In this document: piece after piece, positions 1-64,000 of the stretch | How positions within the stretch are numbered: the first letter of the stretch is position 1 | Layout: each line of letters starts with the position of its first letter | Source: Nitrosospira sp. Nsp14 | GTDB lineage: Bacteria > Pseudomonadota > Gammaproteobacteria > Burkholderiales > Nitrosomonadaceae | Direction of reading: 5' to 3' | Assembly: GCF_900113575.1 (NCBI RefSeq) | Contig: NZ_FOPV01000002.1 | Coordinates: 1 to 64,000 of the forward strand | DNA length: 64,000 nucleotides | Position numbers and translations under genes: made by a program | The notes under the pieces: model-generated | What the model was told of the DNA's origin: nothing | The model's database searches: none | The model's input: only the letters and a program-made list of their open reading frames with translations

Positions 1-1163
<1,163 letters not shown>

Positions 1164-1204
1164 TCAGTTTTACTCCGGCTCAGTGGGTCAGTATTACAGC
1201 GGCG

Positions 1205-1478
1205 CTAACAGTTACTTTTCGGAATTCTTTCATTTTTATGCAGTGGTCGGTTGTGGCCATGACGTATGACCGGCCAGCGCTTGAGCGTCGAGTCCTAGCC
1301 TTTTAGCATCGGTCAGTGCCTTGGCTCGAATGTCGTGAAGGGTGAAACGCTCTCCGCCTGACTCTGCCCATTTCACTTGTACGCGGTTCCACATCGCTTT
1401 GAATCCAGCAATGTACAGACTGAGGGATACAGCCTTGGACGAGGTTTTCCTGAAGATGAATACGGAGCCGCAGCGCAC
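1205..1478 (-). pseudogene. Tyrosine recombinase/integrase remnant (C-terminal part)
   Basis: The minus-strand frame from 1478 contains LHDIRAKALTDA and ALAGHTS, the HxxR and GH motifs of the tyrosine recombinase C-terminal domain. Near 1257-1262 the frame slips by one base. The expected continuation, MATTDHCIKMKE, is found in the adjacent frame down to about 1205, where the IS21 end begins. In that continuation Cys occupies the place where the catalytic tyrosine is normally found (TTxxYI). Upstream an in-frame TGA closes the frame, and nothing recognisable of the N-terminal part remains. The gene is therefore broken by truncation, a frameshift and loss of the nucleophile. Confidence 0.75.
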
Positions 1479-1554
1479 GGATGGAGTACGTCAGGATCCC
1501 AGTGAGGGCTTCTTTAGCCGAAATGGGCGGCCACAGCCGACACGAGGTGTACCC

Positions 1555-2073
1555 TCATTGTAATGGAATTAAGTGCCCAATGAGAGTTACAACCAAACTA
1601 GTATGACCGATAGTATCATCGCTAGTATCAGGGACATACATCCGCGCAGAAGGAGTTTGCCCAGCTTCGTAGTAAAAGGTGGTTTGAGCACTCAAGTGAC
1701 GGGCGGCTTTGTAAGGCTTCGTCACGAATAGTGTTCCGTTACCTCCTTCCAAAATCACAACGGGTATTGTGGGACTTAATTGGGCAGAAACGTGCGTAAT
1801 AACCAACCGCTGTCCCTTCGGTACTTCTGCATAACGTAAAACACATTGAGGTGCACAGGTTGACAAGTCTGCAATAGATTGCTCGACCTGATACGGGGTC
1901 ACGCTAATATTCACTGTACTGTGAACGTTAACCGGGTTTGTTTTTCCATCGGTTACAAGTACCTGTGAGGCTTGCTGTGCGAATGCGTCGGTGCCTAATA
2001 ACCAAAAAGCTTGGATTGAGAGTATGCTTACTGCAATACCCACTCTCTTTGCAGCTACTTGCAGGATTTTCAT
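1555..2073 (-). CDS. Small secreted protein of unknown function
   Basis: This 172-residue protein has a clear signal peptide: a basic start, a hydrophobic stretch and a likely cut after GTDAFA near residue 33. The mature part is rich in Val, Thr and Ser and has no membrane helix. Two Cys lie close together (STCAPQC). The ATG at 2073 was chosen because GAGG sits five bases upstream; a GTG two codons earlier is possible. I do not recognise the family. It stands alone between the integrase remnant and a long gene-poor stretch, and the periplasm or outside of the cell is the likely location. Confidence 0.65.
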   Translation of the reverse strand: MKILQVAAKRVGIAVSILSIQAFWLLGTDAFAQQASQVLVTDGKTNPVNVHSTVNISVTPYQVEQSIADLSTCAPQCVLRYAEVPKGQRLVITHVSAQLSPTIPVVILEGGNGTLFVTKPYKAARHLSAQTTFYYEAGQTPSARMYVPDTSDDTIGHTSLVVTLIGHLIPLQ

Positions 2074-3412
2074 AATCACCTCGTTTGTTCAGAATCCTTC
2101 CACCATAAGTGCGGGAGCGGAAACTGTCTTCTTATTATCACTATAGGAGAATAGTTGAGGTTTATAACACGTAACGGGTTTCAGTCCCAACACGCTCTTT
2201 GTTTACTTTCTTTGTGTACAGAGCAGAAATTAAGACATTAGGCCTACGGTGATGCAACCACAATTAGGAAAATTATGAGGCACCCACATCTGATACTTAC
2301 GCCATCCCTAAAACCCGCATCAAATATGGTTGTTAACTATAGCCCTCATCAGCCACCCGAAGTGCTTGTTATTACCAATGGTCGTACCCAGCTTAAGGGT
2401 CGTGGTGCATCGACTGCCCGGCCGTTTGTCACTTACGTTCCTGGTGACGCCATCTCCCTTCAGCGACGAGGCGATCCGTGGTGCGTACGGTTCACCTCCC
2501 ATTTGTCATGTTCCCAAACTTCGTAAGGCACATGGGTGCCGAAGTAAGTTTAACTGCCCCCTTCCCTCATGAGCCATCTATCTTGCGTCATTCTCCAGTA
2601 CGTTGAGTACATCCGCTGCTAACCCCTCGTGCGCGGATAGGGGGATTGGTAGACCGAACGCGATTTTAAATTTTAGCCGTCGGCAATCTTTTCTTGTCGT
2701 CCAGCGCTCCCGCTTAATCCTCCTGAAAGCAGGTTAAATACGCTTGCCAAACTTTCCCGCGCTAGCCGAAGTTCCCAATTCAGAATTTTTGGCGGTTTGT
2801 GTTAGGTAACGTACAGACTAGCGTCTTGGGGGAAGCCAATACTCTTGGGAACAATCTAAAAAAATAAAAACCAGACCAGCAGATCAAGGTTGAAATGCTT
2901 GTAGCAGCTTAGGCGCGTAGCGAGTTTAAACCCGATACAGCCACGTTGAATCCCCCCCACTAGGTATGCAGGAGTTACAGGAGTTATGGCAGATCCAACG
3001 GTGCCCGCTATTCAGTATATGAAATTAAGTTGTAACAACCGCATGATACGTTAGTACATCGGTAAACTAGCACATGATACGTTATTACACGTCCAACATC
3101 TGCACAGCCCGGGTAGAAACTTCCCATATTGCATATCCGGTGCATCGGGGGAAGAGCAATAAGTGTAGATGCTTTGTAATCATTAGGCCATTGGGGCAAT
3201 TTACTCAGACTAAGGCTCGATAAGTGGACTTCCGGTATTAACGTGAGATCTCGTCACATACGCATATCTAGAACGGTGAGTGAACACCGTTAACCGTGCC
3301 GGTTGTCGTGAGGGTCCGTATGAGGCAGCGGTGTTGGGTACGGTTTGTACCTCCCGGGGCCTGGTTTAGGCGACTGTCAATTTACTGTTTTGCTGTTCAA
3401 GCTATCTTTTAA
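2074..3412. other. Gene-poor stretch upstream of epsA
   Basis: No open frame here has a convincing protein; the short frames (for example 2275-2526) lack ribosome-binding sites and known motifs. Visible structure includes two near-identical 16-base blocks around 3042-3095 (ATGATACGTTAGTAC and ATGATACGTTATTAC). An AACGGTG/CACCGTT hairpin lies at 3272-3291, followed at once by AACCG/CGGTT at 3292-3304. The last 150 bases probably form the leader or promoter region of epsA. Confidence 0.5.
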
Positions 3413-4216
3413 GTGACATTTGAATCAATGGGCCCGTTCTCATCACTTTCCTCAGATCATCTTCAGCGCTACTTTCGTATCATTCAGGAAGGAGTTGCTG
3501 TGCGCCGGCATTTTGACCTGTTGAAATGGCTTCAGGGAGAAATGCAGCACTATCTGCCGCATGAAATCATGCTGGTTGCTTGGGGGGATTTTAGCTCCGA
3601 CGTTATACGATACGATATTGTCTCTGCATTACCAGGAGTCAGAACAGCGCATTCCGAACCGGCTGGTCTTTCTCCCTTGGTCCGTGGGCTCTATAATCGT
3701 TGGGTTGACGTAGGAAGAACGCCATTGATATCGAGTGTCGATGAAATCGGTATTCTTCCTGAGTATAATGCCCTGCAATGCTCATTTGGCAGGGCCTTGC
3801 ATGGCATGCGTTCATACGGCTTGCACGGCATCAGCGATAAACGGGGGCGTGACGAATGTCTTTATGTAATGTTCAGCTCGCAAGACAAACTCAACGATGC
3901 GACACTCAGCACAATAGAGATTCTGCTGCCCTATCTTGATTCTGCCTTGCGTCGGGTTGCACCTCTGCCGAGTTCTTCTTTTCAGGTACCATATCTGCCC
4001 AGTTCACGAGGCTGTGAAGACTTTAGACTGAGTGAGCGCGAAGCGGAAATCATGGATTGGGTAAGGAAGGGAAAAACCAACGCCGAGATCGGAAGCATCC
4101 TGTGCATAAGTTCATATACCGTGAAAAATCACTTGCATCAAATTTTCAGGAAGCTCGACGTGTATAACCGGATGCAAGCTGTTTCCAAGATAGAGCGGAG
4201 TCCGAGTCATGGCTGA
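3413..4216 (+). CDS. epsA: LuxR-type regulator EpsA of the XrtB/EPS locus
   Basis: This 267-residue protein has an N-terminal region without a known sensory signature and a C-terminal LuxR-type DNA-binding domain (about residues 203-258: LSEREAEIMDWV, GKTNAEIG, YTVKNHLHQIFRKL). The overall form matches the EpsA regulators found at the head of exosortase-B EPS clusters. The start is either GTG 3413 or ATG 3428; neither has a strong ribosome-binding site. The stop overlaps the start of the next gene by eight bases, so the two are co-transcribed. Control of the eps genes downstream is inferred from position. Confidence 0.8.
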   Translation: MTFESMGPFSSLSSDHLQRYFRIIQEGVAVRRHFDLLKWLQGEMQHYLPHEIMLVAWGDFSSDVIRYDIVSALPGVRTAHSEPAGLSPLVRGLYNRWVDVGRTPLISSVDEIGILPEYNALQCSFGRALHGMRSYGLHGISDKRGRDECLYVMFSSQDKLNDATLSTIEILLPYLDSALRRVAPLPSSSFQVPYLPSSRGCEDFRLSEREAEIMDWVRKGKTNAEIGSILCISSYTVKNHLHQIFRKLDVYNRMQAVSKIERSPSHG

Positions 4217-5627
4217 AGCAAATCCGACATTTTCCGCTTCCACGGTTCCCTCTGGCCATTCGAAAGCGCCGCTCGGCAACAACATGTTGAGCGCCGTCGA
4301 GGCTATCCTCGATCCCGCCGCTCTTACGCTGTCGCTATGGGCGGTTAGCGCGAGCATTGAAGGAGTACTGCTTCCACCCTACCTGATTCTGGCAGTTATC
4401 GTGTTCTCGATTACTTTCCCAGGCACCTCGCGTCTGCAATCCAGCATCAGGGGAGTAATCTTCGATGTCTTGTACAGTTGGTTTTGGGTCGTATTGCTAC
4501 TGCTGTTTCTTGGTTTTGCGACAGGATATATTGCCGAATTTTCCAGCCAAACCTTAACGACATGGCTTTGGGTCGCGCCCTTGAGCCAGATCGGCGCACA
4601 CTTGGCACTACGCACTGCTGCGCCTTTCCTGCTGATGCTCCAAGGCCCGCCACAGCGCGCGATCATCGTGGGCATGAATGAACAGGGGGTCGCGCTCGCA
4701 AGCCGCATCCAGGAGACACGCTATTCCAAGATCGAGTTATCTGGCTATTTCGACGATCGGAATCCAAGCAGATTATATGAGACCGCGCATGGGCAATTGC
4801 TGGGACGGTTGCGCGAACTTCCCTATTTCGTAAAGGAAAACCGAATACAGTACATTTATCTGTCATTGCCCATGGCCTCCCAGCCACGTATTCTCCATGT
4901 GCTTGACGAGCTGAAAGACACGACGGCCTCGATCTATTTTGTACCCGACATGTTCATTACCGACCTTATTCAGGGACGGAGCGGAACCGTTTGCGGTACC
5001 CCCGTCATTTCCGTTTGCGAATCGCCCTTTACTGGCTCAAATGGGCTGATCAAGCGGGCGAGCGATATTGTTCTATCACTGCTCATCCTGACTTTGATCT
5101 CCCCACTTCTGTTTCTCATCGCCCTCGCTGTAAAATTCGATTCGCCCGGTCCTGTTATTTTCAAGCAGCGGCGCTACGGTCTTGATGGAGAAGAGATCCT
5201 TGTCTACAAGTTTCGATCGATGCGAGTATGCGAGGATGGCGACACGATCCGTCAAGCGCAGAAGGATGACAATCGGGTAACACGCATCGGGGCTTTTCTG
5301 CGAAAAAATTCATTGGATGAGTTGCCTCAGTTTGTGAACGTCCTTCAGGGCTGCATGAGCATCGTCGGGCCAAGGCCTCATGCCGTGGCGCACAATGAGA
5401 TCTACCGTAACCTGATAAAGGGCTACATGATTCGCCACAAGGTCAAACCGGGAATAACCGGCTGGGCTCAGGTCAACGGTTACCGGGGCGAAACGCGCAC
5501 GCTGGACAAAATGCAGGCGCGTATCGATCATGACCTCGATTATTTGCGCAACTGGTCATTGCGCCTCGATTTGCATATTATCGTAAAAACCGTCCTGATC
5601 GTGTTGCGGGATAGAGCGGCTTATTGA
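4209..5627 (+). CDS. Undecaprenyl-phosphate sugar phosphotransferase (WcaJ/EpsB-like)
   Basis: This 472-residue membrane protein has hydrophobic segments in its first 140 residues, then a CoA-binding-like middle domain (IIVGMNEQG). The C-terminal bacterial sugar transferase domain runs from about residue 283 and includes KRASDIVLSLLIL, FKQRRYGLDG, YKFRSM and VGPRPHAVAHNE. Such enzymes start a repeat unit by transferring a hexose-1-phosphate onto undecaprenyl phosphate at the inner membrane. It is coupled to epsA and precedes epsL, as expected for the priming enzyme of the cluster. Glucose is the commonest substrate in the family, but specificity cannot be read from sequence. Confidence 0.88.
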   Translation: MAEANPTFSASTVPSGHSKAPLGNNMLSAVEAILDPAALTLSLWAVSASIEGVLLPPYLILAVIVFSITFPGTSRLQSSIRGVIFDVLYSWFWVVLLLLFLGFATGYIAEFSSQTLTTWLWVAPLSQIGAHLALRTAAPFLLMLQGPPQRAIIVGMNEQGVALASRIQETRYSKIELSGYFDDRNPSRLYETAHGQLLGRLRELPYFVKENRIQYIYLSLPMASQPRILHVLDELKDTTASIYFVPDMFITDLIQGRSGTVCGTPVISVCESPFTGSNGLIKRASDIVLSLLILTLISPLLFLIALAVKFDSPGPVIFKQRRYGLDGEEILVYKFRSMRVCEDGDTIRQAQKDDNRVTRIGAFLRKNSLDELPQFVNVLQGCMSIVGPRPHAVAHNEIYRNLIKGYMIRHKVKPGITGWAQVNGYRGETRTLDKMQARIDHDLDYLRNWSLRLDLHIIVKTVLIVLRDRAAY

Positions 5628-5960
5628 TGAATTCCTGAACAAGATGTTGGCGGGGCACTTTCGCAAAAGTGGGAGTCATAAGCGTGTCCCTGGGTGGATG
5701 AACACGTGCGGACACGGCGACGACTGAGCCACAAATGAGCGTGCAGTACTGTTTGGTAAAACTTTGTCAAAGATGGCAGGACGCGGGCTACAATCCCGGT
5801 TACGATATAGAACTTGCCAAGCGAGTGGACGCGAGAGCAGCGGGAATAAGGCCGGACAAGAGGGTCCCGCGACTCGTGATGGCCCGTAAGAACTATTGTT
5901 CAAAAAGGTTATGAGGTGATACCGTTGTGACACCGGCGCGCGGGGAACTGAAAATACATA
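5628..5960. other. Intergenic leader upstream of epsL
   Basis: This stretch has no gene. A short inverted repeat CACTTT/AAAGTG lies near 5657-5672. A possible sigma-70 promoter, listed separately, lies at 5764-5794. About 165 bases of leader then run to the epsL start. Confidence 0.5.
5764..5794 (+). promoter_or_regulatory. Possible sigma-70 promoter of epsL
   Basis: TTGTCA at 5764-5769 and TACAAT at 5789-5794 resemble the -35 and -10 boxes. The 19-base spacer is longer than the ideal 17. It lies at the right distance to drive epsL. The evidence is only motif matching. Confidence 0.35.
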
Positions 5961-7250
5961 ATGAAAATAACATTGCTGCTGAATGGCTCCTATTTTAGTC
6001 GCCGTTGGCTTGGAATCGCTGCTCTCGTATGCCTGTCGCTGTTCGCCCAATATGCTGTGGCTGATGCTGGGGACACATTCAACCTGACGGGGGGCACAAC
6101 TTTTCTTTACGATAGTAATGTGTTTCGGCTCTCACCCACTGTTCCTCCATTGTTGTTTACGGGAAGAGATACTACGTCCGATCTCATAATTACTACGACG
6201 GGTGCGCTAAGTGTGAACAAGCATTATTCAATGCAGCGTTTCGAGGTCAATGGCAGTCTCGTCGACAATCGCTACCACAATTTTGATTACCTCAACTTTC
6301 TGGGGAAAAACGGCACGGCTACCTGGCATTGGTATGTTACCCCCTATTTATATGGCAAATTAACGGGGAACCACCGGGAGGCGCTCAACAACTTTGCTGA
6401 TCTTACAGGCTTCGCTAACTCCACCAACCGCAATTTACGTACCGATAATAATGCTCGTTTTGACGCCGTTTTGGAGCTTGATGGCGCATGGCGCCTTATT
6501 GGGGGAGTAAGCTATGACGTGCGTACGAATAGCCGGCTGACTGTGCAGGATTTCGATAACACGGTTCTCTCCGTAGAGGGCGGACTCCGTTATGCCTTCC
6601 CTTCGGGGAGTTCGCTTACCTATAAGGTCAGACAGGGGTATGGAGAATTCTATAAAAGAGACCAACCCCTTCCCGCTCAGCTTTTCGACAATCAGTTTGA
6701 CGAGCGAGAGCATGAGTTACGGCTTATGTGGCCGGTTACTGGAAAGACGTCGATCGACGCACGCGTCGGGCATTTCGCGCGCCATCATGCTCACTTCCCG
6801 CAGCGGGATTTTGATGGCTTTGTCGGTAATTTCAACCTTAACTGGGCTGTTACCGGCCAGACGCGCATAACGGCGGGCTGGGCGCGCGATCTCTTCAACT
6901 TTCAGGTTGCACCGGGGCAATTTCAGAATTCCCCTTTTTTCGACCCGTTTTCTGCTAGCTTCGCGTCTGCAAACCGCGTGTTCTTTGCGCCTGTATGGCA
7001 GATAACGGAAAAGGTTGCGTTGCGCCTGCGTTACGACTATAGCTTGCGCGATTATCTGGGAGCAGTCGAGATGGTACCCGGCGGAAGTCGTACCGATACC
7101 CAGCACTCGGGACTGATCGCACTGGACTGGCAGCCGCTGCGGGCGGTGTTTCTAAGCGGTGCCCTGCAGAGAGACCACCGTTCGTCCGACCATAGAGGCT
7201 TCGATTTCGACGCCTCATCGGCGAGCGTTTCGGCAAGACTCAATTTTTAG
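5961..7250 (+). CDS. epsL: EpsL, outer-membrane beta-barrel of EPS export
   Basis: This 429-residue protein has a signal peptide (hydrophobic stretch around residues 14-30, ending near YAVADA) followed by alternating beta-strand sequence. It ends in a short strand terminating in Phe (SVSARLNF), as outer-membrane barrels do. The pattern fits the EpsL proteins of XrtB-type EPS clusters, proposed to act in or near the outer-membrane export step. It lies between the priming transferase and epsDEFG. A probable separate promoter lies upstream, and 220 bases separate it from epsD. Confidence 0.8.
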   Translation: MKITLLLNGSYFSRRWLGIAALVCLSLFAQYAVADAGDTFNLTGGTTFLYDSNVFRLSPTVPPLLFTGRDTTSDLIITTTGALSVNKHYSMQRFEVNGSLVDNRYHNFDYLNFLGKNGTATWHWYVTPYLYGKLTGNHREALNNFADLTGFANSTNRNLRTDNNARFDAVLELDGAWRLIGGVSYDVRTNSRLTVQDFDNTVLSVEGGLRYAFPSGSSLTYKVRQGYGEFYKRDQPLPAQLFDNQFDEREHELRLMWPVTGKTSIDARVGHFARHHAHFPQRDFDGFVGNFNLNWAVTGQTRITAGWARDLFNFQVAPGQFQNSPFFDPFSASFASANRVFFAPVWQITEKVALRLRYDYSLRDYLGAVEMVPGGSRTDTQHSGLIALDWQPLRAVFLSGALQRDHRSSDHRGFDFDASSASVSARLNF

Positions 7251-7370
7251 CGCTTAGTCGGGACAACTGGATGAACGGGAAAACAAGCGAAAAACTAAAG
7301 GTGATATGTGCTGTATAGACGCCGCAAAAACCGGTTATTTTTTATCAAGCTGAGTCAGCCAACCGGTTCA

Positions 7371-7399
7371 TTGACGACATTTATTATCTCGTGTATATC
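7371..7399 (+). promoter_or_regulatory. Putative sigma-70 promoter of the epsD-wzy operon
   Basis: TTGACG at 7371-7376 and TATATC at 7394-7399 are separated by exactly 17 bases and lie 73 bases upstream of epsD. The region just before carries two AACCGGTT palindromes (near 7328 and 7361) that could serve as operator or terminator sequence. Confidence 0.55.
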
Positions 7400-7471
7400 A
7401 CAAAACGGGGAAAGGCAGCTTTGCTAGGGACGGAGCGTCTAACACATAATTTCACATAATCGAAGGCATAA

Positions 7472-8449
7472 ATGCGGATCATCGGTAACAATATAATTTC
7501 TATAATACTCGTTCCATCGGTTGCGCTAGCGATCGCCGGTTGCGGTAACAAAGACGCCGAAAAGCCAAAACCCGCCACCCAGATCGCTGCTAAAGTCAAT
7601 TCGGGCGAAATTTCGGTTCACCAGCTCAACTATGTGTTGACGCGGACTCCCGGAGCTGGTGCGGTGAGTCCCGAAATGGCGCCCAAGGTCCGCCGCGAGG
7701 TTCTCGATCGCCTGGTGGATCAGGAGCTTGCAGTCGAGAAAGCAATTGAAAAAAAACTTGATCGTTCACCGGAAGTGCTTCTTGCTCTTGAGAATGCGCG
7801 CCGCGAGATTCTCGCCCGAGCTTACGTCGAGCAGATCACTGCGGGTGCGCCTAAGCCAACTATTGAAGAAGCAAAAAAATATTACGCCGAAAACCCTCCG
7901 CTTTTTGCGGAGCGCCGGATCTATAACATCCAGGAACTCGTATTGCCGGCAGCGGCCGGAGTTGCTGTTGAGTTGCGCGGAATGGTCGACGCCGGTAAGT
8001 CAATGGAAGAGATTGCCAACTGGCTTAAGGGTAAGGGTATAAAGTTTGCTGCCGGTACCGCTACGCGATCAGCTGAACAGATTCCGCTTGAGCTGTTGCC
8101 GAAGATACATCCGCTTAAAACCGGACAGAGCCTTATTCTGGAGGGCCCTCAGACGGTTACGGTGATGAGGCTGGCTGGAGCACAATCGGCCCCGGTATCG
8201 GAAGAGGCTGCATTGCCCCGTATTCAGCAGTTCCTCGGTAACCAGCGCGCCGCCGAAACGGCTAAGCAGGAACTCAAGACCCTGAAGACCAATGCAAAAA
8301 TCACCTACATGGGGGAGTTCGCGGACGATAGCAAGCCACAGACCGCGGCCAAGCCGATCGTGCCTGAGGCAAAGGATCCGGGTATAACAACATCGAACGC
8401 GGCCGGTGCCGGTGTCGTGGTCGAGAGAGGTGTGGCCGGTTTAAAGTGA
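7472..8449 (+). CDS. epsD: EpsD, peptidyl-prolyl isomerase-like lipoprotein
   Basis: This 325-residue protein has a lipoprotein signal ending in IAGC with the modified Cys at about residue 24. A SurA/parvulin-like N-terminal helical region follows (VLDRLVDQELAVEKAIEK, 85-105), then a rotamase-like domain (about 125-250). EpsD proteins of this family occur in XrtB/EPS operons and are thought to assist folding of envelope components, anchored to a membrane on the periplasmic side. A good sigma-70 promoter match precedes it, so it is probably the first gene of the large operon. Confidence 0.85.
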   Translation: MRIIGNNIISIILVPSVALAIAGCGNKDAEKPKPATQIAAKVNSGEISVHQLNYVLTRTPGAGAVSPEMAPKVRREVLDRLVDQELAVEKAIEKKLDRSPEVLLALENARREILARAYVEQITAGAPKPTIEEAKKYYAENPPLFAERRIYNIQELVLPAAAGVAVELRGMVDAGKSMEEIANWLKGKGIKFAAGTATRSAEQIPLELLPKIHPLKTGQSLILEGPQTVTVMRLAGAQSAPVSEEAALPRIQQFLGNQRAAETAKQELKTLKTNAKITYMGEFADDSKPQTAAKPIVPEAKDPGITTSNAAGAGVVVERGVAGLK

Positions 8450-8491
8450 AACTATCCAACTATTATAATCTATAAAGGAAATTTGACATCC

Positions 8492-9289
8492 ATGACTCAA
8501 GTTTTGATGCGGATACTCGCTCTTTTCTTTACCCTGTTCGCGACGACGGTCTTTGCGGAAACCAATCATGATTATCCGCTCGGGCCGGGGGATGTGCTGC
8601 GCATTCAGGTTTTTCAGAACCCTGATCTCACTACGGAAACGCGGGTGTCCGAGACCGGGTTAATAACTTATCCCCTGATAGGCAACGTTGAAGTCGGTGG
8701 CCTGCCTATCACCGCTGCAGAAAAAAAGATTGCTGCCGCGCTCAAGAACGGCGGTTTCGTTCGGCAACCACAGGTCAATATCATCGTACTGCAAATGCGC
8801 GGGAATCAGGTGAGCGTACTCGGCCAGGTTAGCCGTCCGGGGCGATTTCCGCTTGAAACCCTCAGTCGTGTCAGTGACATGTTGGCGATGGCCGGAGGAG
8901 CCACCCCGACGGGGGATGACTCGGCCATTGTCATAGGCCTACGAGATGGGAAGCCCTTTCGCCAGGTTATCGATATTCCCGGACTCTACCTTGGGGAGAA
9001 GTCGGAACAGGATATCATTCTCTCTGGCGGAGACGTAATCTACGTCCACCGTGCACCCGTTTTTTATATCTATGGTGAAGCTCAGCGCCCCGGTGCTTAT
9101 CGTATCGAACGCGGGATGACTATTATGCAGGCTCTGGCCCAGGGCGGCGGGCACACGGTTCGAGGTAGTGAATGGCGGTTGCGCCTTCACCGCAAGAATG
9201 CCGATGGTGTGGTCGAGAAACTTTCGCCCGAGATGACCGATACGGTACAGCCAAACGACATCATTTACGTGCGGGAAAGTATTTTCTAA
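8492..9289 (+). CDS. epsE: EpsE, Wza-type polysaccharide export lipoprotein-like protein
   Basis: This 265-residue protein has a signal peptide ending VFA, then a poly-export (PES) domain beginning YPLGPGDVLRIQVF and two SLBB-like segments (SVLGQVSRPGRF about 107-118 and YIYGEAQRPGAY about 190-202). Wza homologues form the outer-membrane channel or its periplasmic part for EPS export. The ATG at 8492 was chosen; a TTG three codons earlier lies only three bases from the AAAGGA ribosome-binding site, too close. There is no lipobox, so unlike Wza it may not be lipidated. Confidence 0.88.
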   Translation: MTQVLMRILALFFTLFATTVFAETNHDYPLGPGDVLRIQVFQNPDLTTETRVSETGLITYPLIGNVEVGGLPITAAEKKIAAALKNGGFVRQPQVNIIVLQMRGNQVSVLGQVSRPGRFPLETLSRVSDMLAMAGGATPTGDDSAIVIGLRDGKPFRQVIDIPGLYLGEKSEQDIILSGGDVIYVHRAPVFYIYGEAQRPGAYRIERGMTIMQALAQGGGHTVRGSEWRLRLHRKNADGVVEKLSPEMTDTVQPNDIIYVRESIF

Positions 9290-9305
9290 TATCACCTAGG
9301 AATTC

Positions 9306-10733
9306 ATGACTCTCTCACAATTTCTACGTATCCTTCAGGCGCGCTATAAGGTAGTGCTTCTTACGTTGCTTCTGATCGCGAGTACGACCCTGGTAGTAAG
9401 CCTGGTTCTGCCAAAGGAATACACGGCCTATACAGCGGTGGTGGTCGACGTTAAGTCGCCAGATCCTCTTGTAGGCATGGTGCTGCCCGGATCGCTGACT
9501 CCAGGATATATGGCAACGCAAATCGATATCATAAACAGCGACCGCGTGGCCCACCGCGTCGTCAAACTGTTGCGTATGGATGAAAGCCCGGCTATCCGCG
9601 AGCAGTGGATTGAAGCAACTGAAGGTGAAGGCGATATTGTAGTGTGGCTTGCTGAGCTGTTGAAGAAGAAGCTTTATGTTAAGCCGTCACGCGATAGTAA
9701 TGTCATTAACATCGAGTTCAGCGGTTCAGACCAGAGCTTTGCTGCCGTCGTGGCCAATACCTTTGCGCAGGCATATATAGACGTTAACCTCGAGCTCAAA
9801 GTCGAGCCGGCACGTCAACACTCGGGCTGGTTTGACGATCAGACCAAAGCTCTCCGGGACAAGCTTGAAAAAGCACGGCAGGCACTGTCTTCCTATCAGC
9901 AGGAAACTGGTATTGTCGCTACCGATGAGCGACTTGACTACGAAGTGGCGAAGCTCAACGAGCTATCAACACAGCTTACCGTCGTTCAAGGACAAACCTC
10001 CGACAGCAGCAGCAAACGTAGATCCGCAGAGGATCCGGCGACACTGGCTGAGGTAATGCAAAACCCCTTAATCAATAGCCTGAAATCGGATATCGCGCGC
10101 ATTGAGGCGAAGCTTCAGGAAAGCAGCGTCAATCTCGGCAAAAACCATCCGCAGACACAGCGGACACAGTCGGAACTCGCGTCACTTAGGAACAGACTGG
10201 CTAGCGAGACGCGGCACATCCACAATAGCATCAGTACTTCCTACGCAGTGGGCAAACATAAAGAGGAAGATCTGCGAGAAGCGATCGAAAGGCAAAAAAA
10301 GCACGTACTTGAACTGAACAAGCAGCGCGACCAGATTAGCGTATTGCAGCGTGACGTTGAGGTCGCCCAGCGTAACTTTGAGGCCGTGAGCCAGCGGTTT
10401 GCTCAAACTAGGCTCGAGAGCCTCGCGGTTCAAACGAATATCTCGGTATTAAATCCGGCTTCAATCCCAACAGAACATTCGCGCCCCCGAATTTTGCTCA
10501 ATATGCTGATCTCGCTGTTCCTCGGTCCACTGCTCGGAGTAGGTATTGCGTTGATGCTTGAACTTCTCAATCGTCGTGTACGCTCTGTGGAGGATTTGAT
10601 CGAAGTAATCGAGCTTCCGGTACTTGCCACCATTTCATCTGCCGGACGAACTGCCCCCCGTAAACCTACGCGCAAGCTTTTTCATCGCCGACTACCCATG
10701 CGGGCGATAGGCACGGAAGTCACCGAACACTGA
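9306..10733 (+). CDS. epsF: EpsF, Wzz/GumC-type chain-length determinant
   Basis: This 475-residue inner-membrane protein has a transmembrane segment near residues 17-36, a Wzz domain, a long charged coiled-coil region (about 175-385) and a second membrane segment near 398-420. It belongs to the polysaccharide co-polymerase type that governs chain length and links to the export channel. It starts 16 bases after epsE with AGGA upstream, and epsG follows after 13 bases. The separate cytoplasmic kinase-like partner is EpsG next door, the usual arrangement in this cluster type. Confidence 0.88.
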   Translation: MTLSQFLRILQARYKVVLLTLLLIASTTLVVSLVLPKEYTAYTAVVVDVKSPDPLVGMVLPGSLTPGYMATQIDIINSDRVAHRVVKLLRMDESPAIREQWIEATEGEGDIVVWLAELLKKKLYVKPSRDSNVINIEFSGSDQSFAAVVANTFAQAYIDVNLELKVEPARQHSGWFDDQTKALRDKLEKARQALSSYQQETGIVATDERLDYEVAKLNELSTQLTVVQGQTSDSSSKRRSAEDPATLAEVMQNPLINSLKSDIARIEAKLQESSVNLGKNHPQTQRTQSELASLRNRLASETRHIHNSISTSYAVGKHKEEDLREAIERQKKHVLELNKQRDQISVLQRDVEVAQRNFEAVSQRFAQTRLESLAVQTNISVLNPASIPTEHSRPRILLNMLISLFLGPLLGVGIALMLELLNRRVRSVEDLIEVIELPVLATISSAGRTAPRKPTRKLFHRRLPMRAIGTEVTEH

Positions 10734-10746
10734 GCGGAATAAAATT

Positions 10747-11682
10747 ATGAAACCAGTTACAGGTACTTTCTCGAGTATAAAACGGCATCCCGCTGCGGCC
10801 TCCGCGGAGCCCCATATCTACGGCAAGACGCCCGCTGGCGCTGGCAGTCATAGCTCAATCGGAACTATTCTCGTTGATAGCGGGCGCCTGTCCGCGGAAA
10901 ACGCGGAACGTATCCTGCGGTTGCAAACAGAGCAGGATAAGCGATTTGGGGATGTCGGAATCAAACTGGGATTGCTCACGGAAGAGGACATCCGCTTCGC
11001 TCTTTCGCGTCAGTTCGACTATCTTTATCTTCCGCAAAGCGACACCAGCCTGAGCCATGATCTGGTGTCCGCTTATGAACCCTTCAGCCCAGTGGTGGAG
11101 AAGCTACGTGCGCTGCGCGGTCAGCTGATGTTGCGCTGGTTCAATGCCGAGACGCGGCGCAACGCGCTTGCCATTGTTAGTCCGGGCAAGAACGAAGGGC
11201 GGAGCTTTATCGCAGCAAATCTTGCAATCGTATTCTCGCAACTGGGGGAGCGCACTCTGCTCATCGATGCTGATCTACGAAACCCACGCCAGCATAGGTT
11301 ATTCAAGCTGGGGCAGGGCGGGGGTCTGTCAGGCATGCTGGCGGGTCGAAACGGTACAGAGGCGATTGTGCGAATTCCTCCACTTCCTGGACTTTCTGTA
11401 TTGCCGGCGGGGGCGGTACCTCCCAATCCGCAAGAGCTGATAGGCCGCCCTATTTTTGCCGATCTGTTACAGACGCTCGTCCAGGAATTTGACATCGTTA
11501 TTATCGATACCCCGGCCGCCAGCAATTACGCTGAGGCCCTGACGATCGCTGTCGGCACGTCGGCGGCTCTCATACTCGCCCGCAAGAATCGCAGCTCCGC
11601 AACCGACCTCGGTAGCCTGACTCGCAGTCTTGAGCAAACCCGCACGACACTCGTGGGTTCGGTATTGAACGATTTTAACTAA
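10747..11682 (+). CDS. epsG: EpsG, tyrosine-kinase-like partner of EpsF
   Basis: This 311-residue protein has an N-terminal segment (about 38-100) resembling the MshEN/GspE N-terminal fold, then a BY-kinase/MinD-like domain. The Walker A position reads SPGKNEGRS (145-153), with Arg where most BY-kinases have Lys and Asn in place of Gly. Walker A' is LLIDADLRNP (171-180) and Walker B is VIIDTP. The C-terminus ends VLNDFN with no tyrosine cluster. It probably acts in the cytoplasm with EpsF in length control and export. Whether it is an active kinase is doubtful from these residues, although Arg at this place is, as far as I recall, usual in EpsG. Confidence 0.85.
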   Translation: MKPVTGTFSSIKRHPAAASAEPHIYGKTPAGAGSHSSIGTILVDSGRLSAENAERILRLQTEQDKRFGDVGIKLGLLTEEDIRFALSRQFDYLYLPQSDTSLSHDLVSAYEPFSPVVEKLRALRGQLMLRWFNAETRRNALAIVSPGKNEGRSFIAANLAIVFSQLGERTLLIDADLRNPRQHRLFKLGQGGGLSGMLAGRNGTEAIVRIPPLPGLSVLPAGAVPPNPQELIGRPIFADLLQTLVQEFDIVIIDTPAASNYAEALTIAVGTSAALILARKNRSSATDLGSLTRSLEQTRTTLVGSVLNDFN

Positions 11683-11787
11683 AGGTCGATACGCTCGGGA
11701 TTAAGAGCGTGCGGCAGAGTCAATTACGCCCACCTCCGGCTTGGGGTGCCTCTCACTTGAACAGGTCCTGTTACGGTTGGTTGAAAT

Positions 11788-12708
11788 ATGAGTATCAATA
11801 CACCGACTACATTCAACAGAAGCGCGGCCCCATCGGAAGGATGGCGCAGGCAGCTACTCGTCTGGTTGCCCATCGCTGCCGGGTTGGTTGTGCTTTACTT
11901 ACCGAGTCTGGTGGACTTGTTCCGAGGTGTCTGGAGTACCGATCAGCAAGCGCACGGTCCCATTGTACTGGGCATCGCCTGCTGGCTTATTTACCGGAAA
12001 TGGCCGGACATGGTGCGCTCGAGCGATGGTCAGGCGGGCGCGACCGTCGCCGGATGGTCGGTCTTTATCTTCGCTCTGCTACTTTATGTCATCGGCCGTT
12101 CCCAGGATATTCTGCTTTTTGAGATTGGGTCGGTCGTTTGGCTGTTTTCCGGAATACTGCTACTCATCCGAGGTCCACGCGCTCTTAAAGCACAGTGGTT
12201 CCCGCTTTTCTTCATGCTTTTCATGATTCCACTGCCCGGTCCGTTGGTCGATTTATTGACGATGCCGATGAAGATGGCGGTTTCTTATGTAGCCGAGAAC
12301 ATACTTTTCTGGTTTGACTACCCGATCGCTCGAACCGGCGTTATCCTGCAAATCGGGCAGTATAAGCTCCTGGTTGCAGATGCATGCGCGGGTTTGCATA
12401 CACTTTTCACGCTGGAAGCGCTGGGCTTGCTCTACCTCAACATAGTGCGACACGACTCTGTCTTGCGCAATATCGCACTGGCAATCCTGATCGTGCCAAT
12501 ATCCTTTACTGCAAACGTCATTCGCGTAATCGTGTTGACGTTGATCACCTACCATTTCGGCGACGAGGCCGGACAAGGATTTCTCCACGGCTTTGCGGGC
12601 ATGGTACTTTTCCTCAGTGCGTTGCTTTTGATTATCGGGGTAGATTCGCTCCTGCAACTGGGTATCCGGTTGCGTTATCAAGGTCGGCCTATCAGCCGCG
12701 GCGCCTAA
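11788..12708 (+). CDS. xrtB: Exosortase B
   Basis: This 306-residue polytopic membrane protein carries the exosortase/archaeosortase catalytic set: Cys200 in VADACAGLHTL, Arg246 in ANVIRV and His267 in GFLHGFAG. These enzymes are transpeptidase-like and process proteins bearing a C-terminal PEP-CTERM tripartite signal at the inner membrane. The position between epsG and epsI identifies it as the B subtype. Three PEP-CTERM proteins in this window are candidate substrates. A weak ribosome-binding site and 105 bases of spacer precede it. Confidence 0.93.
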   Translation: MSINTPTTFNRSAAPSEGWRRQLLVWLPIAAGLVVLYLPSLVDLFRGVWSTDQQAHGPIVLGIACWLIYRKWPDMVRSSDGQAGATVAGWSVFIFALLLYVIGRSQDILLFEIGSVVWLFSGILLLIRGPRALKAQWFPLFFMLFMIPLPGPLVDLLTMPMKMAVSYVAENILFWFDYPIARTGVILQIGQYKLLVADACAGLHTLFTLEALGLLYLNIVRHDSVLRNIALAILIVPISFTANVIRVIVLTLITYHFGDEAGQGFLHGFAGMVLFLSALLLIIGVDSLLQLGIRLRYQGRPISRGA

Positions 12709-12712
12709 GACC

Positions 12713-13390
12713 ATGAAAGTCTGGGCTAAAAACCTTATTCTTCTCGTTCTTATGCTTGCGGCCTCGGGGCTCGCCCTGGCTTTGCGCCCCACACACAAGA
12801 TCGCTGCACATGCGCCTGCAATTGACCTCGAGACAATAATTCCTCGCGCCTTTGGCGATTGGCGCGCAGAAAAGGAAAATACAGTAGCAATGGTCGACCC
12901 GCAGCAGCAGGAGCTGATCGACAAGATCTATACCCAAACACTCAGCCGTACCTACGTAAACCCTTCCGGCTATCGAATCATGCTCGCGATAGCCTACGGA
13001 GATGACCAACGAGATGCCATGCAATTGCACTACCCCGAAGTTTGCTACCCAGCACAGGGTTTTTCGCTGAAAGGCAAAGAAAAGGGAACTGTACTTACGG
13101 AAAACGGAATAATTCCAGTAACACGCATACAAACCAACCTCGGTCAGCGGAACGAACCGGTTACATATTGGACGACAGTGGGCGATCAGGTGTTCCGCGG
13201 TGGGATCGAGAAGAAGCTTGTCGAGATTGGGTATGGCCTGAACGGACAAATTCCTGATGGCATGCTGATCAGGATTTCCTCCATAGACCCTGAATCACCT
13301 CACGCATTCACAATGCAGGCGCAATTCGCTGATCAGATGCTGCGAGCACTAGCACCCACATATAGACAAAAGTTAAATGGCAACCTCTAA
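12713..13390 (+). CDS. epsI: EpsI, exosortase-associated protein
   Basis: This 225-residue protein has a single N-terminal membrane anchor or signal (residues about 4-22) and a periplasmic domain with the family signature [11 protein letters not shown] at about 108-118. EpsI either follows exosortase as a separate gene, as here, or is fused to it. Its role in EPS production or protein sorting is not settled. It starts four bases after xrtB and overlaps gmd by 14 bases, so it is part of the same transcript. Confidence 0.88.
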
Positions 13391-14507
13391 CTCGACTAAA
13401 TCAGAAAGAAAAACCGCACTTATAACGGGCATTACTGGGCAGGATGGTGCTTACCTTGCCCAATTTCTGCTGAAGAAAGGATATGTTGTCCATGGCATCA
13501 AGCGGCGCACGTCGCTTTTCAATACTGACCGAATCGACCACCTTTATCAGGACCCGCATGTCTCAGAGCGTAATTTCGTTCTTCATTATGGCGATTTGAC
13601 CGATTCGACCAATCTAATCCGCATCATTCAACAGGTGCAACCAGACGAAATATATAATTTGGCAGCGATGAGCCACGTTGCGGTGAGCTTCGATACACCT
13701 GAATATACGGCGAATGCGGATGGCATAGGCACGTTGCGTATACTCGAAGCAATCCGAATTCTCGGTTTGGAGCATAAAACGCGTTTTTACCAGGCCAGCA
13801 CATCAGAACTATATGGACTAGTGCAACAAGTTCCTCAACGGGAAACCACACCATTCTATCCGCGGAGCCCTTATGCAGTGGCGAAGCTCTACGGCTATTG
13901 GATTACTGTCAACTACCGAGAGGCCTACGGCTTGTATGCCTGTAACGGGATCCTCTTCAATCATGAGAGCCCCATTCGAGGCGAAACGTTCGTAACTCGT
14001 AAGATTACTCGCGCACTTGCCCGAATCAAACTGGGTCTTCAGGATTGCCTCTACCTCGGTAATCTAGATGCGTTACGCGACTGGGGACACGCGAGGGATT
14101 ATGTAGAGATGCAATGGCTGATGCTTCAACAGGATCAAGCCGAGGACTTTGTTATTGCCACTGGCGTTCAATATAGCGTGCGCGACTTTGTGAATGCAGC
14201 GGCCGAAGAGCTTGATATGCATATGAATTGGAGCGGTGAAGGTATCGACGAAATCGGGACGGTTAGCTCAGACCCGGGGAATCAAGCGTCAGGCGTTATT
14301 GTCCGTGTCGATCCGCGTTATTTTCGTCCTACAGAGGTTGAAACCCTTCTTGGAGATCCATCCAAGGCAAAAGAAAAATTGGGTTGGGTTCCAACGACCA
14401 GTTTTAGCGAGCTCGTCAGGGAGATGGTGCGTGAGGATCTTAAGAGCGCTAAACGGGATGAACTCGTCAAGAAGCACGGGTTTGCAGCTTACGATTACCA
14501 CGAGTAG
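13377..14507 (+). CDS. gmd: GDP-mannose 4,6-dehydratase
   Basis: This 376-residue extended SDR enzyme converts GDP-mannose to GDP-4-keto-6-deoxymannose in the cytoplasm. The NADP-binding motif [11 protein letters not shown] is at 18-28, the catalytic STSE at 141-144 and YxxxK (Y166, K170). It is full length for the family. It overlaps epsI and is followed by fcl after eight bases, so the pair would make GDP-L-fucose for the polymer. The GDP-mannose supplier, manC, lies about 21 kb downstream. Confidence 0.95.
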
Positions 14508-14515
14508 GCGGTGCA

Positions 14516-15505
14516 ATGGATAAGAACGGCAAAATATATGTTGCTGGCCATCGTGGCCTCGTCGGATCGGCGCTCATGCGCAACCTTAAAGCAAAAGGAT
14601 GGACCAATCTTTTAACGTGCACACATGACGAACTAGACCTCACCGATCAGCATGCCGTCGAGACCTTTTTTACACGACACAAGCCCGACTATGTTTTCTT
14701 GGCGGCTGCAAAGGTCGGAGGTATTTACGCCAATAACGCTTACCCAGCCGAGTTTATCCATGACAACCTCGCTATCCAGACCAATATCATTCACGAGGCT
14801 TACCGTCACGGCGTAAAGCGATTGATGTTTCTAGGTTCGAGTTGCATTTACCCTAAGCTTGCCCCTCAACCGATGAGGGAGGAATATCTTCTCACTGGTC
14901 CGCTTGAAGCGACTAATAGACCTTACGCGATAGCCAAGATAGCTGGTGTGGAAATGTGTTGGAGCTACAATCGCCAATACGGTACTCAATATCTGGCTGC
15001 GATGCCAAGTAATCTATATGGCCCCGGTGATAACTATCATCCCGAAAATTCACACGTCATTCCCGCGCTGATTCGCAAATTCCACGAGGCTAAAGTGAGC
15101 GGCAGCGCTGTTGTTTCCGTCTGGGGCACGGGGACTCCGAGACGCGAATTCGTTTATAGCGATGATATGGCAGATGCATGTATATATCTGATGAGTCTGC
15201 CGGAGTCGAAATTTGCCAGTTTGCTCGGTAGTGACGAAGCACAGACAGGCTATTTCGAGCCGCCGCTCGTAAACGTTGGCGTGGGCGAGGACATTACCAT
15301 TCGCGATTTAGCTATAATGATTCGCAAGGTCATTGGTTTTAAGGGGGAACTGGTTTTCGACACCAGCAAACCGGACGGCACCCCGAGAAAGCTGATGGAT
15401 ACCACTCGCCTCAATAGCATGGGCTGGTGTGCGCGCACACCATTGGCCCAGGGGCTGGCCGTTGCATATCGGGAGTTTGTCGACACACTTATTTCTGCCC
15501 AGTGA
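14516..15505 (+). CDS. fcl: GDP-L-fucose synthase
   Basis: This 329-residue SDR-family epimerase/reductase completes GDP-L-fucose from the gmd product. Motifs are GHRGLVGSA (11-19), the serine/cysteine site GSSCIYPK (107-114) and Y137/K141 (YAIAK). It follows gmd directly. A 28-base gap with no terminator leads to the flippase gene, consistent with one operon. Confidence 0.95.
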
Positions 15506-15533
15506 GCTGCAAGCCGGCCGCGGGAACCCGCCG

Positions 15534-17045
15534 ATGAAAGATCTCGGCAGCCGGAGTCTTACAGCATTATTTTGGGGTACCGGGGGTTCCATCGCGAGGA
15601 TGATCCTCCAATTAGGAACCCAAGTGGTCTTGGCGCGCATCTTGGGACCGGTTGAGTTTGGGCTCTTCGCACTCGGCGTGCTCGTCGTCGGAATCAGTAC
15701 ATACTTCTCTGATATCGGTCTAGCTTATGCCCTAATCCAGAAGAAATCGGTAAATGCGAATGATATACGTTTCGTCTGGACATGGCAGTGTTTTCTAGGG
15801 CTCTTGGTATCCGGTGCTATTTTTTTTAGTGCCAGCCTACTTGCAACTTTTTTTGCCAAGCCCGAAGCGGAGTATATATTTCGCTGGCTCTCCCTAGTCA
15901 TTCTGATCAATGCCGTAACTGCGGTTTCGATCAACCTATTAAAGAAAGAACTTAATTACAAATCATTACAGATCGCACAATTGTCCAGTTACTTTCTTGG
16001 ATATGTCTGTGTGGGCATTCCGTTAGCAGCTGCGGGATATGGCGGCGGATCACTAGTCGCTTCCTGGCTTATTCAATCAGGAGTTAATCTTGTTATTCTA
16101 TATTTTCAGGTTCGGCATCCGCTCACTCTCCGATTCTGGATCCCTGATGGCGCAAAAATGCTGGGCTATGGTTTGACAGTTCTGGGAACCAATCTCGTCA
16201 ACTGGGTATTGAACGGCGCGGACAAGATATTGGTAGGCAGAATCTTCCCAGCCTACACGGTTGGCCTATACACCACAGCATTTAATTTGGTAAATTCACC
16301 ATCCTCTGCTCTATATGGAAACCTTCAATCGGTAGTCTTTTCCGCGTGCGCCAGGCTACAGGATAACCACGACGCTTTGCGGGAAGTTTTTCTGCGTTTG
16401 CTCTCGGTAATTACCTTGGTTAGCTTTCCATTATTTGTCATCGTAGGAATTGGCAGTGAATTTGTTATAACGGCCTTTTACGGACCCGCGTGGCTTGAGG
16501 CTGCGCGATTTTTGACGCCTTTCGCGTTAGTAATGCCTTTTTTGCTGGTGTGGGGCATCTCGACGCCAATCCTCTGGAATTCGGGGCGCACGAGACTGGA
16601 GCTATGGCTGCAACTTCCGATGGTATTTTTATGGTCGGCTGTGCTCTACGCTGTAGCAAATTCGCCAGCTGAGACGGTAGCCGTTGTGGCAGCTTTCTTA
16701 TTTGCCGCACGCTGCATTACCATGGTTCTTGCGGTTGGAAGTGTCATCAAAATCTCCCTGTGGTCTCTTCTTCGAGCCATACGGGGTGGAATTTTACTTA
16801 CTCTGATTATGGTGGTTGTTTCGGTTGCTCTAAAGGTGGGAATAGCTGACCTTGATATTAATGCACAAGCGCGACTCCTTCTCATGCTCGGGACGGGCGT
16901 CAGTGCGTATCTGATAAGTTTCTTTCTGCTTGCCTCTATACTTTTAGATGCACCGCTTGCCGCTTACATTGCGCAATTCAACGATCGGTTGCCGCGTTGG
17001 GCCAAGCCCATCGCTAGGTATTTATTAAGAAACCGAAAAAAATGA
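15534..17045 (+). CDS. wzx: Polysaccharide repeat-unit flippase (Wzx, MOP superfamily)
   Basis: This 503-residue, strongly hydrophobic protein has about 12-14 predicted membrane helices and a lipopolysaccharide-biosynthesis/oligosaccharide flippase character, with the N-terminal pattern WGTGGSIARMILQLGTQVVL. Such proteins move the undecaprenyl-linked repeat unit across the inner membrane. The ATG at 15534 was preferred over upstream starts that would overlap fcl. Its stop overlaps the polymerase start as ATGA. The gene name follows function; the family is diverse. Confidence 0.85.
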   Translation: MKDLGSRSLTALFWGTGGSIARMILQLGTQVVLARILGPVEFGLFALGVLVVGISTYFSDIGLAYALIQKKSVNANDIRFVWTWQCFLGLLVSGAIFFSASLLATFFAKPEAEYIFRWLSLVILINAVTAVSINLLKKELNYKSLQIAQLSSYFLGYVCVGIPLAAAGYGGGSLVASWLIQSGVNLVILYFQVRHPLTLRFWIPDGAKMLGYGLTVLGTNLVNWVLNGADKILVGRIFPAYTVGLYTTAFNLVNSPSSALYGNLQSVVFSACARLQDNHDALREVFLRLLSVITLVSFPLFVIVGIGSEFVITAFYGPAWLEAARFLTPFALVMPFLLVWGISTPILWNSGRTRLELWLQLPMVFLWSAVLYAVANSPAETVAVVAAFLFAARCITMVLAVGSVIKISLWSLLRAIRGGILLTLIMVVVSVALKVGIADLDINAQARLLLMLGTGVSAYLISFFLLASILLDAPLAAYIAQFNDRLPRWAKPIARYLLRNRKK

Positions 17046-18523
17046 TCGAACAGATCTTCGGGTATTCAATCTATCTCGGCCTGGCTTTAACCCTGGCGGC
17101 AGCGTCCACTCTAGGGCTTGGGCTAATGCTGCACGCAGGAACCCGTGTTCGTAAAGAGCCTCTCCCTCTACTTTTTGTGGGAATCGTTGCAGCGATAATG
17201 GCACCGCCGATCGCAACTGGCCGATTTATCTCTGCCGGAATGGGGGTAAGTGAAGCTTCCCTTCAGGATATCGGCGCCTCCTTCTGGATCAATCGTATCA
17301 TTACACTGGGAATTCTGCTGTTGTGCGCTGAGCGCCTGGTACGTTTCATTGCGCGTCGTGAATGGACGCATACCCATAGCTGGCTACTTTTCTGGGCATT
17401 TGTTGCCTTCGCTCTAACACATCAAATTCTCAACGGGTTCCTTGGCGCCTTTCCATCTCTTGAACATAAAGCGTTCTATGCGTTCTTGCTTTATTTCAGC
17501 GTATTCCTTGTTGCTCAAAGCCAACCGGAGCGATGCTTTCTTTTTGTACGAGCAACTTTGCTGTTTTTTTTCGCATGCTCCGCCGTTGCCGCAATACTAA
17601 TTCCGACGGTGGTTATCGATAAAGGATACGCTGGCGGCATATTAGGCATTCCAATTCGCTACTACGGCCTAGCAACGCACGCTAACACCCTGGGACCGCT
17701 GGCCGTCGTGTTCATGATCTGCCTCTGGCGCTTCCCATTTGATTCGCGGTTGATCAACCTTTTTTCTTGGGCTCTCGCATTCATTTCGCTCTTTCTGTCC
17801 CAATCAAAAACCACCATTGCCGCCGCTCTAGTGATAGCAGTTTTTCTCGCACTTTATCGTTATCGTAGCCGGCTTCTTGAGTCGTCCAAGGGGAGAGGTG
17901 CTGGTCTTTTTATCGCAATCATAGCTTGTAGTTGCTTTTTACTTGCTGCGGCAATTTCTGTAACCTGGCTTGGAGCCGACTCGGCGGAAAGATGGGTTAA
18001 CCGGTTAGATTTGGCCAAAAGTGGGCAACTCACAACATTAACAGGGCGCACGAAGATTTGGTTTTTAGCCTGGGAGGAGTTCCTGGCCAGTCCGTGGTTT
18101 GGGCACGGGCCCTCAATCTGGGGGGATTATTACCGATTTATGATAGGGATAAAGACAGCCACCAGTGCCCATAATCAACTTCTACAGTCGTTGAGTAGTG
18201 CTGGTATATTGGGCTTGGCAGGCCTGCTTTTTTACTCATTAGTGCTGGCCGTCTATGCGGTGCGGGCGGCACCCTTATCCGGCGGAATATCTGTCGCGCT
18301 CGTGGGCCTAATGTTCTTAAGAGGTTTTCTCGAAGCTCCCTTTACCTCCTCCAATGCCATTACATCCGATTTTTTCGCCCACTTGCTGGCACTAGCAGCC
18401 TGCGTTGGTTTTCTACCTCCAAAACAGCTTTCAACAACGTTAAGTAAATTAGAACAGCCCAGACCTAGGACGAGCTGGGTACGCTATTCGGACGGATACT
18501 CTGCTAGAAAGAACGTGACATGA
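17042..18523 (+). CDS. wzy: Wzy/O-antigen-ligase family polymerase
   Basis: This 493-residue polytopic protein has about 11-12 membrane helices. The conserved periplasmic loop features are visible: LTGRTKIWFLAWEEF, SPWFGHGPSIWG and SAHNQLLQSLSSAGI, as in the Wzy_C domain. It would join repeat units in the periplasm, with EpsF controlling length. It is translationally coupled to wzx and appears to end the compact operon that began at epsD. Confidence 0.82.
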   Translation: MIEQIFGYSIYLGLALTLAAASTLGLGLMLHAGTRVRKEPLPLLFVGIVAAIMAPPIATGRFISAGMGVSEASLQDIGASFWINRIITLGILLLCAERLVRFIARREWTHTHSWLLFWAFVAFALTHQILNGFLGAFPSLEHKAFYAFLLYFSVFLVAQSQPERCFLFVRATLLFFFACSAVAAILIPTVVIDKGYAGGILGIPIRYYGLATHANTLGPLAVVFMICLWRFPFDSRLINLFSWALAFISLFLSQSKTTIAAALVIAVFLALYRYRSRLLESSKGRGAGLFIAIIACSCFLLAAAISVTWLGADSAERWVNRLDLAKSGQLTTLTGRTKIWFLAWEEFLASPWFGHGPSIWGDYYRFMIGIKTATSAHNQLLQSLSSAGILGLAGLLFYSLVLAVYAVRAAPLSGGISVALVGLMFLRGFLEAPFTSSNAITSDFFAHLLALAACVGFLPPKQLSTTLSKLEQPRPRTSWVRYSDGYSARKNVT

Positions 18524-18660
18524 ACGCACCTTGTGACAAGCGCGACGCGACAAGAAATCAATTTGAAGGAAGTAACGTTCGCATTGGCTTTCTCTTTTCG
18601 GTTTGGAGTTGCGGCACCCCAGTCGTGTAGGCTAATTCAACTAAGTAGGCCATTTTTTTT

Positions 18661-19434
18661 ATGAAGTTTTCGATTATTACAGTTTGCCGTAACAGCGAAA
18701 GAGTTCTTCACAACGCAATGGAGTCATTATCTACTCAGCATTACAAAGACTACGAATGGGTAGTAATCGATGGCGCTTCTACTGACGGCACCCTACAAAT
18801 TGTTCAATCCTTCTCTTCCGCACCGCTGTTAGTCGTTAGCGAGCCGGACCACGGCATCTATGACGCGATGAATAAAGGCGTCGCCAAGGCTCGGGGGGAT
18901 TATGTTTTCTTCCTGAACTCGGATGACGCCTTATACGACGAAAACGTGCTTCAGGACGTAAGCGACTGGCTTGACCGCAATCCAGCTGTCGATCTCGTAT
19001 ATGGCAGCGTTGTCAACGTCAGAGCCGACGGTGACTGGCTTCGTGATTTCGGTCACGTAGATAAATACAACATCATTGAGGATGGCATTTGTCATCAGGC
19101 TATATTTGCCAGGAGGCTTCTTTTTACCGATGTCGGGTTGTTTGATCCCCGTTTCAAGTTAAACGCGGATTACGACTGGATAATTCGTGTATTTCGCTCC
19201 GGCGGGTGCTGTGCATATATGAATCGAAGCCTGGCATTCTTTTCGGATGGGGGAGCCCACACGCTCGATAGGTCATATCTGGCGAAGGAGCGAGAAGCGG
19301 TTCGCCGTCAGTACATAGGAAAGCACTGGCTAACCCTGCGTTTACTCCGAGCGCGTTTTCTAAATCGACTCCACAGAATAATTAAAGGCCATGCTCCGGG
19401 ATTCGTGCGAATGACCGCGCGTCATCCAAGATGA
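18661..19434 (+). CDS. Family 2 glycosyltransferase (WcaE-like)
   Basis: This 257-residue GT-A enzyme has the N-terminal MKFSIITVCRNSE, the nucleotide-binding IDGASTDGT, a GIYDAMNKG motif characteristic of colanic-acid-type GT2 enzymes, and the metal-binding SDD in FLNSDDALYD. It lacks membrane helices, so it is a cytoplasmic or membrane-associated enzyme adding one sugar to the growing lipid-linked unit. It lies 137 bases after wzy and overlaps the next glycosyltransferase by four bases. Donor and acceptor cannot be told from sequence. Confidence 0.88.
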   Translation: MKFSIITVCRNSERVLHNAMESLSTQHYKDYEWVVIDGASTDGTLQIVQSFSSAPLLVVSEPDHGIYDAMNKGVAKARGDYVFFLNSDDALYDENVLQDVSDWLDRNPAVDLVYGSVVNVRADGDWLRDFGHVDKYNIIEDGICHQAIFARRLLFTDVGLFDPRFKLNADYDWIIRVFRSGGCCAYMNRSLAFFSDGGAHTLDRSYLAKEREAVRRQYIGKHWLTLRLLRARFLNRLHRIIKGHAPGFVRMTARHPR

Positions 19435-20417
19435 TTGGGACTCCAAGCATAAACCCTAAAACGCGATTAAAGTTGCGTTCCCGTCGTCCATTTCCGGTGG
19501 GGAAGAACAGTTGCGATACCGGACGGTTAGCTGTAAGTGTGTGTATCTGTACATACCGACGGCCATACCTATTGGCGGAGCTTCTGGATAGCCTTGCCGA
19601 GCAGAACTTCCGAGAACCGTTCGAAATAATTGTCGTGGATAATGATGCCGCGGGTAGCGCGGTTACCACCGTGGACAATACAAAAATGCGCCACCCTGAG
19701 CTCAATATTATATATTCAGTCGAGCTTCAAAAAGGGATTTCATTTGCGCGCAATACAGCGGTATCTCTTGCCCGTGGAGATTTTTTGGCATGGATTGACG
19801 ACGACGAAACTGCCGCTGAAAGCTGGCTAATGTCGCTTTGGGCGACGCGATTAATAAACGATGTGGATGCCGTATTTGGCCCGGTAATTCCGGTTTTTCC
19901 TCGGGGTTCGCGTGTCTGGCCCGCGCGCAGCGGCTTATTCGAGCGTCCGCGGCATTCAACTGGAACAAAAATCGACCCGCGAGAAGCTCGCACCGGCAAC
20001 GCTCTTGTTAAAGCAAGCTGGCTCTGCAACGTCGCTTCTCCTTTCGACCCAAAACTTGCAAATTGCGGGGGCGAGGACTACGATTTCTTCGCCCGCATCG
20101 CGGATCAGGGTGCCCGGTTTGAATGGTGTGACGAAGCAGAAGTGTTCGAAATGGTCCCTTTCGAGCGCCAACGGCTCGCCTGGATTTTAGAGCGCCGACT
20201 TCGCGCATCCACCTACTACTGGCGCAGCCGTTCTGCATCCAGAGTTCGGATGGTCATAAGAGCATCGGCTGGCGGCGTGGCGTGTATCGTTTTTGCCTTT
20301 GCCGGGGTCATCATGGCTCCTTTTGCCTTTCATCGAGCGGTAAGGTTGTGGTGTCTCGCCATGAATGGCTTGGGCCGAGCCGTCGCTATCAGCGGGGTTC
20401 AGTGGAAGGGATATTAG
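19431..20417 (+). CDS. Family 2 glycosyltransferase
   Basis: This 328-residue protein has a GT-A core starting at VSVCICTYRRPYLL (about 35-48), a DDD metal site in AWIDDDE (about 119-125) and GGEDYDFFAR (about 208), the ED catalytic region. A C-terminal hydrophobic stretch (about 274-306) probably anchors it at the membrane. It is translationally coupled to the preceding GT2 by ATGA. It probably adds a further sugar of the repeat unit. Confidence 0.85.
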   Translation: MIGTPSINPKTRLKLRSRRPFPVGKNSCDTGRLAVSVCICTYRRPYLLAELLDSLAEQNFREPFEIIVVDNDAAGSAVTTVDNTKMRHPELNIIYSVELQKGISFARNTAVSLARGDFLAWIDDDETAAESWLMSLWATRLINDVDAVFGPVIPVFPRGSRVWPARSGLFERPRHSTGTKIDPREARTGNALVKASWLCNVASPFDPKLANCGGEDYDFFARIADQGARFEWCDEAEVFEMVPFERQRLAWILERRLRASTYYWRSRSASRVRMVIRASAGGVACIVFAFAGVIMAPFAFHRAVRLWCLAMNGLGRAVAISGVQWKGY

Positions 20418-20874
20418 TATGATACGGATTTTCTTACAAATAGACGGGTAAAGTCGTGTGACAGCGGTAAAAATATATCGACAATTACCGCGTCAGTCCC
20501 GGTTTTTTGCGTTATCTCGTCGGATTTGCCAGCTTTGCAGTCGCAACATTCTTCATGACGCTTCAATCTCAATCGAAATTAGTTGGCTTGAGTAATAAGC
20601 TCAGGAGCGATGACTTAATTAGGAAGCCGCTGCTAACAGTTTGCGGCGAATGGCAGCACGGGCATGATCGAGGCGCCTGTAAGGACCATGATGAGCTAGG
20701 TGCCAATATGAGAAGATTCGCATTGTTCCATCAGTGGATTTTGGAAGGCTAAGAGGCATTCAACCTTGCAGTGGGCGAGTAAAACGTTAAGACTTAATGC
20801 CGCCTGTTCGAGAACAGAACGCCAAAGGTGAAGCCTGCCGTCCGACAGATAGATCAAGACTTATATTTAATACG
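20418..20874. other. Gene-free spacer with an inverted repeat
   Basis: No convincing gene is visible; an 81-codon frame at 20507-20752 has no ribosome-binding site and no known motif. A perfect 7-bp inverted repeat GCGGTAA/TTACCGC with 14 bases between arms lies at 20464-20491, 46 bases after the preceding stop. It lacks a T-tract. Confidence 0.5.
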
Positions 20875-22014
20875 ATGAAGAAAGTTGTTATTTTCCAGGA
20901 TAGATTACTACATTACCGCCTAAACCTTTTTCAGAGGCTGCGCGAGGCGTGTTCTATGCGCGGTATCGAATTGTGCCTAGTCCATGGCCAAGCTTCGCGT
21001 CGCGAGCTCACCAGAAAGGACGAAGGTACGTTGCCCTGGACTTACAAAATAACCAATCGATACTGGGAAATCGGTAAGCGGGATATTATCTGGCAATCGT
21101 TTCCGATAGCATTATTAAAAGATGCGGACCTGGCGGTGTTAATGCAGGAAAACCGCAACCTTTCCAATTATCGGGTATTGCTGAGTCGAATATATTCTTC
21201 CTGCAAGGTTGCGTACTGGGGTCACGGGAAGAATTTTCAGAGTGATGCTCCGACCGGATTGCGTGAGAAGTGGAAGGAGTTTTTGCTGACTCGAGTAGAT
21301 TGGTGGTTCGCTTACACAGATGTAACGGTTGATATTCTCCGCGAGGCAGGATATGCGGAGGAGCGTATTACCTGCCTCGATAATTCAATTGATAACGATG
21401 GTTTCAATAACGATCTAGCGTCCGTATCAGAGAAGCGTTTGAATGAGTTGCGAACCGAAATCGGGGCTGGGGATGAGACGAAGATCGGTTTGTTCTGCGG
21501 CTCACTCTACTCGGATAAGCGCCTCGCCTACATGGTGGAGGCAGCCGATCAGATACGTAGGGCGCTACCTGATTTTCGATTGCTTGTAATTGGAGATGGA
21601 CCAAGTGCAAGCGAAATGAGAGCTGCGGCGGAATCACGGCCATGGTTAAAGTGTCTCGGTGTGCGCAGAGGGCTGGAAAAGGCCGAATATTTTCGACTCG
21701 CTGATATCTGCTTTAATCCGGGAGCGGTTGGATTGCATGTACTTGATGCCTTTTGTGCTGGTATTCCAATGGCTACCACAGTTGATGCCCGACACGGCCC
21801 GGAGATCGCTTACTTAAAAGATGGGCAAAACGGCATCATCACCGAAGGCGGCCCCGAGAATTATGCGGAACGAATCATCAAGCTCTTGTCTACTCCTGCC
21901 GAGTATCAACGTTTATGTTTGGGTGCCAGAGAGGGGGCTGAGCGATATACGCTTAATAACATGGTTGATCGCTTTGTTGATGGAATAGAAAAATGCTTAA
22001 TGCTCCCGAAATAA
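20875..22014 (+). CDS. Family 4 (GT-B) glycosyltransferase
   Basis: This 379-residue protein begins MKKVVIFQDRLLHYRLNLF, has an N-terminal acceptor domain and a C-terminal Rossmann domain with GLFCGSLYSDKRL, LLVIGDGPS and the sugar-binding region NPGAVGLHVLDAFCAGIPM. That is the GT4 layout, with the E-x7-E position replaced by a Gly/Asp-rich variant. The ATG at 20875 was chosen since family members start there; an in-frame ATG at 20797 gives an unlikely N-terminus. It is a cytoplasmic enzyme of EPS assembly. Confidence 0.85.
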   Translation: MKKVVIFQDRLLHYRLNLFQRLREACSMRGIELCLVHGQASRRELTRKDEGTLPWTYKITNRYWEIGKRDIIWQSFPIALLKDADLAVLMQENRNLSNYRVLLSRIYSSCKVAYWGHGKNFQSDAPTGLREKWKEFLLTRVDWWFAYTDVTVDILREAGYAEERITCLDNSIDNDGFNNDLASVSEKRLNELRTEIGAGDETKIGLFCGSLYSDKRLAYMVEAADQIRRALPDFRLLVIGDGPSASEMRAAAESRPWLKCLGVRRGLEKAEYFRLADICFNPGAVGLHVLDAFCAGIPMATTVDARHGPEIAYLKDGQNGIITEGGPENYAERIIKLLSTPAEYQRLCLGAREGAERYTLNNMVDRFVDGIEKCLMLPK

Positions 22015-22343
22015 AGGAAACCCTCTACACCGAACTCGCATGTGTTGAACAAGCGGATTGATTCAGTGATCTGACGTGCGTATTGCACTAAATGGTTCCG
22101 CAGGTTGAAGCGAGCCAAAATACAGTAGCGTGCCCATCAGTAATCCCTATCAACTTGTGGGCTTGTAACCGCGTCTCTAGAAGATTCGATGCCTATACAT
22201 GTAACGTGCCCTTCAATGACTTACATGTTCCAGTCAATCAGGTATCTGGCCAAAAACTTATCCCAGGCCTTGATCTGATAGAGGTTCCGAAAGACCCAGA
22301 GGAGGAAGAGAAATTCACTGGAATAAATTAACTGGAGCACGTC
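22015..22343. other. Spacer upstream of the glycosidase gene
   Basis: No supported gene is visible; a 79-codon frame at 22092-22331 has no motif and no ribosome-binding site. The last bases hold GGAG, the ribosome-binding site of the next gene. Confidence 0.45.
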
Positions 22344-23468
22344 ATGAAAAAATATACTGCGATTCTGCTGCTCGTCTCTGCGATTTTATGGGTGGTGCCT
22401 CATAAAGAAGCAAATGCAACAGAGACGGTCCCAATAGAGTTTTTCGGACTAATGATTCATCGTGCTGATCAAGGTACGGCTTGGCCCGGGGTGCGCTTTG
22501 GTAGTTGGAGACTTTGGGATGCTTACGTTAATTGGGAACAACTTGAACCCAAGCGGGGCGAATGGGATTTTTCGCGGTTGGATCGTTATGTTGCTATGGC
22601 CAAGCAGCATAACGTGGACCTTCTGCTGCCTCTAGCTAACACTCCGCAATGGGCGGCAGCGCGACCTAATGATCCAAGCGGCTATAAGCCAGGTAACTCC
22701 AGCGAACCCGCTAACATCGAAGACTGGCGCCGATATGTCAGGACGGTTGGGGAACGTTACAAAGGACGTATTCACAACTACCAGATTTGGAACGAACCTA
22801 ACGCTAAACTTTTTTATACGGGAAGTCCTGCCAAGCTGGTTGAGCTAACATGTGAAGCATTTCGAATACTGAAGTCCATCGATCCCCAGAACCGGATTGT
22901 TTCGGCAGGCTCCACTCCAGGGGCAAAAGACCACCTTGGCTATTTGGATAACTTTCTTGCGTTAGGAGGGAAAGACTGTATCGATGTTGTGGGTCATCAT
23001 TTTTATGTTCCACATTCCGGCCCCGAGGCAATGGTGCCCCTAATCCGAGGAGTCCGTGGCGTGATGAAAAAAAATGGCATCCACCAAAAGCCGCTCTGGA
23101 GCACGGAAGCCGGTTGGTGGATCGCCAATGGCGATGGCACCCCAGATCATCGGTATGTTACAAAGGGTGGCTGGAAAAAGGTGTCGTTACAAGACGCAGG
23201 TGAATACGCCGTTCGGGCTTTTATACTGACAAGAGCTGAAGGTGTGGAGCGCTTCTTCTGGTATTCATGGGACAGTCCGTACGGACTTAGCTTGACTGAG
23301 CCTACTTCTAAAAAACCAAAGCAGGCTTTGGCAGAGAATTGGAATAACACAGTCGAGAGACTCGTTGGCTCAACCATACCCGTTTGCTCTCAAACTGGCA
23401 AGACCTGGCGTTGTAGCTTTATTCGAAAAGACGGCGCTAAAGTGGAAGACTCCTGGTCGGTTGAATAA
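22344..23468 (+). CDS. Secreted GH39/PslG-like glycoside hydrolase
   Basis: This 374-residue protein has a signal peptide (residues about 1-26, cut near ANATE) and a clan GH-A TIM barrel. The acid/base Glu151 sits in IWNEPNAK and the nucleophile Glu255 in WSTEAGWW; HHFYVPH lies at about 218-224. It resembles the PslG type of glycosidase found in EPS operons, which trims or degrades the polymer in the periplasm and helps chain release. It sits among glycosyltransferase genes, so the local EPS is its likely substrate. GGAG lies seven bases before the ATG. Confidence 0.85.
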   Translation: MKKYTAILLLVSAILWVVPHKEANATETVPIEFFGLMIHRADQGTAWPGVRFGSWRLWDAYVNWEQLEPKRGEWDFSRLDRYVAMAKQHNVDLLLPLANTPQWAAARPNDPSGYKPGNSSEPANIEDWRRYVRTVGERYKGRIHNYQIWNEPNAKLFYTGSPAKLVELTCEAFRILKSIDPQNRIVSAGSTPGAKDHLGYLDNFLALGGKDCIDVVGHHFYVPHSGPEAMVPLIRGVRGVMKKNGIHQKPLWSTEAGWWIANGDGTPDHRYVTKGGWKKVSLQDAGEYAVRAFILTRAEGVERFFWYSWDSPYGLSLTEPTSKKPKQALAENWNNTVERLVGSTIPVCSQTGKTWRCSFIRKDGAKVEDSWSVE

Positions 23469-23489
23469 CTTTAGTCTTGGTATAAAGCA

Positions 23490-24131
23490 ATGATCAACGG
23501 CCTTACAGCTATACTACGGCATCTCTATACTCGATATAAGACACTTGGAAAAGGCCGCTATCTGAGCTATGGTAAAGACCTTCATATCGGCAAGGGCACC
23601 TCTCTTTGGGCGCCCAAAGTGCTGCGCATCGGTAACAATGTTCATATTGGTAAGCATGTGCACATCGAAGCCAACGCTGAAATCGGAGACTACTGCCTAG
23701 TTGCGAACCAGGTCGCAATTGTCGGACGCCATGATCATGATTTTTCGGCGATTGGATTCCCTATTCGCTACACCCCCTGGATAGGAAGTGAACGCTTTCC
23801 AAGCCGCTTCAGCGACGAGATAGCTATTATTGAGAGTGATGTGTGGCTGGGCTATGGTGCCATCATACTCACGGGTGTAAAAATCGGAAAAGGGGCAATT
23901 GTGGCTGCGGGCTCTACGGTGACTAGAGATGTTGCCAGCTACTCAATCGTCGCTGGATCGCCCGCTCGAGTCATTGGCAAACGGTTTGAGAGTATGGAGG
24001 CGGTCGCGGCCCATGAAATGGCTATAGCTAAGGGGCGCTTTCGGTTTTCCGAACGAGGTTTCGATTTCTGCGAAATTGTTCCCGCATACGAGCGTTCGAT
24101 TCAAGAACCAAGAACCACGAAGGAGCAATGA
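23490..24131 (+). CDS. Hexapeptide-repeat (LbH) acyltransferase
   Basis: This 213-residue protein has left-handed beta-helix hexads from about residue 30 to 165. They end in the signature GAIVAAGSTVTRDVASYSIV and AGSPARVIGKRF typical of WcaF/CatB-type O-acetyltransferases. A His-containing loop (VGRHDHDFSAIG) probably holds the catalytic base. It would acetylate a sugar of the EPS in the cytoplasm using acetyl-CoA. It starts 21 bases after the glycosidase gene, in the same direction. Confidence 0.85.
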   Translation: MINGLTAILRHLYTRYKTLGKGRYLSYGKDLHIGKGTSLWAPKVLRIGNNVHIGKHVHIEANAEIGDYCLVANQVAIVGRHDHDFSAIGFPIRYTPWIGSERFPSRFSDEIAIIESDVWLGYGAIILTGVKIGKGAIVAAGSTVTRDVASYSIVAGSPARVIGKRFESMEAVAAHEMAIAKGRFRFSERGFDFCEIVPAYERSIQEPRTTKEQ

Positions 24132-24408
24132 CAAATATGATAGAAGACGAATTTTCCTTCTAACCTATCGATGGATAGGCCGGGGCGCGCCGTTCTTTTG
24201 CTCGGGAACGCACTATCGTAGCTGGTGCGAACTTGAAGTATATGTTAGGAGTTTATTCTGCTTTTGAGCCGTGACGAAATCGGACTCGACTGGCTGAACA
24301 GCCATGTAGTTCGTAAAGGTAGTAGTGCCCAGAAGTACGTCTTTTATGGCCTTATAAGGGATCGAAGCTGTTTGAACGCGCACAACATACCTTTCCTATG
24401 GAGTCGGA

Positions 24409-25149
24409 ATGCTATCTCCTCAATCACAAAAAATATTATTAATTTTAAATGTCCTGGCGAAAAGAATAGTCAAGGAAAGTTTCGGTTTTTTTGGGTTTGA
24501 GCTATCGCGTTATAAAGGACCAAGCCCTCTATTACATCATAAAATAGACTTGCTTTTCGACGTGGGGGCTAATATTGGACAATACGCTTTGTTATCGAGA
24601 GGAGAAGGTTACGCAGGGAAAATAATTTCCTTCGAACCCTTATCCATGGCTTATTCCGTCCTCGCCGAAACGGCTAAGTCTGACCGCTTATGGGTAGTTC
24701 ATGAAAGATGCGCTATCGGTTCCACAAATGGAGAAATAGAGATAAATGTTGCGGGTAATTCTTACAGCTCATCAATTTTGCCGATGCTCCGGGCGCACTC
24801 AGATGTGGCACCTCAATCAGCGTATACCGGGAAAGATTCGGCTAAGATTGTCACCCTTGATTCGATTTTTTACGATTATCGAACGACAAGAGAAAAAGTG
24901 TTTTTGAAGATAGATACTCAAGGGTTTGAAAGAGCGGTTTTGGAAGGAGCAAAAAATTGCCTCCGAGATATCCACGCGATCCAGCTTGAGCTAAGCCTTA
25001 TTGCATTGTATGAGGGGCAGGAGCTCTATGAGTATTTCTTTTCGTACTTGAAAGATGCTGGATTTGAGATCTGGTCACTTGTTCCTGGCTTCTCGGATTC
25101 ACGGACTGGGCAGTCGCTTCAATTTGATGCGGTTTTTGTCCGACCCTAA
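24409..25149 (+). CDS. FkbM-family methyltransferase
   Basis: This 246-residue protein has a SAM-binding site LLFDVGANIGQYALL (about 47-61), an acidic motif IISFEPLS (about 73-80) and the FkbM signature FLKIDTQGFERAVLEGA (about 165-181). FkbM enzymes methylate hydroxyl groups of sugars or other metabolites, and in EPS loci they probably make O-methyl sugars. The start is supported by GGAG six bases before the ATG. The 277 bases before it hold only a 78-codon overlapping frame that I reject. The G+C content is lower here than in the neighbours, a hint of acquisition. Confidence 0.85.
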   Translation: MLSPQSQKILLILNVLAKRIVKESFGFFGFELSRYKGPSPLLHHKIDLLFDVGANIGQYALLSRGEGYAGKIISFEPLSMAYSVLAETAKSDRLWVVHERCAIGSTNGEIEINVAGNSYSSSILPMLRAHSDVAPQSAYTGKDSAKIVTLDSIFYDYRTTREKVFLKIDTQGFERAVLEGAKNCLRDIHAIQLELSLIALYEGQELYEYFFSYLKDAGFEIWSLVPGFSDSRTGQSLQFDAVFVRP

Positions 25150-25535
25150 CTGTGTAAACTACCCTGCATCACTTCGTGTAGTGAATCGCCCAGTTCCCCA
25201 GCAGACACATGTGCCTTAACGTGCGATGAGCAAAAGGATACCCCCCTATGAAGTCAACGTACTCCACGCAACAACTGTCACAGAGGTGATATCTAATAGC
25301 TGGTTGCCGTCCCAACTTTTCGTGATCCAGAGGTATGGATGGGTCAGATGTTATAACTTATTTGCGTGGGAACGCGCGGCGTACAACCTCACCGGGGAGG
25401 AGTTACCATTTATTCCCCGGTGCACCAAATAACTCCGATAATTTTGCGTAGCATCGCAGTAGGGCAATTGTCCTTCGGCCGATTTACGGAGCAAATCATG
25501 CGATAAATGTCAGTTATTGAAACGAGGTTAGGCCT
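25150..25535. other. Spacer before the WecG/TagA gene
   Basis: No supported gene, tRNA or clear terminator was found. A short inverted repeat lies near 25169-25184 (CACTTCGTGTAGTG). The lower G+C content continues from the preceding gene. Confidence 0.4.
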
Positions 25536-26306
25536 ATGGCGATTAGTAACAAAAAATTCATTCTTGGAATTCCGGTTTCCATGGATTCCCACGATTTGGT
25601 ACTCGCAGAAATCGCGAAGCGCATCAAGGACGGGACGTCGGGTGGATATATTTCCATCACGAACACCGAGTCAATGTATCACGCTCTCAGGCGCCCTGAC
25701 CACCTGGCTTTTATCCAGGGAGCAGAATTTTCACTGTGTGACGGGGTGGGGGTTATCGCGGCAGGATACTTCTGGGGACTCAAGATCAATCGGTACAATG
25801 GGCCCATTCTACAGTTAGATTGCAGCGAGTACGGCCAGTCACATGGTTGGCGTCATTTCTTCTATGGTGGAAAAGAAGGGGTGGCCGACTTGATGAGCGT
25901 AAAGCTTAAGGCATTATATCCAGACATAAACATAGTCGGAACATATTGTCCCCCTTTCCGGGAGATGACGGCCGAAGAAGATGAGAAAGTTGTGCGCATG
26001 ATCAACGACGCGAAGCCGGATATCATATGGGTCGGGCTTGGTCTCATCAAACAGGAAATATGGATCGCGCGACATCTCAACCGGTTAAATGCTGCTTGGG
26101 CAGTGGGGGTGGGCGCAGCTTTCGATTATCATTCGGGGGCGGTGCCATGGGCCCCGCAATGGATAAGGGCGCTTGGGCTCGAATGGGTCTTTCGCTTGAT
26201 TATCCAGCCAAAACTTCGCGCAAAGCGATATTGGTGGTCGCTCATCTTTGTTATTGAGGCCGCGTTGTCAGGTGTGCTTCGCCCACTTAGGCGAGATTCC
26301 AAGTAG
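25536..26306 (+). CDS. WecG/TagA/CpsF-family (GT26) glycosyltransferase
   Basis: This 256-residue protein has the family features SITNTESMYHALRRP (with the conserved Asn), CDGVGVIAAG at about 69-78, FYGGKEGV, and IIWVGLGLIKQEIW. These enzymes transfer ManNAc or ManNAc uronic acid type sugars to lipid-linked acceptors. A UDP-ManNAc supplier, wecB, lies about 7 kb downstream, which supports a ManNAc-like donor. The C-terminal amphipathic region (RLIIQPKLRAKRYWWSL) probably mediates membrane contact. Confidence 0.9.
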   Translation: MAISNKKFILGIPVSMDSHDLVLAEIAKRIKDGTSGGYISITNTESMYHALRRPDHLAFIQGAEFSLCDGVGVIAAGYFWGLKINRYNGPILQLDCSEYGQSHGWRHFFYGGKEGVADLMSVKLKALYPDINIVGTYCPPFREMTAEEDEKVVRMINDAKPDIIWVGLGLIKQEIWIARHLNRLNAAWAVGVGAAFDYHSGAVPWAPQWIRALGLEWVFRLIIQPKLRAKRYWWSLIFVIEAALSGVLRPLRRDSK

Positions 26307-26329
26307 TTCACTTCTTATAAGGATTGAGA

Positions 26330-27412
26330 ATGATCCGGTTAGCTATCGTCGGCCTCGGAAAAATGGGCTTATCCCATTATTCCATTATTAATACGCATCC
26401 GAACATTGAGCTTGTGGCGATATGTGATTCCGCCGGCTACGTGCTGGATGTTCTGAACAAGTATACTGGTGTTCGTACCTACACTGATTTTGATACGATG
26501 CTGCGCGAAGTCGCGCTTGATGCCTTAATCATTGCTACCCCGTCAAGTATTCATACAAAGATGGTAAAGGCTGCGCTTGACAAAAATCTCCATCTCTTTT
26601 GCGAAAAACCCTTTTGCCTCGACACGGCGGAGGGAGAAGAAATAACTCGCATTGCCAACGAAAAGGGTTTGATTAATCAAGTAGGTTATCATTACCGGTT
26701 TGTTGGCGCTTTCCAAGAAGTCAAGCGTTTGCTAGACATAAACGCTATTGGCGAGGTAACGCATGTGCTCGCCGAGGCCTACGGTCCCGTCGTATTGAAA
26801 CCGAAAGGCTCAACCTGGCGTACACAGCGCTCGGAAGGCGGCGGCTGCCTGTACGACTACGCTGCTCATCCTATCAATCTCGTGAATTGGTATATGGGAG
26901 CGCCGCAAAGGGTAGGCGGTACTATTCTGAATAAGATTTTCTCGAAGGATACGGATGATGAGGTGTGCGCTACTTTATATTATGAAGGTGGTAAGAGCGC
27001 CCAAATATCGGTGAATTGGAGCGACGAATCCTACCGAAAAATGACAACAAAAATGACCATATGGGGTACTAACGGTCGCATTTACGCCGATCGGCAGGAA
27101 TGTAAAGTGTATTTTAGAGGTACTGCGTGTATCCCCCAGGGTTATGAACAGGGCTGGAATGTTCGCTATACGACGGATCTGACTGAAGCAGTATGGTTCT
27201 ACCTTCGTGGCGAGGAGTACTCTGCGCAACTGGACTATTTTGTGCGTTGCATTGAAGGAAAATGCGCCAGCGACAACGTTAACTCGTTTGAAAATGCGAT
27301 GATGACAGACCGTGTAATAGCAATGATGATAGCCGATGTAAAGGGAGGGCAAAAAAGCGACGCCCAGCCGGAAATACCGAAGAAGAGAACGCTTTTTTTT
27401 CGCAACCGTTAA
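26330..27412 (+). CDS. Gfo/Idh/MocA-family sugar oxidoreductase
   Basis: This 360-residue protein has an N-terminal NAD-binding Rossmann fold (MIRLAIVGLGKMGLSHY) and the EKP signature in LFCEKPFCL at about 90-98. A GYHYRF segment near 122 leads into the C-terminal alpha/beta substrate domain. It probably oxidises or reduces a nucleotide sugar for the EPS. The ATG at 26330 was chosen over a TTG two codons earlier, because AAGGA sits about seven bases before it. It lies 23 bases after the GT26 gene and 42 bases before the next gene. Confidence 0.87.
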   Translation: MIRLAIVGLGKMGLSHYSIINTHPNIELVAICDSAGYVLDVLNKYTGVRTYTDFDTMLREVALDALIIATPSSIHTKMVKAALDKNLHLFCEKPFCLDTAEGEEITRIANEKGLINQVGYHYRFVGAFQEVKRLLDINAIGEVTHVLAEAYGPVVLKPKGSTWRTQRSEGGGCLYDYAAHPINLVNWYMGAPQRVGGTILNKIFSKDTDDEVCATLYYEGGKSAQISVNWSDESYRKMTTKMTIWGTNGRIYADRQECKVYFRGTACIPQGYEQGWNVRYTTDLTEAVWFYLRGEEYSAQLDYFVRCIEGKCASDNVNSFENAMMTDRVIAMMIADVKGGQKSDAQPEIPKKRTLFFRNR

Positions 27413-27454
27413 ATTGAACGCTAACTCGGTTAGCGATTTGGATTGGAGTAGGAA

Positions 27455-28339
27455 ATGGATCGTTTACTTTTTGGGGATAATCAGTTTTTTGGCGTTAATC
27501 ACATGTCAGAAGAGAAAGCGCTGGCTCAGTCCATCCGCTTTCAGGATATTCAAGCGGTTATCGATGTACTTGATAATGCATACGACGAAGGCGTAAAGAG
27601 CTTTATGTGCACCACGCACGATCGCATTGCGCTGGTTGCCGATTATATGCGGGCAAATCCAGCACGTTACCAGGATTTTAGCTTCTTACCGTGTATGCCA
27701 TACGCGCACAAGTATGCAAACGCTGTAACCGAAGATGGCATGTTAGGCGCATTGAAACGTTTCATGCCCGATGAGGGTCTTGTAAATGCCGTGATGCGTG
27801 GAGGTATGTCGTTGGCGAAGAAGGATATCGAAGGCATTACCACTGTGCTGGTCGATGCTGAGATGAAAATGTTCACTGGGCTTAGGACACCAATTATCTT
27901 CTTACAAAATGTTGTCGTTGACCTGCTGCTTGGTTTGGGCTTCAAAGATGCTTTTCGTATTTTTGCTACGCACGTCAGGAGCCGGTATAACGCGGAACCA
28001 GGTTTCATAACGATGAATCTCCCATTACTGCTGGATGCGCTTGAAGAGGTGGGGGTGGAAAATCCAATCGTGTGTTCTAATATCAACAAAATCGGATTCC
28101 GCATGTGCGGAGGATTTGAGGCGTACGTACGGGCGCTACGAGAGAAAAAAGTTCGTGCCATCGCCATGTCCGTCTTCGCCTCAGGCGCGATTGCGCCGGA
28201 CGAAGCGATTGAATGGATATGCCAGCAACCGAATATCGAGTCGATCGTCTTTGGTGCTTCGAGCCGCAGCAACATTCGCAACACCAGGGAGTTGGTTGAT
28301 CGTTACTGGCCAAGCTCAAGTCTGCTACCCGCCGCTTGA
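27455..28339 (+). CDS. Protein of unknown function, EPS-locus type; C-terminus altered by IS remnant
   Basis: This 294-residue protein has alternating alpha/beta sequence suggestive of a TIM barrel: start LLFGDNQFFGVNHMS, then FMCTTHDR, PCMPYAHKYANAV, CSNINKIGFRMCGG and IESIVFGASSR. The pattern of paired strands and the C-terminal GASS segment recalls aldo/keto-reductase-like barrels, but I do not recognise a catalytic tetrad and assign no reaction. It follows the Gfo/Idh gene and probably works with it. The last nine residues (PSSSLLPAA) are encoded by the IS3-type remnant from 28311 on, so the natural C-terminus has been lost and replaced. Confidence 0.75.
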   Translation: MDRLLFGDNQFFGVNHMSEEKALAQSIRFQDIQAVIDVLDNAYDEGVKSFMCTTHDRIALVADYMRANPARYQDFSFLPCMPYAHKYANAVTEDGMLGALKRFMPDEGLVNAVMRGGMSLAKKDIEGITTVLVDAEMKMFTGLRTPIIFLQNVVVDLLLGLGFKDAFRIFATHVRSRYNAEPGFITMNLPLLLDALEEVGVENPIVCSNINKIGFRMCGGFEAYVRALREKKVRAIAMSVFASGAIAPDEAIEWICQQPNIESIVFGASSRSNIRNTRELVDRYWPSSSLLPAA

Positions 28340-28569
28340 GCTTGCTGTTCTCCTCTTCCAATTGCCGCAACCGCCGCAGTTCCGAAGGGCCGAAGCCCGC
28401 CATAATTCTTCTTCCGGTTATGAAACTTGGCATGGCTGATGCCCATCTTCTTGCGGATCTCTTTAACCAGCGCGCCAGGTTCGGTTTTTTCGAAGGCAGA
28501 CGCGATCAGTTGCATCATACGCTTGCTTCTCTCCCCAATATGACGCTTTTGAACAAGCGTGAAATTCAT
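28311..28569 (-). pseudogene. IS3-family OrfA remnant
   Basis: The minus strand from 28569 encodes MNFTLVQKRHIGERSKRM, then a transposase-8-like helix-turn-helix (KEIRKKMGISHAKFHN) and KKNYGG. Near 28393-28397 one extra T shifts the frame. In the other frame the expected continuation, GPSELRRLRQLEEENSKLKR and VADLSL, follows. Homology stops abruptly at about 28311, inside the end of the neighbouring gene. OrfB is absent. The element is therefore dead. Confidence 0.85.
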
Positions 28570-28570
28570 G

Positions 28571-28619
28571 CCTCAAACCCTATTTGTAGTGAGATGGTTT
28601 AGTAGGATAGGGTTTGAGG
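28571..28619. repeat. 13-bp perfect inverted repeat
   Basis: CCTCAAACCCTAT at 28571-28583 and its exact complement at 28607-28619 are separated by 23 bases. The repeat lies directly upstream of the OrfA remnant and 25 bases downstream of the beta-helix gene stop on the minus strand. It may be a terminator-like hairpin for that gene, although no T-tract follows, or part of the IS end. Confidence 0.6.
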
Positions 28620-28643
28620 TCTAAAAATGAAAATCCCGCAACT

Positions 28644-31600
28644 TTATGTCGGGTCCGGAAGTTGTGTCAGCGCGCAGCCCGAGGCATTGACCTGATCTGT
28701 CTTCGCCGTGCCGGGACACCGGTCCGCACTGTCTGCAATTCCATCACCATCGCTGTCGCGCGTTGCTTCGTTAACGGTATAGATCGAGACCCCGCTCAGC
28801 GGAGGCAGGTCGATTGGCCAGTTCACCGGGGTACCTTGTGGAAACAGGTGGTAACGACCACAGTATTCAGGTGCAGTTTCCTCGTCCGGGCACTCGCGGG
28901 AACGTGTAACTCGATCCGGATTAGTAACAAGTTGAGTGCGTACTGTATTCTCGGCGGCAAGAAGTGGAACGATCTCCATATTGGCCACCCACAGGGATTG
29001 ACCAGGCAGAATATTCTCGAAGTCTAACCGCGCGCCGAGGTCCCCAGTCGCAGGATCGCCCGCAATAATTGTCTTCGCAGCGGTAAAGACAAAGGCGTAG
29101 CGGCGCCATTCCGTGCTTCCCGCGAACCCTTCGGACGCTGGCATCAAACGCTCATACAACAACGGGCCGCCGCGGCGGACGAGCGGCTTGATAAATTGCC
29201 CATCCATATCTATTTTCGCGTCAAAGCTGACGCGGTAGGAACGACCGGCTTCTACTGAAAACATTGGCGTATGGGCGAGAGTTACGGTTCCTCCAGCAGT
29301 TATTCGCAAGCATGGGCCGAATTCGCAAACTTGATGAGTTCTCGTTGAAAATGGTTCAGTCTGGTTCCAGGATGACCATCCGCGCATACCTTGTGTAAGG
29401 TCTCCGTTAGGAACGATGTTGCCACCCGCAGCCAGATAGGACGCATAGCCTTCCTGAGCAATTTGCGATGAGCCGACATCTTGTGATACACGCCCTTTAT
29501 TACTCGGGGCACCTTGCCATTCACCTAACGTGTAGGTGAGGTTGTGTGCTGCCCACGATTCGTTCAACATGCGCTTACTGAACAGGGCGGAATAATAATT
29601 TTTTGAAAGAACACCGAAATGGGTCACATCACCCACCTCTCCTTCTATCTTAATCGCGGGAGCCGATGTAGTTGGAAAAAAACTGTTTTCGAATACGTCG
29701 TTATTATTAACATCCCCCGTTGAGGCGATCTTTTGTGTTCGCTCCTGAAAAAAGATCTGATTATTGCGATTCCCGTACAGCAAGTTTCCGACGATCCGGT
29801 TAGAGTACGCGTCATTCACGTGTATCCCATAGTCAGCCCAGGCCACGGTGTTATTTTCTACTGCCATATTTCTAGAGTGGATATCGAGATAGATGCCAAC
29901 TCCATGCGAAAGAGCTCTGGAAATTACTATCCCATCAACATTGCCGCTGACTCGTTCGATCAGATTGGAGGCTATGCGAGTATTTGGCGATGAATAGTTG
30001 ACATAAATGGCGCCACAATCATTTATTTGAAGGCAACTATTTAAGACAGCATTATTTTCTATAACCCCGTTTGCGACAAACTCATTTGCTTGTGTCCAAA
30101 TTCCATTGCTCGCGGAAAAGTTAATGCGATTGCCTTTGATTGTCGCAAACGCTCCTACATAAACCGTGGCATAGGTGGTTGCGGGAAGACTCCAGATGCG
30201 ATCGCCAACGACAGCAACTGCGCTCTGATTAATGTCATTCTCTTCCACCCGAACAATTTTCGCGCCGGGGGCCGAGATGGCATCGCGCCCGGTTTGCCGA
30301 ATGCGATTGGAGATGATGCTGACGTTCCGGGCATTAGTAGCAACTATTCCCTCGCGTACGGTATTAGAAATACTTGCAGAGCGTAGAGTCAAATTCTGTG
30401 TATCCGTGAGATCGAGACCTACGGCTGTGTAACGGACGTCTATTCCCTCTACAACGATATTGGCTCGCCCCGAGAGGTCGATGCCTTTTTCGAGGACGCT
30501 CAGGCGCATCTGACGGGACGGGGCATTACTGTCAGGTACCCAAGCATAGGTAGCGGCTGTGTTCGAATCGTAGAGCCATTCACCAGGCGAGTCCAGCATA
30601 ACTAACTCATCAAGCAAAAAATAACCCTGCCCCTTCTCGATTTGATATCGGGTGGCGGGTTCGAAATGAAGCCTATCACCGTCAACGCGGGTTATCGTTA
30701 CCTCGTCGAGATGCCATGGGGCCGTGCGGATACGAAGTCGATTGCCCGGTCTGGGCATCGTTCCATCCGACAGTTTGAGACTGGAACCAATATCGATATA
30801 CGTACTTCCAATAGCCCCATTACTCTGTGAGACGGAATTACCGTTTCCCGCAGCTCTGGCATAAACAGAGTTCGGGCTGGTCGCATCATGACCGCGATTC
30901 GGGTGGTGTGCGGGAAGCAAAGGTAGATCGCCAGCCCATGCACCGAGGGGCGTAGCAAAAGCGGGTGTAAGACTTGCACTGCGGAAGTGAAACTTAACCC
31001 CTTCAGGGGGATTCTCGATGTCGAGTCTTGCATCGGTTACGTCGGAGCGTGGGATAAAGGCAATAGAGATTTTTTGCCATGCTCCGGTTCCAGCTATCCA
31101 TTGCACGGCAGAAATGGGATCGTAGGGAGGACTACCGCGCCTGACCAGTATCTTCACCTGGATGCCCGCTGGAGCCCGTAATGAAAGCCCCGCCCGGTAA
31201 GCAACCCCGCCTTGCACCTGAAACGTATTGCTGTTTACGAGGCTACCGCCCGGCTTCACACTGCTGGTGAACGCGGCGCAACCACTCGGTGAATCTGGAC
31301 AATTGGCCTCGTGGACAAGTTTTTGATCTCCGGCCGCGGACCAGGAGCTCCAACCTGCCACTTCCGATGCAAGTGAGCCATTCTGGAGTTTCTCGTTGGG
31401 CCACGCGGCCTTGTCAATGGTATCGCTGTGACGAAGCCAACTATGTGCGTCGATAACCTGACTGCCATCAATGGACGGAGGCGTACCGCAGGCCGAGGAC
31501 GCTGCACGAATGGTGATCGGTAGACCGGCGGTGCCAGAGTTATTGAGTCGAAGTGTCTGGATCCACTTGCTCCCACACTGGAGCTCTACGATGTCTCCGG

Positions 31601-31796
31601 GAGAAAGCGTTGCAGCTGCCAGACGGTTAAGGCTTTGCCAAGGGCCATCAGTTGATGTACTCGCCGCCCTGGCGAGGCGTTTTCCGGACCACATATCGTT
31701 ACCGAGCTTGGAGTCGATATAATAAGTTGTTGCGTACGCGTGGTGATGGGCAATAAAAAGAGAGAAGATAACGGCGAATTGTTTGATAGCGTTCAT
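28644..31796 (-). CDS. Large secreted parallel beta-helix protein with two CBM-like domains
   Basis: This 1050-residue protein starting at ATG 31796 has a signal peptide cut after AYA (about 22). Two related jelly-roll-like segments lie at about 137-280 and 795-945, both with a GWSSW start and a VRRG motif, resembling CBM4/9-type domains. Between them a right-handed parallel beta-helix runs about 440-720, with the repeats NVSIISNRI, VEENDI, VIENNAV and AVENNTV. The C-terminus carries a calcium-binding thrombospondin type 3 repeat (DSDGDGIADSADRCP, 1014-1028). Such helices are common in polysaccharide lyases, epimerases and adhesins; no catalytic set is evident. The frame extends to 32060, but those 88 residues contain no signal and look like leader. 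A promoter and riboswitch-like leader precede it. Confidence 0.8.
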   Translation of the reverse strand: MNAIKQFAVIFSLFIAHHHAYATTYYIDSKLGNDMWSGKRLARAASTSTDGPWQSLNRLAAATLSPGDIVELQCGSKWIQTLRLNNSGTAGLPITIRAASSACGTPPSIDGSQVIDAHSWLRHSDTIDKAAWPNEKLQNGSLASEVAGWSSWSAAGDQKLVHEANCPDSPSGCAAFTSSVKPGGSLVNSNTFQVQGGVAYRAGLSLRAPAGIQVKILVRRGSPPYDPISAVQWIAGTGAWQKISIAFIPRSDVTDARLDIENPPEGVKFHFRSASLTPAFATPLGAWAGDLPLLPAHHPNRGHDATSPNSVYARAAGNGNSVSQSNGAIGSTYIDIGSSLKLSDGTMPRPGNRLRIRTAPWHLDEVTITRVDGDRLHFEPATRYQIEKGQGYFLLDELVMLDSPGEWLYDSNTAATYAWVPDSNAPSRQMRLSVLEKGIDLSGRANIVVEGIDVRYTAVGLDLTDTQNLTLRSASISNTVREGIVATNARNVSIISNRIRQTGRDAISAPGAKIVRVEENDINQSAVAVVGDRIWSLPATTYATVYVGAFATIKGNRINFSASNGIWTQANEFVANGVIENNAVLNSCLQINDCGAIYVNYSSPNTRIASNLIERVSGNVDGIVISRALSHGVGIYLDIHSRNMAVENNTVAWADYGIHVNDAYSNRIVGNLLYGNRNNQIFFQERTQKIASTGDVNNNDVFENSFFPTTSAPAIKIEGEVGDVTHFGVLSKNYYSALFSKRMLNESWAAHNLTYTLGEWQGAPSNKGRVSQDVGSSQIAQEGYASYLAAGGNIVPNGDLTQGMRGWSSWNQTEPFSTRTHQVCEFGPCLRITAGGTVTLAHTPMFSVEAGRSYRVSFDAKIDMDGQFIKPLVRRGGPLLYERLMPASEGFAGSTEWRRYAFVFTAAKTIIAGDPATGDLGARLDFENILPGQSLWVANMEIVPLLAAENTVRTQLVTNPDRVTRSRECPDEETAPEYCGRYHLFPQGTPVNWPIDLPPLSGVSIYTVNEATRDSDGDGIADSADRCPGTAKTDQVNASGCALTQLPDPT

Positions 31797-32211
31797 AAGG
31801 GATTTCTGAATCGGATCGCCATGCGAATATGGGAAGTACGTCATGGTCTTATTGGGATTTAATCGCAGCCCCATGCGGGTACAGACTTTTAATAAACTCA
31901 AGGGCAAATACCAAAGCTTTTTCACAACCGTTCGAGCGGTAAAATGGAGCCCTGCGCGGCTATGTATCAACCGGGGGTTTACACTTACAGAAGGGCGAGC
32001 AATGGAGGCGGAAAAAATGCCGCCATGGGACAGATTTCTGGGTTTGCTACTGGAATTCACGTTCAGTTCCTCCTCTAGAAGCGAGGCCGAACCGCGTGAT
32101 GACGCTGCATTGAACGAAAACTAGACGGACGAAACGGAAACACAATCCGTACCATCTAAGCATTTTCGATAAATAGCTCTTCGCCGCAAGAAGCGGTGAA
32201 ACGAGTCGCGT

Positions 32212-32296
32212 TATCTGGCAGTCCTGCCGTCATGGGGCTTTTGCCCGGTAGACCGATGACTTTGCGTCGCCCGCTTTCGCGGGGTATGCCCTTTAC
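32212..32296 (-). promoter_or_regulatory. GEMM-I (cyclic-di-GMP-I) riboswitch-like leader
   Basis: Read on the minus strand, the segment holds AGGGCAUACC, then a CCGC-GAAA-GCGG hairpin with a GNRA loop, then GACGCAAAG. A second stem follows (GUCAU paired with AUGAC, enclosing GGUCUACC and a CGGGC-AAAA-GCCC-like tip), and the 3' end UGCC can pair with the initial GGCA. These are the landmark conserved parts and order of GEMM-I RNAs: GNRA loop, ACGCAAAG strand, CUA receptor-like bases and closing P1. The 3' linker (GGCAGGACUGCC) deviates from the usual form. A promoter match lies just upstream on the same strand, and the beta-helix gene is downstream. Ligand (c-di-GMP or cGAMP) and on/off sense cannot be read from the sequence. 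Confidence 0.65.
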
Positions 32297-32324
32297 AGAT
32301 TAAAAATCTGGTACACCTCTTACG

Positions 32325-32354
32325 GTATAAATGACGAAAAGTTGAATCTGGCAA
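32325..32354 (-). promoter_or_regulatory. Putative sigma-70 promoter of the riboswitch-led transcript
   Basis: On the minus strand, TTGCCA (32354-32349) and TTATAC (32330-32325) are 18 bases apart. Transcription would start near 32318, about 20 bases before the riboswitch-like element, which supports its being transcribed in this direction. Confidence 0.5.
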
Positions 32355-32891
32355 AACTATACATAATCTTGAAATATCCTTAAGTTAAAAAAGAGGGAAA
32401 TTTAAGCTTCTTTTTGGCAAAAACGGCTGGGCTGGTTCGAAGACATGCCCCGGCATGTTACGAATCCCTCTAAATCTCCTATCCTCCTACCGAGAGTTTG
32501 TTTAGAGAATATTGTCCCGCTAATAGGAAGGGGACGCGTGTAGCACTTCTGTTAACAGCGCAACGCGGATTGGTGTTACACCTTGTATGTCAAGTGTGAG
32601 AGCGTCTTCGAGAGGATCACAAATGTTGCGGCTGGTTAAACAAATTGAGGATTTTCAATGCATACTACGGAGGGCGATCTTCTCGAGCCCTTGCAAATCC
32701 AAATTTTTCACAAAAGTATCAAGATCAGCTTGAGTACGGTGGATTATCGCAACTAATATTAGTTTATGCTAGTGGTAGAGCTAATAGCGAATTGCCCCAG
32801 CCTTTGATGTCAGGCTCTGATTGGAGGGATTAAGCGTGCTCTCAGTGGGGACAAGTCTTTCAGTATTAATAATGTTTGCGATGCTAAAGAG

Positions 32892-34049
32892 ATGAGATTG
32901 AAACAGCCAAAAATATATCTGGTCGCGGGAGCCCGGCCAAATTTCATGAAAATTGCCCCCATCGTACGTGCGCTGCAGACTCATGGCCGCCTGACTTACA
33001 GCATTATTCACACCGGGCAGCACTACGATCGCGAGATGAATGACGTATTTTTTGAAGAACTCGGTATTCCCGAGCCCGATACTTTTATGGGCGCTGGTGG
33101 GGGCAGCCATTCTCAGCAGACTGCCAAAATCATGGTGGCTTTTGAGGAGTTGTGTCAGAGTGACCGCCCCGACGCCGTGCTGGTGGTGGGTGACGTGAAT
33201 TCGACGTTAGCCTGCGCAATTGTCGCGAAAAAGCTGAACCTTATCGTCGCGCACGTAGAGGCGGGTTTGCGCAGCGGTGACATGACCATGCCTGAAGAAA
33301 TCAATCGTCTGGTTACCGATAGCATCTCTGATTTATTTTTTGTTACAGAGCCGAGTGGAATTGCGCACCTTAGACGCGAAGGCAAGCAAGATGGCGCGAT
33401 ACACCACGTAGGGCACGTGATGGTGGATAATTTGCTGTATCAGGTAACAAAGTTGGAGCGGGCCGATACTGCCGCGTTTGACACTACCGGTTTCAAGACT
33501 GCCAACACCGCTGCTGGGGGCCGTTATGGAGTAATTACATTGCATCGCCCGAGCAACGTGGATATCCCATATACGATGAGGAAGATATGCCACGGGTTGA
33601 AGGAAATTTCGGCTGAGCTGCCGCTGATATTTCCAGTACACCCGCGCACCCAAGGAAATCTTGAAAAATTCGATATCGATCTTGGGCCGAATATTACATT
33701 GGTGGGACCGCAGGCCTATATGGCCTTTCTCAATCTATGGAAAGACGCCGCTGTGGTGTTAACCGACAGCGGCGGCCTGCAGGAAGAAACCACCGCGCTC
33801 GGTGTACCATGTATTACTATTCGAGAGAACACCGAGCGTCCGGTAACAATAGATGAAGGTTCTAACGTACTGGTTGGCACCGACCCCGCACGTATCGTCG
33901 CAGAGGTGCGCAAGGTGCTGCGTGGCGAAGGCAAGCAGGGGCGCCGACCGCATCTCTGGGACGGCAGAGCAGCTGAGCGAATTGTGGGGATACTCGCGAC
34001 AGAACTGGGAGTTGATGAGCACAACGCTGAATCGTTGGATGCGTTTTAA
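32892..34049 (+). CDS. wecB: UDP-N-acetylglucosamine 2-epimerase
   Basis: This 385-residue, non-hydrolysing type enzyme interconverts UDP-GlcNAc and UDP-ManNAc. Motifs include HTGQHYDREMNDVFF (36-50), GDVNSTLAC (about 99), HVEAGLRS (about 120), TDSGGLQEET (about 293) and TERPVTIDEG (about 316). Length and motifs match active WecB. It is cytoplasmic and likely supplies ManNAc-type donors for the GT26 enzyme. galE follows after 100 bases. Confidence 0.94.
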   Translation: MRLKQPKIYLVAGARPNFMKIAPIVRALQTHGRLTYSIIHTGQHYDREMNDVFFEELGIPEPDTFMGAGGGSHSQQTAKIMVAFEELCQSDRPDAVLVVGDVNSTLACAIVAKKLNLIVAHVEAGLRSGDMTMPEEINRLVTDSISDLFFVTEPSGIAHLRREGKQDGAIHHVGHVMVDNLLYQVTKLERADTAAFDTTGFKTANTAAGGRYGVITLHRPSNVDIPYTMRKICHGLKEISAELPLIFPVHPRTQGNLEKFDIDLGPNITLVGPQAYMAFLNLWKDAAVVLTDSGGLQEETTALGVPCITIRENTERPVTIDEGSNVLVGTDPARIVAEVRKVLRGEGKQGRRPHLWDGRAAERIVGILATELGVDEHNAESLDAF

Positions 34050-34149
34050 ATTGAGAGGCGTGATCGATGAAATCGAGAATGATATTCCCGGTGGAACTTC
34101 AACCCGGCTTCACTCAAGTTTGTATGCCTGAAATCTTCGGTTGCGTCTG

Positions 34150-35220
34150 ATGGCCACTATTCTTGTCACTGGGGGAGCGGGATACATTGGTTCGCATACC
34201 TGCGTCGAATTGCTCAATGGGGGTTTTGACGTTGTCGTTTTCGATAATCTTTGTAACAGTCATCCCGAGGCCCTGGCGCGGGTTCAGCGGATAACCGGCA
34301 AACGGCTCCACTTAATAAGAGGTGATTGCCGCGATCGCACGGCGTTGGCGGCAGCGCTGCGCGATAGCGGGGCAAGTGCGGTAATACACTTCGCTGGCCT
34401 TAAAGCTGTAGGAGAGTCAGTCAAGCAGCCACTGGCCTATTATGACAATAACGTGGTCGGCACCCTCCGGCTTCTCGAAGCGATGAGGGAGTGTGAGGTG
34501 CGAAAGCTGGTATTCAGCTCCTCGGCAACGGTTTATGGCGACCCGAAGTGGTTGCCCCTGACTGAAAACCACCCGCTTTCCGCAACCAATCCCTATGGGC
34601 AAAGCAAGTTGATGGTGGAGGAGATCTTGCGCGATCTGCACCGCAGTGACCCCTCCTGGCACTTGGCCATTCTCCGTTATTTCAACCCCGTTGGGGCGCA
34701 TCCCAGCGGCCTGATCGGAGAAGATCCACTCGGCACGCCGGATAACTTGATGCCATTCGTGGCTCAGGTGGCGGTCGGCAGGCGGGAGATCCTCAACGTG
34801 TGGGGCAGCGATTATCCAACGCCGGATGGGACCGGCGTCCGCGATTACATCCATGTGGTTGATCTGGCCTTGGGTCATATCAAAGCCCTACAAGCCCTGG
34901 ATATGATGGATGACTCGACCGCTCGACAGCCAACCGGCTGTTTGACCGTGAATCTGGGGACGGGTACGGGTTACAGCGTTCTGGATATGGTCCATGCTTT
35001 CGAAAAGGCAAGCGGGCGGCGGGTGCCCTACAGGATTGCGTCCAGGCGTCCTGGTGATATTGCTTCTTGCTACGCGGACCCTAAGCTTGCACGTGAACTG
35101 CTGGGTTGGCAGGCAGAACGAGGCTTGGAAGAGATGTGTGCGGATGCATGGCGATGGCAGAATACCAATCCCGCCGGCTACAGAGGCGGAGACTCAAGAG
35201 AGGGTGCCGCCACAGGCTAA
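34150..35220 (+). CDS. galE: UDP-glucose 4-epimerase
   Basis: This 356-residue SDR enzyme has the NAD-binding GGAGYIGSHT (8-17), Ser/Thr at SSSATVYG (123-130), Y149/K153 (YGQSK) and NPVGAHPSG in the C-terminal substrate domain, all typical of GalE. It interconverts UDP-glucose and UDP-galactose, or the N-acetyl forms. The ATG at 34150 gives the standard N-terminus; a TTG three codons earlier is unlikely. It precedes manC by 56 bases. Confidence 0.94.
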   Translation: MATILVTGGAGYIGSHTCVELLNGGFDVVVFDNLCNSHPEALARVQRITGKRLHLIRGDCRDRTALAAALRDSGASAVIHFAGLKAVGESVKQPLAYYDNNVVGTLRLLEAMRECEVRKLVFSSSATVYGDPKWLPLTENHPLSATNPYGQSKLMVEEILRDLHRSDPSWHLAILRYFNPVGAHPSGLIGEDPLGTPDNLMPFVAQVAVGRREILNVWGSDYPTPDGTGVRDYIHVVDLALGHIKALQALDMMDDSTARQPTGCLTVNLGTGTGYSVLDMVHAFEKASGRRVPYRIASRRPGDIASCYADPKLARELLGWQAERGLEEMCADAWRWQNTNPAGYRGGDSREGAATG

Positions 35221-35276
35221 GGCACCCTGGCCCCGCGGGAGCGGGTACGGCACTGCATGCAAATTTCGTTTTAAAA

Positions 35277-36752
35277 ATGATCGATAAGCCCAATACTCAC
35301 CTCCAAAATCCTATGCAAATACTCGTTCCCGTTGTCCTGTCTGGCGGCTCCGGTACACGCCTTTGGCCGCTTTCCCGCGAAAAGTATCCAAAACAGCTCC
35401 TGCCCCTGATCGGGGATGATTCGCTATTGCAGGCTACGGTTCGTCGCATGGAGGGCATGGCAGGCGTGCAGCTCGGGGTGCCACTCGTGCTTTGCAATGA
35501 GGAATACCGTTTTATCATCGCCGAGCAATTGCGGTTGCTGGAAACAAAAGGCTCAATAGTGCTTGAACCAGTGGGACGCAACACCGCGCCGGCGTTGACT
35601 CTGGCTGCGCTTGCGGCGCTTGGTTCGGGAAATGATCCCGTCCTGCTGGTGATGCCGGCCGACCATGTGATTTCTGATATCACCACTTTTCAAGTGGCCG
35701 TCCGGCATGGGATGACGCTTGCAGAGGCAGGCGATATCGTTACCTTTGGCATTACACCTGACTCGCCCGAGACAGGTTACGGCTATATTCAGGGGGGCGA
35801 GTCGGTTGGAATGGAAGGTGCGCGCAGCATAGCGCGGTTCGTGGAGAAACCCGATCTTGCTACCGCGCAGGCTTATCTTGACGACGGATCCTATTTTTGG
35901 AACAGCGGCTTATTTATGATGAGAGCCTCGGTGTGGCTCTCGGCCATTGGGTCCTGTCGGCCGGATATTTTATCCGCCTGCCGCGCCGCTTGGGATAAAG
36001 GGTCGATCGATGGCGATTTCTTACGGGTAGACAAGGATGCGTTCACGCAGTGTCCGAGCGATTCGATCGACTATGCGGTGATGGAGCGCATAACCGCGAA
36101 CGACAGCACCCTGCCAAGGGGCGTGGTTATTCCGTTATCCGCCGGATGGTCCGACGTAGGCGCCTGGGATTCGCTGTGGCAGGTATTGCCCAAGGATCGT
36201 GAGGGTAACGTCACGCAAGGTGATACGCTGTTGCACGAATGCCGCAACACGCTCGTCATGGCGGAACATCGCCTGGTGGCATGCGTAGGAATAGAAAATA
36301 TGGTCGTGGTTGAAACGCCCGATGCCGTTCTTGTCGCCCACATGAGCAACACCCAGCACGTAAAGACAATAGTCGACAGTCTCAAGCGGGAAGGGCGACC
36401 CGAGGGCCAATTGCATCGAAAGGTCTTTCGTCCGTGGGGTTGGTACGATGGTGTTGATGCGGGCGAGCGCTTCCAGGTAAAGCGAATTGTTGTCAAGCCC
36501 GGCGCCGCCCTATCGTTGCAAATGCATCATCATCGTGCCGAGCACTGGATTGTCGTCCGAGGCACGGCGCAGGTGACGCGCGGGGACACAAGTTATCTTG
36601 TATCGGAAAACGAGTCCACATTTATCCCGTTAGGCACGCGTCACCGATTGGAAAATCCCGGGTGTGTGCCCCTCGAGATGATCGAGGTTCAATCGGGCTC
36701 GTATCTCGGCGAGGATGATATTGTTCGGTTTGAGGATGTTTACGGGCGATAA
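35277..36752 (+). CDS. manC: Mannose-1-phosphate guanylyltransferase / mannose-6-phosphate isomerase
   Basis: This bifunctional type-II protein has about 491 residues. The N-terminal nucleotidyltransferase has GGSGTRLWPLSREKYPKQLL. The C-terminal cupin has the isomerase motifs GWYDGVDAGERFQVKRI and the metal-binding QMHHHRAEHW. It makes GDP-mannose, the substrate of gmd, and so links this block with the fucose genes upstream. The start is uncertain: ATG 35277 was used and ATG 35313 is equally possible. Confidence 0.93.
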   Translation: MIDKPNTHLQNPMQILVPVVLSGGSGTRLWPLSREKYPKQLLPLIGDDSLLQATVRRMEGMAGVQLGVPLVLCNEEYRFIIAEQLRLLETKGSIVLEPVGRNTAPALTLAALAALGSGNDPVLLVMPADHVISDITTFQVAVRHGMTLAEAGDIVTFGITPDSPETGYGYIQGGESVGMEGARSIARFVEKPDLATAQAYLDDGSYFWNSGLFMMRASVWLSAIGSCRPDILSACRAAWDKGSIDGDFLRVDKDAFTQCPSDSIDYAVMERITANDSTLPRGVVIPLSAGWSDVGAWDSLWQVLPKDREGNVTQGDTLLHECRNTLVMAEHRLVACVGIENMVVVETPDAVLVAHMSNTQHVKTIVDSLKREGRPEGQLHRKVFRPWGWYDGVDAGERFQVKRIVVKPGAALSLQMHHHRAEHWIVVRGTAQVTRGDTSYLVSENESTFIPLGTRHRLENPGCVPLEMIEVQSGSYLGEDDIVRFEDVYGR

Positions 36753-36769
36753 AAATTTGGAGACATGAG

Positions 36770-37285
36770 CAATAACCAGCAATGCCACCCATTTCAATGG
36801 GAGGATCCCTTACATTTAAAGTCACAATAGAATCTGGAGCGGAACGCCCGTTTTGCGATAGACGTATCGTCTTCACATGCCGTTTTATAGTTACATTCGC
36901 GTCATAACTTGTTTCATGCATAGCCATAGCGTGTGTTCCATAAGTATATGGAGCTCGCGCAGTTATAGTCCACTCACGTACTCCCAGCGCACCCTGCCCA
37001 CCGTTCATCAAATAACTTTCGTATACCTCTGGCCGCTGTTTCAGCTGCTTTACTTGCTCACCTGAGCACAATCCCAGCCCATGGTCGGCTTCTTCCATTG
37101 ATAACGGTCTATTCGCCCAAGGCATCTGGCGTATCGCGTCCCACCGATGCATCGCCCGGACTTCCCTGAGCACTACACAGTCTTTACCCCCGGTCCAAGC
37201 GCTACTTCGTTGTGCAAAATTGGTAATCCTTACAGCAGTAATAGACCCTAGCCCATGGGGGCGATATCTGTATCAGGGCGATCCT
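36770..37285 (-). pseudogene. Unidentified minus-strand open frame, possibly a truncated gene
   Basis: The minus strand from about 37280 is open for more than 170 codons with protein-like sequence (for example MEEADHGLGLC, YESYLMNGGQGALGVREW, HAMAMHETSYDANVTIK, IVTLNVRDPPIEMGG). The frame then runs on into the antisense of manC to 36622, which suggests that the true 3' end has been lost. Starts are poor (GTG 37173 or ATG 37152) and no ribosome-binding site is clear. I do not recognise the family. The frame could be a chance product, but its composition looks more like a gene remnant than a shadow. Confidence 0.35.
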
Positions 37286-37330
37286 CGACGGAGAACCGTG
37301 TTGTTTACCCCTTGAGAATCACAGGGAAGA

Positions 37331-37487
37331 ACGTGTCTGTCTAGAGGAAGCGTATGGATGAGCTGCAACCTGGACGTGGTTAGACCAGACCGAACGGCCT
37401 ATTGACCACTTTACAATGAAGAGTATCGTAGAGGAATATCAACGGTTGTGTAGGCAGTTGATTCTGTTATAAGCGACTGTTTATAAA
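37331..37487 (+). repeat. Structured tandem repeat, copy 1
   Basis: A 78-nt core (37331-37408) contains GGATGAGC, a CTGG-11 nt-CCAG hairpin and a GACCGAACGGCC segment ending in TATTGACC. A second conserved block, TGTTATAAG to TTTATAAA, starts exactly 134 nt after the core start. The core matches copy 2 at 57 of 78 positions without a gap by my count. Strand of function is unknown; the next forward genes are the PEP-CTERM pair. Confidence 0.8.
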
Positions 37488-37559
37488 TATCATTTTATTT
37501 TCTTTCGCATCTCTGCATAAGCAACCTGACACAACCGGTTCCTGTTCTTGGGATCGTTA

Positions 37560-37716
37560 TATTGTCGTTTTAGACGAAGCTTATGGATGAGCTGCCGTCT
37601 GGGTGTTTTCTAGCCAGACCGAACGGTCTATTGACCGATACGCCGCAGAAGGTAAGCTGTGTGAGCGTCGAGACTGTAACCCTCGGCCCTCGATGTTTTA
37701 AACTATTGTTTAAAAA
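37560..37716 (+). repeat. Structured tandem repeat, copy 2
   Basis: The core at 37560-37637 can form a perfect GTCTGG/CCAGAC stem with an 11-nt loop. GACC-GAAC-GGTC follows, and its GGTC arm can pair instead with the next GACC. The tail block TGTTTTAAAC to GTTTAAAA again starts 134 nt from the core start. It is 63 of 78 identical to copy 3 with no gap. It lies 229 bases after copy 1. Confidence 0.85.
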
Positions 37717-37779
37717 TCAGGTTGATCTTATTAGCGCGCGGTAGCGAAAGGCCTCCCGTGTACCATTGAGGCATAAGAA

Positions 37780-37936
37780 TATTGTCCTCTTGGACCATGT
37801 TTACGGATGAGCCACCATCTGGGCGTTTTCCCGTTAGACCGAACGGTCTATTGACCGGTACTCAATTGAGAGTAGTCTGGGGATACGTCGGGGCCGTGCC
37901 TAACGGGTCTCGGTGTTTATAAGAGCTTGTTTAGAT
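37780..37936 (+). repeat. Structured tandem repeat, copy 3
   Basis: The core at 37780-37857 opens with a GTCC-TCTT-GGAC hairpin where copy 2 has GTC/GAC. It keeps the CTGG stem through G-U pairs (UUAG) and carries the same GACCGAACGGTCTATTGACCG end. The tail block TGTTTATAAG to GTTTAGA starts 134 nt after the core start. It lies 220 bases after copy 2 and about 105 bases before the first PEP-CTERM gene. Confidence 0.85.
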
Positions 37937-38000
37937 AGTCAAGGGAATTACCCTCATGTCACATAACCAGGCAAGTGTGATGACTCATGTTTTACCGGAG

Positions 38001-38023
38001 TGTTAAGTTGGTCACGTTTAACA
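38001..38023 (+). promoter_or_regulatory. Inverted repeat in the leader of the first PEP-CTERM gene
   Basis: TGTTAA at 38001-38006 pairs with TTAACA at 38018-38023, 10-15 bases before a strong AAAGGAGG ribosome-binding site. The leader of the second PEP-CTERM gene has a related sequence without the perfect repeat. The element could be an operator or a translational hairpin; this is motif evidence only. Confidence 0.35.
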
Positions 38024-38041
38024 ATTATAAAGGAGGTAAAA

Positions 38042-38605
38042 ATGATTAAGACTTCTTTGAAACTAACTGCTGTTGCCGCACTGTTGGCGGGCGCAAGTGT
38101 CGCGGCAAACGCCGCGACGACGGATCTTGGTGCCATCTCGGGTACTGACCCCAAAACGTTTTCGGGTGTTGTTCAAGGATCCGGTACAAGTATCAATGAT
38201 ATCTTCACCTTTAGTTTGGATCAGAACAACGTATCTTCGGGTTACAGTGTGGTAAATATCCCGCTGAGCTTCACGGGCGGGGAATGGAACACCGCGCTGG
38301 CCACGCTGACACTATCGTCAAACGCTGACGGAATCGTGGGTAACAGCGACGATCAAATGCTGGCGACGGCGATATGGAATCAGGGAAACAATAGCAATAA
38401 CTTGCTTAGCATCGCATATGACTCAGCCATTACTGGCCCCGCGTATATTCAGATCACGGGAGTTACGGATGGTGGCAATGGCGGTATCTATTCCGGGGCG
38501 ATCGCTGCCGCGGTTCCAGAACCAGAAACTTACGCGATGTTGCTCGCTGGCTTGGGGCTGATGGGTGCGGTCGTTCGGCGTAGAAGCAGCCGCAAGACCT
38601 CGTAA
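38042..38605 (+). CDS. PEP-CTERM sorting-domain protein, paralogue 1
   Basis: This 187-residue secreted protein has a signal peptide (MIKTSLKLTAVAALLAGASV, cut after ANA near 21), a Thr/Ser/Gly-rich central part and a C-terminal PEP-CTERM signal. That signal is VPEPETYAML, a hydrophobic helix, then VVRRRSSRK. Exosortase would cleave near the PEP motif and release the protein from the inner membrane towards the envelope or EPS matrix. A near-consensus AAAGGAGG sits six bases before the ATG, suggesting strong expression. It is the tandem paralogue of the next gene and has its own terminator. Confidence 0.93.
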   Translation: MIKTSLKLTAVAALLAGASVAANAATTDLGAISGTDPKTFSGVVQGSGTSINDIFTFSLDQNNVSSGYSVVNIPLSFTGGEWNTALATLTLSSNADGIVGNSDDQMLATAIWNQGNNSNNLLSIAYDSAITGPAYIQITGVTDGGNGGIYSGAIAAAVPEPETYAMLLAGLGLMGAVVRRRSSRKTS

Positions 38606-38653
38606 ATCGAGCCATCTCGGGGGGGGGCATTGTTTCCTCCCCCCGGTGGTAAG

Positions 38654-38682
38654 AAAACGGCCTCCAAAAGAGACCGTTTTTT
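38654..38682 (+). terminator. Intrinsic terminator after PEP-CTERM paralogue 1
   Basis: AAAACGGCCTC and GAGACCGTTTT form an 11-bp stem with one mismatch and a CAAAA loop, followed by further T residues. A G-run/C-run hairpin (38619-38644) precedes it. Confidence 0.8.
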
Positions 38683-38759
38683 ATTCCCATTCTATTAACG
38701 TTGCGTCCTGTTATGGAAGCGTTGGGTTAGTTATGTTTCACAATTCAAGGAGGTAACAA

Positions 38760-39311
38760 ATGATTAAAAATTCGATGAAGCTAACCTTCGTCGCGGCGAT
38801 GCTGGCTGGCATGAGCGTTGGAGCGAACGCCACCACGACGGACCTGGGTACAGTAACTACTGATCCCGTTACGTTTGGCGGTACAGTGTCAGGAAGCGGC
38901 GTGACCTTTAGCGATATCTTCAGTTTTAACCTTACGGAGCCGAATGTGAGTTCGGGCTTCTCGGTTGTAGATGTTCCACTAAGTGTGGGAGGAACAAACT
39001 TCGACGGCATACTCACTGGGCTGTCCCTTTTTTCGGCCGGGGCCAACGGGATCGTGGGCGGGGGTGACGATACGCTGCTGCAATCAAGTACAAGTACAGA
39101 CGGTAACTCTCTTAGCTTAAATTATGACCAACCTCTGTCCGGCGCGTCTTTTATCACAGTTACTGGGATATCGAACGGCACGGCGGGAGCAATCTATGCT
39201 GGCGCAGTGGCTGCCGCGGTTCCGGAGCCAGAAACTTACGCCATGTTGCTCGCTGGTCTGGGGCTGATGGGTGCTGTTGTTCGGCGCAGAAGTAACCGTA
39301 AGATATCATAA
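38760..39311 (+). CDS. PEP-CTERM sorting-domain protein, paralogue 2
   Basis: This 183-residue protein is closely similar to the gene before it in signal peptide (MIKNSMKLTFVAAMLAGMSV), central motifs (TTDLGT, FSDIFSFNL, NVSSGFSVV, GIVGGGDD) and PEP-CTERM end (VPEPETYAML to VVRRRSNRK). It has the same AAGGAGG ribosome-binding site. It is a probable exosortase substrate exported to the envelope or matrix. The pair arose by tandem duplication including leader and terminator. The divergence of the central part suggests age or diversifying selection. Confidence 0.93.
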   Translation: MIKNSMKLTFVAAMLAGMSVGANATTTDLGTVTTDPVTFGGTVSGSGVTFSDIFSFNLTEPNVSSGFSVVDVPLSVGGTNFDGILTGLSLFSAGANGIVGGGDDTLLQSSTSTDGNSLSLNYDQPLSGASFITVTGISNGTAGAIYAGAVAAAVPEPETYAMLLAGLGLMGAVVRRRSNRKIS

Positions 39312-39346
39312 GCTGAACCATACGGGGACTTTGCTCCCCGTGGCTT

Positions 39347-39375
39347 AAAAACGGCCTCTCTTGGAGGCCGTTTTT
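39347..39375 (+). terminator. Intrinsic terminator after PEP-CTERM paralogue 2
   Basis: AAAAACGGCCTC and GAGGCCGTTTTT form a perfect 12-bp stem with a TCTTG loop and T-tract. An ACGGGG/CCCCGT hairpin lies just before it (39322-39341). The arrangement matches that of the first paralogue. Confidence 0.9.
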
Positions 39376-39399
39376 ATTATGATTTCCGTTTTTTTTTGG

Positions 39400-39475
39400 C
39401 TATTCGCTATTCGCTATTCGCTATTCGCTATTTCCCCAAGTCCGTGTCGTCTTCCTTCCCCGTGTCGTCTTCCTT
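39400..39475. repeat. Short tandem repeats: CTATTCG heptamers and an 18-base duplication
   Basis: Four exact CTATTCG units start at 39400, 39407, 39414 and 39421, with a fifth imperfect one at 39428. A 16-base block (CCGTGTCGTCTTCCTT) is then repeated at 39442 and 39460. The region is non-coding. Confidence 0.85.
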
Positions 39476-39655
39476 GCTTTAAGGATTTGATAATACAAAT
39501 GAAACCGCGGCGCGAGCACCGCGGCACGGTCCGGCATGTGCTGCCGGTCGCCGCTTGTCGGACGCTAAATATGAAAAATTTCTTAAAGACGGGAAAGAGC
39601 AGGATTACGCCGATGACGATTAAAAATACGAGAGCGGACGCAAGCAGAAGAATAT

Positions 39656-39732
39656 TGGTAGGCGCGATTGGACTCGAACCAACGACCCCCACCATGTCAA
39701 GGTGGTGCTCTAACCAGCTGAGCTACGCGCCT
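39656..39732 (-). tRNA. tRNA-Val (anticodon GAC)
   Basis: The 77-nt minus-strand sequence, including an encoded CCA, folds as a cloverleaf. The acceptor is AGGCGCG/CGCGCCT with discriminator A. The D-arm has AGCTCAGCTGGTTAGAGC. The anticodon arm is CCACC-TTGACAT-GGTGG with GAC, and the T-arm is GTTGG-TTCGAGT-CCAAT. It lies alone between the second PEP-CTERM gene and the pseudouridine synthase, on the opposite strand to both. Confidence 0.97.
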
Positions 39733-39898
39733 GAAAATACCAAATCAAATTTTATCTGAAACCGGACAAGGGTTCAAATTATAATGCAGAATCCCTTAAC
39801 AATAGGGTCCGGGGACACGAGCACGTCGGTTTCCGCATTAGGTACCCCGGGGAGAGCAAAAACTTAAGGATGGAGAACCCAAGAGCTTGTGGAGTTTC

Positions 39899-40630
39899 AT
39901 GGAAAAAATCCGGCTGTCGAAACTGATGTCACAACAAGGACTATGCTCTCGCAGAGAAGCAGATAATTTTATCGAACGGGGATGGGTGCGCGTGGATGGT
40001 GAGCGTATCACCGAGCTGGGGACAAAAATTCACCCTGCCCAGAGAATAACACTCGACAAGGCAGCGCAAGCACAACAGCTGGAACAGGTCACGTTGTTGC
40101 TGAACAAGCCAATCGGCTACGTATCGGGGCAGCCGGAACCCGGCTACCGACCCGCGGTCAGCCTCGTAAATCACGGCTCCAGGTTCGAGGGAGACCGCGG
40201 GCCGCAGCGTTTCAATCCCATGCATTTAAGAGGACTGGCCCCGGCGGGCCGGCTCGATATTGATTCGTCAGGATTGCTTGTCTTCACTCAGGACGGTCGC
40301 ATAGCCAGGCAACTGATTGGCGAAGACTCGGAAGTCGAGAAGGAGTACCTGGTGCGAGTCGAAGGGAGACTGCCTCTAAAGGGGCTGGCGTTATTAAACC
40401 ACGGTCTAAGCCTGGACGGCGAAGTACTGAAACCAGCCAGTGTGGTATGGCAAAATAAGGATCAACTGCGCTTTATTTTGCGGGAAGGCAAGAAACGGCA
40501 GATTCGCCGGATGTGCGAGCTGGTGGGGCTGAATGTGACCGGCTTAAAGCGGGTTCGTATTGGAAAAGTCAGGTTGGGTGAACTGCCGTTAGGTAAATGG
40601 CGATACCTGGGACCGGACGAGACATTCTGA
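39899..40630 (+). CDS. RsuA/RluF-family rRNA pseudouridine synthase
   Basis: This 243-residue protein has an N-terminal S4 RNA-binding domain ([21 protein letters not shown], then GWVRVDG) and a catalytic domain with the RsuA-type motif [17 protein letters not shown], in which the first Asp is the nucleophile. [11 protein letters not shown] lies near the end. It converts a uridine in rRNA to pseudouridine; the sequence fits RluF best, but other members of the group are possible. The ATG at 39899 is preceded by GGAG. It is a housekeeping gene between accessory blocks. Confidence 0.88.
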
Positions 40631-40673
40631 CCAGAGTCTGGCATGAGCTGGTCTCATAATTGAGGGGGTACAC

Positions 40674-41756
40674 ATGATTTTAGTAACGGGAGGAGCTGGG
40701 TTCATCGGGGCAAATTTCATACTAGACTGGCTGGCTCAGTCCGATGAGGCAGTGGTTAACCTCGACATACTCAGTTATGCGGGCAACCTGGAAAATCTGG
40801 CCGTACTTGCCGAAAACGAGCGGCACATTTTCGTTAGGGGCGATATCGGAAATACCGTCCTCGTGAGTGACCTTCTTCGGCGCTATCGACCGCGCGCAGT
40901 GGTACATTTTGCCGCGGAAAGCCACGTCGATCGATCCATTCACGGTCCGGAAAGCTTTATCCAAACCAATATTGTGGGCACCTTCCGACTGCTCGAAGCT
41001 GTTCGATCCTATTGGCAGGAGTTGGACGAAAAAGCGAGGAAGGATTTCCGTTTTCTCCATATATCGACCGACGAGGTGTACGGCTCCCTGGCGAAGGGTG
41101 AGCCCGCTTTTACAGAAGCGCATCAGTACCAGCCTAACAGCCCCTACTCAGCGAGCAAAGGCGCCAGCGACCATCTGGTGCGCGCATATCATCATACCTA
41201 TGGCCTGCCTGTACTCACCACAAATTGCTCCAACAACTACGGTCCTTATCAATTTCCCGAAAAGCTTATCCCCCTCATGATCGTCAATGCGCTTGGCGGC
41301 AAGCCTTTGCCTGTTTATGGCGACGGCAAGCAGATTCGCGACTGGTTGTATGTAAAGGATCACTGCGCCGCCATTGCTCGGACATTGCGGGCGGGTACCC
41401 CCGGGGAAACATACAACATAGGCGGCTGGAACGAAAAACCCAACATCGAAATCGTCAACATTATCTGCGGGCTGCTGGATGAGCTGAGGCCGCAGACGTT
41501 TGGCTCTTACCGGAGTCTGATCACTTTCGTTGCCGACCGGCCTGGACACGATCGCCGCTACGCGATCGATGCAAGCAAGATTGAGCGTGAGCTGGGCTGG
41601 AAACCAGCTGAGACCTTTGAAACGGGAATCCGCAAAACTCTTCAGTGGTATCTGGAAAATTCCGACTGGGTCGCAAATGTTCAGTCCGGGGCGTACCTGA
41701 CCTGGATAGAAAAGCATTATCGAGGACGGGTGGATGAAGATTCTGCTGTTTGGTAA
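40674..41756 (+). CDS. rfbB: dTDP-glucose 4,6-dehydratase
   Basis: This 360-residue SDR enzyme catalyses the second step of dTDP-L-rhamnose synthesis. Motifs are [10 protein letters not shown] (6-15), the catalytic TDE in STDEVYG (131-137), and Y158/K162 (YSASK). GGGGG precedes the ATG. It overlaps rfbD by 23 bases, and the order rfbB-D-A-C is the usual complete set. Confidence 0.96.
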
Positions 41757-42642
41757 AAGCGGCCAAGTCGGATGGGAGCTACAGCGAAGTCTCGCGCCGC
41801 TCGGCGAAGTGGTGGCGCTCAGTTCCTGTAGCAGCGAACTTTGTGGCGATTTTGAGCACCCGGATCGCATCGCGCACACCGTTCAAGCGGTGGCTCCGGA
41901 TGTGATCGTGAATGCAGCCGCTCATACCGCCGTTGATAAGGCTGAAAGCGAACAGGACAAAGCACATGTCATCAACGCGCACGCACCGTCCGTGTTGGCT
42001 CAAGAGGCGCTCAAACTCGACGCCTTGCTCGTGCACTATTCCAGCGATTACGTCTTCGACGGGCATGGAACGCACCCCTGGCGCGAGACGGATCCGACCG
42101 GGCCATTGAACGTATATGGCGTGACCAAGGTGGAAGCGGAGAAAGCAATCGTTGCCTCAGGCTGTCGCCACTTGATATTTCGTACAAGTTGGGTTTATGC
42201 CGCGCGGGGCGGAAACTTCGCCAAAAGCATGTTACGCCTTGCCCGGGAACGCGAGCGTCTGACGGTTATCGACGATCAGATCGGTGCGCCGACGGGCGCC
42301 GATCTGCTGGCGGACGTGACGGCACACACCATTCGCTCGGTCGCGCGCCAGCCGGCGGGAGCGTTAAGCGGTATCTATCATCTGGTTGCTGCGGGCGAAA
42401 CCTCATGGTACGGTTACGCGCGCTTTGTACTTGAATTTGCGCGTCAAGCCGGAGTCATGCTCAAGGTTGCGCCAGAGCAGGTCGTTGCTGTGCCAACGAG
42501 TGCATTTTCCCTGCCTGCCAAGCGCCCGCAAAACTCGCGTATGGATACCCGTAAGCTCCGGGATACTTTCGAGTTAAGTTTACCTTCGTGGGAAACGGGC
42601 GTGGCGCGGATGCTAACGGAAATTTTTGAGAGACCATCATGA
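41734..42642 (+). CDS. rfbD: dTDP-4-dehydrorhamnose reductase
   Basis: This 302-residue SDR enzyme reduces the 4-keto group in the last step to dTDP-L-rhamnose. Motifs are [11 protein letters not shown] (6-16), SSDYVFDG (about 105-112), and the Y-x3-K site YGVTKVEAE (about 128). It is coupled at both ends, overlapping rfbB by 23 bases and rfbA by ATGA. Confidence 0.95.
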
Positions 42643-43526
42643 CTCAGCGCAAAGGCATCATTCTGGCCGGTGGATCCGGCACCCGGCTCTACCCCGTGAC
42701 AAAGGCAGTGTCGAAACAGTTGCTGCCTATCTATGATAAGCCGATGATTTATTACCCGCTGAGCACGCTAATGCTGGCGGGGATCCGCGACATTCTCATC
42801 ATCTCGACCCCACAGGACACCCCGCGTTTCGAGCAGTTGCTGGGAAATGGAAGCGACTGGGGACTTAACCTCCAGTATGCAGTGCAACCTCGGCCAGATG
42901 GACTGGCCCATGCCTTTACAATCGGAAAAAATTTCATAGGCACGGATCCCAGCGCGCTGGTGCTGGGTGATAACATCTTTTACGGCCATGACCTGTATTT
43001 GCAGTTGCGTCGCGCCGTGGCAAAGGAAGAAGGGGCAACCATTTTCGCCTACCACGTGCAGGACCCCGAGCGTTATGGGGTCGTCGCTTTCGATGCCGCC
43101 AACCGGGTCTCCTCGCTCGAGGAAAAGCCGGCCCATCCAAAGAGCAATTATGCAGTCACGGGCTTGTATTTCTATGACAATGAAGTCGTGGATATCGCCA
43201 GCAAACTCAAGCCTTCCGCACGGGGCGAATTGGAAATCACCGATGTGAACCGTATTTACCTGGAACGCGGGCAGCTCAATGTGGAAATCATGGGCCGTGG
43301 TTACGCCTGGTTGGATACGGGAACGCATGAAAGCTTGATGGAGGCTAGCAACTTCATCGAAACTATTGAACACCGTCAGGGTCTTAAAGTCGCCTGTCCC
43401 GAAGAGATAGCTTATCGTCAAGGCTTTATCAGCGCCGGGCAGCTTGAGACATTGGCGCAGTCATTGGGCAAAAACGGCTACGGCAAATATCTGCTGCGTT
43501 TACTGAATGAGCGAATAATCGGATGA
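42639..43526 (+). CDS. rfbA: Glucose-1-phosphate thymidylyltransferase
   Basis: This 295-residue nucleotidyltransferase makes dTDP-glucose from dTTP and glucose-1-phosphate. Motifs are [11 protein letters not shown] (11-21), [25 protein letters not shown] (about 108), and [20 protein letters not shown]. It is full length and overlaps rfbD and rfbC by four bases each. Confidence 0.96.
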
Positions 43527-44074
43527 ATATGATTTCTACGTCCATTTCGGAAGTACTGGTAATCGAGCCCAAGGTTTTCGGGGATAGCCGGGGGTTTTTC
43601 TTCGAAAGCTTCAATCACAAAAATTTCAGCCAAGCCACCGGGCTTGACGTAAAATTCGTACAGGACAACCATAGCCGTTCGGTCAAAGGCGTCTTGCGCG
43701 GCCTTCACTATCAAATCCGCCAACCCCAAGGCAAGCTGGTGCGTGTTGTTCGTGGACAAGTATTTGATGTGGCCGTGGATATCCGCCGATCCTCTCCTAC
43801 ATTTGGCCAATGGGTGGGAGCGGAGCTGACTGAAGACAATTACCGTCAGCTGTGGGTGCCTTCAGGTTTTGCCCACGGATTTTACGTACTGAGCGACACT
43901 GCCGATTTTCTGTACAAGACGACAGACTACTATTTCCCCGACCTTGAGCGCAGCCTACTGTGGAACGATCCTGCAATAGCTGTTTCGTGGCCGATTCAAG
44001 CCGATGTTTCACCCATCATTTCGGCAAAAGATAAAATTGCGCCCAAATTGGCGGATGCCGAACTATTCGATTGA
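43523..44074 (+). CDS. rfbC: dTDP-4-dehydrorhamnose 3,5-epimerase
   Basis: This 183-residue cupin enzyme has the motifs [18 protein letters not shown] (about 48-65, with the catalytic His in GLHYQ) and [14 protein letters not shown] (about 112). It performs the third step of dTDP-L-rhamnose synthesis. It ends the four-gene rhamnose set; 150 bases of spacer follow. Confidence 0.96.
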
Positions 44075-44224
44075 CGCTGAGCCTTTGTTCCCCCTATCTA
44101 TTATCTGGGGTGAAACCTGCCGCGATAACGGAGAAGGCTGGCAGATCCGTTTACTACAGGCCGAGCCACGCAATTGATATTCCAGACTCCAGTGAGTCCT
44201 AATTCAACCAATGAACCACCTCCG

Positions 44225-45361
44225 ATGAGCGTCCGAGATACTGAAACACCAGTTGGGAGCGAGTTTTCTCTGCGTGAAGCTCACAACCTCGTGCGCGACC
44301 TCATGACGCCGAATCCCTGGATTTACTGGGTTGATTTCCTTTTTCACATATCATTAGGCTGGATTGCTTTTCTGTCCATCCTGTCCATGCCGCTATTTTC
44401 CCCGTGGCAACTCCCCGGCTTGATCGTCGCAACGCTCGCTTTTTATCGTGCCGCTATTTTCATTCATGAGTTGGCGCATCTTAAAAAGGGTACCTTTAAA
44501 TTGTTCCGTCTGGTATGGAATGTCATCTGTGGCATACCGTTACTGATTCCTTCCTTTACCTATGATGGGATTCACAGCGACCACCACAAGCGGGATGTTT
44601 ATGGTACCGCCGAGGATGGTGAATATGTTCCGTTCGCAACGCTGAAACCCATCCACATGGTTGGCTATGTGATGCTCTCGTTTCTTTTGCCGCTCTTCTT
44701 CATAATTCGCTTTTTGTTGCTGACTCCCTTGTCGTACCTCATTCCGGCATTACGAAAATTGGTTTGGGAACGTGCCTCCTCTCTTTCCATCGATATGAAT
44801 TATAAGCGCGCCCCGAACGCGATCCGCAATGATAAGCACTGGAAATTACAAGAGTTTGGTGCATTCCTGTTCGTAACAGGCGTCGTTGCGTGCATTGCAC
44901 TGGGGGTTCTCGCTTATAACGCCCTCGTTCTTTGGTATGTGATCGCGATGTTCATCTTTCTCGTCAACTCTTTGCGCACGCTGAGCGCACATGCTTACCG
45001 CAATCCTGGTGACAAACCGATGGAATTCTATGCGCAGTACCTCGACTCGATCAATGTTCCGGGCAATTTCCTTACCGGTTTATGGGCCCCGGTCGGCTTG
45101 CGTTATCATGCGACCCATCACCTTTTCATGAGCCTGCCCTACCACAATCTTGGAGAGGCGCAGCGCCGCCTTGCGAATGGGCTCAGCGATAACGGGCTAT
45201 ATCTCAGTACGATCCGAGGCGGGATGTGGGACGCGTTGCAGCGTATCTGGGGAGAGGCCTCAGCGTCTAGCTGCAAAGCTCATGCGTCCGTTGGCACCCG
45301 GACATCAGATAATAAGATTGCTATGGAAGAGGCGGTTACCCGGCAGAGAAATGCAGGGTAA
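44225..45361 (+). CDS. Membrane fatty-acid desaturase-like protein
   Basis: This 378-residue membrane protein has several helices and the three histidine boxes of the membrane desaturase/hydroxylase superfamily: HELAH (81-85), HSDHH (117-121) and HATHH (295-299), with a further His256. These residues bind a di-iron centre. The likely role is modification of an acyl chain or lipid; the substrate is unknown. The ATG at 44225 was chosen over a TTG at 44174. It follows rfbC in the same direction and converges on prsT. Confidence 0.85.
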   Translation: MSVRDTETPVGSEFSLREAHNLVRDLMTPNPWIYWVDFLFHISLGWIAFLSILSMPLFSPWQLPGLIVATLAFYRAAIFIHELAHLKKGTFKLFRLVWNVICGIPLLIPSFTYDGIHSDHHKRDVYGTAEDGEYVPFATLKPIHMVGYVMLSFLLPLFFIIRFLLLTPLSYLIPALRKLVWERASSLSIDMNYKRAPNAIRNDKHWKLQEFGAFLFVTGVVACIALGVLAYNALVLWYVIAMFIFLVNSLRTLSAHAYRNPGDKPMEFYAQYLDSINVPGNFLTGLWAPVGLRYHATHHLFMSLPYHNLGEAQRRLANGLSDNGLYLSTIRGGMWDALQRIWGEASASSCKAHASVGTRTSDNKIAMEEAVTRQRNAG

Positions 45362-45377
45362 CCTCTCGATCGAGAGG
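45362..45377. other. Perfect palindrome after the desaturase gene
   Basis: CCTCTCGATCGAGAGG forms a 6-bp stem with a GATC loop directly after the stop codon, between two converging genes. No T-tract follows, so its service as a terminator is uncertain. Confidence 0.45.
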
Positions 45378-45494
45378 GAGACGACAAGTTAGCGCCGCGC
45401 GGGTGGGGCGGCGCATCCGATTTTCCCGGTAGCCGGTCTCAGCGTTAAGCGCTGTCGATGGCTGATCCTATTGCCGCTACCTGCACCGCGGCTA

Positions 45495-48305
45495 TCAGCC
45501 CGCCGATTGTTGTGTCTGCTTGAACAGTGTCTTGGCCTCTTCCCGGCTGGGAAAGTCCCTGCCGCTGCTCAGCAGTGTCTCAAGTTCTTTGCGTGCTTTG
45601 GCTTTATCACCCGATTTGGCTAGCGCGGCGGCAAAATGATAGCGGATTTCGCCGACCTCAGGTGCCAGCGAGAGCGCTTTTTGCAACAGGGGAAGGCCTC
45701 GTCCGATATTGCCCTGTTCCACCAGTATCCATCCCAGCGTGTCCATGATTGCGGGGTTGTCCGGCGCAATCTTGTAAGCCTTTTCCGCATATTCCAGAGC
45801 CAGCGGGCTTTTTTCCTGTTGATATGCCGTGGCAAGATTATTCATCGCGGGCATGTACTTAGGATTTTGTTGCAGTAAAATTTCATACTGCTCTATCGCA
45901 GATCGGGTTTGACCATCTGCAAGATACACTTCAGCGAGATACATTCGAAGAGGTACATCGGTGGGGTTCTCCTTCAGCCATTGAACCAAACGAGAGTTTG
46001 CTTCCTTGCCTCGTCCCGCCTGGGTGAGTGAGGCGTGCAGCTTCAGCATCAGCGCTTGGTTTTTTGCGATGGCAAATGCGTGCTCATAGGCTCTCGCAGC
46101 AAGCGCGGGATTCTTTTGCTGCATGAGCAGATCACCTTCCGCCACATAGCCTACCGGAGATTTCGGATACTGTTTCTGAACCTGCCGGGAAATCGCCAAA
46201 CCTTTCTCGAAATTGCCCTGGCGGGCTTCAAGCGCAATCTGCGCCAGTTGCGCGTCAATATAATCCGGTTTTAACGCGACAGCCTTCTTCAACGCATCCC
46301 CGGCGGCCGGGAAGTTCTCTGCTGTGATGTGAATGGTGGCGATTCGATATTGGACAAGATGGGAATTCGGACGCAGGGCGGCGAGCCGATTGTAGGTCTC
46401 CAGAGCGGCGGCTTTATCGTTGTTGGCAAATTGCGCCTGCGCCAGCACATCCAGCACCTCGGGATTGTTGGAATTTGCTCCCTGGAGCTTCTGGGCAAGG
46501 TTAAGTGCCTTTTGTTTCTCCCCCACGCGGAGATAATGTCCTGCAAGCAGCAAGGAGGGCTCAAGTACATCAGGATTGTTCTGGACGGCCCGCTCCAGCC
46601 ATAATGTCGCTTCTTTTGTCTGGCCCTGGTTCAATGCGAGCGCCGAAAGCGCAGCCATGGCCTGTGTATTTTTCTTGTCCTTGGCAAGTATGGCTTCAAA
46701 GCGTTTTTTTGCGGCATCAGGCTTGTCCTCCCGCAGATCGAGTTGGGCAAGATTGGCCGCCGCCGGGAAGTATGTCGGTTGCAGTGAAAGCGCTTTTTCG
46801 AAACTGGAGCGGGCGTTAGCAGGATCGTTCCTGCTCAGGTAGATGCCCCCCTTGATGTTTTGGACCACAGGGTTGTCCGGATGCTCTTTCTCAAGCGTTG
46901 TTACGGCCTGGAGCGCTTTCTCCGGCTCTTTGAGACGGAGATGGGTCATCACGAGGAGAATGCCAGCCTGGGATGATTTTGGATCGAGCTTGGCGGCCAT
47001 TTCCAGCTCAGCTATGGCTCGCGCGTTGTCTCCCTGGCTCATCCTGCTCGAACTCAACGCGGTATGAAGTATCGCGCTCTTCGGAGCGATCCTGATCGCT
47101 CTCTCAAAATATTCAGTTGCCTTCGAAAACTCCCTTGCCTGCATATAAGCTTCCCCTGCCAAGGCGAATAGCTGAGGATCCTGGTCTACACCATCCCTTA
47201 GCGCCGGGCTCAGGAGGGAGAGGGCTCGCTGCGTCTCACGGTTTTTCAGCAATGCGGTAGCCAGGAGCTTGCGCGCGTATAGATTTCTGGGATCCTTCTC
47301 CAGGTATTGTTTCAGATACTGTTCCGCTTGCGGCAGCGAGCCCATGGCGAGTTGGGTGGCTCCAGCCAGCAATACAGTAGGCATATGACCAGGCGATTTG
47401 CTGAGTATCTGCTGCAATGATTCCCAAGCGGCTGCATGCTTGCCCTGGGTAAAATCGAGCAGCGCCTGGGCATAGAGGACCAAGGGGCTGCCGGGGGCGA
47501 CTTTGCGCGCAGCGTCGATATCGGCTTTGGCGGACTCGTACTTTTCCGTGCTGGTCTCGATAAACGCCTTATTTAGATAAGCTTGAGCATTGTTTGGCTT
47601 TAATTTAACCACCTCGTCATAAGCTGCGAGCGCCAAATCAATTTTGCCCTCGGCACGCAGCAGGTCGCCTTTGAAAAGCCAGGCATCCGCATTTTTCGGG
47701 TCAGCGGAAACGGCTTGTTCTGAATACTGCGCCGCCGTTGCGAGGTCCTGCTTCGAAAGCGAATATTGCGCCAGCCCCACCAGCGCATCGGCGGAATTGG
47801 GTTTATCTTCCAGCGCGCGCTTGAATAGTTCTCTGGCCTCTTCACTCTTGCCCAGCGCCAGCGATGCGCGTCCCCTGAGCGTTGCGAGTTCCGCCGAACT
47901 CCGCGCCTCGAAGAGTGGCTTGGTCTCATCCAGCACCTGTTGAAACTGACCTAATTCAAGCAGGGTTTTCCCGAGGTCCGGGACTACCCTCGCAGGATCC
48001 ATTCCCAAGTTCAGGGCCCTGCGGAGTTCCTTCTCCGCCGATTGCAGTTCGCCCGTTTTGCGATAGATCGTTCCCAGAAGGTAGCGAGTCTCGGGATCGT
48101 CCGGATTTTTTTGCAATGCATTTTTAAGCTGAATAATGGCCGCCGAGTTGTCCCCCTTTTCCTGGTAACGCTGTGCATCCGCCACCAGGGTTTTGGGGTC
48201 TTCCGATTTACCGCAGCCGGCCATACCAGCGGCAAGAAGACCGGCAGAGATCATGAGCCAGACCAGATTGTTACTTTTCGCGCCAGCCTTGCTTGAGTTA
48301 CGCAT
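45495..48305 (-). CDS. prsT: PrsT, PEP-CTERM-system TPR lipoprotein
   Basis: This 936-residue protein has a lipoprotein signal ending GMAGC with the modified Cys at 31, followed by some two dozen tetratricopeptide repeats along nearly the whole length (for example ALQKNPDDPETRYLLG and ALSLQPTYFPAAANLA). This matches the PrsT family, which in exosortase genomes usually neighbours the PrsK/PrsR regulators. Neither is in this window. It is membrane-anchored on the periplasmic side and probably a protein-interaction scaffold. It is divergent from the tviB-like gene. Confidence 0.9.
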   Translation of the reverse strand: MRNSSKAGAKSNNLVWLMISAGLLAAGMAGCGKSEDPKTLVADAQRYQEKGDNSAAIIQLKNALQKNPDDPETRYLLGTIYRKTGELQSAEKELRRALNLGMDPARVVPDLGKTLLELGQFQQVLDETKPLFEARSSAELATLRGRASLALGKSEEARELFKRALEDKPNSADALVGLAQYSLSKQDLATAAQYSEQAVSADPKNADAWLFKGDLLRAEGKIDLALAAYDEVVKLKPNNAQAYLNKAFIETSTEKYESAKADIDAARKVAPGSPLVLYAQALLDFTQGKHAAAWESLQQILSKSPGHMPTVLLAGATQLAMGSLPQAEQYLKQYLEKDPRNLYARKLLATALLKNRETQRALSLLSPALRDGVDQDPQLFALAGEAYMQAREFSKATEYFERAIRIAPKSAILHTALSSSRMSQGDNARAIAELEMAAKLDPKSSQAGILLVMTHLRLKEPEKALQAVTTLEKEHPDNPVVQNIKGGIYLSRNDPANARSSFEKALSLQPTYFPAAANLAQLDLREDKPDAAKKRFEAILAKDKKNTQAMAALSALALNQGQTKEATLWLERAVQNNPDVLEPSLLLAGHYLRVGEKQKALNLAQKLQGANSNNPEVLDVLAQAQFANNDKAAALETYNRLAALRPNSHLVQYRIATIHITAENFPAAGDALKKAVALKPDYIDAQLAQIALEARQGNFEKGLAISRQVQKQYPKSPVGYVAEGDLLMQQKNPALAARAYEHAFAIAKNQALMLKLHASLTQAGRGKEANSRLVQWLKENPTDVPLRMYLAEVYLADGQTRSAIEQYEILLQQNPKYMPAMNNLATAYQQEKSPLALEYAEKAYKIAPDNPAIMDTLGWILVEQGNIGRGLPLLQKALSLAPEVGEIRYHFAAALAKSGDKAKARKELETLLSSGRDFPSREEAKTLFKQTQQSAG

Positions 48306-48851
48306 TCAAAATCCTTTCTCTGTATTATCGGTTACAGTATTCGAACTACGTCGACAAATAAGCGCGGGTTTTCAATCGCTCGTTCGGCGTTCTACGGAAT
48401 TAGATACAAACAGATTGTTCCCTCCCGGGCGACGGGAGCGGCACCATGCCGCTATTCAAATCAGGCTGATGTATATCAGCGCTCGGCATTAAAGCATGGT
48501 GATGGATAAAATTGTTTCGCTGCCTATAGCGGGGCGGCAGGGCGGAGAGTGGCAGCGCTTTACTATATCCATGTTTTCGATAGCTATCAAGGCACGTCAA
48601 AATATAGATGAGGCGGGTTTGAAATCAGTCTTTCGGCTACTGTTCGCCAGCTGGCCGGATCACGGGCTCTACCTTAGTTTCCGTAGAAATTTGCCAACTC
48701 CTCCATCTCGCATCCATTGCTCGGTATGATATGCTGACACAAACTGTACGGGAATTGCCCTTTAGTACAGTGTTTTTTTCAAGAATTCTGGCTGATGATA
48801 CCGGTGCGCCGGGAATCAACGCGCCACCAATTCTAAATGAAGAGGATAAGT
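48306..48851. other. Divergent intergenic region between prsT and the tviB-like gene
   Basis: No supported gene is visible. A 77-codon frame at 48496-48729 ends just before the terminator at 48743 but lacks a ribosome-binding site and motifs. TATGAT at 48725-48730 could be a -10 box. Confidence 0.45.
48743..48779 (+). terminator. Intrinsic terminator upstream of the tviB-like gene
   Basis: ACTGTAC (48743-48749) pairs perfectly with GTACAGT (48765-48771), with an inner GGG/CCC stem between, followed by G and seven T. It sits about 70 bases before the start codon. It ends either an upstream leader or small RNA, or acts as an attenuator for the operon. Confidence 0.8.
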
Positions 48852-50132
48852 ATGAGCGTAGTCGCTGTAGTTGGCTTAGGGTACGTTGGTTTACCGCTTG
48901 CGGTTGAATTTGGAAAGAAACGGCGGACGATAGGTTATGATCTTTCAGCAACCAAAGTCGAAAGTTACAAACGATATATAGACCCTACGGGGGAAGTTTC
49001 GCCCGACGATTTCCGGACTGCAGCGCAACTTCTCGTTACCAGCGATCCGGCTGAGTTATCGCAAGCCGATTATATTGTTGTTGCCGTTCCCACACCTGTC
49101 GATCTCGCTCATCAACCCGATTTTTCCCCGCTAGTCAGCGCCAGCCAAGCGGTTGGAAAACACATGAAGCACGGGGCGATCGTGATCTACGAATCGACCG
49201 TTTATCCTGGAGCAACCGAGGAGATCTGCATTCCCGTTCTCGAAAAATACTCGGGCATGAAATGGAAAACGGATTTCCACGTCGGGTTTTCGCCTGAACG
49301 GATCAATCCGGGCGACAAGCATCACACGCTTACCCGTATACTCAAGGTTGTGTCAGGCGACGATGAGGGCACGCTTGAGAAGATTGCCGTGCTATACGAG
49401 AGCGTAATAACCGCAGGCGTCCACCGTGCGTCGAGTATCAAAGTCGCCGAAGCAGCAAAGGTCATCGAAAACACACAGCGGGATCTAAATATCGCATTGA
49501 TGAACGAACTGGCTATTATTTTCGACAAGCTGCAAATTGACACGCTGGAGGTTCTGCAAGCAGCAGGCACCAAATGGAATTTTTTGCCATTTCGCCCCGG
49601 TTTGGTCGGTGGGCACTGCATCGGGGTCGATCCGTATTATCTTACCCACAAGGCCGAAATGGTGGGCTATATACCGCAAGTCATCCTCGCCGGCCGTCGC
49701 ATCAATGACAGCATGGCAAAGTTCGTGGCGGAGCAAACGATAAAACACATCATAAAAGCGGATATAAATGTCAAGGGAGCCCGGGTGAACGTGCTGGGGT
49801 TGTCTTTTAAGGAAAACTGTCCTGACCTGAGAAACTCGAAGGTCGCCGACTTGATCGGTGAGCTCAAGTCCTACGGCATCGACCTTCATGTTCATGACCC
49901 CGTGGCAAACCCGCAAGAAGCTCTTCATGAGTATGGCGTGGAACTTGAGTCGTGGGAAAGTCTCCCTTGTTCGGACGCAATTATTGTCGCGGTCCCGCAC
50001 CAGCAATTCATCGAAAGACCCTTGAGTGATTTTCAGGCGAAAGTCACCAGTAAAGGCTGCTTTATCGATGTCAAATCTCAATTTGACCCAAAAGCGCTGC
50101 GCGCAGTCGGCTTGAATGTCTGGAGATTATGA
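48852..50132 (+). CDS. tviB: Nucleotide-sugar dehydrogenase (TviB/WbpO type)
   Basis: This 426-residue UDP-glucose/GDP-mannose dehydrogenase family member has [14 protein letters not shown] (8-21), [11 protein letters not shown] and the catalytic Cys256 in [12 protein letters not shown]. It has the longer Vi-type form that oxidises a UDP-N-acetylhexosamine at C6 to the uronic acid. The ATG at 48852 was chosen since AGAGGA lies five bases before it. The next gene is a matching epimerase, so the pair should give UDP-GalNAcA or UDP-GlcNAcA for the polysaccharide. Confidence 0.9.
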
Positions 50133-50145
50133 TAATCGCTCGCCC

Positions 50146-51204
50146 ATGACCGGATACCAGGACGCCCTGAAGCATCTGCAAACGCGCCAATACCGCTGGC
50201 TTATCACGGGTGTTGCGGGTTTCATCGGCTCAAATCTTCTGGAGGCCTTGCTCAGGCTGAACCAGAAGGTTACCGGTCTTGATAACTTCTCAACCGGCCA
50301 CAGACACAATCTTCAGCAAGTGAAGGAAGTAGTAGGGGAAGGAGGCTGGGCCAATTTCAGCTTTATCGAGGGTGATATTCGTGAGCTGGACATATGCAAG
50401 AGCGCATGCGAGGGCGTGGAGTATGTATTGCATCAAGCCGCACTTGGTTCCGTGCCGCGCTCGATTCAGGATCCGATAAGAACCAACGAGAGCAACATTT
50501 CCGGTTTCCTGAACATACTGGTCGCGGCAAGGGACGCCCCGGTGAAGCGCTTTATCTATGCTGCATCCAGTTCCACCTATGGTGACCACCCAGGTTTACC
50601 CAAGGTGGAGTCAGTCATTGGGCGTCCGCTTTCGCCTTATGCTGTCACCAAATACGTCAATGAACTCTATGCGGACGTCTTTGCACGTTGCTACAGCATG
50701 GAGTCCGTCGGTTTGCGCTATTTCAATGTTTTTGGTCCCCGGCAGGATCCGGAAGGGGCCTACGCTGCCGTAATTCCGAGATGGGTCGCTGCGCTCGTCC
50801 GCAACCAGACAGTGCTTATAAACGGGGACGGTGAAACGAGCCGGGATTTCTGTTATATAGAAAACGTGATTCAGGCAAATCTTCTAGCAGCTTTGGCGCA
50901 AAATTGCGAAGCTGTGAATCAGGTCTACAACGTCGCCGTCAATGAACGCACGAGCCTGAATCAGCTCTACGAGATGATGCGTGGCCTACTGCTGGACAAA
51001 TTTCCGGAACTGATTAACCACCAGCCAAAATACGTTGATTTTCGCGAGGGGGACGTGCGGCACTCGCAAGCTGACATTTCCAAGGCCGGCGACTTGTTGG
51101 GCTTCGCACCCACCTATCGCATTGATCGAGGGCTTGAGCGAGCAATGGACTGGTATCTCTCCCATCTTGCGCCTGAGAAAGAGAAACTGGAAAAACTAGC
51201 CTGA
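50146..51204 (+). CDS. tviC: UDP-N-acetylhexosamine/uronate 4-epimerase (TviC/WbpP type)
   Basis: This 352-residue SDR enzyme has [10 protein letters not shown] (21-30), the site SSSTYGDH (141-148) and Y165/K169 (YAVTK). The form [16 protein letters not shown] with a 17-residue leader is that of WbpP/TviC. The ATG at 50146 gives the family N-terminus MTGYQDAL; an earlier ATG at 50116 would overlap tviB. Together with the previous gene it makes an N-acetylhexosaminuronic acid donor. Confidence 0.9.
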
Positions 51205-51252
51205 TCGGACCTTTAGCGGGAGCCGCTGTTACGCAGAAGGGCGTCCCTAGGC

Positions 51253-51885
51253 TTAATCCTCCCATTTTCCTGCTTGTATGAGCTGGTTTCTCAGGCCCGG
51301 CAGCGGGAATCCCTGCTCATACGCTTTCTTGGCGTGAGTTCTGGCCTGCTCATAATCTTTCTTCTTCACGTAAAGCAGGCCGAGATTGTAGTTAATGGTC
51401 GGATCGTCCGGTTGGAGCTCAGCCGCCAGAACGAGTTGCTCGGTAGCCCTGTCCGGTTGCGCGGCTTGCAGCAGGTAAGTAGCGAAGACCATCCGTGTCA
51501 TGGCATCGTTGGGTTTGAACCGAATAGCCCGGTCAAAAAAACACTCGACCGAAAATCGGGCGCCTGTCGGCTTCAGTGTCTTTTCCCGCTGGGCCAGTTT
51601 CCCCATCGCAGCCAAGGCTCGGTGGTGGTTGGGAAACATCAGCAGCGTGTAGTTCAAGTCAGCCCCGATCGTCCCGGTGGCCCCCGCACGCAAATTTTCC
51701 ACATCCGAGGTGAAATGGAATGCCTCGACTGTGGCTAGCATCTTCTTGTCTTCCGGACTGGTGTAGTCGTAGATCTGGGTGCCGGGCGCTGCCAAGTCCC
51801 CACAATGGGGAGGAGTCTGCCGGGCATAAAGATCTACTGTGCCAGTCGCAACTACCAATGCAGCAATGCTGAATATGATTTTCAT
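51253..51885 (-). CDS. Secreted TPR-containing protein
   Basis: This 210-residue protein has a signal peptide (MKIIFSIAALVVATGTVDLYA) and C-terminal tetratricopeptide-like repeats (YTLLMFPNHHRALAAMGKLA, IRFKPNDAMTRMVFATYLL, AAELQPDDPTINYNLG). It is likely a periplasmic scaffold of unknown partner. The ATG at 51885 has an ideal GGAGGTT ribosome-binding site; the longer frame to 51921 lacks one. It follows the exosortase-A-type hydrolase operon on the same strand after 74 bases and converges on tviC. Confidence 0.75.
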   Translation of the reverse strand: MKIIFSIAALVVATGTVDLYARQTPPHCGDLAAPGTQIYDYTSPEDKKMLATVEAFHFTSDVENLRAGATGTIGADLNYTLLMFPNHHRALAAMGKLAQREKTLKPTGARFSVECFFDRAIRFKPNDAMTRMVFATYLLQAAQPDRATEQLVLAAELQPDDPTINYNLGLLYVKKKDYEQARTHAKKAYEQGFPLPGLRNQLIQAGKWED

Positions 51886-51959
51886 ATAACCTCCTGACCA
51901 CACAACGGTCCGGGTGGGCAATCCAATTGAAGGAGTTTCGTTTATTTGTAAAAATTACT

Positions 51960-52853
51960 TTACCAGGAGCGAATCCAGTTCTTGGTAATGCTAGACACCT
52001 GATCGCGCCAGAGACGGCGTGAAAATGTATGATCGGCTTCAGGCAAGTTCTGTCGCGACACCCGGGAAGAGGCCAGCAGCCGCTGCCAAGGGGACGAGCC
52101 GCGAATCAGATCGCAGAACTCCTGGGCGGTCAGGTCGTTGCCGCTAATGATCAAAAGGGTTCTTCCGCCGAAACGGCCAAGTCCATCAAGCATGCGGTCG
52201 GGCAGAGTGGCGGAATCACAGGATTCACCCTTGTGGGGTCCGTCCTGTCCATCTTTGTTCGTTCTGCGTCCTGCTGCCGCGCGGGTGATTGTCTGGGTTA
52301 AAGAGCGTATGGCCTTGGAGTAATCGAACCTGCCGCTCAACACCTTACCCCAAAATCCTCGAGTAAAGAGGCGGGTAACGTAGTAGTGTTTCAGATAGGC
52401 CTTAGCCTCGCCTTGTTCAGTTCTCACCCACGGATTCAACAATACCAGACCCGTGACCCGCGGGTCACGATGTGCGTAGAAAAGTGCAGCCGAAGCGGCG
52501 TCGCACAAGCCCCAGATGACCAGCTCATCAATGCCGGGTACCTCCTGCAAAAACCGGTCGATGGCGCAGCGCAGATCATCTTCCACGCGTTCGAAATCCC
52601 GCGGATCGCCCTCGCTATCGCCCATTCCTCGGCAATCAAAGCGAAAAACAGGGATGCCGTGCGCTGCGAGGTCGCGCGCTAGCAGCGTGAACTGCCGGTG
52701 GCTTCCAACTCGATATTGCGGGCCGCCTACAACCACCAATACGCCCCTGGAACACGTTTGCTCAGGTGCGCTGAGGATTCCATACAGCCAAGCGCCATTA
52801 CACTCAATGACCAGAGGGCGTTCCTCCACGTTGTTATCAGCACGCAACGGCAT
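51960..52853 (-). CDS. Exosortase-A-system-associated alpha/beta hydrolase 1
   Basis: This 297-residue alpha/beta-hydrolase has VVVGGPQYRVGSHRQF near the N-terminus, FDCRGMGDSEG (about 73-83) and the nucleophile elbow WGLCDAAS (about 111), in which Cys replaces the usual Ser. The terminal His is in EADHTFSRR. The pattern fits hydrolase 1 of exosortase-A gene clusters; its substrate is unknown. The start overlaps the preceding gene by 17 bases. An unlikely longer start at 52949 was rejected. Confidence 0.85.
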   Translation of the reverse strand: MPLRADNNVEERPLVIECNGAWLYGILSAPEQTCSRGVLVVVGGPQYRVGSHRQFTLLARDLAAHGIPVFRFDCRGMGDSEGDPRDFERVEDDLRCAIDRFLQEVPGIDELVIWGLCDAASAALFYAHRDPRVTGLVLLNPWVRTEQGEAKAYLKHYYVTRLFTRGFWGKVLSGRFDYSKAIRSLTQTITRAAAGRRTNKDGQDGPHKGESCDSATLPDRMLDGLGRFGGRTLLIISGNDLTAQEFCDLIRGSSPWQRLLASSRVSRQNLPEADHTFSRRLWRDQVSSITKNWIRSW

Positions 52854-53682
52854 TTGCGGTGGCTGAAACAAGCTCAGGACATTCGACGATCTCCTGTGTC
52901 GCCCAAAACGGCAAGCACGGCACGAGGTGAAGGAACAGTTCAACTTCACTTTCTTTCCAGGCGTTTACCACTTTTGCTCCGGCCGGGGTCATGGGACGTC
53001 CGAGCTCGGCCACGATCTCGAACCAGTGGACCGGGCTGTTCTTCACAGCCAGATCGGCAGCTTTAAGGCCGTCAATTGCAATCGCAAGGTCGGGTGCGAG
53101 TTCATAACCCGCTACTTCTAGTGGCTCTCCTGCTTTCAGCCGGTTGCGCAAGGCGCTTGTGCCGCCAGTGTTACTTTGATTACTGCTCAGCATTTCATTA
53201 GCCAACCGCAACCGCAGAAACTGGGTCAAGAACGAATCGCCGCTGAGGACGGGTTGCCATAGAAGAATCTGTGCAATTTTTGTGGAGGTGCCCCTGGCGA
53301 AATCGAGCGCGAGCAACGCGCCGAGGCGCAGCCCCCACAGACTGATAGGCGCCGCGACACGTTCAGCGAGCCATGCCCTGGCAATCGTCAGGTCCTGCTT
53401 CCAGATATCCCAGCGCGCGTCCGAAAAGTCGCCGCTGCTATCCCCGCAGCCGAAAAGGTCTATCTGCAGCACCCCGAATCCCATCGCCGCGAAGGCTCTT
53501 GCCTGCAACGCAGCCATTCGCCGGGACTTGTTCATCTCCTCTCCGAAGGGATGAACATAGAGGAACGCTCCCCGACATTCCTTTTCCGCTTGAGGTGCAT
53601 GGTAGAGGCAGAAACGCCTCCCGCAGTCGGCCTGCAAAAAGAAGGGCTCAGCTGGCGCACTCCGCGGGCCCATTTTCTTCAT
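52837..53682 (-). CDS. Exosortase-A-system-associated alpha/beta hydrolase 2
   Basis: This 281-residue alpha/beta-hydrolase fold protein has FLYVHPFGEEMNKSRRM (about 40-56), IDLFGCGDSSGDF (about 74-86) and the elbow WGLRLGALLALDFA (about 115), where Arg stands in place of the nucleophilic Ser. The sequence matches hydrolase 2 of exosortase-A clusters, which as I recall share this GLRLGA form. It may bind rather than hydrolyse. Its ATG overlaps the ACP stop as ATGA, so translation is coupled. Confidence 0.85.
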   Translation of the reverse strand: MKKMGPRSAPAEPFFLQADCGRRFCLYHAPQAEKECRGAFLYVHPFGEEMNKSRRMAALQARAFAAMGFGVLQIDLFGCGDSSGDFSDARWDIWKQDLTIARAWLAERVAAPISLWGLRLGALLALDFARGTSTKIAQILLWQPVLSGDSFLTQFLRLRLANEMLSSNQSNTGGTSALRNRLKAGEPLEVAGYELAPDLAIAIDGLKAADLAVKNSPVHWFEIVAELGRPMTPAGAKVVNAWKESEVELFLHLVPCLPFWATQEIVECPELVSATANAVAC

Positions 53683-53930
53683 TCAGCTAATTTCTGCTCA
53701 ACAAAACCGGTCAGAGTGCCTACTGTTTCAAAAGTTTGCGCGCTGATTTCGTCATCGTCGACCGTGATGCCGAAGTGGTCTTCCAACGCGGTAATTACGT
53801 TTACCACGGCCATCGAATCCAGCTCTGGAATATTTCCCAACAAAACAGAGTCCGCCTTAAGCGAATTCTTCCGGTCACCGAGGCTTAGCACGTCGGCGAG
53901 TATGTTTGTTACCTCTTGAAGATGCTGCAT
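53679..53930 (-). CDS. Acyl carrier protein of the exosortase-A-type operon
   Basis: This 83-residue acidic protein has the phosphopantetheine attachment Ser39 in IPELDSMAVV and a four-helix pattern typical of acyl carrier proteins. In exosortase-A clusters such proteins sit with an acyl-CoA ligase and two hydrolases, suggesting acyl or aminoacyl modification of an envelope product. The ATG at 53930 is preceded by GGAG at five bases. It overlaps the previous gene's stop region and the next gene's start. Confidence 0.88.
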   Translation of the reverse strand: MQHLQEVTNILADVLSLGDRKNSLKADSVLLGNIPELDSMAVVNVITALEDHFGITVDDDEISAQTFETVGTLTGFVEQKLAE

Positions 53931-53932
53931 GA

Positions 53933-54694
53933 TCACTCCATGGTTGTTTTGTCTTTCTCAGCCCGGGAAATATCTCCCAAGCCCTGCGTATTCAGCCGAA
54001 ACTCCGGAAATGAACCGGAATGCGTGGATAGATGAAAATAAGGAGCCACAGAGGCGAGCGTTATTTGCCATGGCCCCGCGCAGAAGAAGATGGCGCTGCC
54101 GAGCGCTGTGGTGCCGAGCCGCGCATGGGCTCCAAGCGAACCCACGTTGAATGCAGATATCCGGCTACAGGTCCATAAAACATCGTGTTCCATCAGGAAT
54201 CCGTTTGCCGCATCCCATAGGCGGGGAAAAGTGAACCCCAAACGGAAATTTGGTTCCACATAAACGTCGAAATCCCAGGCTGCGCGTTTTTCAGGAAGCG
54301 GAATATAGCGAGCGCGTACTTCATCCTCCTGATAACTACCCAGCAGCAGCCACAGGAAGCCGACAAATTGCTCTTCTTTAAAGGCGACAAGACACTTTGC
54401 TCCTTGCGCAAACCGCGCCTGAATCGCTGCAGCAGGCCGGGGAAATTGCCGGACAATCTCGTCCTTTTCGTGGATCAACCTGACGTCGATGTTTCGGCCT
54501 CTGCGCGGCGGGAGTAAGGGTGTTCGGCTAATGGGCTGCGCGATTAGGTGATATCTATATAACCGCAGTCCACCATTCGACACTGTGACGAAAAATTTGT
54601 TGAGTATGAAAAGGCTGACATTGAACCAGCCCCACTGGCGCAGCATTTCATATAACTCATTTTTTCGTTGCGTTATGGAGGCCATTGCTTTCAT
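53933..54694 (-). CDS. GNAT-like acyltransferase of the exosortase-A-type operon
   Basis: This 253-residue protein has the middle segments CLVAFKEEQFVGFLWLLLG and WDFDVYVEPNFRLGFTFPRLW, which resemble a GNAT-type fold, though the pyrophosphate-binding loop is degenerate. It lies first in a coupled operon with ACP and two hydrolases. That suggests transfer of an acyl group to or from the carrier, which is inference. There are two possible ATG starts (54694, 54685), neither with a good ribosome-binding site. Confidence 0.65.
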   Translation of the reverse strand: MKAMASITQRKNELYEMLRQWGWFNVSLFILNKFFVTVSNGGLRLYRYHLIAQPISRTPLLPPRRGRNIDVRLIHEKDEIVRQFPRPAAAIQARFAQGAKCLVAFKEEQFVGFLWLLLGSYQEDEVRARYIPLPEKRAAWDFDVYVEPNFRLGFTFPRLWDAANGFLMEHDVLWTCSRISAFNVGSLGAHARLGTTALGSAIFFCAGPWQITLASVAPYFHLSTHSGSFPEFRLNTQGLGDISRAEKDKTTME

Positions 54695-55235
54695 GAACCG
54701 TGTTGACCAGCGCCCGATTTGATGAGGTGCCTGGCGGGGCGGATAGTTTAATCCGAACCGGTGGACTTGCCCAACTGTTGTTGCGCAATGGTTGAATCAC
54801 GGGCTCTTCTCCCGGATCCATCCTCCTGCCGCCACAGCCGGTTGAGCATCGCGTGTCGCGCTGGGTCTCATAAAAACACGGCATCTTACTATAAGTGTTC
54901 AGTAGGATGAGTTTCAAGTAGCTTGCAGCGCCAGGAGAAGCGATTGATTTCGCGGGTGTACCTCGGTCCAATGGGAAAGGTACAAAAAGCCGGTAAGATG
55001 ATCACAGGAGGAGCAAGGGGACGATATTTACTTTTAAAGGTGTTTCCCTGTACGCTCCACTTATAGTTCATCCGTTTTCTTGAAAGGCGTGCCGCAGGGG
55101 GCTCGCCCAACGAGTAAACCGCTATCACGACCTCGAGCGTCGCAACGTTGCTGGAGCGGTCGGGAACGTGGTGGTGTGATGGAAGGGCTATGTCAAGGTT
55201 TTAAGAATAACAACCAGACTTGTTACGGAAAAAGC
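54695..55235. other. Divergent intergenic region
   Basis: This spacer separates the minus-strand ACP operon from the third PEP-CTERM gene. Open frames are short and without motifs. A 10-bp palindrome GCAACGTTGC lies at 55142-55151. Divergent promoters must lie here, but none is a strong match. Confidence 0.4.
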
Positions 55236-56762
55236 ATGAAAAAAATTAATTTTAGCGTCGTGAATGAGAATTTAAACCCTGTTTTTAACAAGAGAAAAAT
55301 GCGCATATCGCATTTTGCGCTCGCTTCCTTTCTAATGATAGGCTCCTTTCCTGGCTTGGTGACGCAAGCACACGCAAATTCCTTCGAGCGCTTGTCTTCG
55401 TTGCTGGCGGCGACGCCCGAAGGCGGGTGGGTCAAGGCGAGCACGAATTTTTTTTGGGATGCGTGGCCGACCGGCACTGATGCGGTGCCGGGCCAATACG
55501 GCTGGCCCGGAGCTATTATTCGCGCCTGGAGTTCTTTCGCCTGGGATTCGAGTCGCGGCGACTTGATGCTCTGGGGCGGCGGTCATGCAAATTACACCGG
55601 GAATGAAATGTATGTGTGGGATGGCGCCACGGGTGAGTGGGGGCGCGGCTCCCTGCCAAGCCGGACAGATAGTCAAGGTATGGTCGTTGGTGGCACCGCG
55701 CCACAATCGGCCCACACCTACGACAACAATATTTATCTCCCCGTCAACGACATGTTCCTGACGTTTGGCGGGGCGGCCAGCGGCACGGGCAGTGTTTTCC
55801 GGACGACGGATGGGGGTGAGATAAGACGCGCGGGACCGTATTTGTGGGACCCGACCAAGGCAGACCCGAACAAGGTCGGAGGCACGCTCGATTCTGGCTG
55901 GGATACTAGCACTCCACCGCAGAATGGCGACATGTGGATTGATCGCCGCGGACAGTGGACAGGTACCGAAGCGCCCGGTTATATCAACGGAACTACAGCC
56001 TATCGCACCGAGAATGGCAAGGACGTGGTCTACCTTACCGCCGACGCGAATGCATCGGGGTTTGCGTCGCTTTACCGCTATACCCTGGGGGACGTAAGAA
56101 ATGGTGGAAAAGATACGTGGGAGCAGATCGGGGTAGCGCGCAACACGGCGGGATACCAGGGCGCCGCCACTATTGATACTGATCATAACCTTTACATCAA
56201 AACAGCCTCTATCACCGGTCCCTATACCTCCGATCTGACAATCTGGGACCTGGACAAGGCAAACCCGAGCAATCCATGGGCAAACCAGGATATCGGGATC
56301 AACCTGGTCAACAAGGACGGTAGCGACTTTCAAATCCACTCGTGGTACGGCATCGCGTATGACTCGAACAATGACAGGATCGTTCTTTGGGATGGCAATC
56401 CCAGCGGTTCGGTGTGGTCGGCATACGTTCGCACCGACGCGAATGGCGATATAGGCTCCAACACTACCTGGACTGTTTCGGAAATCGCCAGCTCGACCTC
56501 AGCTCACCCCCATGGCAGCTTTATTACCGGCGTTCTCGGCAAGTGGCAGTATGATAGTACCCTCGGTGCGTTTGTTGCTCTGGACGAGTTTTCCCGGACC
56601 CCGAGTGGATCAGCATGGGACACCGGTGTCTGGCTGTACAAGCCCATAGGCGCGTCAGCGGCACCGCTACCTATACCTGAACCAGAAACATATGCCATGT
56701 TCCTCGCCGGTCTCGCTGTGATGGGATGGATCGCTCGTCGGCGCGGAGTAAGGTTGTCTTAA
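55236..56762 (+). CDS. PEP-CTERM protein, about 508 residues, Kelch-like repeats
   Basis: The protein has a signal-type segment (from MRISHFALASFLMIG, cut after AHA near residue 46) and a large extracytoplasmic part with Trp/Gly/Asp-rich blade-like motifs (LMLWGGGHANYTGNEMYVWD, YDSNNDRIVLWDGN) resembling Kelch or galactose-oxidase propellers. It ends in a PEP-CTERM signal (PIPEPETYAMF, hydrophobic helix, ARRRGVR). It is a probable exosortase substrate exported to the envelope or matrix. The start is uncertain: ATG 55236 was used, and ATG 55299 would put the signal peptide at the very start. Confidence 0.88.
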   Translation: MKKINFSVVNENLNPVFNKRKMRISHFALASFLMIGSFPGLVTQAHANSFERLSSLLAATPEGGWVKASTNFFWDAWPTGTDAVPGQYGWPGAIIRAWSSFAWDSSRGDLMLWGGGHANYTGNEMYVWDGATGEWGRGSLPSRTDSQGMVVGGTAPQSAHTYDNNIYLPVNDMFLTFGGAASGTGSVFRTTDGGEIRRAGPYLWDPTKADPNKVGGTLDSGWDTSTPPQNGDMWIDRRGQWTGTEAPGYINGTTAYRTENGKDVVYLTADANASGFASLYRYTLGDVRNGGKDTWEQIGVARNTAGYQGAATIDTDHNLYIKTASITGPYTSDLTIWDLDKANPSNPWANQDIGINLVNKDGSDFQIHSWYGIAYDSNNDRIVLWDGNPSGSVWSAYVRTDANGDIGSNTTWTVSEIASSTSAHPHGSFITGVLGKWQYDSTLGAFVALDEFSRTPSGSAWDTGVWLYKPIGASAAPLPIPEPETYAMFLAGLAVMGWIARRRGVRLS

Positions 56763-57509
56763 TGGCATTAGCGGCTGGGCGAGGGGAACCTGCGGCTGGA
56801 AGCGGAGAGAATCAGGGCTCGGTTTTCTCCGCCCCTTAGTAATTTTTACGACTCCACTTTTTTAGAATCGCTCAACGCCTCGTCTCGCGTGCCGGGAGTC
56901 GTAACCGGACTGGACGGGTCAAATTGTCAGTCCGGCCGGCCTAAACGGGTTATTACTGCCACCGGCTTCGTTCGGCACAAACGCCCGCTTTCATCCCTCG
57001 CAGTTCTTTTCACTAAGGGGCCGGGAGTCTGAGGCATCAGCTCCTGCGCAACGGCTGTGGCGGGCCAAATCCTTCAGCTCCCGCGAAGCCCTACGGACGC
57101 GATTGCCTCAAGCTATTGCAGTTCTCGACGATAAGTAATAAGTATTGAGTGGAAGTCTGAAGCCGCGTGTCGGTTTATCGAGCTCATGCGATGCTCAGGC
57201 AGCGAGGCGCTCTGCCATGGCGAGACGACTGGAACAGGGTGTTATGCTATATTAGCGCACTCATGCTGCTAGGCTACTCTCCCGATCGAACACCGTCAGT
57301 CAAGCGTGTTATTTATTAGGGCCGGCACCGTAAGTTGGTCCCATCCTGATGCCCTGGTCGAGGTGCGAAGCAAATGAGCGGCCTGCGTCCCGGTAAGCTC
57401 GCGCCCGCTAACTACTCCGCACGCCCGAAACATGAGAACAGAACCCCTTCAGTAAGCCGCCATCGCCGTCGCCTTAAAAATACAGAGCAACGTACTAAAG
57501 ACTAAGTAT
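56763..57509. other. Long gene-free region with hairpins
   Basis: No supported gene is visible. A GCGGAGA/TCTCCGC hairpin (56802-56832), followed shortly by AATTTTT, could end the PEP-CTERM transcript. A strong CCGGACTG/CAGTCCGG hairpin with a 15-nt loop lies at 56905-56935. The remaining roughly 570 bases show nothing I can name. Confidence 0.5.
56802..56832 (+). terminator. Terminator-like hairpin after the third PEP-CTERM gene
   Basis: A 7-bp stem GCGGAGA/TCTCCGC with a loop of 17 bases lies 40 bases after the stop. A T-run occurs about 10 bases downstream, so it is a weak intrinsic terminator at best. Confidence 0.4.
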
Positions 57510-58646
57510 ATGGTGCAGACCCACATGGCGACCTCGAAGGCAGTAATTATTTTGCCGACATATAACGAGCGGGACAACATCGGCAGGATGATCGACGCGC
57601 TTCAGGACCAGTCACTAGGGCCCGGTAATGAGTTGCACATTCTCATAGTTGACGACAGCTCACCCGACGGCACGGCGGATCTCGTGCGGATGAAGCAGGC
57701 AACCTATCCAAACGTCCATCTTCTGTTGGGACAGAAGGCCGGACTGGGTGCGGCTTACATTCGCGGCATGGTTCACGCAATGGATCAGCTCCATGCGGAC
57801 GTCGTGTTCGAGATGGACGCCGATTTCTCTCACAAGCCTGAGGATGTTCCCCGGTTAATGGCCGCCATCGATCAGGGAGCGGATTTCGTAATTGGCAGTC
57901 GCTACGTAAAGGGCGGGTCGATTCCTAAGGAATGGGGACTCATGCGTCGCTTGAATTCCCTCGGCGGCAATATGGTCGGACGCTACATTGCAGGGCTGTA
58001 TAGGATTCATGATTGCACGGCCGGGTTCAGGGCGATCAAAACCTCTTTGTTAAGAAAAGTTGAATTAGATGAACTCGGCGTGCAAGGTTATGCTTTCCAG
58101 GTGGCGCTGCTTCATGAGGCCGTCTCGCTGGGGGCAAAAATCGAGGAAGTCCCCGTGGATTTTATTGACCGCACCGCGGGAGAATCCAAGCTGGGCATTT
58201 CGGACATAATCGAGTTTATCGTCAATGCTTGGTCGATACGTCTCCAAAGTTCGAAGACATTCATCAAGTTCGCCGTCGTAGGGCTGTCGGGGGTCATTGT
58301 CAATCTCGGCATATTTACCTTGCTCCTTCAAGCGAACGTTAACAAATACATTGCCTCGCCCATCTCGATCGAGGTATCGATCATTACCAATTTCCTCCTC
58401 AACAATTACTGGACGTTCCGTACGCGCAAATCTTACGAGCGCGTGAGGATAAAAGGTCTGAAGTTCAATGCCGTATCGCTCGTGTCCCTGGGTGTGAGCT
58501 ACACTACTTTTGTAATCCTGTCGGTGCTCTTCCCGGAAACCGCGCCGACGGTTCATCAGCTCATTGGGATAGCCCCGGCAATGCTCATCAACTATTTCCT
58601 GAACTCTTACTGGACGTTCAAGCATGCTCCCGAGTCCAAGGGTTGA
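57510..58646 (+). CDS. Polyprenol-phosphate glycosyltransferase (DPM1-like) fused to GtrA domain
   Basis: This 378-residue protein has an N-terminal GT2 domain with LPTYNERDNIGRMIDAL, VDDSSPDGTADL, the DxD site EMDADFSHKP and GSRYVKGGSIPKEWGL, as in dolichol-phosphate mannosyltransferase-like enzymes. A C-terminal GtrA domain of four membrane helices follows (about 250-370, FIKFAVVGLSGVIVNLG and NYFLNSYWTFKH). It would load a sugar onto undecaprenyl phosphate and help flip it. The start is ATG 57510 or 57525. It stands first in the right-hand glycosylation block. Confidence 0.88.
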   Translation: MVQTHMATSKAVIILPTYNERDNIGRMIDALQDQSLGPGNELHILIVDDSSPDGTADLVRMKQATYPNVHLLLGQKAGLGAAYIRGMVHAMDQLHADVVFEMDADFSHKPEDVPRLMAAIDQGADFVIGSRYVKGGSIPKEWGLMRRLNSLGGNMVGRYIAGLYRIHDCTAGFRAIKTSLLRKVELDELGVQGYAFQVALLHEAVSLGAKIEEVPVDFIDRTAGESKLGISDIIEFIVNAWSIRLQSSKTFIKFAVVGLSGVIVNLGIFTLLLQANVNKYIASPISIEVSIITNFLLNNYWTFRTRKSYERVRIKGLKFNAVSLVSLGVSYTTFVILSVLFPETAPTVHQLIGIAPAMLINYFLNSYWTFKHAPESKG

Positions 58647-59024
58647 TACGGCGGCCGGTGGCGACGCTATACGCGCGCAACAGCTTCAGGCTGCCTGATT
58701 TCGCTGCCCAACGGTGACAAAGAGCTTTCGCTGACTGGATCAAGGGAGAACGCGGCAGGTTCATTCAACACATCTGGTTGAAAAGCGGGGGCCGGGGCAA
58801 AGGATGTGAAATCGAGTGGAACCGGAACACGGTCCTCTTCAACCCGTCGAGTGCCAGCCAGTTAAAAAAGTGCACGATTATCGCGGTCGCAATGCCGTTG
58901 ACCATGCGAAGCGCCAAGCTGCAGAGCATAAGATTGCGGTGGCCGAACCGTTAAGACCGTTAAGTGGGTTTCGATGTTCATCTTTTGAGCCTCGATTCGT
59001 TGCCCATACTTTGTGGAAGTATCC
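58647..59024. other. Spacer before the GT4 pair
   Basis: No supported gene or clear regulatory structure was found. GTGGAAG just before 59025 serves as the ribosome-binding site of the next gene. Confidence 0.4.
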
Positions 59025-60242
59025 ATGCGTATCCTTCACATTCTGGACCATTCCATTCCGTTACACAGCGGCTACACTTTCCGCACGCTTTCCATTTTGA
59101 AGGAGCAGCGCGCCCTGGGATGGGAGACCTTTCACCTCACCAGTTCCAAGCAGAAAAATTGCAACGCGGCGGAAGAGGTTGTGGATGGTTGGCATTTCTA
59201 TCGCACTCCAGCAGCGACCGGCCTGCGGTCACGTCTCCCGGTTCTGAACCAGCTTGCCGTGATGGATGGGCTGACGCACCGGTTGATTGAAGCGGTGAAG
59301 ATCGTCAAGCCCGATATCCTTCACGCCCATTCTCCGGTACTGAATGCAATACCTGCATTGCGTGTGGGCCGCCTAATGAGCATCCCGGTAGTGTATGAAG
59401 TCCGGGCGTTCTGGGAAGATGCGGCGGTAGATCACGGTACCAGCCGCGAATGGGGCCCTCGCTACCGCCTTACCCGCGGTCTCGAGACTTATGCGCTGAC
59501 CCAGGTCGACGCGATTACCACTATTTGCCAAGGGCTGCGGGGAGACATCGTTGCGCGCGGCATTGCGGCGGAGAAGGTTACGGTCATTCCCAATGCCGTG
59601 AATATCGAGAATTTCAGCGTCGGCAATCCTGCCGATACGCAACTCGCGCAGGACCTCGGCCTTGAAGGCAAGGCGGTGCTCGGTTTTATCGGCTCTTTTT
59701 ATGCTTACGAGGGCTTGAGCCTGCTGCTCCAGGCCTTGCCGAGCATGCTGTCGGGCAACGCCGACGTCCGTGTTCTCCTTGTCGGCGGCGGACCGGAGGA
59801 GCGCGGGTTAAAGGCCCTTGCGTCGCAACTGAACGTGGAGGACAAAGTTATCTTCGTAGGACGCGTTCCCCATGACCAGGTACAGCGATACTACAATTTG
59901 ATCGATGTGCTCGTTTATCCGCGCCTGCGGATGCGGCTCACCGATCTCGTCACGCCGCTCAAGCCGCTGGAAGCAATGGCGCAGGGGCGGCTGATTGTTG
60001 CATCGGATGTCGGCGGTCATCAGGAATTGATTCAGGACAACAAGACGGGCATCCTTTTCAAGGCGGACGATGCCGACGCCCTATCGTTCAAAGTGCTTCA
60101 GCTGCTGGCGCAACCTGATGTTTGGCCAGCCCTACGCGGCGCGGCCAGAAGCTTCGTTGAAACGCAGCGCACCTGGGGAGGCAGCGTTGCGCGCTACCAA
60201 GGTGTCTACCGCGCGGCGCTTCACAGGGATACGCAGGAATGA
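59025..60242 (+). CDS. GT4 glycosyltransferase, exosortase-A-associated type
   Basis: This 405-residue GT-B enzyme has an N-terminal MRILHILDHSIPLHSGYTFRT that matches the glycosyltransferases found beside exosortase A. Further motifs are VYEVRAFWEDA, FIGSFYAYEGLSLLL, LLVGGGPEERGL and the E-x7-E region RLTDLVTPLKPLEAMAQGRL. The ATG at 59025 is preceded by GGAAG; an upstream GTG at 59013 is less likely. It is coupled by ATGA to the following GT4. It adds a sugar in the cytoplasm. Confidence 0.9.
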   Translation: MRILHILDHSIPLHSGYTFRTLSILKEQRALGWETFHLTSSKQKNCNAAEEVVDGWHFYRTPAATGLRSRLPVLNQLAVMDGLTHRLIEAVKIVKPDILHAHSPVLNAIPALRVGRLMSIPVVYEVRAFWEDAAVDHGTSREWGPRYRLTRGLETYALTQVDAITTICQGLRGDIVARGIAAEKVTVIPNAVNIENFSVGNPADTQLAQDLGLEGKAVLGFIGSFYAYEGLSLLLQALPSMLSGNADVRVLLVGGGPEERGLKALASQLNVEDKVIFVGRVPHDQVQRYYNLIDVLVYPRLRMRLTDLVTPLKPLEAMAQGRLIVASDVGGHQELIQDNKTGILFKADDADALSFKVLQLLAQPDVWPALRGAARSFVETQRTWGGSVARYQGVYRAALHRDTQE

Positions 60243-61357
60243 GCGTACCCGGTGCGCGCATTGGCTTGGTCGGTCCACTGCCCCCGCCTTCCGGCGGCAT
60301 GGCGAACCAGACGCTGCAGTTGTCGAACCTGCTGCGCGAGGAAGGCTTCAAGGTGGATCTCATCCAGGTGAACCGACCTTACCGTCCGGGCTGGGTCGCC
60401 CGGCTAAAGGGGGTGAGAGCAGTGTTTCGGCTCGTGCCTTATATTGCTCATCTGTGGGCATCCGCTGGGCGGGTTCAGCTGTTTCATATAATGGCCAATT
60501 CCGGCTGGTCCTGGCATCTCTTTGCTGCGCCAGCCATCTGGATCGCGAAGCTGAGAGGCATACCAGTGATCGTCAATTACCGCGGCGGCGAGGCGGATGT
60601 GTTCTTCGACAGAGATTTTTCGTCAGTAAGGCCCAGCTTGAGTCGTGCCGACGCCATCATCGTCCCATCCGGCTTTCTCGATGCCGTCTTCGCAAAGCGC
60701 GGCTTTCCGACGCGCATCGTGCCCAACATTATCGATCTCAGCCGTTTTCAGGCTGAAGCGCGGCCTTATGCCCTGGGACCGAGGGAATCCCCGCACCTTA
60801 TCGTTACCCGCAACCTGGAACTTATCTACGACAACGCCACCGCCTTACGGGCGTTCAGCATCGTTCGCCACGCCTACCCCGCGGCGCGGCTGACCCTGGC
60901 CGGTACGGGACCGGAGCGGTCCGCTCTGGAAAAACTCGCGGCAGGGCTGGGGGTAGCGGATGCGGTGGTATTTTCCGGCCGGGTGGACAATGAGCGCATG
61001 GCCGCGCTCTACCGCAGCGCGGATCTGATGCTCAACCCGAGCCTGGCCGATAACATGCCGATTTCAGTACTGGAAGCGCTCGCCAGTGGCGTGCCGGTAG
61101 TAACGACGAATGTTGGCGGCGTGCCCTATCTTGTCGAGCACGAGAAAACGGCTTTGCTCGTGCCGCCGAAAAACCCGGAAGCCATGGCCGAGGCGGTTCT
61201 GTTGCTGCTGAACGACCCAGTCAGGGCTGAAGAAATACGGCAGGCAGGCATAGACTCGGTACGGCAGTATGCATGGCCGAATGTGCGTGCGCGGTTGTTG
61301 CATGTCTACGAACAGCTCCTGGCCAAGACCAGTCGTTCCATGGCGGATGTCCAATGA
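60239..61357 (+). CDS. GT4 glycosyltransferase
   Basis: This 372-residue GT-B enzyme has IGLVGPLPPPSGGMANQT at the N-terminus, YRGGEADVFF, LTLAGTGPERSAL and the donor site NPSLADNMPISVLEALASGVPVV with E-x7-E. It overlaps the neighbours by four bases on each side, so the three genes GT4-GT4-PaaK-like form one translationally coupled operon. The donor sugar is unknown. Confidence 0.9.
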   Translation: MSVPGARIGLVGPLPPPSGGMANQTLQLSNLLREEGFKVDLIQVNRPYRPGWVARLKGVRAVFRLVPYIAHLWASAGRVQLFHIMANSGWSWHLFAAPAIWIAKLRGIPVIVNYRGGEADVFFDRDFSSVRPSLSRADAIIVPSGFLDAVFAKRGFPTRIVPNIIDLSRFQAEARPYALGPRESPHLIVTRNLELIYDNATALRAFSIVRHAYPAARLTLAGTGPERSALEKLAAGLGVADAVVFSGRVDNERMAALYRSADLMLNPSLADNMPISVLEALASGVPVVTTNVGGVPYLVEHEKTALLVPPKNPEAMAEAVLLLLNDPVRAEEIRQAGIDSVRQYAWPNVRARLLHVYEQLLAKTSRSMADVQ

Positions 61358-62733
61358 GTTCCGGTTCGTTAAAAACGGATTTTTATACGACCCTCGTATC
61401 CGGCGTTTTCTTTCCGCTGCATGAACTCATCAAAAAGCACGACACTGTTGCGATCCGCAAGGAAATGGAGACCTCGCAGTGGTGGGACGAAAGTCGGCTG
61501 GAGCAGTTGCGCCTGTCGAGATTGCGGCGGCTGCTCGCGTCGGCCGAGGCGCGCGTACCCTATTACCGCAATCTCTTCGCCAATATTGGCTTCAAGGTTG
61601 AGGAGGTGGCCTCGCTGGCGGACCTCGCAAGGCTACCCCTGCTCGACAAATCCGCAATTCGCGCCAATAGCGATGCGCTCAAGGCGGAAAACGCTACCGA
61701 CCTTGCGCGCTTCAATACGGGCGGATCAAGCGGCGAACCACTGGTATTTTATATCGGCAAGGAGCGGGTCAGCCATGATGTCGCCGCCAAGTGGCGGGCG
61801 ACCCGGTGGTGGAACGTGGATATTGGCGACCCTGAGGTCGTGATCTGGGGCTCGCCCATCGAGCTTGGCGCGCAGGATGGCTTGCGTGCTCTTCGCGACC
61901 GTATGCTCAGGACGCGGTTGTTGCCCGCTTTCGAGATGTCGGAAAAAAAGCTCGACCAATTCCTGGATGAGATAAGCACAGTGCGCCCGAAGATGCTCTT
62001 TGGTTACCCGTCGGCACTATCCCATATTGCCCGGCATGCCGAGGCGCGGAGACGGCGAATGGATGACCTCGGCATTCGAGTTGCCTTTGTCACCTCCGAG
62101 CGGCTCTACGATGAGCAGCGCCAGCAGATCAGCAAAACCTTCGGATGCAGAGTGGCAAACGGCTATGGCGGCCGGGATGCAGGCTTCATTGCCCACGAGT
62201 GTCCTCAAGGGGGGATGCACATCACCGCCGAGGATATCGTCGTCGAGATCGTCGATCAGCAGGGCGTACCGTTACCGGGCGGCGAGGCCGGCGAAATTGT
62301 CATTACCCATCTGGCAACCGCAGCTTTCCCCTTCATTCGCTACCGCACCGGCGATGTTGGCGTGCTGGATAACAAAACCTGCAGTTGCGGAAGAGGACTC
62401 CCCCTGCTCAGGGAAATCCAGGGCCGCAGCACCGATTTCCTGGTGGCAAAAAATGGAACCGTCATGCATGGCCTGGCCCTGATATATATCCTGCGCGATC
62501 TGCCCCAGATCAAAAATTTCAAAATCATGCAGGAAAGCGTAGACCTGACATGCGTGTCGGTTGTTTCAGACGTGGGACTCGACGGGGAGTTGGTCGGCAA
62601 AATTGTGCAGGGTTTCAAGGCAAGACTGGGACAGGAAGTGGAAATCCGTGTCGAAGAGGTGAAGGACATCCCCTCCGAAAAATCGGGCAAATTTCGCTAT
62701 GTTGTAAGCAAGGTGGCGCCTGTTGGAAAATAG
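61354..62733 (+). CDS. PaaK/CapK-family adenylate-forming enzyme
   Basis: This 459-residue member of the phenylacetate-CoA ligase-like group has the AMP-binding loop NTGGSSGEP (121-129), NGYGGRDAGFIAHECP (about 265) and YRTGDVG with a CSCGRG zinc-type motif (about 350). CapK-like members occur in capsule and EPS operons and are thought to activate an acid for attachment to the polymer. As an acyl-activating enzyme it might serve the ACP encoded about 8 kb upstream; this is inference. The ATG at 61354 overlaps the previous stop. Confidence 0.87.
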   Translation: MSSGSLKTDFYTTLVSGVFFPLHELIKKHDTVAIRKEMETSQWWDESRLEQLRLSRLRRLLASAEARVPYYRNLFANIGFKVEEVASLADLARLPLLDKSAIRANSDALKAENATDLARFNTGGSSGEPLVFYIGKERVSHDVAAKWRATRWWNVDIGDPEVVIWGSPIELGAQDGLRALRDRMLRTRLLPAFEMSEKKLDQFLDEISTVRPKMLFGYPSALSHIARHAEARRRRMDDLGIRVAFVTSERLYDEQRQQISKTFGCRVANGYGGRDAGFIAHECPQGGMHITAEDIVVEIVDQQGVPLPGGEAGEIVITHLATAAFPFIRYRTGDVGVLDNKTCSCGRGLPLLREIQGRSTDFLVAKNGTVMHGLALIYILRDLPQIKNFKIMQESVDLTCVSVVSDVGLDGELVGKIVQGFKARLGQEVEIRVEEVKDIPSEKSGKFRYVVSKVAPVGK

Positions 62734-62985
62734 CGTGTCGGAAGCTAGCATGAGATTCCCGTGAGCGCGCAGATGTTCTCCGTTAAATAAATGGAAGCCT
62801 TGCTCGTAAACCAGTAATATTTCCAGACGCATAGGACCCACGAGGGGTTCTTGTTGGGCGGTCGGTTGTAGTCGCAGGATGACCCGCAAGTTTCTTAATA
62901 ATTTTCGGAGGTTGGAACTGGGAGAGTGATAGGCTCCTTACGAGTTCAGCCTTTGGCAGGTGGAACAATCATGCTGAGGTATTAA

Positions 62986-63651
62986 ATGAGTGATGAGCAA
63001 AACACACCTTCGACCCCATCAACGTTCTATTACGAAGAAGGACGTGACGAAATGGCCGATTATGTCCCCACATCGATTAAACGCCTCCTCGACGTAGGGT
63101 GCGCGCGGGGCAAGTTCGGCATGAATTTGCTAAGGGACAACAGTGACTTGGAGATCTGGGGCGTAGAACCCTTCGAAGATGCAGCCAGGGTCGCACAGGA
63201 GCGGCTCGCAAGAGTCATTAATACAACCGTGGAAGATTCGCTCACCTGCCTGCCTGAGGGATATTTCGATTGCGCCGTTTTCAATGATTCGCTTGAACAT
63301 CTGGCTGATCCATGGACGGTGCTAGGCCAGCTCAGAGCTAAATTGGCACCGGGAGCAACGGTCGTCGCTTCCATTCCGAATCTCCGGTACTTCCACGTAA
63401 TAAAACAATTATTGCAGGAAGCCGATTTTGAATACGCGCCATATGGAGTTCTGGACAAGACCCATTTGCGTTTCTTTACCAAGAAAAGCATGCAACGGCT
63501 TTTTACCGAGAGTGGCTATCGGATTGAACGTATAGAGGGCATTAAGCCCGCTGCGTTTCCCTGGAAATTCGGCGTGATGAACCTGCTGTCTGGGAATGCT
63601 TTTGAAGATGCACGCTACGAACGTTTTGCCCTCGTGGCGAGCCCTTCTTAG
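62986..63651 (+). CDS. Class I SAM-dependent methyltransferase
   Basis: This 221-residue protein has a SAM-binding motif LLDVGCARGKFGMNLL (about 33-48), an acidic GVEPFEDAA (about 58) and CAVFNDSLEHLADPW (about 95-109), the usual layout of methyltransferase 11/23-type enzymes. YAPYGVLDKTHLRFFTKKSM at about 146 is frequent in those of polysaccharide loci. It probably methylates a sugar or lipid intermediate. It lies 250 bases after the PaaK-like gene. Confidence 0.87.
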   Translation: MSDEQNTPSTPSTFYYEEGRDEMADYVPTSIKRLLDVGCARGKFGMNLLRDNSDLEIWGVEPFEDAARVAQERLARVINTTVEDSLTCLPEGYFDCAVFNDSLEHLADPWTVLGQLRAKLAPGATVVASIPNLRYFHVIKQLLQEADFEYAPYGVLDKTHLRFFTKKSMQRLFTESGYRIERIEGIKPAAFPWKFGVMNLLSGNAFEDARYERFALVASPS

Positions 63652-63663
63652 CTCGACCGTATT

Positions 63664-63686
63664 TGCTCGATCTACTTGATTGAGCA
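63664..63686. terminator. Hairpin between converging genes
   Basis: TGCTCGATC and GATTGAGCA pair over nine positions (one G-U) with a TACTT loop, 12 bases after the methyltransferase stop. It may act in both directions for the converging gene at the right edge; no clear T-tract follows. Confidence 0.4.
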
Positions 63687-63771
63687 GGTCGGCGATTTAT
63701 TTCTTGCAATCAGCAGAGTTAAGTTGGAGAAAACAACAACCCGCCGCGCCCTTCTCCACTGCATTGCTTCC

Positions 63772-64000
63772 TCACGAGCGACCCCGCCAGCGCCTGAGTA
63801 TGCCTTGCAGCCGAACTGGCAACGAAGACGGGGGTTCCACGACACGATCCCAGGTGCGATGGTCCGTGTCTTTCACTGGGTGCCATAGCATATCTGGCTC
63901 GGGTCCGGGCTCGGACATGGGGGGACGAAAGACAAACGTTCCTGGAGTTAGCGATTTGTCCAGCCAGTTGTTGCGGTAATAGCAGTTTTCCCTGCCGGGC
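63772..64000 (-). CDS. C-terminal part of an unidentified protein, continuing beyond the window
   Basis: The minus strand is open from the right edge for 75 codons to a TGA at 63774-63772. The frame reads with good protein character (REN CYYRNNWLDKSLTPG, PPMSEPGPEPDMLWHP, KDTDHRTWDRVVEPP) and ends LRRWRGRS. The family is not recognised. It is partial and lacks a start in the window. It converges on the methyltransferase gene with a hairpin between. Confidence 0.6.
   Translation of the reverse strand, partial: PGRENCYYRNNWLDKSLTPGTFVFRPPMSEPGPEPDMLWHPVKDTDHRTWDRVVEPPSSLPVRLQGILRRWRGRS

Follow-up and report, generated by a model that had tools for sequence, protein, structure and literature searches.

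Three tandem repeats upstream of PEP-CTERM genes in Nitrosospira: a probable threefold duplication of a manC tail, operator, promoter and hairpin leader

Introduction

What are three tandem, gapless repeats doing in the DNA between manC and a pair of PEP-CTERM genes? The array (37331–37936) lies in the window, by which we mean the whole 64-kb stretch of Nitrosospira DNA analysed here, and precedes two genes of the FxDxF family. It occupies one end of a polysaccharide cluster of the XrtB type, which opens with epsA, wcaJ, epsL, epsD, epsE, epsF and xrtB. A sequence-only reading of the region had suggested a tandem regulatory RNA, an array of small RNAs (sRNAs) or a protein-binding array.

The published regulation of PEP-CTERM genes is by sigma-54 together with PrsK–PrsR (Haft et al. 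2006, PMC1569441; RpoN-dependent pepA, PMC9850573). Haft et al. (PMC1569441) also pointed out that there must be further regulators and motifs, still awaiting discovery. We propose, with a probability of about 0.7, that the repeats are a tandem threefold duplication of one gene-control unit consisting of a manC tail, a dyad operator, a promoter and a hairpin leader.

Results

The copies start at 37331, 37560 and 37780, and a repeat search of the window recovered the same family, with spacings of 229 and 220. Their 78-nt core aligns without gaps, the identities being 57/78 (copies 1 and 2), 63/78 (copies 2 and 3) and 49/78 (copies 1 and 3), and a TGTT-headed block begins 134 nt into each of the three. 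The starts, the gapless core, the first two identities and the second block had all been described from the letters alone, as had the position upstream of PEP-CTERM genes, and each was reproduced exactly or found as described. Could such repeats arise by chance? The next-best ungapped match to the core of copy 2 anywhere in the window is only 36/78, so they could not. The features discussed below are collected in table 1.

Table 1. Features of the array and of its neighbourhood, in window coordinates.
Feature	Position	Strand	Evidence or remark
epsA, LuxR/CsgD-type regulator, candidate dyad binder	3413..4216	+	TIGR03020 285 bits, cut-off 170
Weaker related dyad TGGCCCGTAAGAACTATTG upstream of epsL	5880..5898	.	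2 mismatches, not significant alone
manC, mannose-1-phosphate guanylyltransferase / mannose-6-phosphate isomerase	35313..36752	+	TIGR01479 682 bits
Copy 1, decayed manC tail RVCLEEAYG*	37332..37361	+	expected register; p 0.45 alone
Copy 1, dyad (CAGACCGAACGGCCTATTG)	37386..37404	.	three-copy conservation
Copy 1, promoter-like pair TTGACC-N16-TATCGT	37402..37429	+	44.1 bits, lowest model score of the three
Copy 2, decayed manC tail IVVLDEAYG*	37561..37590	+	22/36 to manC end, p 0.0025; D5 repeat family
Copy 2, dyad (CAGACCGAACGGTCTATTG)	37615..37633	.	kept in all three copies
Copy 2, promoter-like pair TTGACC-N16-TAAGCT	37631..37658	+	63.1 bits
Copy 2, predicted leader hairpin CGTCGAG...CTCGATG	37666..37695	+	fold; genus-wide covariation
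Copy 3, decayed manC tail IVLLDHVYG*	37781..37810	+	24/36 to manC end, 0/2000 shuffles; D5 repeat family
Copy 3, dyad TAGACCGAACGGTCTATTG	37835..37853	.	fits TAGNCC-N4-GGNCTATTG without mismatch
Copy 3, promoter-like pair TTGACC-N16-TAGTCT	37851..37878	+	68.6 bits
Copy 3, predicted leader hairpin GTCGGGGCC...GGGTCTCGGTG	37886..37915	+	at inferred mRNA 5' end
Shine–Dalgarno AGGAGGT of first PEP-CTERM gene	38031..38037	+	sequence
FxDxF-family PEP-CTERM gene 1, presumed target of copy 3	38042..38605	+	NF038126 89.5 bits
FxDxF-family PEP-CTERM gene 2, without own element copy	38760..39311	+	NF038126 85.3 bits

Where does the 5' part of each copy come from? It matches the terminal codons of manC, which end in ...DIVRFEDVYGR*; manC is the conserved neighbour of the element across the genus, and this part of every repeat stems from the 3' end of that gene. 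Against shuffled sequences the match is significant for copies 2 and 3, and not for copy 1 alone. The relatives hold younger stages. In G003, copy 2 retains 96 nt that are 76% identical to the 3' end of manC (E 2e-17); in G001 the manC tail is almost intact, behind a further PEP-CTERM gene; and in both genomes each copy is still followed by a PEP-CTERM gene of its own. In G015 and in G022 a single gene is preceded by two copies with a spacing of 229 nt. A tree pairs copy 3 of the window with the gene-proximal copy of G015, with modest support, and gives copy 1 a very long branch (1.93). We conclude from these alignments that the repeats derive from the junction between manC and the promoter. 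Because of this origin and the younger stages in relatives, we take the array to have grown by repeated copying of that junction. Repeats that look like structured RNA can apparently result when a gene–promoter junction is copied.

How widely does the element occur? The sequence-only reading had named a lack of related elements in other genomes and of covariation among the grounds that would refute it; both related elements and covariation were found. A covariance model (R1), from which G017, G019 and G020 were left out, matched all 23 Nitrosospira genomes (best match in each, E 2e-22 to 4e-11) and none of the 102 other Nitrosomonadaceae genomes. The three genomes left out gave 2, 3 and 3 matches, each before a PEP-CTERM gene. 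Across the 23 genomes the element is nearly always at the manC locus, and nearly all strong matches stand directly before a PEP-CTERM gene. Most species have a single unit, placed as an mRNA leader directly before a PEP-CTERM gene that has a Shine–Dalgarno sequence. The genome of the window contains a second, weaker element (L166 2551–2650, minus strand, which is G000 contig C24:5550–5649; E 5e-4), with the core CCAAACGGTCTATTGA, in front of a PEP-CTERM gene that is not part of the polysaccharide cluster. The predicted element is thus conserved throughout the genus in front of PEP-CTERM genes.

What has been kept in all three copies? It is a dyad of 19–22 bp, TAGNCC-N4-GGNCTATTG. Over the three copies 20 of its 22 positions are invariant, versus 47 of 143 elsewhere (Fisher p = 2e-7, a test that presupposes the absence of gene conversion between copies). 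That the dyad is retained so much more strictly than the flanking sequence speaks for a functional array of binding sites. The consensus of 24 aligned copies runs CTAGNCC-NNN-CGGTCTATTGAYC, 16 nt, TANNCT and then a hairpin. At about 20 bp the dyad has the length of a LuxR-type class II site, in the form CAATAGNCC-N4-GGNCTATTG and in near-symmetric variants. The string GACC-GAAC-GGTC-TATT-GACC, which had been taken for two mutually exclusive hairpins, we read instead as this DNA dyad overlapping a -35 element.

The putative promoter is the pair TTGACC-N16-TANNCT, its 16-nt spacing being kept in nearly all of 28 copies. Measured from the centre of the dyad, the -10 starts 31 bases downstream. 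If its first base is taken as -12, the centre falls at -42.5, and for copy 3 the +1 so inferred would lie near 37885. Class II activators have their site at about -42.5. The -10 hexamers are poor, as is expected of activator-dependent promoters, and a generic promoter scan flagged only copy 1, close to chance. Position and poor -10s together favour activation rather than repression. Copy 3 is the closest both to the consensus and to the gene.

Is there structure in the RNA as well? There is, in a hairpin other than those listed in the sequence-only reading. RNAalifold chose it unprompted, with the consensus (A/G)TCGRG...CTCGRTG, and it would begin at about +2 of the inferred transcript, where stabilizing stem-loops of mRNA 5' ends usually stand. 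In a MAFFT alignment of 24 copies, built on sequence only and not fitted to structure, 93.4% of its cells are paired, versus 30–46% in slid controls. Seven of its eight pairs have changed on both sides, as have 20 cells, and 0 of 500 shuffles reached as high on 4 of 5 measures; kinship inflates such counts, pairs changed on both sides being among the measures least prone to it. The predicted leader hairpin therefore has the support of base-pair covariation. The GTCC/GGAC pairing that had been put forward sits in decayed manC codons rather than in this hairpin. We set it and the CTGG/CCAG pairing aside on grounds of origin, the first being a relic of the manC tail, and not by the covariation test, whose alignment begins 3' of most of this part.

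Copy 1 lacks the family hairpin. Its dyad has been kept all the same, as has that of copy 2, so the role that these two copies retain is most likely the predicted binding of a protein. The leaders are about 130–180 nt long, with further predicted pairing; beyond the hairpin their sequence diverges freely. Rfam 15 returned nothing in the region, either at gathering or at E up to 10, and nothing in the leaders of relatives.

Is the dyad confined to the manC locus? The exact 20-mer GACCGAACGGTCTATTGACC has no match over 84,980 genomes, so its wider form was sought through the relatives and the model. Outside the manC locus the exact pattern TAGNCC-N4-GGNCTATTG occurs 13 times in the genus, and 10 of these sites stand directly before PEP-CTERM genes or degenerate copies of them. 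The targets of the 10 belong to three unrelated sequence families, and the start codon is mostly 84–160 nt away. Nitrosospira multiformis has 39 PEP-CTERM genes (PMC1569441), roughly 1–2% of its genes, so that 10 of 13 is a large excess even when orthologues are counted once. With one mismatch or fewer, total matches come near those of a reversed-pattern control; our counts are therefore limited to exact or positionally conserved dyads. Many genomes have one positionally conserved dyad in front of epsL or epsD, accompanied by a TACC(T/G)-like -10 whose spacing is similar; the epsL-upstream position of the window (table 1) has a dyad in G015, G003 and G021 too. The putative operator is thus found again within the eps operon and in front of further PEP-CTERM genes.

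Which protein might read the dyad? EpsA (TIGR03020) is encoded in all 23 Nitrosospira genomes and in 6 of the 102 other family members. In the Nitrosomonas genomes that have epsA (4/4), a one-mismatch dyad closely follows this gene and precedes a PEP-CTERM gene; when all the EpsA loci were shuffled, 0–2 dyad sites appeared even at three mismatches. Because the dyad occurs in front of further PEP-CTERM genes and of epsL or epsD, and in Nitrosomonas next to epsA, we take EpsA as the leading candidate; that it is the regulator which reads the dyad we consider slightly less than an even bet. Near-perfect dyads were not found beside EpsA in G133 and G139, both Nitrosomonadaceae that have the protein. 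Beyond the family the attribution to EpsA becomes weak: order-wide, EpsA occurs in 69 of 399 genomes and a near-perfect dyad in only 10, with little overlap. G409, from another family of the same order, has three dyads before PEP-CTERM genes; two of these, at L251, are 186 nt apart and have manC on one side and a PEP-CTERM gene on the other, a layout much like that of the window. It gave no EpsA match, and the EpsA profile run over its polysaccharide contig found no homologue. Either a different regulator acts there, or the genome has gaps, or some other protein of the LuxR type reads the dyad. The layout itself may predate Nitrosospira, or it may have arisen by convergence.

Nitrosospira has an expanded set of EpsA proteins, 2–8 paralogues per genome, and in the genome of the window at least two paralogues adjoin PEP-CTERM-like genes (L247 and L248). 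In the open-access literature on EpsA, PEP-CTERM, exosortase and methanolan we found neither a published target site for EpsA nor an earlier description of the dyad.

Discussion

How would such a unit work? A dimeric activator would bind the dyad at about -42.5, where LuxR-type activators occupy their class II site, and the best candidate for this role would be EpsA, whose gene heads the same XrtB polysaccharide cluster. The promoter would be of the sigma-70 type, its -35 overlapped by the operator, and the leader would open with a short hairpin that probably shields the mRNA against 5'-end-dependent decay. Copy 3 would drive the PEP-CTERM gene, while copies 1 and 2 would serve as extra operators and/or weaker upstream promoters. 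Shared control of PEP-CTERM and eps genes would mean that the matrix polysaccharide is co-expressed with its PEP-CTERM proteins.

Do copies 1 and 2 have a function at all? They might be nothing but decaying traces of old, tandemly duplicated units of manC tail, promoter and PEP-CTERM gene, the genes having since been lost. Model scores do drop with distance from the gene (68.6, 63.1 and 44.1 bits), copy 1 combines its branch of 1.93 with the loss of the family hairpin, and G003 and G001, with a gene after each copy, would represent the intact form. But decay alone does not account for a dyad that is nearly invariant between flanks that are not (20/22 versus 47/143, p 2e-7), nor for the second copy also kept 229 nt upstream in G015 and G022. 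Gene conversion could mimic this retention, yet it would not be expected to be confined to the dyad. We regard functionless relics as unlikely, although they are the rival to be taken most seriously. If the dyad is a binding site, is it one for a repressor, such as a TetR-like protein, rather than for a LuxR-type activator? An operator over the -35 is in the classic position for repression, and TAGACC-N4-GGTCTA has half-sites similar to those of the NemR box. A dyad centred at about -42.5 in front of a weak -10 suits class II activation instead, and the recurring neighbour, EpsA, is a LuxR-type protein; a repressor site is the less convincing choice and, in our judgement, improbable.

Two further readings place the function in RNA. 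The leader hairpin could be a sensing element of the PEP-CTERM mRNA, whether riboswitch, attenuator or thermometer, as its strong covariation, its fixed place and the additional pairing predicted in leaders of 130–180 nt would allow. Against this, it is a single short stem whose loop varies in length and sequence, no conserved junction or ligand-binding core accompanies it, and the remaining leader is unconserved and shows no similarity to Rfam; we give a sensor little credence. An sRNA array, in which every copy would be a separate gene equipped with a promoter and a hairpin, has still less to recommend it. Every copy does have a promoter-like pair, copies 2 and 3 have the hairpin, tandem sRNA genes sometimes occur, and a weak terminator-like site (37536–37556) follows copy 1. 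But good terminators are absent after copies 2 and 3, terminator-like sites are no commoner than in shuffles, Rfam has no match and divergence is free 3' of the hairpin. Because single copies elsewhere are ordinary leaders placed directly before a gene, as in most species, the sRNA array is unsupported and we think it very improbable. Of the three possibilities that the sequence-only reading had left open, it is thus the protein-binding array, in the form of tandem promoters, that gains ground.

How does the proposed tandem control unit compare with known systems? Like the PrsK–PrsR/sigma-54 system, it has a conserved element in long non-coding DNA directly upstream of PEP-CTERM genes, a binding site that is sometimes repeated and surface proteins tied to exopolysaccharide. 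It differs in having a dyad over a TTGACC/TANNCT promoter, followed by a covarying hairpin, in the setting of an XrtB/EpsA cluster. On the coding strand of the region no -24(GG)/-12(GC) pair was found within 3 mismatches, the best having at least 4, and this signature is also absent from most single-copy leaders. From these comparisons the unit looks like part of a second, sigma-70-type system of PEP-CTERM control beside sigma-54/PrsK–PrsR. The manC–PEP-CTERM spacers of G021, G011 and G014 contain good sigma-54 candidates (1–2 mismatches) near the dyad and upstream, and in these genomes dual control is possible.

The lux box is an inverted repeat centred at -42.5 (PMC3376562). Our dyad shares with the class II sites of LuxR an inverted repeat of about 20 bp and a candidate regulator of the LuxR superfamily, and from the inferred start it would also share the -42.5 position. 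It has its own sequence, however, and EpsA has a CsgD-like HTH by HMM and no known ligand. EpsA is the XrtB/PEP-CTERM-associated regulator that heads the window's polysaccharide cluster, and the dyad is here proposed as its site. A 5'-terminal stabilizing stem-loop is found in the ompA leader. Ours would likewise be a stem-loop at the 5' end, as inferred, of a surface-protein mRNA, with structure kept rather than sequence, although there is no sequence relation between the two.

The fuller picture is one that we advance tentatively, at rather less than even odds: the dyad would be the operator of EpsA and would define a sigma-70-type regulon beside PrsK–PrsR/sigma-54, coupling XrtB exopolysaccharide to PEP-CTERM proteins through a structured leader, with copying of the unit tuning output. 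If this is true, ammonia-oxidising bacteria would have such a regulon, its main target would carry a new structured mRNA leader, and operator and leader would have been amplified by way of the manC–promoter junction. Joint switching of PEP-CTERM proteins and exopolysaccharide has so far been known only for the sigma-54/PrsR class. A motif, a promoter geometry, a candidate regulator and a target list in soil ammonia oxidisers make the question of co-regulation directly testable.

Other features of the window deserve mention. Near-identical terminator hairpins (AAAACGGCCTC...) end both PEP-CTERM genes, at 38654–38681 and 39347–39374, which suggests that the two genes themselves arose by tandem duplication. 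A c-di-GMP-I riboswitch (32214–32300, minus strand; 69.7 bits) lies directly upstream of an open reading frame (28644–32060, minus strand) for a secreted, probably beta-helix protein of 1138 aa, antisense within the polysaccharide cluster; it would be a second signal input into the matrix locus. At the edge of the window, adjoining this cluster, the open reading frame 108–1148 (minus strand) resembles an IS21-family transposase (IstA-like, by eye).
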